35,271 nt of DNA, taken from contig JACSDG010000089.1 in assembly GCA_015660855.1 (NCBI GenBank), positions 1 through 35,271 on the forward strand. The letters run 5' to 3'. The notes under the pieces are model-generated. The model was not told where the DNA came from, made no database searches, and saw only the letters and a list, made by a program, of their open reading frames with translations. Source of the DNA: Magnetococcales bacterium (lineage in GTDB: Bacteria > Pseudomonadota > Magnetococcia > Magnetococcales > UBA8363). Made by a program: the position numbers and the translations under genes. This document shows positions 1-35,271 of this stretch, piece by piece (the stretch's first letter is position 1; the number at the start of each line of letters is the position of its first letter).

Positions 1-30
1 AGGAAAGTCAAAATCAAAGTCAAAAGAAAA

Positions 31-120
31 ACCTTGGAGGCACCGCCTCCAAACCTCCCCCCGGACCCCCGCAATACTTTTAAAGGAAAAAAGGCGGGGG
101 GACTGAACGGTTACCTTTAA
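31..120 (+). repeat. Dispersed palindromic intergenic repeat, copy A
   Basis: GC-rich intergenic element in an A-rich setting. It begins ACCTTGG and forms a perfect 8-bp stem with a 3-base loop (TTGGAGGC acc GCCTCCAA). A C-run block, GGACCCCCGCAATA, and GGGGGGACTGAACGGTTAC follow. Related copies lie at 23275–23373 (opposite orientation), 23514–23604 and 26375–26464. The ACTGAAYGGTTAC end is shared with the first of these. It lies just downstream of the minus-strand sugar operon, so it could act as an RNA-level terminator or a REP-like site. That role is inferred from position and symmetry only. Confidence 0.75.
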
Positions 121-163
121 ACAGAAGGTTTCCGTGCCTGAAGTGTCATGGCCGAAACGAAAA

Positions 164-508
164 TCATGGCCCAACAGTAGTATCCAAATAGGCACGCAAA
201 GAGACTATCTTGTTGTCTTTCAACTCAATCAAATCGATGCCATCAATTACTATTTTTTTATTCGATTTGTCTACCAACACCAAATGAAACTCTACGGCGG
301 CAGAGCCATTTTCCCCCTTGAACCACCTGTTCAGTTCAATATCAACATCAAAATTATCGAAGATTCCCTGAATGTTTCTTAGTACAGCCTCTCGCCCTCT
401 CACAATGCCATCCCCGGGAGCCTGTAGAACCACGTCACCATGAAGCAACGATTTCAAGGAGTGAACGTCCTTGCTGGCAAAAGCCTTGAAGTATTCATTG
501 ATAATCAT
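164..508 (-). CDS. SnoaL/NTF2-like small protein
   Basis: A 114-residue protein with the cone-fold pattern of the SnoaL/NTF2-like superfamily. The N-terminal helices read INEYFKAFASKDVHSLKSLL, followed by a GxGxVRGREAV segment, and then strands ending in GIDLIELKDNKIVSLRAYLD, a typical closing motif. Members include small isomerases, hydrolases and ligand-binding proteins, so no reaction can be assigned. It is the last gene of the minus-strand sugar operon and starts two bases after the glycosyltransferase stop, which implies co-transcription. It may assist a step on the same sugar. The family is fairly secure; the function is unknown. Confidence 0.72.
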   Translation of the reverse strand: MIINEYFKAFASKDVHSLKSLLHGDVVLQAPGDGIVRGREAVLRNIQGIFDNFDVDIELNRWFKGENGSAAVEFHLVLVDKSNKKIVIDGIDLIELKDNKIVSLRAYLDTTVGP

Positions 509-510
509 AA

Positions 511-1338
511 CTACACCTTATAGTCTGACAATTCAGGGAAATATTTAAAAAACCGATCATAAAAATTTTTGGAATAGAGTTGCATATTCCATCGACTTCT
601 GAAACCATACTTGCGGCGCATCCAGCGTTCCCCCTCATCGACAGCCATTTTAAGGTTTTCATGATAGGATTCGGTATTGATGATCTGAAAATGTTCCGTG
701 AGATAGGACTCATTTTCTTCGGACCATACCCTGCGTGTCAAGGCTGTAGCCCAATCATTGGCATACCCCTTGGCAATAAGTTCCAACTCGGTGCCATATC
801 CACGGAAATTGGTACCATCGTACAGAAAGTTCATATAATCGGGCTCATCGGGAGCCATAACCACTTCGATGAATTCTCGACGCATGAGAAAAGCAGTATT
901 AAGAACATACCAAAAATACATGGTGCTTTTTTCACTTAATAAAGACTTCTCCCCCCAATATTTGGAACAGGGGGAAAGGATGCCCACCCGCGGATGTTTT
1001 TCCAGCTCATCCAGCAATTCTTCCAAAAACGGTCTGTTGTCAAATTCGGTATCATTGGTTAGAAGAAAAAAATAATCATAATTTTTAAATTTATTCTCTT
1101 TCCAAAGTTGACTCAGGCCATAGTTGAATCCACGGGGGGGGCGAAGCCCTTCCCTGCGGGCCTGCTCCCAGTTGGCGTGCCAAGTGCAGCTTTTCGACAG
1201 GTTGTCATCACCAGACCCGGCCTCGACAACGTAGACATCGGTGACGTTCCCGTTGGTTCGCACTAAAGAGTCATGCAGCCGATCCGTTACCTCAGGAAGA
1301 TTTCGATTCAAGATGATCGTCGCCGTGTTTTTTTTCAT
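511..1338 (-). CDS. GT2-like glycosyltransferase
   Basis: A 275-residue soluble protein resembling GT-A (family 2, rhamnosyltransferase-like) glycosyltransferases. The N-terminus has the usual strand-turn pattern (TIILNRNLPEVTDRL, then VYVVEAGSGDD). Around residues 90–100 FFLLTNDTEFD is a probable nucleotide-sugar/metal site in the DxD position. Further on LNTAFLMRREFIE and FRGYGTELEL resemble the acceptor-side motifs of the family. It probably transfers a sugar to a surface glycan at the cytoplasmic face. Its start codon overlaps the stop of the GatZ-like gene (TAATG), so the two should be translationally coupled. The sugar donor and acceptor cannot be read from sequence. Confidence 0.75.
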   Translation of the reverse strand: MKKNTATIILNRNLPEVTDRLHDSLVRTNGNVTDVYVVEAGSGDDNLSKSCTWHANWEQARREGLRPPRGFNYGLSQLWKENKFKNYDYFFLLTNDTEFDNRPFLEELLDELEKHPRVGILSPCSKYWGEKSLLSEKSTMYFWYVLNTAFLMRREFIEVVMAPDEPDYMNFLYDGTNFRGYGTELELIAKGYANDWATALTRRVWSEENESYLTEHFQIINTESYHENLKMAVDEGERWMRRKYGFRSRWNMQLYSKNFYDRFFKYFPELSDYKV

Positions 1339-2507
1339 TAGGGCCTCGTTAAATGGAACAGTTTCATGTAGCGATAAATCTTCTCCTTAACAGCTTCTTT
1401 GAGATAATCATCTACATGGACGTTGGTCAGCCTGGATTGAACAACCCTTTTAATCTCAAGAAAACGAGGGTCAGAATAGACATAGTGACCGGCAATGATT
1501 GCGCGTTCGGTATCATCCGCCTTGGTTTGAGGAAGCATCCACTTTTCCCATTTTCCAGACTTGAAAGCGAGATCAAGAAAACTTTCGCACTCTTTTTTCA
1601 GACCATTTTGGTTCATAAGTTGAACCAGTGCCCGGGTTTCGGAAACCCCGAATTCAGGGGCTACGTTGGCGGCGTGTATCCCCAGTTTCGGATGCCAGGA
1701 CAGGGCCTCGTCAGAAAGATAGTCGGTGTTGTGTTCCTTGAGCCACACCCCGAAGTGGCTGCATATGTCGAGGATGCGTGGAACCTGAATTCCAGCAGGC
1801 AACTCAAAGGGAAAACGAACCGGAGAATCAAATGAACCTACATTTTTAGTTTCCATTACCCGGGTACCGGTCTGTGAAACTATAAAAGTTGGTTTTGGCA
1901 GTCTGGACTTTTTGCAAAAAATATCAACCTCATTCAGAATATAAGCCAAATCATCGATATGTTGGGTACTGCCGCTCTGTTCTTCGGTACCAATCTCAAA
2001 AAGCACCTTGCGTTGCTTGTTTTGGGAAACTGTCCAGCAATATTCATAAAGTTCAAAAATTCGGTTCAGAATTTCATTTACATCGGGTTGTCCAAAAATA
2101 TCGATGCTGGGATCGATATGAATGACGTCAAAGCCAGATTCTATGTCTACCTTGAAAGATTTTTTCGCCGAATCCATAGCTTGGCGCAGGCTTAACCGAG
2201 CCTTGCGTTCCGTATCGTTCTGCCACGGTCCGCCATGGTCTCTGGCCAGAACGACGCGCCCCTTCTTGTCGTTATGAATGACATACTTTGCGAAACGCTC
2301 TGTTGACCAATTGTTGACATAACCGCCTCCGAAATCTTCAGAATCTATCTGCCTGCGACTGGCAATAAGCATAATGAGGGAGTCATGTTCATTAGCAAGT
2401 TCAATGGCCGCATTGACGCAATTCAGGCTCATAGGCCCAACGCCAAGCAAAGTGCAACGGCGGTTGGAGGTAAACATCTCCAGTTTGCGACGAATCATAC
2501 CGACCAT
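1338..2507 (-). CDS. GatZ/KbaZ-like (tagatose-bisphosphate aldolase non-catalytic subunit-like) protein
   Basis: A 389-residue protein similar in plan to the GatZ/KbaZ (AgaZ) family, TIM-barrel proteins that accompany class II tagatose-bisphosphate aldolases. Visible landmarks are GPMSLNCVNAAIELA near residue 25, LIASRRQIDSEDFGGGYVN, the ARDHGGPWQ motif near 90, GFDVIHIDPSIDIFGQPD near 125, and VLFEIGTEEQSG in the middle. No catalytic GatY/KbaY partner lies in the window. With a KdsC-like phosphatase and a glycosyltransferase as operon neighbours, a role in making an unusual surface sugar is more likely than sugar catabolism; this is inference. An AGGAG site lies about 5 bases before the ATG. 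The start overlaps the end of the phosphatase gene by 13 bases. Confidence 0.7.
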   Translation of the reverse strand: MVGMIRRKLEMFTSNRRCTLLGVGPMSLNCVNAAIELANEHDSLIMLIASRRQIDSEDFGGGYVNNWSTERFAKYVIHNDKKGRVVLARDHGGPWQNDTERKARLSLRQAMDSAKKSFKVDIESGFDVIHIDPSIDIFGQPDVNEILNRIFELYEYCWTVSQNKQRKVLFEIGTEEQSGSTQHIDDLAYILNEVDIFCKKSRLPKPTFIVSQTGTRVMETKNVGSFDSPVRFPFELPAGIQVPRILDICSHFGVWLKEHNTDYLSDEALSWHPKLGIHAANVAPEFGVSETRALVQLMNQNGLKKECESFLDLAFKSGKWEKWMLPQTKADDTERAIIAGHYVYSDPRFLEIKRVVQSRLTNVHVDDYLKEAVKEKIYRYMKLFHLTRP

Positions 2508-3010
2508 TCTCCTGAAAGTTGAATTTGCTCATTGGGCAGTTCGTCGGGATTGTAGGGCTGAAAAAATTTCTCCAGAATGTGCAGACAAGCCTCAGCGACA
2601 GCCCTGTTTCCACCTGGGCGTTGGGTAATGTAGTTGGCATGTCTGAGGGCAAGGGGATCCGAGTCCGAGGGGGCGATGGAATAGCCGACTTTTTTCATCA
2701 CGTAGTGGTCGAATATACCATCTCCCATGTAAATAACTTTATCAAGGGGGTATCTTTCGCTGATCCATTCTGCGCGGCGTATGGTGCTGACCAGATGCAA
2801 GGGGAATTTCATATCCTCTTGAATTCGCCTTTGACTGATGGCAAAGCCCTTTTTATCACCTGTGACGAAACAGATCTCGATATGGGGTTTCAAGAGGGAA
2901 AGTCCGTCATTGTCATCCGGACCAAATTGTTTCATTATTTTTCCGTCTCTTGAATAATGAAACTTCCCATCGGTCATCACTCCGTCAACATCTAGTACGA
3001 AAGCTTTCAC
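2495..3010 (-). CDS. KdsC-like HAD phosphatase
   Basis: A 171-residue HAD-superfamily phosphatase of the small cap-less KdsC type (3-deoxy-D-manno-octulosonate 8-phosphate phosphatase and relatives such as acylneuraminate phosphatase). Motif I is DVDGVMTDG at residues 7–15, with the nucleophile and general acid Asp pair. FVTGDKKG near residue 50 is motif II and GDGIFD near 97 is motif IV. The length matches the family. It starts at GTG with AAAGG six bases upstream. It opens the minus-strand operon, so its product may dephosphorylate a sugar acid that the downstream glycosyltransferase uses. Canonical Kdo synthesis or another ulosonic acid are both possible. Confidence 0.82.
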   Translation of the reverse strand: MKAFVLDVDGVMTDGKFHYSRDGKIMKQFGPDDNDGLSLLKPHIEICFVTGDKKGFAISQRRIQEDMKFPLHLVSTIRRAEWISERYPLDKVIYMGDGIFDHYVMKKVGYSIAPSDSDPLALRHANYITQRPGGNRAVAEACLHILEKFFQPYNPDELPNEQIQLSGEWSV

Positions 3011-3206
3011 TTTTGGCCTTTATTTTCTTGAATGAGATTGCTTCCCGCATGCCGGTTTCGCCCCGGACATGCGCACTATTGCCAACTCTGGAACCCTGGC
3101 CAGGACTCTAATTCCCGTTCGAGAAAAAGTCAAAGGCTAAGTTTCGCCTTCCAAACCCACCTGCTCTAAACCGCAACCATGCTTTAGGATACGTAGTTTT
3201 TAAACG

Positions 3207-3284
3207 TTATTCCCGCGAAGGCTGGAATCCGGAACGTTGATCGATTGCTTCGAGTCCTGGATTTCCGCTTTCGCTTGGGATGAC
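3207..3284. repeat. Degenerate long palindrome (ATTCCCGCGAA type)
   Basis: The left arm contains ATTCCCGCGAAGGCTGGAATCC. The right arm contains TCCTGGATTTCCGCTTTCGCTTGGGATGAC, which is its imperfect reverse complement. This matches the widespread pattern of intergenic elements that read ATTCCCGCGAAGGCGGGAATCCA and fold into a long hairpin. The copy is degenerate and lies upstream of the minus-strand sugar operon. Families like this are usually non-autonomous transposon-derived repeats; that is general knowledge, not shown here. Confidence 0.6.
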
Positions 3285-3337
3285 AGAAACTTCGTATCCC
3301 AAGTCGGTTGCGGTTTGACTTGTTATTTTGTTTTTTT

Positions 3338-3561
3338 GTAACTGCCCAGGTACCCATCGTCTATGCAACTATTTGAACTTATTGATTTGATGCTGCATGG
3401 AAATTTTTGACCCCAAAATGGACCTAATGCTATAATGTTGAAATATAAGTGTATTACTAAAAGATGCTAGCTAAGATTCTTTTTTTTTGTTTGGAATTTT
3501 ACCATTTATTTCAATATTTTACGTTAACTTATTATACTAGGCAGGGTACCTGGGCAGTTAC
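3338..3561. mobile_element. MITE-like element, 224 bp, 18-bp terminal inverted repeats
   Basis: The left end GTAACTGCCCAGGTACCC is the exact reverse complement of the right end GGGTACCTGGGCAGTTAC. The element is flanked by identical 8-mers, GTTTTTTT at 3330–3337 and 3562–3569, which fit a target-site duplication, although low complexity weakens this. Ends that start 5'-GTAA and an 8-bp duplication are the known hallmarks of the IS66 family. The 188-bp interior is AT-rich and has no transposase, so the element would be non-autonomous and moved in trans. The family assignment is inference. Confidence 0.7.
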
Positions 3562-3569
3562 GTTTTTTT

Positions 3570-4038
3570 TAAAATATTTTGAAAATGGTGACGAAGAGAG
3601 GGAATATGTGAAAATATTCGCAGTTGACTTTATTGCTCCCTCGCAGGTACGCTGCCGGCTGGGTCTCTGGTGGCCCCTGATAGGCTTGTGGACTGTCTTT
3701 TCGGCCTCCCGTTTTCCTGTGGTGTTCGGGACGGGAATAGATCGGGTAGTGCCGGTCGGCGCAAGTGGTTGAGACTGTTGCTGATATTCAGGGTTGGTCC
3801 TCAGCCTTGGGGCTTGATCTAACGACGGGACATCACAACCAGACGGCGGAATATCACAGTCGGAACGGTGACGATGCGTAAAAGCGGGGTGACTGAAGCC
3901 TCGGAATGTCCTGCCCCGAACTCATCTTTAAAGTCGTATGAAGGCGTTGATGTTTTCAAGCCTCGTTGCCTCTACGATTCACATCCATTCTCAACACTGT
4001 GGTCGGTTTCTTCCTGCTGTCCCAAAGAGGTGGTAACG
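3570..4038. other. No gene recognised between the MITE and the small membrane protein
   Basis: About 470 bases with no convincing coding signal. An open frame that begins inside the MITE runs to about 3772, but it has no ribosome binding site, low-complexity Phe-rich content and no recognisable domain. The base composition becomes GC-richer after 3640. This may be decayed sequence plus the promoter region for the following gene pair; no clear −35/−10 pair stood out. Confidence 0.4.
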
Positions 4039-4470
4039 ATGGATAAGATCGATAGTAATGTCATTATTACCAAAAAATATGGTTTTTTTTATTTTTGTTC
4101 TCAGGAGACCTACATTGTTGGGAAAGGAGATACTCTTGAAAAGGCGTATGATAGTTTTTTAGCTGAAAAAGATAGGCTTCTGACATTAAGAAATGAGTCT
4201 GGACTTGGGAAAGAATTGTTCGGCGAGTGGGTTGTGAAGACCTATACAGTCGTATTCATAGCATTTTTTGTAGTATCGCTTCCACTCGGCGTTGCTGCCG
4301 GTACAGTCTTTGAGAAGCTTCTTTCCAATGTTGTGTATGCTGACAAAATAAATCTGTTCTCCAAATTTTCCAAAAAATTGGACGAGCTTCCACCAGAATC
4401 TCGCGAAAAGCTGAGAGCCTTCGTCACTTCCTGGAAGAATGCGACCGAATTACCATCCCCCGAGAGGTAG
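4039..4470 (+). CDS. Unknown small single-pass membrane protein
   Basis: A 143-residue protein of no recognised family. The N-terminal 60 residues look like a small soluble domain (NVIITKKYGFFYFCSQETYIVGKGDTLEKAYDSFLAEKDRLL). One membrane helix follows around residues 70–92 (TVVFIAFFVVSLPLGVAAGTVF), then a charged helical tail. I chose the ATG at this position over an earlier in-frame start because AGAGGTGG lies about 8 bases before it and the upstream residues look non-coding. The stop is two bases before the GTG of the large membrane protein, so the two are almost certainly co-translated and may act together. Confidence 0.65.
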   Translation: MDKIDSNVIITKKYGFFYFCSQETYIVGKGDTLEKAYDSFLAEKDRLLTLRNESGLGKELFGEWVVKTYTVVFIAFFVVSLPLGVAAGTVFEKLLSNVVYADKINLFSKFSKKLDELPPESREKLRAFVTSWKNATELPSPER

Positions 4471-4472
4471 GC

Positions 4473-6608
4473 GTGAACATAGATTGGATTTTCTCAACAC
4501 TAAAGAGAAAGGCTGTTTTCCTCTTCTCTCTTTTCGTTGTTTTCCCCTGGGCATTCTACAGCGATCTGGGAGATTTCTTCCGCACTGTCATGCCTGGGTT
4601 TGCCGCCCCCGGAACGTGCTATACGGAGAGAGTTTACGAACAACACCTGGGATCTGTATCCCTCATCGGGGTGTTTGTCACCGTTCTGTTTCTTGCTCTT
4701 TCCAGTGCCGCAGGCTATTCGATCATACAGCGTATTTCTCCAGAAGGTACGCCGTTTTCTTTGAAGATTTTTGCAGCGTTCCTTCCAGGATACTTGGTGA
4801 CCGTCGCTATCGTTCGTGTTATAACGCTTTTTATCCCACACTCTTTTGCTCCCGTTTGCGTATTCATTCTTCTGTCGGCTATTTCTGTTTATAACCTGTC
4901 TCCCTCTAATGGGGGCTGTCCCCCACGAATGGCTGTGCGGGGTGTGTTTAGTCAAAAGGGCAAGAATTTTATTATCTTGCTACCAATGTTAATGCTGTTC
5001 TTTGTTTTGGCTGTTCATTTGAGGTATGACGGTTCTGCTTGCTACGTTGGCGATGGCCTTTTCTTCTTTCTGACTTACATGATTACAGATCTCATTCCGC
5101 CTGTTTCGTACCAAGCTCAATACCTCCCCATAGTTACGCAGCATTATGATCAGCTTGCCTTTTCCTATCCTGTTCCCTACCTTCTTTCCGATTATCACCT
5201 AATATTTCTTCAACATTGGTTTGGAAATTCCCTGGCAAAGATTTCCGTTTCAGCGTTCTTCTTTATCATTTTTCGAAAGTACGGCGTTTCATTTTTTCTA
5301 TCTACCATATTCTGCATGTTCATATTGTTTGGTAACTTTTCTGCCGATCCAAGATTCAACCTTTACATGATTGATAACGGAAACCCTTTGGGCTTGGCGA
5401 TTGACATAGGCAGGGCTATCGCAGTTGGAGTTCCCTGGCTGTTTTTGTCCATGTTTCTTTCTTTCCTAAAATCAGATCAAAGGCCGAGACTGGCTGATTT
5501 GGCTGCGTTGGTCCTGCTCGGTGTCGGTTTATCATCGTTAAATCTTCACGTCTTTGCGTTTGTCACAATTATTATGCTTTTATTTTATATTCTACGTCCC
5601 ATGCTATCTTTCTCCTCAGAACTGTTTCTTGAAGACATGTACATTTTGGAAGTGTCTTTTTTGTTGTGCATTGCAGCCTTGCTGTTTGGATATGCCCTGT
5701 CTACAAGCCACTGGTCAAATCTTGGTGGGGCTCTTCATGTTATGGGAATTGTATTTTCTTCCGTGCTCGTCCTAAGAGTCTTGTTGCATAATTTTAGGAT
5801 AGGGAACATTTTATTTAAAGGTAGGTTCCTCTCTTTCAAGCATGGGACCTATTTCCTCCTTCCCTTCCTCGGTGCCGTGATAGGGATTGTTTTTCTTGGA
5901 AATTTGCTTTACAAGACAGATGATAATGTCCGTATAATTAATTCAAAGGACTTAAATAGTCGCCTTGATGAATTGTTTTATGAAAATGGTATTTCAATCT
6001 CAAAATATCTTAGCGAGTATGGCCCGGCTTCGGCCAGCGCGCCTCATGGAAATCTGACCGAAACCGTCTCCAGTGATGAAAAGAATTCAGACAGAATTGT
6101 GTTGGCCCGCCCTATGGACCTCCTTCTACGTTTTGTTCCTTTTAGCGAACCTCCGTCGTCTTTTATGTCGTCTTTTATGAATAGACCGGTATTCTACCAT
6201 AAGGCTATCGTTCTATATTTTGGCCAAACGCTTTTTTGGGCTTTGATTGTTGTTATGTTCACAAAAAATCACTGTTCGTCATTTTCTTTGAAAAAAAGTG
6301 AACCTGCTTATTTCGCATCACTGCTTTTTGCATTATCGACAGTCATGATGCTTTTATTCTTGGTATTCAGCTTTACCAGGGATTTTGGAGGTACTTATAT
6401 ATGGGTCCAAACCCGGTTGATTGAGCTGCCTCTTTATTGGTTTTTAGTCGGTTTTTGTTTTACTATTGGACGTTATGCTGGGAGATTTCTTCAAAGTATG
6501 ACAGTCCTGTATATGGTAACATGGTCCATAACTCCAATCTTTTACAGTGACAGGTTTCAGCAGTGGGCTGCCAATTTGACCGATATCCTTGATGCTTTTA
6601 GCAGATAA
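4473..6608 (+). CDS. Large polytopic membrane protein, possibly GT-C/polysaccharide type
   Basis: A 711-residue protein with many hydrophobic helices (about a dozen by eye) and a long extracytoplasmic-looking stretch near residues 480–555 rich in charged and polar residues. Residues around 185–235 (YVGDGLFFFLTYMITDLIPP followed by YLPIVTQHYDQLAFSYPVPYLLS) resemble the first loop of multi-pass glycosyltransferases and O-antigen-type enzymes, but I see no decisive motif. It starts at GTG just after CGAGAGG and two bases after the preceding stop. Codon use is T-rich compared with the neighbouring GC-rich genes, which suggests transfer. A transporter is an alternative. The function is unknown. 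Confidence 0.6.
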   Translation: MNIDWIFSTLKRKAVFLFSLFVVFPWAFYSDLGDFFRTVMPGFAAPGTCYTERVYEQHLGSVSLIGVFVTVLFLALSSAAGYSIIQRISPEGTPFSLKIFAAFLPGYLVTVAIVRVITLFIPHSFAPVCVFILLSAISVYNLSPSNGGCPPRMAVRGVFSQKGKNFIILLPMLMLFFVLAVHLRYDGSACYVGDGLFFFLTYMITDLIPPVSYQAQYLPIVTQHYDQLAFSYPVPYLLSDYHLIFLQHWFGNSLAKISVSAFFFIIFRKYGVSFFLSTIFCMFILFGNFSADPRFNLYMIDNGNPLGLAIDIGRAIAVGVPWLFLSMFLSFLKSDQRPRLADLAALVLLGVGLSSLNLHVFAFVTIIMLLFYILRPMLSFSSELFLEDMYILEVSFLLCIAALLFGYALSTSHWSNLGGALHVMGIVFSSVLVLRVLLHNFRIGNILFKGRFLSFKHGTYFLLPFLGAVIGIVFLGNLLYKTDDNVRIINSKDLNSRLDELFYENGISISKYLSEYGPASASAPHGNLTETVSSDEKNSDRIVLARPMDLLLRFVPFSEPPSSFMSSFMNRPVFYHKAIVLYFGQTLFWALIVVMFTKNHCSSFSLKKSEPAYFASLLFALSTVMMLLFLVFSFTRDFGGTYIWVQTRLIELPLYWFLVGFCFTIGRYAGRFLQSMTVLYMVTWSITPIFYSDRFQQWAANLTDILDAFSR

Positions 6609-6733
6609 CAAAGGGACTTGCCTCTTGCAAATTTGATACAGGCATTCCTAAAGGAAGTATGTTTTTTTAAATAAGCAAGGCCCAGGTGGCGTCCTCTGTC
6701 CTGGCGGCCAGCTCTGTGACGGGGAGTTAGGGT

Positions 6734-7279
6734 ATGACGACAAAGAACACACAGATCAGATCATTGGCAGAGATGTGTCTGCTTATTGATCGGGAGCATC
6801 TGCAATCGTGTATCCAGGAAATGGCCCAAAGGATTCTTGACGATTTTTCCCCCGCCCGAAATCACAGCGACGCCCCCGTTGTTGTGATCTCCATGAAATC
6901 CGGCTTCATGTTTGCGGCCGACCTTTTGCAAGCACTCGACCAGCCCTGGCCGGTGGTCTTTGCCTGGCCAAGGCAGGATGACGTTCCCATGGTGATGGAA
7001 AGCGAGCCATTGATTCAAGGCCGACATGTCATTGTGGTGGATACTTTGATGGATACGGGGGGGAGCCAGGAGCGACTGCATTCCTGGCTGATGCAACACC
7101 AGGCCGCTTCCGTTCGCTTTGCCATCCTGCTCCATAAGACTGTCAGCCCAACCGCCCTGGTTCCGGTCTGCTATCTGGGGTTTGAAGTACCCGATGTCCG
7201 TCTGGTGGGATATGGTTTGGACGAGGACCACACGGGTCGTGGCCTAGCGGCTGTGCATACCTGGTGGCAACATACATGA
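6734..7279 (+). CDS. Hypoxanthine phosphoribosyltransferase-like enzyme
   Basis: A 181-residue protein of the purine phosphoribosyltransferase family. Residues 49–65 (VVVISMKSGFMFAADLL) match the PPi-binding loop region. Residues 99–111 (VIVVDTLMDTGGS) are the PRPP-binding motif. GFEVPDVRLVGYGLDEDH near the end matches the C-terminal GFEIPD..VGYGLDY block of Hpt. The reaction would be base plus PRPP giving IMP or GMP plus pyrophosphate, in cytosolic purine salvage. The PRPP motif has DTLMDTGGS where most Hpt have DI(I/V)DTGLT, and the usual YR before the C-terminus is TGRG here, so substrate range may be altered. It is a single gene with no evident operon partner. Confidence 0.78.
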   Translation: MTTKNTQIRSLAEMCLLIDREHLQSCIQEMAQRILDDFSPARNHSDAPVVVISMKSGFMFAADLLQALDQPWPVVFAWPRQDDVPMVMESEPLIQGRHVIVVDTLMDTGGSQERLHSWLMQHQAASVRFAILLHKTVSPTALVPVCYLGFEVPDVRLVGYGLDEDHTGRGLAAVHTWWQHT

Positions 7280-7372
7280 CCGGTGACCAGACACGCCCAT
7301 GCCTTGATAGATTCTATCAACTTGGAGCATGAGGGAAAATGGACAGACTGTTCCCGGATTTAAGCCAATAAA

Positions 7373-7654
7373 TTAGCCGGGTGTCCCCGGAATTCCCCGG
7401 AATTCTACTGGACTGTCAACGGGAACGCTCTCCAGATAGAGGGTATCCCAACTGAAATCCTGAGCATGGGGCCAAGTCACGTAGCCTGACACGGTCCGCA
7501 CGCGACGAAAGTAGGCAGGGTCGCGCAGTTCCCGAAAAATGCCTTTATCCAAATAGGGCGAGACGTCGAAACGTCTGCGTTCCCCGTTGGCAAAGGCCAA
7601 TACCAGGGACGGGGTCTCCTCCGGTTCCACGGCAACGACCTTCGGATTGCTCAT
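7373..7654 (-). CDS. DUF2442-family small protein
   Basis: A 93-residue protein with the DUF2442 pattern: a short strand pair (VVAVEPEETPSLVLAFANGERRRFDVSPYL), then GIFRELRDPAYFRRVRTVSGYVTWPHAQDFSWDTLYLESVPV. Members often sit beside DUF4160 genes in candidate toxin-antitoxin-like pairs; no DUF4160 gene is visible here. The last residues (GIPGTPG) and the stop codon are supplied by a 22-bp repeat also found at 19094–19115 and 23249–23270, so the natural C-terminus may have been replaced by a repeat insertion. It lies downstream of the coiled-coil/nuclease-like gene on the same strand, separated by 90 bases. Confidence 0.78.
   Translation of the reverse strand: MSNPKVVAVEPEETPSLVLAFANGERRRFDVSPYLDKGIFRELRDPAYFRRVRTVSGYVTWPHAQDFSWDTLYLESVPVDSPVEFRGIPGTPG
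7374..7405 (-). repeat. TAGYCGGGTGTCYCCGGAATTC repeat, copy 1 (with duplicated CCGGAATTC)
   Basis: Read on the plus strand, the 22 bases from TAGCCGGGTG through CCCCGGAATTC match copies at 19094–19115 and, in reverse, 23249–23270. An extra CCCGGAATTC unit follows. The repeat overlaps the 3' end of the DUF2442 gene and supplies its stop codon. The core GGTGTCCCCGGAATT resembles a sequence I recall being common around REP/RAYT-type elements; that link is from memory and unverified. Confidence 0.7.
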
Positions 7655-7744
7655 GTTTACCTCACTTCAACGGGTCAATTGGAAAAACTTGGATTCCTTC
7701 CATCGCCAATTTCCAGTCGGCCATCACCCGATGCTTGCGCCAAG

Positions 7745-8530
7745 TTACCAAGTCTTAGGCACAAAGCTTTCGTCGTTGGCGATGCGGACCGTTTCTCCCG
7801 ACTGAGCGATAACGAACAATCCCCTGTTCATGGCAAATTGGTCCGCATCGGCGTCAATGACGATTCCCGCCACCGCGCCGTAGACCGTACAATCGGCATA
7901 ACGGGGAAAGAAACGCTTGAATTTCTTCAGACGTTCCAGATGGTCACGTACATCTTCCACCCTGAGATTACTCTTCACCTCGACCAGGACCGCTGCGACC
8001 GTGTTGGCTACCAGCAAGTCGATTTCCATGTTCTGGCCGTCAAGATTTTTCCGCGCTCGCGAAAATACCTCATCCACCTGAATGCCACGCTTCGTGAACA
8101 TGTCGATGCAGGCGGGTGCGATCATTTTTTCCACAAACTCGCCCCAGCGGCTACCCAACTGGCCGATCTGCCGGGAAACTTCCTTGACGACACGCTCAGT
8201 TTCCTGGAATCTCCGGTCTGTTTCCTCACCGCTTTCTCGCAGGATGCGCCGGGTTTCCTCAAAGTCTCGGTCACTCTTTTCCCTTGATTCCTGGAAACGT
8301 CGGTCCCATTCCCGTTTGGATTGCTCCCATTCCCGCTTGGATTGCTCCCTTTTCGACTCCCACTCCCGCTTAGAGTCCTGCATTTCCTGCTCTGACTTTC
8401 GTTTCGAGTCCTGCATTTCCTGCTCTGACTTTCGTTTCAAGTCCTGCATTTCCCGCTCTGACTCCTGAAACAGGCGGTTGGTCTCCTGGAAAAGCTTCCA
8501 AATATCGTCGATGGTCACTGTTTGAGACAT
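7745..8530 (-). CDS. Coiled-coil protein with C-terminal PD-(D/E)XK-like domain (DUF3782-like)
   Basis: A 261-residue protein. Residues 10–120 form a long, highly charged coiled coil built from near-identical repeats (KSEQEMQDSKR, QSKREWE). Residues 125–255 form a compact domain with NMEIDLLVANTVAAVLVEVKS, the D…ExK arrangement of PD-(D/E)XK nuclease-like folds. The closing FVIAQSGETVRIANDESFVPKTW is typical of DUF3782-type proteins. Many such proteins are uncharacterised and common in genomes of filamentous or magnetotactic bacteria; DNA cleavage is not established for them. It lies upstream of the DUF2442 gene and downstream of the carbamoyltransferase on the same strand. Confidence 0.75.
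   Translation of the reverse strand: MSQTVTIDDIWKLFQETNRLFQESEREMQDLKRKSEQEMQDSKRKSEQEMQDSKREWESKREQSKREWEQSKREWDRRFQESREKSDRDFEETRRILRESGEETDRRFQETERVVKEVSRQIGQLGSRWGEFVEKMIAPACIDMFTKRGIQVDEVFSRARKNLDGQNMEIDLLVANTVAAVLVEVKSNLRVEDVRDHLERLKKFKRFFPRYADCTVYGAVAGIVIDADADQFAMNRGLFVIAQSGETVRIANDESFVPKTW
8373..8471 (-). repeat. Three in-frame 33-bp tandem repeats
   Basis: Three consecutive 33-bp units, each beginning (G/A)AGTCCTGCATTTCC on the plus strand. The first two are identical and the third diverges at its end. They encode the 11-residue coiled-coil unit of the nuclease-like protein. Shorter 21-bp units (TTGGATTGCTCCCATTCCCG) follow between about 8300 and 8350. Unit lengths divisible by three keep the frame, so copy number can vary without breaking the gene. 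Confidence 0.85.
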
Positions 8531-8656
8531 GGTCTTTGGTTCCCCAGAAGGTTTTGATCACTCTGCAAACCGTTGCTCCAGTTTATCAGAATTTCTTTGT
8601 TTGGAGGAGACCTGGTATGGACCGTGTCGGCAGCTCAGGGCAATCGTATTCAAATT

Positions 8657-10444
8657 TCATTTCCCAGGTTTAGAAACAAGCCAATTTTCCAGTAGCAAAT
8701 GATCCAATCCTGAGCGTAAAAATGTTGATATGGCATCTTCCGGGGTATGCACGATGGGTTCGCCATGGAGATTGAAGGAAGTATTGAGCAAGGCTCCCAC
8801 ACCCGTTTCCTCGGCGAAGGCAGATAACAGGGCATGGTAGCCAGGGTTGGCCTCGCGATGGACCGCATGGGGACGGGAGGTGTGGTCGTAGGGATGCAAC
8901 GCCCCCATCATGTCTCGCTGACCTGCCGCTGTGGAATCGAAGGCCAGGGTCATAAAATCACCCTGAAGGTTTTTCGGATTGATCACATAATCCGGCATCC
9001 GTTCAGCCAAAACGCTGGAGGCAAAGGGCATCCAAAAATCCCTTTGTTTAATCATTTCGTTGATGGTTCGCACCACCTCTCGCGGCCTGGGGTCGGCAAG
9101 GATGGATCGATTTCCCAAAGCACGCTGGCCAAATTCCGCCCTCCCGGCAAACCTGCCTACCACGCGCCCCATGGCCAGAAGTTGCGCCACCCGTGACAAC
9201 GCTACGGTCTCGACGCGGCACCCCTCTAGCCCCTCCATCCGCTCCAATAGTCGCTTGATTGCGGCATCGTCGAAGGAAGGACCAAGATAGACCGTGGACA
9301 TGGGACGACACCCCTCGATGGTTTCAGCGGGAACCTCCGCGAATTCCACCGCCACCTTGCAGGCCGCACCAATGGCAAGGGATTCATCCCCCGATCCTGG
9401 CGGGACATACAGGCTTTCGACATCCGACCTTTCCCAGACCACCTTGTTGGCCTTGATGTTCATGGCCACACCACCCGTCATGACCACATGCCCACAACCC
9501 GTTTCCCTGACCCCGTTGCCTACCCATTGCGACAATAATTCCTCGGTCCGTTTTTGTACCCCCCAGGCGATCCCGTCAAAACGCATCCCCTCCAGCTTGT
9601 CCTTGAAGTGGAAAAAATGATCCCTGGGTTTGACTCGATAGGAAAAACCCAACCCATCCACCTGGAGGGTTTCGGCAAAGACATCGTAGGCGGCAGCACC
9701 ATACTTGGGATTGCCATACGGGGCCAACCCCATGGTTTTGAAAGCATGTTCAAACTGTTTCATTCCCAGCAGCAAGGTGGCATACCGATAGATGCGACCG
9801 ATATTGCATTGATTGGTTCGATGCAACGCCCGCAACGGTTGTCCGCGTGGCCCAAACCAAACGCTGCCATTCACCCCATCGCCCGCCCCATCGGCAGCAA
9901 ATATCACCAAATCCTGTTCCAAACGCCGGGGATGGACCATGAAGGCATACCAGGCATGGCAGGTGTGGTGGTCATAAACCGTGATCCGGTCACGCGGCAA
10001 ACCAAAAAAACGTTCATGATGCCGCAACCTGGCTTCAAGCATTCCCTCGCTGTCATCTTCGTCCTTGATCAATGCCGAATCGTAGACGAATCGAGAGACG
10101 TCCACCTTGTCTTTAAATACATCCATGTACACGGGGCGACGCCCTTCAAACAGACGCGGTTTCCAATAGTCATTCTGCTCGCGCCAAAAATCCCGAATGG
10201 AAAACACTTCCCTGGGAATCCAAAAATATTTAGGCGGCAGATGCATGGTGGAAATCGCCAAACGCTGGATGTCGCCCTTGGTGACACCCCCCAGGGCAAG
10301 ACACTCTTCGATGGCTTTGAAAGGAAAACCTGAGCGGGTCGTCTGTCGTGCAGGTCGATCCTCACTGATGGCGGCAACAAGTTTGCCATCCATCAACAGG
10401 GCGGCACTGGCATTATGTCCTTCATTGACACCAAGAATGATCAT
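8657..10444 (-). CDS. NodU/CmcH-family O-carbamoyltransferase
   Basis: A 595-residue carbamoyltransferase. The N-terminal kinase-like YrdC-partner fold has GVNEGHNASAAL at residues 5–16, DHHTCHA at 158–164 and DGAGDG at 185–190, matching the metal- and nucleotide-binding sites of the family. The C-terminal domain carries EFGQRALGNRSILADPR and ALLNTSFNLHGEPIV. The family transfers a carbamoyl group from carbamoyl phosphate, via carbamoyl-adenylate, to a hydroxyl of a sugar or antibiotic. Here a surface-glycan substrate is likely given the sugar genes in the window, but it is not shown. The length fits the family. About 150 bases separate it from etfA upstream, so it may have its own promoter. 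Confidence 0.9.
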   Translation of the reverse strand: MIILGVNEGHNASAALLMDGKLVAAISEDRPARQTTRSGFPFKAIEECLALGGVTKGDIQRLAISTMHLPPKYFWIPREVFSIRDFWREQNDYWKPRLFEGRRPVYMDVFKDKVDVSRFVYDSALIKDEDDSEGMLEARLRHHERFFGLPRDRITVYDHHTCHAWYAFMVHPRRLEQDLVIFAADGAGDGVNGSVWFGPRGQPLRALHRTNQCNIGRIYRYATLLLGMKQFEHAFKTMGLAPYGNPKYGAAAYDVFAETLQVDGLGFSYRVKPRDHFFHFKDKLEGMRFDGIAWGVQKRTEELLSQWVGNGVRETGCGHVVMTGGVAMNIKANKVVWERSDVESLYVPPGSGDESLAIGAACKVAVEFAEVPAETIEGCRPMSTVYLGPSFDDAAIKRLLERMEGLEGCRVETVALSRVAQLLAMGRVVGRFAGRAEFGQRALGNRSILADPRPREVVRTINEMIKQRDFWMPFASSVLAERMPDYVINPKNLQGDFMTLAFDSTAAGQRDMMGALHPYDHTSRPHAVHREANPGYHALLSAFAEETGVGALLNTSFNLHGEPIVHTPEDAISTFLRSGLDHLLLENWLVSKPGK

Positions 10445-10593
10445 CGGACCGTTCCATCATGATAAAAAGTCGTTGTATCTTCGCAGCCCCCAAAAGCGAA
10501 AAAGCTTCACCGCACCGAAAACCAAAGCCTACTCCTGTTGCTTCTGCATCTCAAGTCAAGGCTGTCCCAGGCCTTCGACATCCTTGCTGCTGT

Positions 10594-11541
10594 CTACCGT
10601 CCTTTTTTCCGGGCCAGGATCGCCTCTCCCAAACGGGGAGCGGCATCGAAAAGATCGGCTACCAGGGAATAATCGGCCACCGCGTGCAGGGGGGCGTTTG
10701 GATCATGATTGATGGCGACAATGATTCCCGCATCCTTGATGCCGGCCAAGTGTTGAATGGCCCCCGAAATTCCCAGGCCGATATAGAGATCTGGAGCCAC
10801 AATTTGTCCGGTCTGGCCAATTTGAAGATCACTGGAGGCAAGCCCCGCATCCACCGCCCCACGGGTTGCCCCCACCGCTCCCCCCAGTTGATCGGCCAAA
10901 GCCTCCACGGCAGCAAAGCTGTGCGCCGATTCCAACCCCTGCCCTCCCGCCACAATGACGGCAGCCTCGGATAAATCGGGCCTTTGGTTTGGCGATGACC
11001 GATAACCTTGATGCCGTCCCGACACAACCGCCGCGGGCAAGGACACCTCCAAAACAGGAGCCAGGGCGTGGATTGTAGCGGCTGGGGCAAAAGCGGTGGG
11101 GCGAACGGTTAACAGTGCCGGAAATTTTTTTAAAATCACCCGCGCCACAGCCTGCCCCGCATACACCGGTCGAGTGCAAACGTCGGGAGCCAAAATGGCG
11201 TTGACCTGGGTGACCGGAGAAATTTCCAACAGCCCCCCCACCCGGGGAATCAGATCGGCCCCAAAGGCATCATGAACTGCCAAAATCCAGCGATAATCCC
11301 CCGCCATCCCCTGGATGAGCCAAGCCAGATTTTCTGTCGATGGGGGAAAAGCATCGCTGTGGTTAACCAGAAGGACCGCATCAACCCCCTGAATCCGGCG
11401 ACCCGCCTCCGCTTTTTCCCCACTCCTGGATCCAGCCGCCAACAGGTCTACCCGCCCCAACAAAGTTCCCGCCGCAACGGCACGGGCCGTCAACGCCGAC
11501 GGACCACCCAGGCGATCACTGGCAAGCACCAAAACCTTCAA
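10594..11541 (-). CDS. etfA: Electron transfer flavoprotein alpha subunit
   Basis: A 315-residue ETF alpha subunit (FixB-like). The C-terminal FAD-binding domain is clear: VGATRGAVDAG, then QIGQTGQIVAPDLYIGLGISGAIQHLAG, and VAINHDPNAPLHAVADYSLVADL. With EtfB it forms the cytosolic FAD- and AMP-containing heterodimer that carries electrons from acyl-CoA and related dehydrogenases to ETF-quinone oxidoreductase. It starts at TTG, and the TTGA overlap with the etfB stop implies translational coupling. ETF-QO is not in the window. The redox operon context (osmC, dsbA) is unusual but the subunit pair itself is ordinary. Confidence 0.94.
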   Translation of the reverse strand: MKVLVLASDRLGGPSALTARAVAAGTLLGRVDLLAAGSRSGEKAEAGRRIQGVDAVLLVNHSDAFPPSTENLAWLIQGMAGDYRWILAVHDAFGADLIPRVGGLLEISPVTQVNAILAPDVCTRPVYAGQAVARVILKKFPALLTVRPTAFAPAATIHALAPVLEVSLPAAVVSGRHQGYRSSPNQRPDLSEAAVIVAGGQGLESAHSFAAVEALADQLGGAVGATRGAVDAGLASSDLQIGQTGQIVAPDLYIGLGISGAIQHLAGIKDAGIIVAINHDPNAPLHAVADYSLVADLFDAAPRLGEAILARKKGR

Positions 11542-12278
11542 GGGAGAACCCCCGCCTGATCCAATTGTTCAGCCAATTCTTCCACCGAAGCCACCCGTCG
11601 CCCAGAGGAACGTTGAACCGGCGGGCCATAATAAAGAATTTCCCAGGATGGGTCGGCGGATTGAGGCAACACACGAATTTCCAACGGTTTGGAACGTGCC
11701 TTCATGATGTTGGGCAGACTGGCATAACGTGGGGTGTTCAATCCCAGATCGCAACTGACGACCGCCGGCAATGGCAATCGCAAAAGTTGCCCCCCCCCAT
11801 CCACCTCCCGTACCACCTCCCCATACCCACGGACCAGACCAAACCGGGAAACGCAAGTCGCTTGGGGCCAGCCCAGAATTCCCGCCGTCATGGGTCCCGT
11901 CACCCCCCAATCGTGATCAACCCCCTGACGACCCAATAAAATCAAACCGACAGCCTCGCGAATGGCACAGGCAGCCAAAGCTTTTGCCACCTGCAAAGGT
12001 TCCAAGACGGAGTCGGTCCGAAGCAATATGGCCCGATCCGCCCCCATGGCCAAGGCTGTGCGTAACGATCCCTCCCATACTAAAGGACCAACGCTTACCG
12101 CCACCACTTCCGCCACCAATCCCTGTTCCTTTAGCCCGATAGCCGCCTCCAGGGCAATTTCGTCAAAAGGGTTGATGACCCCTCCTACCCCTTCCCGCTG
12201 CACACTTTCATCCCCAGCGGCGACATGAACCGCAACGGCCGGATCTCCCACCTCCTTGAGGGCTACCAAAACCTTCAC
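11538..12278 (-). CDS. etfB: Electron transfer flavoprotein beta subunit
   Basis: A 246-residue ETF beta subunit (FixA-like). Landmarks are MKVLVALKEV at the start, GVINPFDEIALEAAIGLKE near residue 33, the AMP-binding region with ALAMGADRAILL and LILLGRQGVDHDWGVTGPMTAGILGWP, and the signature LNTPRYASLPNIMKARSKPLE near residue 190, which contains the dehydrogenase recognition loop. It pairs with the overlapping etfA. The start is GTG, overlapping the dsbA stop as GTGA. Compared with common EtfB, the adenine-binding NxxD/Q area is conserved and no disruption is seen. Confidence 0.94.
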   Translation of the reverse strand: MKVLVALKEVGDPAVAVHVAAGDESVQREGVGGVINPFDEIALEAAIGLKEQGLVAEVVAVSVGPLVWEGSLRTALAMGADRAILLRTDSVLEPLQVAKALAACAIREAVGLILLGRQGVDHDWGVTGPMTAGILGWPQATCVSRFGLVRGYGEVVREVDGGGQLLRLPLPAVVSCDLGLNTPRYASLPNIMKARSKPLEIRVLPQSADPSWEILYYGPPVQRSSGRRVASVEELAEQLDQAGVLP

Positions 12279-12904
12279 CGTGAGGCCAAAGCCTCAACAA
12301 TCGCAAGCAACCGCTTGGCATCTCCCTTGGCATGGCTGCCGAAGGAAACCAAATATTTGCCGTTGACCACGAGTGTCGGCGTCCCGGTGACTCCGTAGGC
12401 TTTTTGCAGACTCAACGCTTGGCTCACCTTGGTGGAAACGCCGAAAGATTGCAGCTGCGCCTTGAGTTTTTCCGGATCCAGACCGGCATCTTCGGCAATG
12501 AATCCGACTTCATTGATGTTTTCAATATTCATGTTGGTGACAAACTGGGCCTTGAAGATGGCACCCTTCATCTGCGGACCATGCCCCAAAAATTCGGCGG
12601 CAAAAAATAAACGCAGGGGCAGATCGGTCTGCCGTCCCCAAAAAACCGGCAGCGACCGGTATTGATAGCGATCCCCGTTATTTTTCAACCAGGCCTCGAT
12701 GTGGGAATGGAGATCAAAGCAGTGGGGACACTTGAAGTTAAAAACTTCCACCACTTCCGGCTTGCCGGCTGGGGAAGGGACCGGCGGGACGATGGGGGCA
12801 TAGTCAATCCCGGGTTGGGGATTGACTGTCTCTGCGCCCGCCTGGGCAACGCCCAGGGTCAAAGCCATGAACAACAAAGCGATGGTCCGCAACATCGACG
12901 CCAT
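12275..12904 (-). CDS. dsbA: DsbA-like periplasmic thiol:disulfide oxidoreductase
   Basis: A 209-residue exported thioredoxin-fold protein. A signal peptide covers residues 1–24 (hydrophobic LLFMALTLGVAQAGA). The active site is CPHC at residues 59–62, within EVFNFKCPHCFDLH. The cis-proline loop GVTGTPTLVV lies near residue 180, as in DsbA. It oxidises cysteine pairs in exported proteins and is reoxidised by DsbB, which is not seen here. A GGAGG site lies inside the end of osmC, so it is translated from the same transcript. Its substrates might include c-type cytochromes such as MamX, but this is speculative. Confidence 0.9.
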   Translation of the reverse strand: MASMLRTIALLFMALTLGVAQAGAETVNPQPGIDYAPIVPPVPSPAGKPEVVEVFNFKCPHCFDLHSHIEAWLKNNGDRYQYRSLPVFWGRQTDLPLRLFFAAEFLGHGPQMKGAIFKAQFVTNMNIENINEVGFIAEDAGLDPEKLKAQLQSFGVSTKVSQALSLQKAYGVTGTPTLVVNGKYLVSFGSHAKGDAKRLLAIVEALASR

Positions 12905-12906
12905 GA

Positions 12907-13332
12907 TCAGGCCTCCATGATTTTAAAAGTGGTTTGTATTTTAGCGGTTTTGCCAAGCATGGCCGAAGCCGAACAGTAGGTTTCTTCGGAAAGCTGGATG
13001 GCCCGGGCCACCGCCTTTTCGGGAATCCCTTTGCCCGTCACGACAAAATGAACGGTGATGGCAGTAAAAACTTTAGGATCGGTCTGAGCGCGCGTCGCCT
13101 CAAGGGTGGCAACACAGTCCCGAACGTCGTGTCGTCCTTTCCGCAGGATGGAAATGACATCGACGCTGGCGCATCCCCCCAGCCCCATAAGGACCAGTTC
13201 CATGGGGCGTATCCCCATGTCCCGCCCCCCAAAAGATTCATGGGCATCCATGACCACCGTATGGCCCGATCCCGATTCCCCTAACAATTGCATGCCTTCG
13301 ATCAACTTGATGCGTGCCTGAACATCCGCCAT
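12907..13332 (-). CDS. OsmC/YhfA-family protein
   Basis: A 141-residue protein of the OsmC superfamily, YhfA branch. RPMELVLMGLGGCASVDVISIL places the first reactive cysteine at residue 54. EETYCSASAMLGKTAKI places the second at 120. OsmC proteins reduce organic hydroperoxides, while the YhfA branch is less defined. I chose the ATG with AAAGGGGAAA just upstream; the open frame continues 70 codons further but that stretch looks non-coding and overlaps the divergent promoter region. It heads the minus-strand operon osmC–dsbA–etfB–etfA, whose promoter should lie in the 13333–13579 gap. Confidence 0.85.
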   Translation of the reverse strand: MADVQARIKLIEGMQLLGESGSGHTVVMDAHESFGGRDMGIRPMELVLMGLGGCASVDVISILRKGRHDVRDCVATLEATRAQTDPKVFTAITVHFVVTGKGIPEKAVARAIQLSEETYCSASAMLGKTAKIQTTFKIMEA

Positions 13333-13579
13333 TGTTTTCCCCTTTAAGTGGTATGCCAAGGGTCGATACCATATTCTTTCATGAACCGGCCAGACCGCCA
13401 GTCCCCGCCCCCTTTTACACGCATTCTCCCCTGTCAGGAACCCCGTATTGATCAACCGGCCTTGATTTTTCCCATGCCGATGACCCGGATATGGATCAGC
13501 TCCTTTAAAGATCCATAACAATCGGCTAGACTGACACAAAGGCATGATCCAAGTCTATTTGTCAACGAGGTGGTCCCCC

Positions 13580-14680
13580 ATGAATACCGGCTGCGAAGGC
13601 GATCGAGACAAACTGGAACAATTTGTAAAAATGCTTGAAGGCCGCAAAGGGGAGCGTCACGCCGTCGTCATGCAGGATTTCCCCGATCCCGACGCCCTGT
13701 CCTGCGCCTGGGCTTATCGGCAGATTGTCGCCGGCATGGGGATCGAGGCCGATATGATCTATGGTGGCCGCATCAGTCATCAGGAAAATCTTGCCCTCAT
13801 CAATCTTCTCAAAATGGAGGTCATCGCCATCACTTCCGATCAATCCCTGGACAAAGATCGCTATCAGGGATCGGTATTCGTTGATAATCAGGGAACAACC
13901 TCCAACTTGGTGGACCGCTTGGAAAAAAACGGAGTCCCGGTGCTGGCCATCATCGACCATCATGCCCACCAGGACCGCCTGCAAGCTTTGTTTACGGACA
14001 TCCGCTCCGTGGGTGCCTGCGCCTCCATCCTGACCGATTATATCTCCCTGGGGGCTATGAGCCTTGTAGCATCCAATCTGCAGCACAAATATCTGGCCAC
14101 AGCCCTCATGCACGGCATCATCAGCGAAACCAGTTCCATGATCAAGGCCCAACCCATAGATTTTTTGGCAGCGGCCCGGTTGCAACCCTTTTACGACAAC
14201 GACCTTTTGGTGGAAATATTACATCAGCAACGTAGCCACAGAGGCATGGAAATCATTCGCATGGCTTTGGAAAATCGTGAAATTCGCGAAGGTTTTTGTT
14301 TGTCTGGCGTCGGATATCTGCGAGCCAGCGACCGGGATTCCATCCCCCAGGCTGCCGATTTTCTTTTGACCGAGGAGACCGTCCATACCGCCATCGTTTT
14401 TGGCATCGTCACCCACTCCAATGGTGAAGAGGTCATCAGCGGTTCCCTGAGGACCACCAAATCGGCCCTCAGTCCCGATACGTTCATCAAGGAAGGGTTG
14501 GGACGCACCACCACGGGTGCCTTCTACGGCGGTGGCAAAGCCTCTGCGGGTGGTTTTGAGATTCCTCTGGGATTTTTGTCAGGCTCCGAAGACGAAGACC
14601 TGGCCAAAATCAAGTGGGAAACCTACAACGCCAAAATCAGAAAAAAATTTTTCAGCAGCATCGGGATTGAGGGACACTGA
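13580..14680 (+). CDS. DHH/DHHA1-family phosphoesterase (NrnA-like)
   Basis: A 366-residue DHH-superfamily phosphoesterase. The DHH domain shows FPDPDALSCAWA at residues 34–45, DNQG near 102 and the IDHHAH motif at 125–130. The C-terminus has the DHHA1-type GRTTTGAFYGGGKASAGGFEIPLGF. NrnA relatives degrade short oligoribonucleotides and pAp or cyclic dinucleotides with Mn. In place of the usual HxxPDxDA the sequence reads MQDFPDPDAL, so the first metal-binding histidine appears to be glutamine. I start at the ATG preceded by GAGGTGG 7 bases upstream, rather than 12 codons earlier. The stop overlaps the lipA remnant start (TGATGG). Confidence 0.82.
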   Translation: MNTGCEGDRDKLEQFVKMLEGRKGERHAVVMQDFPDPDALSCAWAYRQIVAGMGIEADMIYGGRISHQENLALINLLKMEVIAITSDQSLDKDRYQGSVFVDNQGTTSNLVDRLEKNGVPVLAIIDHHAHQDRLQALFTDIRSVGACASILTDYISLGAMSLVASNLQHKYLATALMHGIISETSSMIKAQPIDFLAAARLQPFYDNDLLVEILHQQRSHRGMEIIRMALENREIREGFCLSGVGYLRASDRDSIPQAADFLLTEETVHTAIVFGIVTHSNGEEVISGSLRTTKSALSPDTFIKEGLGRTTTGAFYGGGKASAGGFEIPLGFLSGSEDEDLAKIKWETYNAKIRKKFFSSIGIEGH

Positions 14681-15416
14681 TGGTCGACAAACAGGGCATT
14701 CCAGGCTCCAAACCCCGCTGGCTCAAAGTCAAAGCCCCAGGATCTGCGGAATGTCTGGAAGTGGAACGCCTGCTCAAAGGGCTGAAACTTCACACCGTTT
14801 GCCAATCGGCTTCCTGTCCCAACCGGGGTCAATGCTGGGACAACCGCGAAGCGGCTTTCATGATCCTGGGCATTGGTACTGGGATTGAAACATGTCGTCA
14901 TCACCTCGGTCAATCGCGATGATCTTTTCGACGGGGGGGCCTCCCAGTTTGCCGCCTGCGTCAATGCCCTGCGCTCCACCACCGCACCGCCGTCGGTCGA
15001 AGTGTTGACCCCCGATTTTCAAGGGCGTGCCCAAAGCCTCGATCTGGTGCTGGACGCCCATCCGGAGGTGTTTAACCTTAACGTTGAAACCGTACCCCGT
15101 GCGGCTGTTGTCCCAGGCAACCGATCACGGCACAGTATCGGTCAAGTCGGGAATCATGCTGGGATTGGGGGAGGATCCCGAAGAAGTGGTGCAAACCCTG
15201 GATGATCTGCGCCGCAGTGGCGTCACCATGGTGACCATAGGGCAATATCTGCGTCCCGGTCCCACCCATCTGCCCGTGGAACGCTACGTCCCCCCCGACG
15301 AATTTGAACGCCTGGGAGAGACGGCCCGCAACATGGGGTTTTACAAGGTTGCCAGCCATCCCTTGGCCCGCTCATCCTTCCATGCCGAACGCCTGTTCCA
15401 TGGTCCATCCTCCTGA
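14680..15416 (+). pseudogene. lipA: lipA (lipoyl synthase) remnant with two internal deletions
   Basis: Lipoyl synthase inserts sulfur into octanoyl groups on E2/GcvH. The product is split over three frames. The first (14680–14870) keeps KPRWLKVK, HTVCQSASCPNRGQCW (auxiliary-cluster CX4CX5C) and AAFMILG. It then jumps to another frame at [20 protein letters not shown], missing about 35 residues that include the radical-SAM CX3CX2C motif. Near 15100, after [11 protein letters not shown], it shifts again to LLSQATDHG…[10 protein letters not shown], missing about 15 residues, and runs to RSSFHAE. Roughly 245 codons remain where the family has about 320. Lost residues are essential, so no active enzyme can be made unless this is an assembly error. 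Confidence 0.85.
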
Positions 15417-16059
15417 GAACACGCATCCCTATGACCTTATGCGTCTGGGACAGATGGATTATGCCCAGGCCCTGGCCATTCAACAACAACGGGTGGAAAC
15501 CCTGATTGCCCACGGTGGCCCCAATCTGCTCATGCTGTTGGAACACCCCCCGGTCTATACCATCGGTCGTTCCGGGAAATCTGGAGAAATCCTTGACGCC
15601 ATCCCCACCCGTGAACACATAAACATCATTGCCACCGACCGGGGTGGCCGGGTCACCTATCACGGACCGGGTCAGTTGGTCGCTTACGTCATTCGGGATC
15701 TCAGACCCGACACCGGACGAATTTTGGACCATGTGCGCCGCCTGGAGGAAACCATCATCGGCACCCTGGCCTGTTTTGGCATCCTGGGGACCAGGGAACG
15801 GGCCAACCCTGGGGTCTGGGTGGGAAATGAAAAAATTGCCGCCCTTGGGGTTCGCATTCGCCGGGGAATCACGTATCATGGGATCGCCATTAACCGAGAT
15901 CCCGACCTGGATCATTTTTCCGGGATCATCCCCTGCGGTATCAGGGATCGGGGCGTTACCTCCATGGCCCGGTTGGGGTTCAAAACCACGGCGGAGGAAT
16001 TGGAAGAGTGTTTACTGGCGGCTTTTGCAAAAGTTTTCGCTGCACGATGGACGCAATGA
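15400..16059 (+). CDS. lipB: Octanoyltransferase LipB
   Basis: A 219-residue octanoyl-[ACP]:protein transferase, the first step of de novo lipoate attachment. [18 protein letters not shown] at residues 81–98, [19 protein letters not shown] with the catalytic Lys145, and FSGIIPCGI with Cys179 are all present and in frame. The ATG overlaps the end of the lipA remnant by 17 bases, so translation was probably coupled to lipA. An intact LipB next to a broken LipA is odd: octanoylated proteins would accumulate unless another lipoyl synthase (LipA elsewhere, or LipS1/LipS2) exists. Confidence 0.93.
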
Positions 16060-16076
16060 CCCAGGGATGATGATTC

Positions 16077-16517
16077 ATGAAAACGATTAAAACACCGTTG
16101 CTTGCCGCAGACATCATCATTGAGTTGGTGGATCGTGAAAACAATCCCATCGTGTTGATCGAACGAAAAAATCCACCTTACGGCTGGGCCATTCCTGGAG
16201 GGTTTGTCGATCCTGGCGAACGGGTGGAACAGGCAGCCAAACGTGAAGCCCTGGAGGAAACCGGATTATCGGTCACCCTGAAAACATTATTGGGCATCTA
16301 TTCCGATCCCAAACGCGATCCACGATTTCATACCGTCACCGCCCTTTATGTGGCCCAAGCTTGCGGAGAACCCCAGGCACAGGATGACGCCAGAAATGTG
16401 GCGATTCACGGGATTGACCAACTTCCGGACCGGCTCGCCTTTGATCATGATCTCCTGCTGCAAGATTATCTGTCCTGGCGTCGGGAGGGGCGTTTGGCAC
16501 CCCTCAGAGAGGATTGA
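16077..16517 (+). CDS. Nudix hydrolase
   Basis: A 146-residue Nudix-family pyrophosphohydrolase. The Nudix box spans residues 42–64: GFVDPGE, seven residues, then REALEETGL, with the metal-binding glutamates intact. PYGWAIPGGF before it is the usual entry to the box. Such ADP-ribose or nucleotide-sugar type pyrophosphatases act in the cytosol on X-diphosphate linked molecules; the substrate cannot be told. It starts 17 bases after lipB and ends 3 bases before the protease gene, in the same plus-strand run. Confidence 0.9.
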   Translation: MKTIKTPLLAADIIIELVDRENNPIVLIERKNPPYGWAIPGGFVDPGERVEQAAKREALEETGLSVTLKTLLGIYSDPKRDPRFHTVTALYVAQACGEPQAQDDARNVAIHGIDQLPDRLAFDHDLLLQDYLSWRREGRLAPLRED

Positions 16518-16520
16518 AGC

Positions 16521-17882
16521 ATGGGTAACAGGATTGGATTTGCCATTGTTATGCTCCTGTGGTTTGGGTTGGTTTCCATCCGCTCCGCCGGGGCCGCCAT
16601 GCCTGCCAATGTCAATGGGCAGCCGCTGCCCTCCCTGGCCGACATGCTGGAGGATGTGGTGCCCACTGTGGTCAACATCACCACCGCGACCCGCATACGC
16701 ACGGTGGAACATCCCCTGTTGAGCGATCCCTTTTTCAGCCGGTTTTTCAACTTGCCGCAGATGGAACGGGATAAAATGCAGCAAAGCCTGGGGTCCGGGG
16801 TGATCGTGGACGCCGCCAAAGGGTTGGTCATCACCAATCACCACGTCATTCACAAAGCCGATTCCATTTCGGTCACTTTGCGCGATGGCCGGGTTCTCCA
16901 GGGAAAGCGGGTGGGATTGGACCGGGAAACCGACATGGCTTTGATCCAGATCCCCACCGAAGGCCTCAAGGCGGCGCGACCGGGAGATTCGGACGGCTTG
17001 CGCGTCGGTGATTTTGTCGTGGCCATCGGCAACCCCTTTGGCCTGGGACAAACAGTCACGTCCGGCATCATCAGTGCGATGGGGCGAAAAGGGTTGGGCA
17101 TCGACGGCTACGAAGATTTTATCCAAACCGACGCTTCCATCAATCCCGGCAATTCGGGGGGGGCTCTGGTCAATCTGCGTGGGGAATTGGTCGGCATCAA
17201 CACCGCCATTTTATCCCAAAGCGGCGGCAATGTGGGTATCGGCTTTGCCGTTCCCATCAACATGGTCCAACGCATTATCCGGCAACTGGTTCGATTTGGC
17301 GAAGTGCGACGCGGTCTGTTGGGCATCAGCAGCCAGGATTTAACCAGCGATCTGGCCACTGCCTTTGGCACCAGCCAAAAGCATGGAGCTGTCATCACCC
17401 GGATCGTCCCCGGATCGGCCGCCGACAAAGCGGGATTGAAGGTCGGAGATGTCGTTTTGTCGGCCAATGGTCGTCCCATCCAGAATTCGGGCACCTTGCG
17501 CAACCTGGTGGGACTTTCCATGGTGGGGGAACGGATACAAATTGAATTTCAACGCGACGGTAAACGCCGGCAGGTCACCGCCGATGTGACGGAACCCAAG
17601 ACCAAACGCACCGATGGCGAACGGATCGATCCCCGTTTCCTTGGTGCGATCCTTGAAAAAGTGGAGGGTGGCGAACAGGATCAGCCCATTGCGGTGGTAA
17701 GCGTACAACCCGACAGCCCCGCTTGGCACGCCGGACTGCGCGAGGGTGACCGGATTTTATCTGCCAATCGTATACCTGTCGGTTCCTTTGAACATCTTGC
17801 CGGGGTCGTACAAAAAAATGATCGGGAAATGTTGCTCAACATCCAAAGGGGCCAGGAAGGGTTTTTCATTCTTGTTCGTTGA
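16521..17882 (+). CDS. Do/DegP-like periplasmic serine protease
   Basis: A 453-residue HtrA-family protease. A signal peptide (residues 1–25, hydrophobic FAIVMLLWFGLVSI, then AGAA) exports it. The trypsin-like domain has His108 (TNHHVI), Asp138 (ETDMAL) and Ser212 (NPGNSGGAL). Two PDZ domains follow, roughly residues 265–350 (LLGISSQDL…GSAADKAGLKVGDVVLSANG) and 375–453 (SPAWHAGLREGDRILSAN). It degrades or refolds damaged exported proteins. It lacks CxxCH motifs, so it is not the magnetosome protease MamE, although both are HtrA-type. A GAGGA site lies 7 bases before the ATG. Confidence 0.92.
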   Translation: MGNRIGFAIVMLLWFGLVSIRSAGAAMPANVNGQPLPSLADMLEDVVPTVVNITTATRIRTVEHPLLSDPFFSRFFNLPQMERDKMQQSLGSGVIVDAAKGLVITNHHVIHKADSISVTLRDGRVLQGKRVGLDRETDMALIQIPTEGLKAARPGDSDGLRVGDFVVAIGNPFGLGQTVTSGIISAMGRKGLGIDGYEDFIQTDASINPGNSGGALVNLRGELVGINTAILSQSGGNVGIGFAVPINMVQRIIRQLVRFGEVRRGLLGISSQDLTSDLATAFGTSQKHGAVITRIVPGSAADKAGLKVGDVVLSANGRPIQNSGTLRNLVGLSMVGERIQIEFQRDGKRRQVTADVTEPKTKRTDGERIDPRFLGAILEKVEGGEQDQPIAVVSVQPDSPAWHAGLREGDRILSANRIPVGSFEHLAGVVQKNDREMLLNIQRGQEGFFILVR

Positions 17883-17941
17883 TCGATACCCCATGGATCT
17901 GAAAACTCTATCCCGCAACACAAGCAAACAGGCCAATTTTA

Positions 17942-19021
17942 ATGCACGCAATAGCTGAATCTTTGTCACGGGGGGGCCTTTTTGGTCTGCATTGGAAAAA
18001 AACAGCGTTGGTTTTGGTTTTTTTTATCTGTCTGGGTTGGTCCACAGCGGCACCTGCGCCGGTGATTGTCCCCCCTCCCCTCGATCCCGACCGGTCGTGG
18101 GATAGTTTTCTGAGTCGGAATGAAAACCTGATGGTCAAGTTCATGGAACTGGATCCTCTGGGGCTGCATGGCCAGGGACGGATGGTTCTGCATTCTTTGC
18201 ATCCCCTGGTGACTCTGATCACCTTTGAGAAAGTGACGGGCGATCCCGAACTTTGGCTCAAGCGCATGGCCGGAGGTTCGGCCCCGGCCAACTGGTTGTT
18301 GGAGCGTCAAAAGCTGGGTGAAATCAAGCTGTCTAAGCTGGAAGTTTTGATGACTATCGAAGGGATTGATTTCAGGTTTGAACGTGCGGAAACTCCCGAT
18401 GGCCACTTGAGCAAGGGGCGAGGCAGGTTCAGTCTCAACGGCCAATGGGCTATTCGCACCGGTCCCCTGTGGCTTGCGCGTCCCCCTTTCAAGGATATGG
18501 AAAAATCTTTGTCTCGCCCCATGGGGTATGGTTCCATGGACGCTTCGGGTTCCAGAGGGAGAGCCAAGGTGACTTTGGAGGAGGCTTTTGCCCTGGACGC
18601 CAGCACGGGGCATGCGGTGGTGGATGCCCTTTGGAACGAAGCGGCATCCAAAGGCCGGCAGGATAAGGTTCAAGCTGAAGTGGCCGTGGAGATGTCTACA
18701 TTTCGTGTCAACGATGCCTTTTTTGAGCAAGGTCCACGGGAACTGGCGCATCAATTATTGACCTATTCGGGTTTGGCACCTTCCTGGGGGATGGCTTTTC
18801 CAAGGATTACCCTGTCGGGTGTCGTTACCGGTCCCCGATACCACGCCCAAACGTTGCGTTTGTCCTCCCCCAACCTTCAGGTTTGGGGCGAAGCCAAAGG
18901 GTTGTGGTCCCCTCCTCCCGGAACCTTGGTTTTGGATCTGACTGCCAAAAGTCCTGGAAAGGATGCCCGGAATTTTACCTGGTCTTTAGAACAAGGCGGG
19001 GAAAAAACGCCGGGATCTTGA
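17942..19021 (+). CDS. Unknown exported protein
   Basis: A 359-residue protein that I do not recognise. An N-terminal hydrophobic segment near residues 20–37 (TALVLVFFICLGWSTAAPAP) looks like a signal peptide or anchor. The rest is a mixed, Gly- and Pro-containing soluble region with no cysteine cluster or repeated motif, including GRFSLNGQWAIRTGP and LRLSSPNLQVWGEAKGLW, patterns that recall β-rich envelope proteins. A role in the envelope is only an inference. It follows the protease gene by 59 bases on the same strand and may be co-transcribed. The start is uncertain because no strong ribosome binding site precedes the ATG. Confidence 0.55.
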   Translation: MHAIAESLSRGGLFGLHWKKTALVLVFFICLGWSTAAPAPVIVPPPLDPDRSWDSFLSRNENLMVKFMELDPLGLHGQGRMVLHSLHPLVTLITFEKVTGDPELWLKRMAGGSAPANWLLERQKLGEIKLSKLEVLMTIEGIDFRFERAETPDGHLSKGRGRFSLNGQWAIRTGPLWLARPPFKDMEKSLSRPMGYGSMDASGSRGRAKVTLEEAFALDASTGHAVVDALWNEAASKGRQDKVQAEVAVEMSTFRVNDAFFEQGPRELAHQLLTYSGLAPSWGMAFPRITLSGVVTGPRYHAQTLRLSSPNLQVWGEAKGLWSPPPGTLVLDLTAKSPGKDARNFTWSLEQGGEKTPGS

Positions 19022-19082
19022 CAAGCCATATGGAAAACATGCTACCTTCCCCCTACAGCTGGCACGTCAGTTCTCTACCCTA

Positions 19083-19115
19083 CCGGAATTCCCTAGTCGG
19101 GTGTCCCCGGAATTC
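19083..19115 (+). repeat. TAGYCGGGTGTCYCCGGAATTC repeat, copy 2
   Basis: TAGTCGGGTGTCCCCGGAATTC at 19094–19115 matches copies at 7374–7395 and, reversed, 23249–23270. Here it is intergenic and is preceded by an additional CCGGAATTC at 19083–19091, mirroring the doubled unit of copy 1. Function unknown; it is the only copy that does not end an open reading frame. Confidence 0.7.
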
Positions 19116-19195
19116 AGTTTTGGTAAGCAGGGGGGGTAGTTTCTGTGAACGGTGGGGGGCAAGGGATTTCAGTCGCAATTGCCCTGCAAAAAATA

Positions 19196-19224
19196 TTGAC
19201 TTTTAACGCGAGATTGGTTACATT
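19196..19224 (+). promoter_or_regulatory. Probable sigma-70 promoter
   Basis: TTGACT (−35) and TACATT (−10) are separated by exactly 17 bases. The match is four or more of six at each element, including the TTGAC core. It lies 109 bases before the small charged protein gene and is the clearest promoter in the gap between 19022 and 19332. The assignment rests on consensus and spacing alone. Confidence 0.5.
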
Positions 19225-19332
19225 GGCCTTGACTTCTTTGCTCGTAAAGGTGATACTTCCTCCGTTTCGTCGCTGTCATTCTAGCGAATGGGCGACTGTG
19301 TTTTTCTGCGACTACTACGGGGAGCCTCCATC

Positions 19333-19515
19333 ATGCCAGGAAAAGCCGATAAGGAATTGAATGCAAGGGATTATATGTTTATTTCCAAAGCACGAGAAAA
19401 AGGTTCTTCTGATCAGGCAAGGAAAGAGCTTCAAAGGAAAAATGACCAGGTTGAACGTGATATGGCCAGAGAGTCCGCCGTTGCTAGCCAGATTTCTACG
19501 GCACGGATCAAGTAA
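19333..19515 (+). CDS. Small charged helical protein, unknown
   Basis: A 60-residue, highly charged protein (KADKELNARDYMFISKAREKG, then QARKELQRKNDQVERDMARES). It is predicted by eye to be mostly helical with a possible coiled coil in residues 25–50, with no cysteines and no membrane segment. I do not recognise a family. I chose the internal ATG, 15 codons into the longer open frame, because GGGGAG lies about 9 bases upstream and the protein then begins with the charged region. A promoter-like pair lies upstream. It precedes the 1169-residue protein by 246 bases and need not be linked to it. Confidence 0.55.
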   Translation: MPGKADKELNARDYMFISKAREKGSSDQARKELQRKNDQVERDMARESAVASQISTARIK

Positions 19516-19761
19516 CTGATACCGCTGCTTTATCAAGCTTGAGAGATAGTCTACGGGTGTGGTCGCCAGTTGGTGGGAAGTCTGGTGGCTTTTCTGTATC
19601 CCGTTGTAGTGACTGTCAAATAAGTTCATTGAGGTTCTTCCACCTACCGGGAGGAGGGATCATTTTTTTATATTTAAAAATAACAAAAGTTATTTAAATG
19701 CAAATCTCTACATCTCTATTCGTTAAGACAGTATTGTGACTATAACATAAGAGAGAACGTC

Positions 19762-22700
19762 ATGAAAACAACTGACAAAAGATACCAGGTTGGTAATTTC
19801 TATCCTGAATCATTCATTAATCTTCTTTCCGAACTGGTAAATCGCCCAAAATCAGAGGTGAGGAAAAAACTCCAGGTTTCATACCTGATTCGATATATAC
19901 AAGCCCTTATTAAGGAAAAGCCTCATTATTTGAACCAAGTGGTGATGGTGACCGAGAATAAACATGAGGATCGTGATAACCTCATGAACTATGCCGAATT
20001 CGATGTCTTCACCAGTTCGGATCTCTACCAACGACATTCTAAACGCATCCATTTTTTTCATGGTCGTTTCCTGGAAAGTCAGCTTGATCGTATCTTTGAC
20101 GGTTTTCATGATGGAAACGTCCCAGGTACCAAAGACTTGGCTGACCGCTACATCGGTAGCGTAGTTATCAGGATAAACCAAGGAGCTTTTATCGCAAAAA
20201 CATTACTACCACATCTTAAATATCTTAAAGAAGATGCAATACTGCCATATTTGCGTTCCTATAAGGTAGGCCTGTTCGGCATCCTCCTGGAAGTAAAAGA
20301 AACAATTGCTTGGCAAGAACAAGATAGGGTAGTTGCAGCATGCGCTTCTTCATCGCTTTGGTTCACATATCACGCCTTGCAGCATGATATAAATAGTCAT
20401 CGGTTTCCATTTCCTGCCGGTATTACCCTAAGTGCCACCCGTGACCGAAAACGAACTTCTTCGGTATTTCCCAACCAGGGGTTAACCATTCCGGAGATGG
20501 CACAATCTATTCGCAGCCAGGGTATGGAACCCTATCACCTCAAATTTGATTTTCCCCAAGCGATGGAACCCGAAGGCTACAAACAAATGATCAGACATTT
20601 GTTTGCCTACACGCAAAAATTGATCAGTGTCCCTATTCTTGTCCTTTGCAATTACAGTTATGATGAAAAAGGCGAAAAGGTGAAGGCGAAAGATATCGTA
20701 AGCGATGAAAATATCCTAGCTGCGCTGGGCGATACCGATTTGATCGTAGTCCGAACAGAAACATCCTCGTTGCATACGGTTACTATCCTAGGACTTCAAG
20801 ATTGGCGGAAGTTGGAAAGTGACAATTCCCAAAAGTTGAGCTTGGGGCGACAATGCTGGAAGTCAGAAAATCCAATTACGTCAAGAAAGATGCTCCGCTC
20901 TGTTGCGGATCGTATTCAATTTCTTGTCGTGCATGACGATCAGGTTGGCATGTTTGCCCGGATATTTCGCCCAACACATATACCCTTTGTGGTACGCTCT
21001 GGCCCTTATTATGATGATAAAGATGCAAAAAGTCATCCCCATTATCTGGGGCCTTTCGGAACTTCTCTGGAATATGTACGCGATTCCGAGAACAACCTAT
21101 GCCCTACCAGTCGTCTCATAGAGGGGGGAACCAAGGTTTGTGAGACAAAGATCACAGCCACGGTGCCCGATACATCATCCGACAATTCAAAGGCGAAAGG
21201 GACCGGGAGTGCTGATGATAGGGGAGAGACAAAATACATTTGTATGCCAGAGAGCATTATCCTGGGCTTTCATCCCAAAGTAAGAGCACATTATCCGGCC
21301 ATTCAAGGAGAAATATTATTTTTTGAAAACGATCTGCAACAATGGTTAACACGAAATTACTGGGAGGTTAGTGCGGATGAGACTGAATCTTACGATAGCA
21401 GGCTGTATTATGCAGAAAAAGCAATTGAACTCCAGGACAGTTTCTGGCCGGATGGTTTTGAGATTACTTCACCCGGAGAGAGGAATCTGGACTCCATTTC
21501 TGCTAAACGCCTTGGTATAGACAATCCCCCGCAATATGAATGGGAAATTCGGATCAATCGTAGCCATTATCTTCTGGAGCAGTTGCGAGAACAATACAGG
21601 ATCCAGGAAAAAAATGAGGTAAAAGAGACATCAATAAAAATCGAGAACAAACCAGTTGATGACTTCTCAAAGAGTATCCTTCTCAAACCATGGCCGTTGT
21701 TTGTATGGCGGGCGACGGCCTGGTGGCGGGGAAGGCGCATGATTGATATTTTTTTTGATGCGACGGACCCACGGCCCTGTAATTTTGTTTTTCACATTGC
21801 AGTTTATCACCGCTCTATCGACAATTGCGCATCGACTTATCTTTTTCATACACTGGCAGATCCTGATAATCGCAGCCGCAGTGATGAATTGCACTCATCG
21901 GTTCTTAACCATTGGGTCATTCAAATTTATGGCAATCGGGAAGACCGATCACAGAAAGAGGAAAGGAAGCTGGTTGCCGATTTTGGCAATGCCGTTCTCC
22001 CAGAAAAAATCCACGATCATGAAAAAGGAGATCAATACGGTGTCGTCCTTCTTGAGAAGCGGATGCGATGTCTCCATAATTTTTGGTTGGAACGGCATGA
22101 AACAAAGGACAGTACGTTACGTTATATGATAGATATTAAAGTTGTTGATTTCTTTAAGGATGTAGTGATCCAACTTGAGAAAGACCGATCATCTCATGAA
22201 GACCTCTATGATAACTCAGATACCAAGGAAAAAGCCCCTTTAATGTGTCTTTGGTTGGTAGACATGCACGGAGAATTGCGCATTGGCTTGGAGGAACGTG
22301 TTTCAGCGACACCACGAAAAAAGCGTGGACATCCGTGCCTGACTACTGGTGGCAGTGCCCGCATGGCAGGGGAGATCATCCGGTTAGAAGATATGACTGA
22401 CGGGGATAATCTTTTCAAAAGGAAAACGGGGAGAAAGGTTCCTTCAGAGACTCAGGTTTGGTTTGTCAATAACAAATCTGGCCGCTATACCAAATTTGCC
22501 AAGGAAAGATCGGTGGATCGTCTGAAGCATGTTGTCGAGTGGATGAACAAACTGGCAGAAGTGGGAGGCTATAAAGCCACTTTTGTAGAAAATTACGATC
22601 CTGGCATGGACGGAGTGGAAGTCCTCAACAGTGAGTTCGATGCACGTCATTTCATGGTCGATATTATCAAGGCTGAGTTAAAACAAGATGATCTACTTTT

Positions 22701-23271
22701 ATCCTGTCATGAAATGGGCCGTCTTCTCTATTGTGCGCGTGCAGGACAAATACTAACTACTGGTGGGGATGACAGTCATAAAATTACCACCGGAAAAAAT
22801 CATGTTCCAACGCCGTTGGAAATTCTTTGTTTGGGCGAGACTATTGCCGATTCCATAAAGAAAGACAAAGAAAAAGGTAAAGATCCAGACGAAAAATTGG
22901 AAAAGGTTTTTAATCTCGAAGTTGTTAATACTATCGCAGCGCGTGTTCTGGCCCACTTCTGGGAGCGGACCTTGGCCATGGATGGCCCTCTCTATACCAT
23001 CGGCGTTGACGATGCGGAAGTATCAAAAGTACTTAATATTTTGATCGATTGGAGTGGAGGCAAAGATCTAGCCAAGAAAAATGCGGCTCTGGATACGCTT
23101 TGTTTTGTTAAAAGTAACGACTCTGACATAAAGAACAGGATTGACAATCTACTTAGAGGCTATATTAGCTCCATTGGTACCTCACAGGAGGACCGTATTG
23201 CGACTAATGCCAAAAAATGGCTGATCAAAAACAGACCTACAGTTTCTAGAATTCCGGAGACACCCGACTAA
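19762..23271 (+). CDS. 1169-residue protein with papain/C39-like cysteine peptidase signature
   Basis: A very large cytosolic protein with no signal peptide or membrane helix, AT-richer than its flanks. Residues 185–345 carry a papain-like/C39-like pattern: RVVAACASSSLWFTYHALQ (candidate nucleophile Cys194), FPNQGLTIPEMAQSIRSQGM at 236–255, and SLHTVTILGLQDWRK (candidate His338), followed by VVHDDQVGMFARIF near 390. The N-terminal 180 residues and the 700 C-terminal residues have no recognised domain. The catalytic role of these residues is inferred by pattern only. AGAGAG precedes the ATG by about 7 bases. The last residues (RIPETPD) and the stop are contributed by a 22-bp dispersed repeat. 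A defence or effector function is possible but unsupported. Confidence 0.7.
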   Translation: MKTTDKRYQVGNFYPESFINLLSELVNRPKSEVRKKLQVSYLIRYIQALIKEKPHYLNQVVMVTENKHEDRDNLMNYAEFDVFTSSDLYQRHSKRIHFFHGRFLESQLDRIFDGFHDGNVPGTKDLADRYIGSVVIRINQGAFIAKTLLPHLKYLKEDAILPYLRSYKVGLFGILLEVKETIAWQEQDRVVAACASSSLWFTYHALQHDINSHRFPFPAGITLSATRDRKRTSSVFPNQGLTIPEMAQSIRSQGMEPYHLKFDFPQAMEPEGYKQMIRHLFAYTQKLISVPILVLCNYSYDEKGEKVKAKDIVSDENILAALGDTDLIVVRTETSSLHTVTILGLQDWRKLESDNSQKLSLGRQCWKSENPITSRKMLRSVADRIQFLVVHDDQVGMFARIFRPTHIPFVVRSGPYYDDKDAKSHPHYLGPFGTSLEYVRDSENNLCPTSRLIEGGTKVCETKITATVPDTSSDNSKAKGTGSADDRGETKYICMPESIILGFHPKVRAHYPAIQGEILFFENDLQQWLTRNYWEVSADETESYDSRLYYAEKAIELQDSFWPDGFEITSPGERNLDSISAKRLGIDNPPQYEWEIRINRSHYLLEQLREQYRIQEKNEVKETSIKIENKPVDDFSKSILLKPWPLFVWRATAWWRGRRMIDIFFDATDPRPCNFVFHIAVYHRSIDNCASTYLFHTLADPDNRSRSDELHSSVLNHWVIQIYGNREDRSQKEERKLVADFGNAVLPEKIHDHEKGDQYGVVLLEKRMRCLHNFWLERHETKDSTLRYMIDIKVVDFFKDVVIQLEKDRSSHEDLYDNSDTKEKAPLMCLWLVDMHGELRIGLEERVSATPRKKRGHPCLTTGGSARMAGEIIRLEDMTDGDNLFKRKTGRKVPSETQVWFVNNKSGRYTKFAKERSVDRLKHVVEWMNKLAEVGGYKATFVENYDPGMDGVEVLNSEFDARHFMVDIIKAELKQDDLLLSCHEMGRLLYCARAGQILTTGGDDSHKITTGKNHVPTPLEILCLGETIADSIKKDKEKGKDPDEKLEKVFNLEVVNTIAARVLAHFWERTLAMDGPLYTIGVDDAEVSKVLNILIDWSGGKDLAKKNAALDTLCFVKSNDSDIKNRIDNLLRGYISSIGTSQEDRIATNAKKWLIKNRPTVSRIPETPD
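23249..23270 (-). repeat. TAGYCGGGTGTCYCCGGAATTC repeat, copy 3
   Basis: Reverse-complement copy of the 22-bp repeat at 7374–7395 and 19094–19115, with a single C-to-T difference from copy 2 inside the GTCYCC part. On the plus strand it encodes the terminal residues IPETPD and the TAA of the 1169-residue protein, exactly as copy 1 encodes IPGTPG and the stop of the DUF2442 protein. It directly abuts the large palindromic repeat copy B. Confidence 0.72.
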
Positions 23272-23274
23272 ATG

Positions 23275-23373
23275 TAACCATTCAGTCCCCCCCCTTTTTT
23301 TAGGTTGAAACTATTGTGGGGGTCCGGGGGGAGGTTCTCCCTCCGGCGTAGGTTTGGAGGCAGAGTCTCCAAG
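23275..23373 (-). repeat. Dispersed palindromic intergenic repeat, copy B
   Basis: Reverse-oriented copy of the element at 31–120. On the minus strand it reads TTGGAGACTCTGCCTCCAAACCT, then a CCCCCCGGACCCCC block, CACAATAG, and GGGGGGGGGACTGAATGGTTAC. It has a 6-bp stem (TTGGAG/CTCCAA). With copy C it forms a large inverted pair around the perfect hairpin at 23470–23501. Further G-rich hairpins (GGGGCGCAGCCCC) lie between at about 23433–23450. Open frames through this stretch are repeat-derived and non-coding. Confidence 0.75.
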
Positions 23374-23469
23374 ATTTTTTTTGTTTTTCTTTTGTTTTTG
23401 ATTCTGACTTTTCTGCCCCCCAAGGGGGGTCTAGGGGCGCAGCCCCAGGGTTTTGATTTTGTTTTTTTC

Positions 23470-23501
23470 CTGAAGAGCATCATGTTTATGATGCTCTTCA
23501 G
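23470..23501. terminator. Perfect 14-bp hairpin (possible bidirectional terminator or symmetry point)
   Basis: CTGAAGAGCATCAT, loop GTTT, ATGATGCTCTTCAG: a perfect 14-bp stem with a 4-base loop. It lies about 200 bases after the 1169-residue gene and between two oppositely oriented palindromic repeats. A T-run (GTTTTTTT) precedes it on the plus strand, which would follow it on the minus strand, so terminator activity would fit the minus direction best. It may equally be the centre of a repeat-derived palindrome. Confidence 0.55.
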
Positions 23502-23513
23502 ACAAGAACCAAA

Positions 23514-23604
23514 ACCTTGGAGACTCTGCCTCCAAACCTCCGCCGGAGGGGATGATCCCCCCCGGACCTCCGCAAAAATTTTTGCCAAACTTTGTTTTTC
23601 CGAT
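23514..23604 (+). repeat. Dispersed palindromic intergenic repeat, copy C
   Basis: Starts ACCTTGGAGACTCTGCCTCCAA, then CCTCCGCCGGAGG, GGGATGATCCCC, GGACCTCCGCAA and ends TTTTTGCCAAACTTTGTTTTTCCGAT. This tail is shared almost base for base with copy D at 26375–26464. Successive short inverted repeats make it strongly foldable. It lies in the 520-base gap before the methyltransferase gene. Confidence 0.78.
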
Positions 23605-23795
23605 GCATGGACATGTCTCGCCCGTTCATGCGTTGAAAAAGTGGCAGGGGAAAAAAAACGGATTTGTTTGTGAAATCGGTATACAATCTACCGAGTCTTG
23701 ACACGAAATGATTGTCCCGAAAATGCGCACCACCGTCCAGAAGCATCCAGGTTCAAAGTTCCCCCGCTTTTGACTGGATGGACAGGAGAAGTCGA

Positions 23796-24461
23796 ATGGC
23801 CAGCCTTTACCAACGCCTCGCCCATCGATTGAATTGGCTCCTCCTGCGGTCGTGGCGACGGATAAAATCCTGGGTACTGCTCCGCTGGCACTATTTTTTT
23901 CCTTTGGCCCTGCCGTTAAACCCGGGGGGCAAGGTTTGGCTTCATCTGGGCTGCGGCGATCTGGATATTCCTGGATTCATCAATGTGGACGCCCGTCCAG
24001 CCCCGCATGTCCACGTCGCGGGCGACTGCACCGACCTGTCCCGGTTTGCCGATGGTTCGGTGGATCTGGTTTATGGATCCCATGTCCTCGAACATATCCC
24101 CAACGCAAAGATTGCCGCAACCCTGTGGGAATGGCGCAGAGTCCTCAAACCTGGGGGAATCCTACGCCTTTCGGTTCCCGATTTTCGCCAAATCATCGAA
24201 CTCTATATCCTTTCGGGCCACGACGCCGCAACCATACAAGCTCCCCTGTTCGGTCAACAGGATTATCGGGAAAACGTCCATCTGGCAGCTTATGACGAAA
24301 CTTGGTTGCGCAAACTGTTACAAGAGGCCGGTTTTGAAAAAATCCGCCTTTGGTCTCCCGGTGATGGCCCTGCCCCCCGGATTCCGGATTGTTCGTGCCT
24401 GGAAATCGCCTGCGCCGGAAAGAAAGTGTTCATCAGTCTGAACATGGAGGCGGTACGATGA
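23796..24461 (+). CDS. SAM-dependent methyltransferase (type 11-like)
   Basis: A 221-residue class I methyltransferase. WLHLGCGDLDIPGFINVD at residues 48–65 is SAM motif I with the acidic ribose-binding position. GSVDLVYGSHVLEHIPN near 90 is motif II, and WEWRRVLKPGGILRLSVPDF near 120 completes the fold. The N-terminal 40 residues are basic and hydrophobic and may associate with the membrane. This branch often acts on glycans or lipid-linked sugars. An AGGAG site 7 bases upstream selects this ATG over one 28 codons earlier. It overlaps the SGNH gene by four bases (ATGA), so the two form one unit, possibly modifying the same surface molecule. Confidence 0.86.
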   Translation: MASLYQRLAHRLNWLLLRSWRRIKSWVLLRWHYFFPLALPLNPGGKVWLHLGCGDLDIPGFINVDARPAPHVHVAGDCTDLSRFADGSVDLVYGSHVLEHIPNAKIAATLWEWRRVLKPGGILRLSVPDFRQIIELYILSGHDAATIQAPLFGQQDYRENVHLAAYDETWLRKLLQEAGFEKIRLWSPGDGPAPRIPDCSCLEIACAGKKVFISLNMEAVR

Positions 24462-25630
24462 AACCAGAGGTGGAAAAAAAATCATGGAGTGCCCTCTACA
24501 ACACCCTGGCTCTCGTGATTTTCAATACCATCTTAATTTTCATCCTTGGCAACGGTGCCATCGGGATCCTGTTAACAATGGTCGAACCGACCCCCACCCA
24601 GGACCAGCGCATCATCGCCCATTTTGGCCAGGGGACGCTGGAAAAAGTCTATCCCGGAAAAACCTGGCCCGAAATCAAAACCCTGTTGCAAGAAACCTGG
24701 TCGCGAACCTACCTCTACGAACCCTTTGTCCAATTCCGGGAACCCCCCATGGAAGGACAGTTTGTTCATGTCTCCCAGGCCGGTTTCAGAACCCATGGCC
24801 CCCCCATTCCCTGGCCCCCGGATCGCCAAAAGATGAACGTGTTTTTGTTTGGCGGTTCGACAGTTTTCGGTTACGGCGTTGGTGATGCGGAAACCATCGC
24901 CGCCCACCTGGAAAAACGTCTTGCCAAAACAACGCAACGACCGGTCCACGTCTACAATTTTGGCCAGGGTTTTTATTATTCATCCCAGGAACTCATCCAG
25001 TTTCAACGCTTGCTGGTCCATGGAATTCAACCCGACATGGCTATTTTTCTGGATGGGCTGAATGATTTTTTCCATGACAAAGATCAACCGTTTTTCACCG
25101 AGAGACTCAGGGACGCCATGTCGAAAACAAGCCCTGCCCAACATTTGCAGGCCTGGGCGGCCGATTGGGCGGTGGTACGACTGGCCAACAAGGTTGCCAA
25201 ACGCCTGTCTCCCCAAACCATCCCCAGCCCGGAAAACAATGCCCGTACCATTACCTCAGTGATCGACCGTTATCTGGCCAATCAACGCTTGATCCAAGCC
25301 TCCGGTGCCGCCCATGGCATCCCCACCCTGTTTGCCTGGCAACCGGTGCCAACCTATCATCACCAACCGCACCAACATCTGGTCCAAGGCGACCTGAAAG
25401 AACATGCCTTGAGTGGACCCGGTTATGAAACCCTGGCCCAACGTTTACAATCGACACCATTAGGGCCACACTTCGTTTGGTGCGCCGATGTCCAGAAGGG
25501 AAGCCAGGAATTGTTGTATGTGGATCGGGTCCATTACAACAGCCCGATGTCGGATCGAATTGCGGAATGTCTTATGAATGGAATAGTGCAAATGCCAACA
25601 ACGCACATGTTGCCTTCATCCAACGGGTAA
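24458..25630 (+). CDS. Membrane-anchored SGNH/GDSL-family hydrolase-like protein
   Basis: A 390-residue protein. Residues 16–42 form one hydrophobic anchor (LVIFNTILIFILGNGAIGILL), which places the rest outside the cytoplasmic membrane. SGNH blocks are visible: FGGSTVFGYG at 131–140 with candidate nucleophile Ser134, NFGQGFYYSSQE at 167–178, DGLNDF at 199–204 with the Asn, and VDRVHYN near 355 with the Asp-x-x-His pair. Such enzymes add or remove acyl groups on polysaccharides. The start overlaps the methyltransferase stop. A combined methyl and acyl decoration of a surface glycan is inferred. Confidence 0.82.
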   Translation: MKPEVEKKSWSALYNTLALVIFNTILIFILGNGAIGILLTMVEPTPTQDQRIIAHFGQGTLEKVYPGKTWPEIKTLLQETWSRTYLYEPFVQFREPPMEGQFVHVSQAGFRTHGPPIPWPPDRQKMNVFLFGGSTVFGYGVGDAETIAAHLEKRLAKTTQRPVHVYNFGQGFYYSSQELIQFQRLLVHGIQPDMAIFLDGLNDFFHDKDQPFFTERLRDAMSKTSPAQHLQAWAADWAVVRLANKVAKRLSPQTIPSPENNARTITSVIDRYLANQRLIQASGAAHGIPTLFAWQPVPTYHHQPHQHLVQGDLKEHALSGPGYETLAQRLQSTPLGPHFVWCADVQKGSQELLYVDRVHYNSPMSDRIAECLMNGIVQMPTTHMLPSSNG

Positions 25631-25656
25631 CCAGCAGACACTAACCCCGCCGCATC

Positions 25657-26235
25657 TTATAATACCTTGACATTTTTCCAATATTTAACAATAACTTCCT
25701 TGATGTTTTCGTCATTTGTAATTACAGAAATTTTTTTACCATGGTTTTGTGAATTCATAAAAATGTAGGCCAATACACCCAACCCCGACATGGAGCTGCA
25801 ACTGGCCTTTGTCATGTCCAGAACGACCTCATCGCAAAAATCAATCTTCTTGGTGATCAATCGGACGTCGCGCATCAGACTTTGTGACAGATCATTGTAA
25901 AATTTAATAATTATTTTTTTACGGACAATATAATATCTAACACATGAATCCGCGCCTTCGCAACCATCTGAATTTTCATTGGCCGCAAGCGTTCGTGCCT
26001 TGACGATTCGAGTCAGGTGATCCGAAGAAAATTTTCCTGAAGGATTTCCGTTGCGGGAAGGTGAATCGTTCATAGTCGTCAGTGAAGTCCAGCTTTTGCC
26101 CATGAGGGGATCAAAAATTATAGCCCCATGGTGGCCAATGTGACTCAGTGAAAAATAATCAAAGGTGGAGTGTGAAGTATTCACGCCCAAAAGTTCAAGT
26201 TTTTTCTCTTTTTGGGAAAAAATACCGATCTTCAC
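25657..26235 (-). CDS. STAS-domain protein
   Basis: A 192-residue protein. The C-terminal third (about residues 105–192) fits the STAS fold of anti-sigma-factor antagonists: DEVVLDMTKASCSSMSGLGVLAYIFMNSQNHGKKISVITNDENIKEVI, with an S-x-SGLG loop where the phosphorylatable serine usually lies. The first 100 residues have no recognised domain. STAS proteins are controlled by phosphorylation in partner-switching systems, but no kinase or phosphatase partner is nearby. GTG start, no clear ribosome site. It converges on the SGNH gene from the opposite strand and is AT-rich. Confidence 0.7.
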   Translation of the reverse strand: MKIGIFSQKEKKLELLGVNTSHSTFDYFSLSHIGHHGAIIFDPLMGKSWTSLTTMNDSPSRNGNPSGKFSSDHLTRIVKARTLAANENSDGCEGADSCVRYYIVRKKIIIKFYNDLSQSLMRDVRLITKKIDFCDEVVLDMTKASCSSMSGLGVLAYIFMNSQNHGKKISVITNDENIKEVIVKYWKNVKVL

Positions 26236-26374
26236 TCATTTTTTGATTGGAATGGATTATGGAATGTAATCGTTTATCTCTTTCCGTCCCATTTAGAACA
26301 TCATGTCCTTCGGGCAAAAATCAAAGTCAAAAACAGTGAAGGAAGCTTTTTGTCAAAATTATCATAAAAAAAGA

Positions 26375-26464
26375 ACCTTGGGACTCTGCTCCAAACCTAA
26401 GCCGGGGGGGATGATCCCCTCCTTAACCTCCGCAATAATTTTTGCCAAACTTTGTTTTTCCGAT
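26375..26464 (+). repeat. Dispersed palindromic intergenic repeat, copy D
   Basis: ACCTTGGGACTCTGCTCCAAACC, then GGGGGGATGATCCCC, AACCTCCGCAATAATTTTTGCCAAACTTTGTTTTTCCGAT. It is the most degraded copy. About 40 bases upstream, AATCAAAGTCAAAA repeats the A-rich leader found before copy A. It lies in the long gap between the STAS gene and the small protein at 27157. Confidence 0.75.
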
Positions 26465-27156
26465 ACGTTTAAATAATAAACATACAAACAGTGTTTTTTA
26501 TAAACGTTGGAATTGTCTAATTTTTAGACACATGCGTCAAGGAAAAACCCGACTATAAACTGAAAAAAACTTCTTATAAAGATTTCTTTTTGCATACATT
26601 GGCATTCCGAGTTTCCGATTCATGCGTTCCGTGTAAAAAGTCCGATCCAGCCAGAGGCCACATCTCCATTCTGCATGCCAGGTCAACCCATGACACAATC
26701 ATGGTAAGCCATTTTCCATGTCCCCACCCAATTCAGTGGTCAATTTGAAATTAACTTCAAGATCGTTTATTTGATATTTATTTGTTTTGTATATACTTTT
26801 AATAATTTACACCAAAGGATTGGAATTATTGCTTGCAAAGATTATGGTTTATGATTGCCTTTTTTTTAATATTTTGATCTTTTTCAGCCTTGACATGAAT
26901 CATTCATAATTCTATAGTCCTTCGCAAGACAACCTCCGGATCAAGACATGCAACCTTAACGGTCTGACAGAATGCCTGTTTTTTTAATGATTTGCTATAG
27001 TTAACATTTTATTTTTATTTACATTTTATCGTTTGTATCACCTTCGGATGGATGGGATTTTGTGTGCATCGTTCCTCTGCGGATCGATGTCTGCCAGTTG
27101 TTTTTATTTATTTTTAGCTTATTTGTTACACTTTTCATCAATAACGGAGATTTTGT
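26465..27156. other. AT-rich non-coding region upstream of the novel paralogue/mamXZ block
   Basis: About 690 bases with no open frame of note. It is clearly AT-richer than the genes on either side. A small perfect palindrome TGTCTAA-TTT-TTAGACA lies at 26514–26530 and could be an operator-like site or a weak hairpin. Long T- and A-runs are frequent. The 5' control region of the gene at 27157 must be here; AACGGAGA before its ATG is a usable ribosome site. I found no convincing RNA gene, though a leader RNA cannot be excluded. Confidence 0.5.
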
Positions 27157-27459
27157 ATGCCTACGTATCCATTGATGTTTGACTCTTCCGGAAGAACCTA
27201 TACAACCTTCACGGTTCCATCGGGCAAGGTGGTCTACCTGGTTCGCGCGCCCCAGGTCAGCAATGGGACGGCAATGGTCAGCGACCTCGCTTCCTTGAGA
27301 AATTATCAATTGGACGATGGTTGTACTGTCTGCCTGACGCCGTTTTCCCAGGGACAAACGGTCTCCCTGGCGTTCATGGCTCGCAGCAACCCCAACATTT
27401 ACTCCGTCAACGCGGAAGTGACCTACCCGCGTGGAGGAATGGGGTGCGATCGGGTCTGA
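27157..27459 (+). CDS. Unknown 100-residue protein
   Basis: A short protein without signal peptide or membrane helix, rich in β-forming and small residues (YTTFTVPSGKVVYLVRAPQV, CTVCLTPFSQGQTVSLAFMARSNPNIYSVNAEV). One CxxC (CTVC) lies near residue 57. No family recognised; a small β-sandwich is the likely fold. ACGGAGA lies about 8 bases before the ATG. It is the first gene after the long AT-rich gap and is followed by two paralogous proteins of similar character, so the three may form one operon. Confidence 0.6.
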   Translation: MPTYPLMFDSSGRTYTTFTVPSGKVVYLVRAPQVSNGTAMVSDLASLRNYQLDDGCTVCLTPFSQGQTVSLAFMARSNPNIYSVNAEVTYPRGGMGCDRV

Positions 27460-27565
27460 AACTGGGAAAATATCGAAAAAAATGTTCTTCCTCCGCCCGA
27501 ACAATAGGCGGAACCTTGTCTCCCAAAATGTGGGAGTCTCACTTTTTCACGAAAAGGATCATGAA

Positions 27566-28270
27566 ATGGCCAGCTACACCTTGAATGCCAGCTTTACCAA
27601 TGCCGATCTGAATTTGTTCTACCAAACCGGCACCAATCTGATCATCGCCAAGCCCACACAACAGAGCAGCGGAGTTCCCAATGTGGCCTGGCTTGTGATC
27701 AGGCCCATGCAGTCCAATACCATCGTATGGGACGAGAATTACGGCATCTATGCCTCCACGTCGAGCATCACCAATGGTGCCACGCTCACCAAAATGTCCA
27801 CTTCCGGGATGCCCGCCGTCATGGGACGGATGTACAACCTTTCCCCCGCCGGAACCATCGATATCCAACCCATGAGTGGTGATCTCAGTTCCTTCACCCT
27901 GACCAACTTATACAATGCACCAGGCACCTTCATGACCGTCGGGCTTTATCAGAATGCCAACGTGAACGGCTCCGCCATCCTCGGCAACGCCCTCTCGGCC
28001 GCTCCGGTCATTTACTCCTACCAGGCTGTCATCACCCCCTTTACCACCATCTACATGTGGATGCAGTCTCAGGTGAGAAGTAACACCGTCATCACCAATG
28101 TTACTTCAACAATGACCCAGGTGACATTCGGCGGCGGCGTCAACACCGCATCTATGCAATACAACCCTTCGGATGGAACTTTTATCACGGCACAGGGAAA
28201 CAATACGATGCTGCTCTCCAGCATGGAACAACCCCAGGCCATGGTCCATCATCTTCTGCCACAGCTGTAG
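27566..28270 (+). CDS. Unknown protein, tandem paralogue 1
   Basis: A 234-residue protein with no signal peptide, transmembrane helix or cysteine. By eye about half its residues match the next gene: both have LFYQTGTNLIIAK at residues 17–29, a W-x-VIRPM block, then (W)xExYGIYAS near 60, (M)PAVxGR(M/I)Y(N/D)L(S/T)PAGT near 90, (V/I)GLYQxANVNG near 130 and AVITPxxTxYMWxQS near 160. The family is unknown to me. I place the start at an ATG preceded by AAAAGGA; an ATG 5 bases earlier is out of frame. CTCCCA/TGGGAG and TCCGCC/GGCGGA hairpins precede the gene. Confidence 0.65.
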   Translation: MASYTLNASFTNADLNLFYQTGTNLIIAKPTQQSSGVPNVAWLVIRPMQSNTIVWDENYGIYASTSSITNGATLTKMSTSGMPAVMGRMYNLSPAGTIDIQPMSGDLSSFTLTNLYNAPGTFMTVGLYQNANVNGSAILGNALSAAPVIYSYQAVITPFTTIYMWMQSQVRSNTVITNVTSTMTQVTFGGGVNTASMQYNPSDGTFITAQGNNTMLLSSMEQPQAMVHHLLPQL

Positions 28271-28286
28271 AGCTTCAAACGTAACC

Positions 28287-28319
28287 GACAGGAGCGGGAA
28301 AAGTTCCCCCGCTCCTGTC
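28287..28319 (+). terminator. Hairpin between the two paralogues
   Basis: GACAGGAGCGGG, loop of nine bases, CCCGCTCCTGTC: a perfect 12-bp GC-rich stem starting 17 bases after the stop of paralogue 1. It is followed by TTCAACG rather than a T-run, so it may attenuate transcription or protect mRNA rather than fully terminate. Confidence 0.6.
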
Positions 28320-28388
28320 TTCAACGTATCGGACCAACAAAGTTTGGCCAGGTTTGGCAAAGTTTGGCAAAATCTGGAAAAGTATGAT

Positions 28389-29090
28389 ATGCAAAACTTT
28401 ACATTGAACATCAACTTTACCTCTTCCGATATCCAATTATTCTACCAGACAGGCACCAACCTGATCATCGCCAAGGCAATCAAGGGCGACGCCAACACCC
28501 CCAGTGCCGTCTGGCAGGTCATCCGGCCCATGGAAGCCAATTCGGTGACCTGGACAGAGCAATACGGTATTTATGCCTCAAAAAATCAAATCGATGCGGG
28601 CACCGCCGTGACCAAAATGGCCAGCACCGGCATTCCGGCGGTCCCGGGCCGCATTTACGATCTGACCCCCGCTGGAACCCTTGCGATCCAATCCCAGGGC
28701 AATGATGCCAACGCCTTCACCGTGGTCAACGACTACCAGACCGCCACCCAAATGATGACCATCGGGCTTTACCAAGCTGCCAACGTCAACGGTATCGATG
28801 TCACTGGCAACGTCACCTCGGCTGCGGCGGTCATCTACAAATTCAAAGCGGTCATCACCCCCATCAATACCGTCTACATGTGGTTGCAGTCCTCGACGAA
28901 AGGCAACAGTACCCTCAAAGGTGTCTTTTCCCCCATGACCGTGGTACCTTTCAGCGATGTTGTCACAATTATTTCCATGCAATACGATCCCCAAACCGCC
29001 CTTTTTTTCTCGGCGGGTTCCAATGCACCCACACAAACTTCCTCCCTTAATACCCGGCCCGAAATCCGCCACATCGCTCCAAGGATGTAA
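28389..29090 (+). CDS. Unknown protein, tandem paralogue 2
   Basis: A 233-residue homologue of the preceding protein, sharing its blocks in the same order and almost the same length. It lacks a signal peptide and membrane helix. Differences lie mainly in the C-terminal 60 residues. The start ATG is weakly preceded by GGAAAAG. A gap of 118 bases with the GC-rich hairpin separates the copies, and 216 bases separate it from mamX. Tandem duplication next to magnetosome genes suggests a lineage-specific expansion. The function is unknown and the link to magnetosomes is inferred from position. Confidence 0.65.
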   Translation: MQNFTLNINFTSSDIQLFYQTGTNLIIAKAIKGDANTPSAVWQVIRPMEANSVTWTEQYGIYASKNQIDAGTAVTKMASTGIPAVPGRIYDLTPAGTLAIQSQGNDANAFTVVNDYQTATQMMTIGLYQAANVNGIDVTGNVTSAAAVIYKFKAVITPINTVYMWLQSSTKGNSTLKGVFSPMTVVPFSDVVTIISMQYDPQTALFFSAGSNAPTQTSSLNTRPEIRHIAPRM

Positions 29091-29306
29091 AATACACGAC
29101 CTGGAAGGTTAACGAGGAATAGACGATTTCCCGAGTTAATAACATCACGGGGTGTCATTGACCTTGCACTCAGGAATGCGGACACTGTACCCTGCCCGAT
29201 TGGGATCAGAGATCTTATTTCAATCCTGGAATCCAGGTGTCGGGGCGGGCTGCTCTTTGTTCCACTTTTCGCTTTGTCGATCCGGTTCAGACCTATGGGC
29301 GGACAC

Positions 29307-30086
29307 ATGAAGTTTGGCATGTGGATCATGGCCACAGGTTTGATGTTGGGCACCGGGCTGTTTCTCATGGCGGTGTTCGATGTCGATCCTTGGAAGGATC
29401 CCGGCTATAACTATGCCCCCCCCATCGCGGCAGGTGCCCCCTCTCCGCATGTGAGTGATCGCTTCGGCAGGGCTTGTTCCAGCTGTCACCAGATCATCAA
29501 TCCTCAAAGAGACTTGGCCATTCCCTTCGTCCCCATACCCAGCGGAGCCATTTCCCCGCATCGGGACGGTCGCGAAAGCCAAGCCTGCTCCAGGTGCCAC
29601 CGCATCCTGGCCAGAAAAAACATACCCACCAGAACCCAACCCCAACAAAACGCTGTCGCCCAGGGCATACCCGTCGCCATTGTGCCCCCTCTCCCTCCCC
29701 TGCCCTCGCCCCCCGCAGTCAGGGATAATGAGTGGCATGAAAAGTTCCGGCCCATTCGCTTTCAGGGCAAAATATTGGCCGTTGCAGGCAAAAATTTAAG
29801 CTTAGGTCGCAACAACATCAATATTCTCATCAACGATGGTATCAACCAACCCTCATGGTACAACCTGGCCCCGGAATGGTACCTGAAATCCACCAAATGT
29901 AACGTGTCTTATGGATTGTATGTCAAAGGAACCGCCTTCAGAGAGTTGGGCGGCACCAACACTCTGCGCTATGGCCAAAATTTATCGGTCAACGGCCAGT
30001 ATTGCCCATTGCGCAACTCGCACATGGAAGGGTTGTGGAATCCAGCCACCAGGCATCACAACGAAGAAGAAGCCGAGTTGGAATAA
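29307..30086 (+). CDS. mamX: MamX-like magnetochrome protein
   Basis: A 259-residue protein. An N-terminal membrane anchor (residues 4–24) is followed by two magnetochrome units, PHVSDRFGRACSSCHQII (CxxCH at 57–61) and PHRDGRESQACSRCHRIL (CxxCH at 94–98), each a c-type haem site in the spacing typical of MamE, MamP, MamT and MamX. A Pro-rich linker at 122–138 leads to a C-terminal domain with GKNLSLGRNN and YGLYVKGTAF. MamX proteins act in magnetosome iron redox control and magnetite growth. Its stop overlaps the mamZ start, the arrangement known for mamX–mamZ. I chose the ATG preceded by GGGCGGA; one four codons earlier and a TTG further upstream are also possible. Confidence 0.85.
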   Translation: MKFGMWIMATGLMLGTGLFLMAVFDVDPWKDPGYNYAPPIAAGAPSPHVSDRFGRACSSCHQIINPQRDLAIPFVPIPSGAISPHRDGRESQACSRCHRILARKNIPTRTQPQQNAVAQGIPVAIVPPLPPLPSPPAVRDNEWHEKFRPIRFQGKILAVAGKNLSLGRNNINILINDGINQPSWYNLAPEWYLKSTKCNVSYGLYVKGTAFRELGGTNTLRYGQNLSVNGQYCPLRNSHMEGLWNPATRHHNEEEAELE

Positions 30087-31963
30087 TGACCACCCTTAAA
30101 AATACCCTCCCCGCCGAAAAACCTGATATTCTCTATCTGGCCAGTGCCCTTGGATCCCTGGTGATGGCCGTCACCGTCGGACTGCAACCCCTGTTTCTGG
30201 ACGAATATTTCGGCATCGCCTTTGAACAATCCGGCACCATCAACGCCCACCTTCTGGTGATGACCCAGCTGGTTGGCTTGGCCCTGACCATCACCCTGGA
30301 ACCCATCACCCAATCAACCAAAATAAAAGCTTTGCTGTCGGCGTTTCTCGTCGCCTGCGTCGGTTCCATCCTGGCCCCCTTCAGCCATCTTTTCGGCGCA
30401 GGGATCGGTTTGGGTGGATTGTTGTTCTACTATCTCAGCCGCACCCTGGTATCCTACGGTACAGAAATGGCCCAGTGGCAGTTGGCCTCGCTGATTTCGG
30501 AACGCTTCCCCCGACACCACACCACCAACCTGTGGTCGGCCATGACGGTCATGACGGTCGTGGGAGCCGTTTTAGTGTGTGGGATTTTATTGCAAATACC
30601 TTTGACAGAAACCAAACTGTTTCTCGCCATGATGGTACCCATGCTGGCCGCCATGGCGGCTGCGGGCATGGTTTTGCGCCTTTTACGCCCCATTCAGCCC
30701 GATCCCGTGGAAATAACCGCAGAAGCCGGATTTGGCAAAGTTGTGGATGTCATCGCTGGCGATGTCCGCCTGCAATTATCCCTGGCCACCATTTTTTTTG
30801 TGCGGGCCGATTTTATCGCCGTCAACCTGTTTTTTTCCCTTTGGTGCATCTCTTTCGCCGATCTGGTGGGCATTTCCCGTGGTCAGGCGGTAGCCCATGC
30901 CGGCTGGTTATTGTTGCTCACAGGCTTGTCCTTGCTGGCCTCCATCCCCTTTTGGCGCACCTTCATGGCGCGATCCAGCCGCATTTCCGCCTTGGGGGTC
31001 AGTCTTTCCGTCGGTGCCATGGGTTTTCTGCTGCTGTCGCGTATCAACGATCCGTTCAATGGACCCGTCCTGGGGCCCCTGGTGATGATCGGCGTCGGCC
31101 ATGCCGGTTGTCTGCTGGCCTCCCGCACACTCGCCGCCGAGCTGACCCCACTGCCACTGCTGGGACCGGTACAACGCATGTTTCAACTCGTCAGCGGCAT
31201 CGGTGTCATCCTTCTGGTTCAGAGTGGCGGCTATTATTTTGACGCCGTGGGGCCACAAGCACCGTTCACCCTCATGGGATCAGGCTACCTGTTCATCACC
31301 ATGTACGCCCTGTGGATGGTGGGTAACCGCATCGACGAACATGCCGACCACACCCTGATCAAACACCATCGCCTGGACATGAAACCTTTGCTGTTCATGT
31401 TTTGCCTGCTCCCTGTCACTTGGTTGGTGGGCAGGGTGTTGATCACCGGCTATTCCCCCGGTAGCTCCCTGGGACAAATGCCCGTGGGATTCATCAATCG
31501 TTATCTGGGGGACTGGGCCTTCAACTTTCTGCTGATTTCCCTGGCATGGCGCCCCTTAAGCGAATTGGCCGGTCGTCGATCCTTGCTGCGTTATTCGCGC
31601 ATGATCGGCCTTTACGCCTTCTTCTACGCCATCCTTCACGTCATGACCTATGTATGGCTGGAGTGGGTCCTTCAATGGAGTGACATGCTGACCGACATGC
31701 ATAAGCGACCCTTCATCTATCTGGGATTGGCCGCATTTGTGCTCCTGGTAGCGTTGTCGGTGACCTCCCTTTACCCCGTGCGCCGACAGATGGGGCAAAA
31801 AAATTGGAAACGGTTGCACCAAACGGTCTTCCCAATCAACCTGATGGTCGCGTTGCACTTTATTATGGCCGCCTCTCACGATAACGGCGAACCCTATGCC
31901 TATGCTGGTCTGGTCCTGTTTCTCACAGCCTATCGCAGCAAAAATAAATTTAAACGCACATAG
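30086..31963 (+). CDS. mamZ: MamZ-like MFS–ferric reductase fusion
   Basis: A 625-residue polytopic membrane protein. Residues 1–about 400 resemble a 12-helix major-facilitator transporter (GLQPLFLDEYFGI; GTEMAQWQLASLISERFPRHHTTNLWSAMTVM). The last 180 residues match the YedZ/MsrQ ferric-reductase-like membrane domain: RYSRMIGLYAFFYAILHVMTYVWLEW, DMHKRPFIYLGLAAFVLLVALSVTSLYPVRRQ and NWKRLHQTVFPINLMVALHF, with likely haem-ligating histidines. This exact fusion is the hallmark of MamZ, proposed to move iron or electrons into the magnetosome lumen together with MamX and MamH. ATG overlaps the mamX stop as TAATG. Excellent match by architecture and neighbour. Confidence 0.9.
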   Translation: MTTLKNTLPAEKPDILYLASALGSLVMAVTVGLQPLFLDEYFGIAFEQSGTINAHLLVMTQLVGLALTITLEPITQSTKIKALLSAFLVACVGSILAPFSHLFGAGIGLGGLLFYYLSRTLVSYGTEMAQWQLASLISERFPRHHTTNLWSAMTVMTVVGAVLVCGILLQIPLTETKLFLAMMVPMLAAMAAAGMVLRLLRPIQPDPVEITAEAGFGKVVDVIAGDVRLQLSLATIFFVRADFIAVNLFFSLWCISFADLVGISRGQAVAHAGWLLLLTGLSLLASIPFWRTFMARSSRISALGVSLSVGAMGFLLLSRINDPFNGPVLGPLVMIGVGHAGCLLASRTLAAELTPLPLLGPVQRMFQLVSGIGVILLVQSGGYYFDAVGPQAPFTLMGSGYLFITMYALWMVGNRIDEHADHTLIKHHRLDMKPLLFMFCLLPVTWLVGRVLITGYSPGSSLGQMPVGFINRYLGDWAFNFLLISLAWRPLSELAGRRSLLRYSRMIGLYAFFYAILHVMTYVWLEWVLQWSDMLTDMHKRPFIYLGLAAFVLLVALSVTSLYPVRRQMGQKNWKRLHQTVFPINLMVALHFIMAASHDNGEPYAYAGLVLFLTAYRSKNKFKRT

Positions 31964-32092
31964 TCTGAACTTGAATTATTCCCTTGATTTTTCCGTGAGA
32001 ATAAAACCAATATGACCGGAGCTGTCCTTCCATGGAGATGCCGCCGCGAGTGATTTTTAGTCGGGAGATTGCGGGATGATACGGGAAAAAAC

Positions 32093-32884
32093 ATGACCTT
32101 CCATAACCAAAACACCTGTAACAGGTGCAGGCCGTTCGCCCTACACAAGTCGCCGTGGCGTGCAGGTTGGTTGTCCTTGGTGTGTGGGCTGCTCCTGCTC
32201 ATTCCCCTGGCCCGTGCTGAAGAGTCCGATCCCTTCCCCGTCAAAATCACCGCCAACCTTCCCTTTCTCGATCTTCCGCAAATCCACAACGGTAAAGATG
32301 TTCGTTTGCAAAGAAATCAAGACACGGAAAATGTCATCGATTTTGATTTTTCCTTCACATCGCGCAAATGCCCTCCCTTCTGCATCCAGCCCATGACCCT
32401 CAGTCCAGGGGTGGAAACCATCGCCGAACTGGAAGTGATCGATACCATCAAACGTATCTCCAAAAAAGATGATACCATTCTGCTCATCGACTCCAGAACG
32501 GATGATTGGCTCTCCAAGGGAATGATCCCCGGTGCTATTTCCATTCCCTGGACCAAATTGCACCACAAGCACACCGACAAGGCTACGTTGATAGACATTC
32601 TGCAAATGCAGTTTGGCGTGGTCAGCGAGGATGACATGCTTAATTTTGAGCATGCAAAAACCTTGGTGTTTTATTGCAATGGAAATTGGTGTGGCCAATC
32701 TCCCACGTCCATGCGCTCTCTGTTGCTGTTGGGTTACCCACCCCACAAACTGCGGTGGTATCGGGACGGAATGCAGGCATGGATGATGCTGGGCTTGACC
32801 GTCGTAAAACCCGTTGCAGTCCCGGCACCTGCCGTCAAGGAAGGGGAGACAAAGTCGGAAAAAAAACCTCCGCAACCGCATTGA
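32093..32884 (+). CDS. Periplasmic rhodanese-domain protein
   Basis: A 263-residue exported protein. Signal peptide with hydrophobic LSLVCGLLLLIPLARA (residues 27–42). RKCPPFCIQPM at 91–101 gives an extra CxxxC pair. The rhodanese domain spans about 125–240: LLIDSRTDDWL, GMIPGAISIPW, VFYCNGNWCGQS with candidate active Cys195, and LRWYRDGMQAW. Rhodaneses move sulfane sulfur or sense redox. The ATG is preceded by CGGGA. It lies 130 bases after mamZ and 25 bases before the sensor-like gene, so it may belong to the magnetosome transcription unit; that is inferred from spacing. Confidence 0.82.
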   Translation: MTFHNQNTCNRCRPFALHKSPWRAGWLSLVCGLLLLIPLARAEESDPFPVKITANLPFLDLPQIHNGKDVRLQRNQDTENVIDFDFSFTSRKCPPFCIQPMTLSPGVETIAELEVIDTIKRISKKDDTILLIDSRTDDWLSKGMIPGAISIPWTKLHHKHTDKATLIDILQMQFGVVSEDDMLNFEHAKTLVFYCNGNWCGQSPTSMRSLLLLGYPPHKLRWYRDGMQAWMMLGLTVVKPVAVPAPAVKEGETKSEKKPPQPH

Positions 32885-32908
32885 TGGACTTCACGAGGAT
32901 ATTTGGCG

Positions 32909-34549
32909 ATGTGGCGTAAACACAGTTTGATCTATCCCGTTATTTTTTTTCTGTTGCTGTCCATCAGCGCGACGCTGGTGGTGGGTTATGCCATCAACTT
33001 TGCCATTCTCGAAGATGTGCTGCGGGAACGCATGGAACGTCAGGCGCAACACGTTGGTGGGAGCATCTTGAAAACCCTGGAAGGCAAGGTACAGCGACTG
33101 GAAAGGTTCAAGGATATTTGGTTGGACAACGCCCGTTGGGCCCAGGATGCTGGAGACGATGCCCGACTGGTGGGTAACCGGGAGGACGACACCGCCGATG
33201 CCATATGGAAACAATTGAGTGAGTTTTTTCACCTGTGGGGAGTGGATTTTGTATTGCTCCTGGATGAGTCCAATCAGGTGATTCAGCGCATGCCCGCCGA
33301 TTTTACGATCCAGCCATCCGATCTTGCCGATCCGATGCGATCCCAGACCAACCAGGGCCAGACCGTCTGGCACCTCGGGCAGTTATCCGGCAGCTGGCAG
33401 ATCATGTTTTTCGTCCCGGTCAAAGCAGACGCCCACCATGGTGCCTTGACCCTGGTTTTCGGTCAGGATCTTCGCAAGGTCGTGACCCAACTTTTGCATG
33501 AAAATCCCAACCCTCCCTTTGTCCTCGCCGATCCAAAAAGCATTGCCGCCGGGGCCACAGATTCCCTGGCCAGTATGGGTTTTCAACAGCGGGTTGCCGC
33601 GCTGGCCATTCATGAAGGTAAACCACGCATGGTTTTCGACAGCAGCCTGCCCACCAACCTTTACTACACCCCCATCGCCTTTCTCGATCAAACCTTCAGT
33701 CTGGTGGTGCCGGTTGCGCTGGATGAAATACGTCAGGTGTTGACCAACAGCCGGCAACGCCTGATCGGCTCTTTTCTTGCCATCATCGTGCTCCTGATCG
33801 GATTGGGAATTGTCATGGAACGGGTGTTATTGCGCCCTTTGCGGCGGTTGCGTGAAAAAGCGGCCACCATGGTAAGTGCTTGTTCTCATGAAGAGGAAGC
33901 ACTCTATCTCAATCCAGACGAACAGGGTAACGAGATGGTCATGCTGGAAAAAGCCATGGAGGCGGCCTCTATCAAATTGTATGCCCATGTATCCCATCTG
34001 GTTAACACCAAAAACCTTCTGGAGGGATTCGCCCTCAAGGATCCGATCACCACTTTGGGTAACCAGCTCATGCTGGATGAGTTTTTAAGGTTGACCCTGG
34101 GGGCATGCAAGCGCAAACAGCGACCCGTCGCAGTCATCTTCATTGTGCCGGATCGGATTGAAAAACATCTGAAAGATTTGGAATTGGAGTCGTACAACCT
34201 GGTGGTCAGCGTGCTGGCGGACCGTTTACGCAAGCAAATGCGTGGTGAAGATCTGGCGTTTCGTGTGCAGAAAAACGAATTTGTAGCTTTTGCCCCGGAA
34301 TGCGGCGACGACGAACAGATTCTCGCCATTGTTCATCGCCTGCATCACTCTCTGACTCAACCCTACCGGCTTGGCAGCGACCGGGAAATCATCCTGGGCA
34401 TTCACATGGGGATTGCCGTATTTCCCGGTGCCGGAGAAAAGGCGGAGGTCTTGTTGGCCGGTGCGCGCATGGCCCTGGAAAAGGCTTTCAAGGAAGGTCA
34501 TCCCTTCGCCATTGTCGGCAATTCCCCAACCACTGGGGACCAAAGATAG
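32909..34549 (+). CDS. Two-helix sensor with CHASE4-like domain, HAMP-like linker and degenerate GGDEF
   Basis: A 546-residue protein. Helix 1 (residues 8–28) and helix 2 (about 284–305) bracket an extracytoplasmic region of roughly 255 residues with CHASE4-like character (VDFVLLLDESNQVI). A HAMP-like stretch (LLRPLRRLREKA) follows. The C-terminal domain begins DPITTLGNQLMLDEFLRL and ends GIAVFPGAGEKAEVLLAGARMALEKAFKEG, the frame of a GGDEF domain, but the active loop reads RVQKNEFVAFA, so cyclase activity is unlikely. Directly after the mamXZ–rhodanese run it is a candidate MamY-like or regulatory partner; I cannot confirm this. GAGGA lies 10 bases before the ATG. Confidence 0.72.
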   Translation: MWRKHSLIYPVIFFLLLSISATLVVGYAINFAILEDVLRERMERQAQHVGGSILKTLEGKVQRLERFKDIWLDNARWAQDAGDDARLVGNREDDTADAIWKQLSEFFHLWGVDFVLLLDESNQVIQRMPADFTIQPSDLADPMRSQTNQGQTVWHLGQLSGSWQIMFFVPVKADAHHGALTLVFGQDLRKVVTQLLHENPNPPFVLADPKSIAAGATDSLASMGFQQRVAALAIHEGKPRMVFDSSLPTNLYYTPIAFLDQTFSLVVPVALDEIRQVLTNSRQRLIGSFLAIIVLLIGLGIVMERVLLRPLRRLREKAATMVSACSHEEEALYLNPDEQGNEMVMLEKAMEAASIKLYAHVSHLVNTKNLLEGFALKDPITTLGNQLMLDEFLRLTLGACKRKQRPVAVIFIVPDRIEKHLKDLELESYNLVVSVLADRLRKQMRGEDLAFRVQKNEFVAFAPECGDDEQILAIVHRLHHSLTQPYRLGSDREIILGIHMGIAVFPGAGEKAEVLLAGARMALEKAFKEGHPFAIVGNSPTTGDQR

Positions 34550-34714
34550 ATCCTTAAACCCTGCCCGACCTGTCCTGGCACAGAAAAAAACAAAAAAAAC
34601 ATTCCCCCTCGGAATAAGGTTGATTCACGTTAACCGGACGCGTATGCTGCTATGCAACATAATAGCATCAGGGGTTGTGTCGGGTATCCATACGGGCGAA
34701 ACGGGAGAATCGTC

Positions 34715-35095
34715 ATGGTGTTGCAAGTAGCCAAACGTCTGTCAAACGCTTATTTTTCTTTCCGGCATTCTGTGTCTGACGCACAGAGGATTGCCAACAC
34801 TGCGGTAGAAAAGGTGGTCAATCTGAGCATGGAAACTTCCTCGGACATTCTGTCTGAGGGTTTGAGTCAGCTGGGTTCCATGAAAAGGGTGATGACGGTG
34901 CCTGAGATTTTTGCCATCCAGTCGGATCTTTGGTCACAAGTTGGAAAATCCTGCCTGGGACATTTTCAACTTTCCATGGAGGAAGTCATCGAGGCGCAGA
35001 TTAATTTAAACAATTTGGTCGGTCACAAACTGGAAGATTTTTCTCCCTTGTTACAGGCTGTCGGGACCGGGTTGATCCAAACAAAAAACCGATAA
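34715..35095 (+). CDS. Phasin-like protein
   Basis: A 126-residue, mostly helical and amphipathic protein resembling the phasin family (SVSDAQRIANTAVEKVVNLSMETSSDILSEG; MTVPEIFAIQSDLWSQVGKSCLGHFQLSMEEVIEAQINL). Phasins coat polyhydroxyalkanoate granules; magnetotactic bacteria commonly store PHA. The length fits a short phasin. The ATG chosen has GGGAGAAT about 9 bases upstream; the longer open frame starts in unlikely sequence. No PHA synthase is in the window, so the assignment stays tentative. Confidence 0.6.
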   Translation: MVLQVAKRLSNAYFSFRHSVSDAQRIANTAVEKVVNLSMETSSDILSEGLSQLGSMKRVMTVPEIFAIQSDLWSQVGKSCLGHFQLSMEEVIEAQINLNNLVGHKLEDFSPLLQAVGTGLIQTKNR

Positions 35096-35219
35096 TTTCA
35101 GGTGTCCCTCCTCGAAATTCGACTTGTTTCTCATGGCAAAAAGGCTATCCTGGATTTCTGATAAATGCGCAGCTTTTCAAAGTTGAAGGTTGATCGGGTT
35201 TCAAGGAGGACTGACAAAA

Positions 35220-35271
35220 GTGAAACAACGGCGGTTGATCAGCTTTGACTGGGCCTTGAAACGCCTGCTGC
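35220..35271 (+). CDS. Start of PD-(D/E)XK-type (Rpn) transposase-like gene, cut by window end
   Basis: Only 17 codons are visible (MKQRRLISFDWALKRLL). That opening, especially ISFDWALKRLL, is characteristic of Rpn/PD-(D/E)XK nuclease-family 'transposase' proteins. AAGGAGGA at 35203–35210 lies 9 bases before a GTG start, the strongest Shine-Dalgarno site in the window. The rest lies outside. These proteins are linked to recombination and may be mobile. Confidence 0.62.
   Translation, partial: MKQRRLISFDWALKRLL

Follow-up and report, generated by a model that had tools for sequence, protein, structure and literature searches.

A mamX–mamZ gene pair in a Magnetococcales draft genome and its apparent separation from the mamAB genes

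The stretch of DNA analysed here, referred to as the window, is the entire contig C23 (35,271 bases) of a Magnetococcales draft genome of 4.52 Mb and 97.8% completeness. Two overlapping genes lie on its plus strand at positions 29307–31963. The upstream one, mamX (29307–30086, from the ATG at 29307 to the TAA at 30086), encodes a protein of 259 residues, in which a hydrophobic N-terminal segment is followed by two magnetochrome domains and a MamS-like C-terminal domain. The first-pass annotation had recognised two CxxCH magnetochrome units in this gene, and both match PF18509 (MCR) over the cut-off: domain 1 (CSSCH; 29418–29501, plus strand) with 36.4 bits, and domain 2 (CSRCH; 29532–29609, plus strand) with 41.0 bits. 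Residues H48, C57, C60, and H61 of the first domain and H85, C94, C97, and H98 of the second are invariant in 24 MamX proteins of the order, and residues 143–244 are recognised by the MamS model NF040991 (E = 1.1e-13). MamX is probably a membrane-anchored tandem magnetochrome protein—a di-haem protein with c-type haems—facing the magnetosome lumen. A PDB sequence search with MamX returned MamP alone, at E = 0.43, and an AlphaFold model built from three sequences was unusable (mean pLDDT of 36).

As a whole, the protein matches the NCBIfam model NF040996 MamX with 272.6 bits (E = 3.4e-81), under the equivalog cut-off of 400 bits, which is an annotation threshold and not a biological feature. 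The same is observed for seven of the eight other Magnetococcales MamX proteins tested, each encoded beside MamZ, which score between 273 and 316 bits, so that the 400-bit threshold does not mark a boundary of the family; the sole protein above it is that of G018, a closed, MC-1-like genome of the same order. We infer that the scores below 400 bits represent lineage divergence, and that the threshold mirrors the sequences from which the model was built rather than the edge of the family.

The second gene, mamZ (30086–31963, plus strand), runs from the ATG at 30086 to the stop codon at 31963 and encodes 625 residues. It is joined to mamX by a TAATG stop/start overlap (30084–30088, plus strand), with one shared base at 30086. 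Its earlier description as an overlapping fusion of MFS and YedZ portions, and hence as mamZ, is borne out by the NCBIfam model NF040998 MamZ, which gives 740.8 bits (cut-off 650; E = 1e-222; model positions 10–623 of 633), so that both the magnetochrome and the MamZ families, proposed at the time as a check, are found over their cut-offs. The N-terminal half is MFS/MamH-like, while the C-terminal half is YedZ/MsrQ-like, with a ferric-reductase-like domain (PF01794, Ferric_reduct; 31529–31846, plus strand) at E = 2.5e-15, over the cut-off. H519, H579, and H592 are invariant in 24 MamZ proteins of the order, and their spacing of 60 and 13 equals that of H91, H151, and H164 in MsrQ from Escherichia coli, which we take to be the haem ligands of that protein. 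MamZ is probably a magnetosome-membrane MFS protein fused to a haem-b YedZ domain. The PDB sequence search with MamZ gave no match.

Regarding the remainder of the window, the earlier view that it holds no other classical mam gene agrees with a tblastn search with mam proteins, which returned only a Do-family protease and cross-matches of mamX and mamZ. The protease, a DegP-like gene at 16521–17882, was considered as a candidate MamE and rejected, as it matches TIGR02037 with 469.5 bits, over the cut-off, but scores 202 bits for MamE, where the cut-off is 800; it is an ordinary Do-family protease. Genes for a rhodanese, a GGDEF protein, and a phasin follow mamZ on its 3' side. Just 5' of mamX lie two tandem paralogous genes (27566–28270 and 28389–29090), whose products of about 234 residues are 47% identical. 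Neither of them matches a Pfam family, and the downstream copy found no homologue in seven genus-mates. For the rhodanese, too, the genus-mates offer no close homologue, the best being 39% identical, in two of them. All five of these genes were rejected as parts of the module, since they lie beside mamXZ in no genus-mate. Further away, an operon-like run on the minus strand (10594–13545) encodes two electron-transfer-flavoprotein subunits, a DsbA-like protein, and an OsmC-like protein.

The first-pass annotation had proposed looking beyond the window for mamAB genes, and this search was positive, because another contig of the same genome, C160 (73.2 kb), carries mamH, E, K, M, O, P, A, Q, B, S, and T. 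C160 also holds genes resembling the MamF/MmsF-like genes of G018, whose names were read from their sequence. Within its mamAB cluster, a protein of 936 residues (L013:9817-12627) matches MamA with 80 bits over its C-terminal 200 residues, and a normal MamA is present besides. Named close relatives by MamZ are the Magnetococcales metagenome-assembled genomes HA3dbin1 and nHA5abin3, from the same genus, with MamZ proteins 74–76% identical to that of the window.

A more general claim was that the mamX–mamZ signature is confined to magnetosome gene clusters. MamZ was found over the cut-off in 25 of the 398 genomes of the phylum searched, all 25 of which have a MamH match (partial in G032), and in none of 14 well-known control genomes, which supports the pair as a specific marker of magnetosome genomes. 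It also marks the host of the window as a probable magnetotactic bacterium. Within the Magnetococcales, MamX adjoins MamZ in each of the 23 genomes whose MamZ exceeds the cut-off. The two MamZ-bearing genomes outside the order, G122 and G152, which belong to another family of the same phylum, have additional magnetochrome domains encoded on the contig that carries mamZ. The MamX-like proteins there (L123:1393-1851 in G122 and L124:1441-1989 in G152) contain two or three magnetochromes and are too short for the MamS-like C-terminal domain; their genes lie downstream of mamZ rather than upstream. In addition, the pair-bearing genome G012 holds a second, divergent MamX–MamZ pair (L075, on contig C354), with a MamZ score of 641.8 bits.

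Within the Magnetococcales, the distribution of the pair is patchy. MamZ exceeds the cut-off in 23 of 48 genomes, and the presence of mamXZ on the MamH tree requires at least 11 changes over all 44 rows, some of them probably due to incomplete genomes, and at least 5 among the 28 genomes of at least 90% completeness. This restricted tree leaves out the MamH copy on contig C170 of G037 because of its long branch and because it is perhaps not the cluster's own copy, another one being present on C66 together with mamE. A congener of the window genome, G007 (99% complete), has no mamXZ and a different mam lineage; monophyly of the genus in MamH was rejected (p-AU = 5e-58) for a group defined as the taxon, G007 having been seen apart before the test. 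The mamAB set of G007 (contig C45, L086) is only 38–61% identical to that of the window genome, and its magnetosome cluster seems to be of different origin. Since about half of the order, including the 99%-complete G007, has no pair, mamXZ is accessory in the order. That mamCXZ is absent from part of Ca. Magnetaquicoccaceae, yet mamXZ is present in HCHbin5, has already been published (PMC6783814). Two near relatives both rated 100% complete, G011 with the pair and G026 without it, offer a natural comparison for the effect of mamXZ on crystal size and mineral type.

The identity of the pair can be weighed against a reading in which an ordinary periplasmic cytochrome c of the NapB/NrfH type lies beside a YedZ/MsrQ subunit, with no link to magnetosomes. 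The C-terminal half of MamZ lends itself to this reading, as it matches not only Ferric_reduct but also the MsrQ model, with 128.6 bits, slightly below the cut-off of 130. However, the matches of MamX are limited to magnetosome families (MamX, MamS, MamE, and MCR), the MamZ model is covered over its full length and over its cut-off, and mamAB is present in the same genome. Family matches and genome content rule this reading out, and its probability is negligible. There is very little doubt that positions 29307–31963 hold the authentic mamX–mamZ pair of a magnetotactic coccus of the Magnetococcales, to which the redox role known from Magnetospirillum gryphiswaldense would apply by analogy.

The position of the pair is a matter of more graded judgement, and its earlier description as a separate module stands only in part. 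In favour of it, each of the six pair-bearing genus members has mamXZ and mamH on different contigs, and the neighbours of the pair differ among most lineages of the genus: G004 and G005, which are closely related, have a lytic transglycosylase and a chemotaxis-hemerythrin receptor, G002 has mutL nearby, and the short contigs of G003 and G006 hold yet others. Against it, C23 ends 3.3 kb past mamZ and C160 starts 6.7 kb before mamT, so that, the genomes of the genus all being drafts, the closest possible spacing to mamAB is about 10 kb. Such a gap could be accommodated if mamXZ shared one magnetosome island with mamAB and assembly alone had separated them. Elsewhere in the order, the pair is often found within the magnetosome cluster; in G018, G029, G014, G025, G015, G024, G047, and G038, other mam genes occur on its contig at distances of about 3 to 46 kb. 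Nevertheless, no other mam gene is present in the 29 kb upstream in the window or in the first 60 kb of the G004 mamXZ contig (63.8 kb in all), and the distinct contigs and differing non-mam neighbours within the genus also speak against a shared island, which we regard as a real but somewhat improbable explanation. The tblastn search found no further mam gene on the read parts of the mamXZ contigs of the genus members, and several genomes of family f7 again hold the pair on a separate contig (e.g., G027, of 172 kb). Detachment of mamXZ from mamAB in the genus is likely. Acquisition or movement of mamXZ alone, through horizontal transfer independent of mamAB, has also been considered. Its patchy presence, the differing neighbours, and the disagreement of the MamZ and MamH trees between families would suit such a transfer, but the six genus members with mamXZ form a single clade (support 100) for each of MamX, MamZ, and MamH, the base composition of mamXZ is similar to that of the mamAB genes and its neighbours, the window has no tRNA gene, and no obvious mobile-element ends flank the pair, all of which makes transfer unlikely. 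A further reading, which we rate as slightly less likely than not, is that mamXZ of this genus has left the magnetosome island as a free-standing two-gene module, whose chromosomal place varies by species while the mamAB order (mamH-E-K-M-O, conserved within the genus) is kept. On this reading, the pair has been lost repeatedly within the order and would be an optional supplement to magnetite formation.

With respect to function, passages in PMC3971196 and PMC3905215 report that, as deletions in M. gryphiswaldense show, MamX, MamZ, and MamH influence redox control during magnetite formation (Raschdorf et al. 2013), with haematite flakes appearing alongside magnetite in the mutants. According to the same passages, both the MamX magnetochromes and the YedZ portion of MamZ are required in MSR-1, for which a MamXZH iron oxidoreductase/transport complex has been proposed, and the location in the magnetosome membrane and the role in magnetite redox control have been shown in MSR-1 alone (PMC3971196, PMC3905215). 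By analogy, MamZ, together with MamH, would exchange electrons with MamX across the magnetosome membrane and adjust the ratio of Fe(II) to Fe(III) such that magnetite forms instead of haematite. The partner gene mamH is present on C160 of the same genome. Since neither protein varies at its haem-binding residues across the 24 sequences of the order, the same function as in M. gryphiswaldense is the likeliest, and the location of the two window proteins, the direction in which electrons flow, the mineral formed, and the phenotype are presumed by that analogy.

In comparison with known systems, the pair belongs to a known family, most likely with the known function; the analysis contributes a divergent MamX/MamZ pair that comes from an uncultured lineage, and the apparently detached, shifting position within the genus is a modest addition to what is known. 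As in the mamXY operon of Magnetospirillum (mamY-mamX-mamZ-ftsZ-like), mamX is directly followed by mamZ with the same domains, and the operon of MSR-1 likewise lies apart from mamAB, at about 28 kb (PMC3905215). However, the mamXY operon contains mamY and an ftsZ-like gene, whereas the window pair is flanked by other families with no ftsZ-like gene adjoining, and the MamY model found nothing in the genome; the pair is consequently not classed as a mamXY operon. The mamCXZ genes of Magnetofaba australis IT-1 (PMC3934378), from the same order, include the same mamXZ pair, but there it adjoins mamC in the magnetosome gene region, while mamC was not found by similarity in the window's genome. In G018, whose MamZ is 45% identical to that of the window, mamXZ adjoins a gene taken for mamD on the strength of its sequence, whereas the window pair adjoins no mam gene. 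The MamX of G018 (L048:14768-15802) holds four CxxCH motifs, as does that of G029, with three in G025 and G027, compared to the two of the window. The relatives HA3dbin1 and nHA5abin3 exhibit the same mamX–mamZ arrangement as the window, with other flanking genes.
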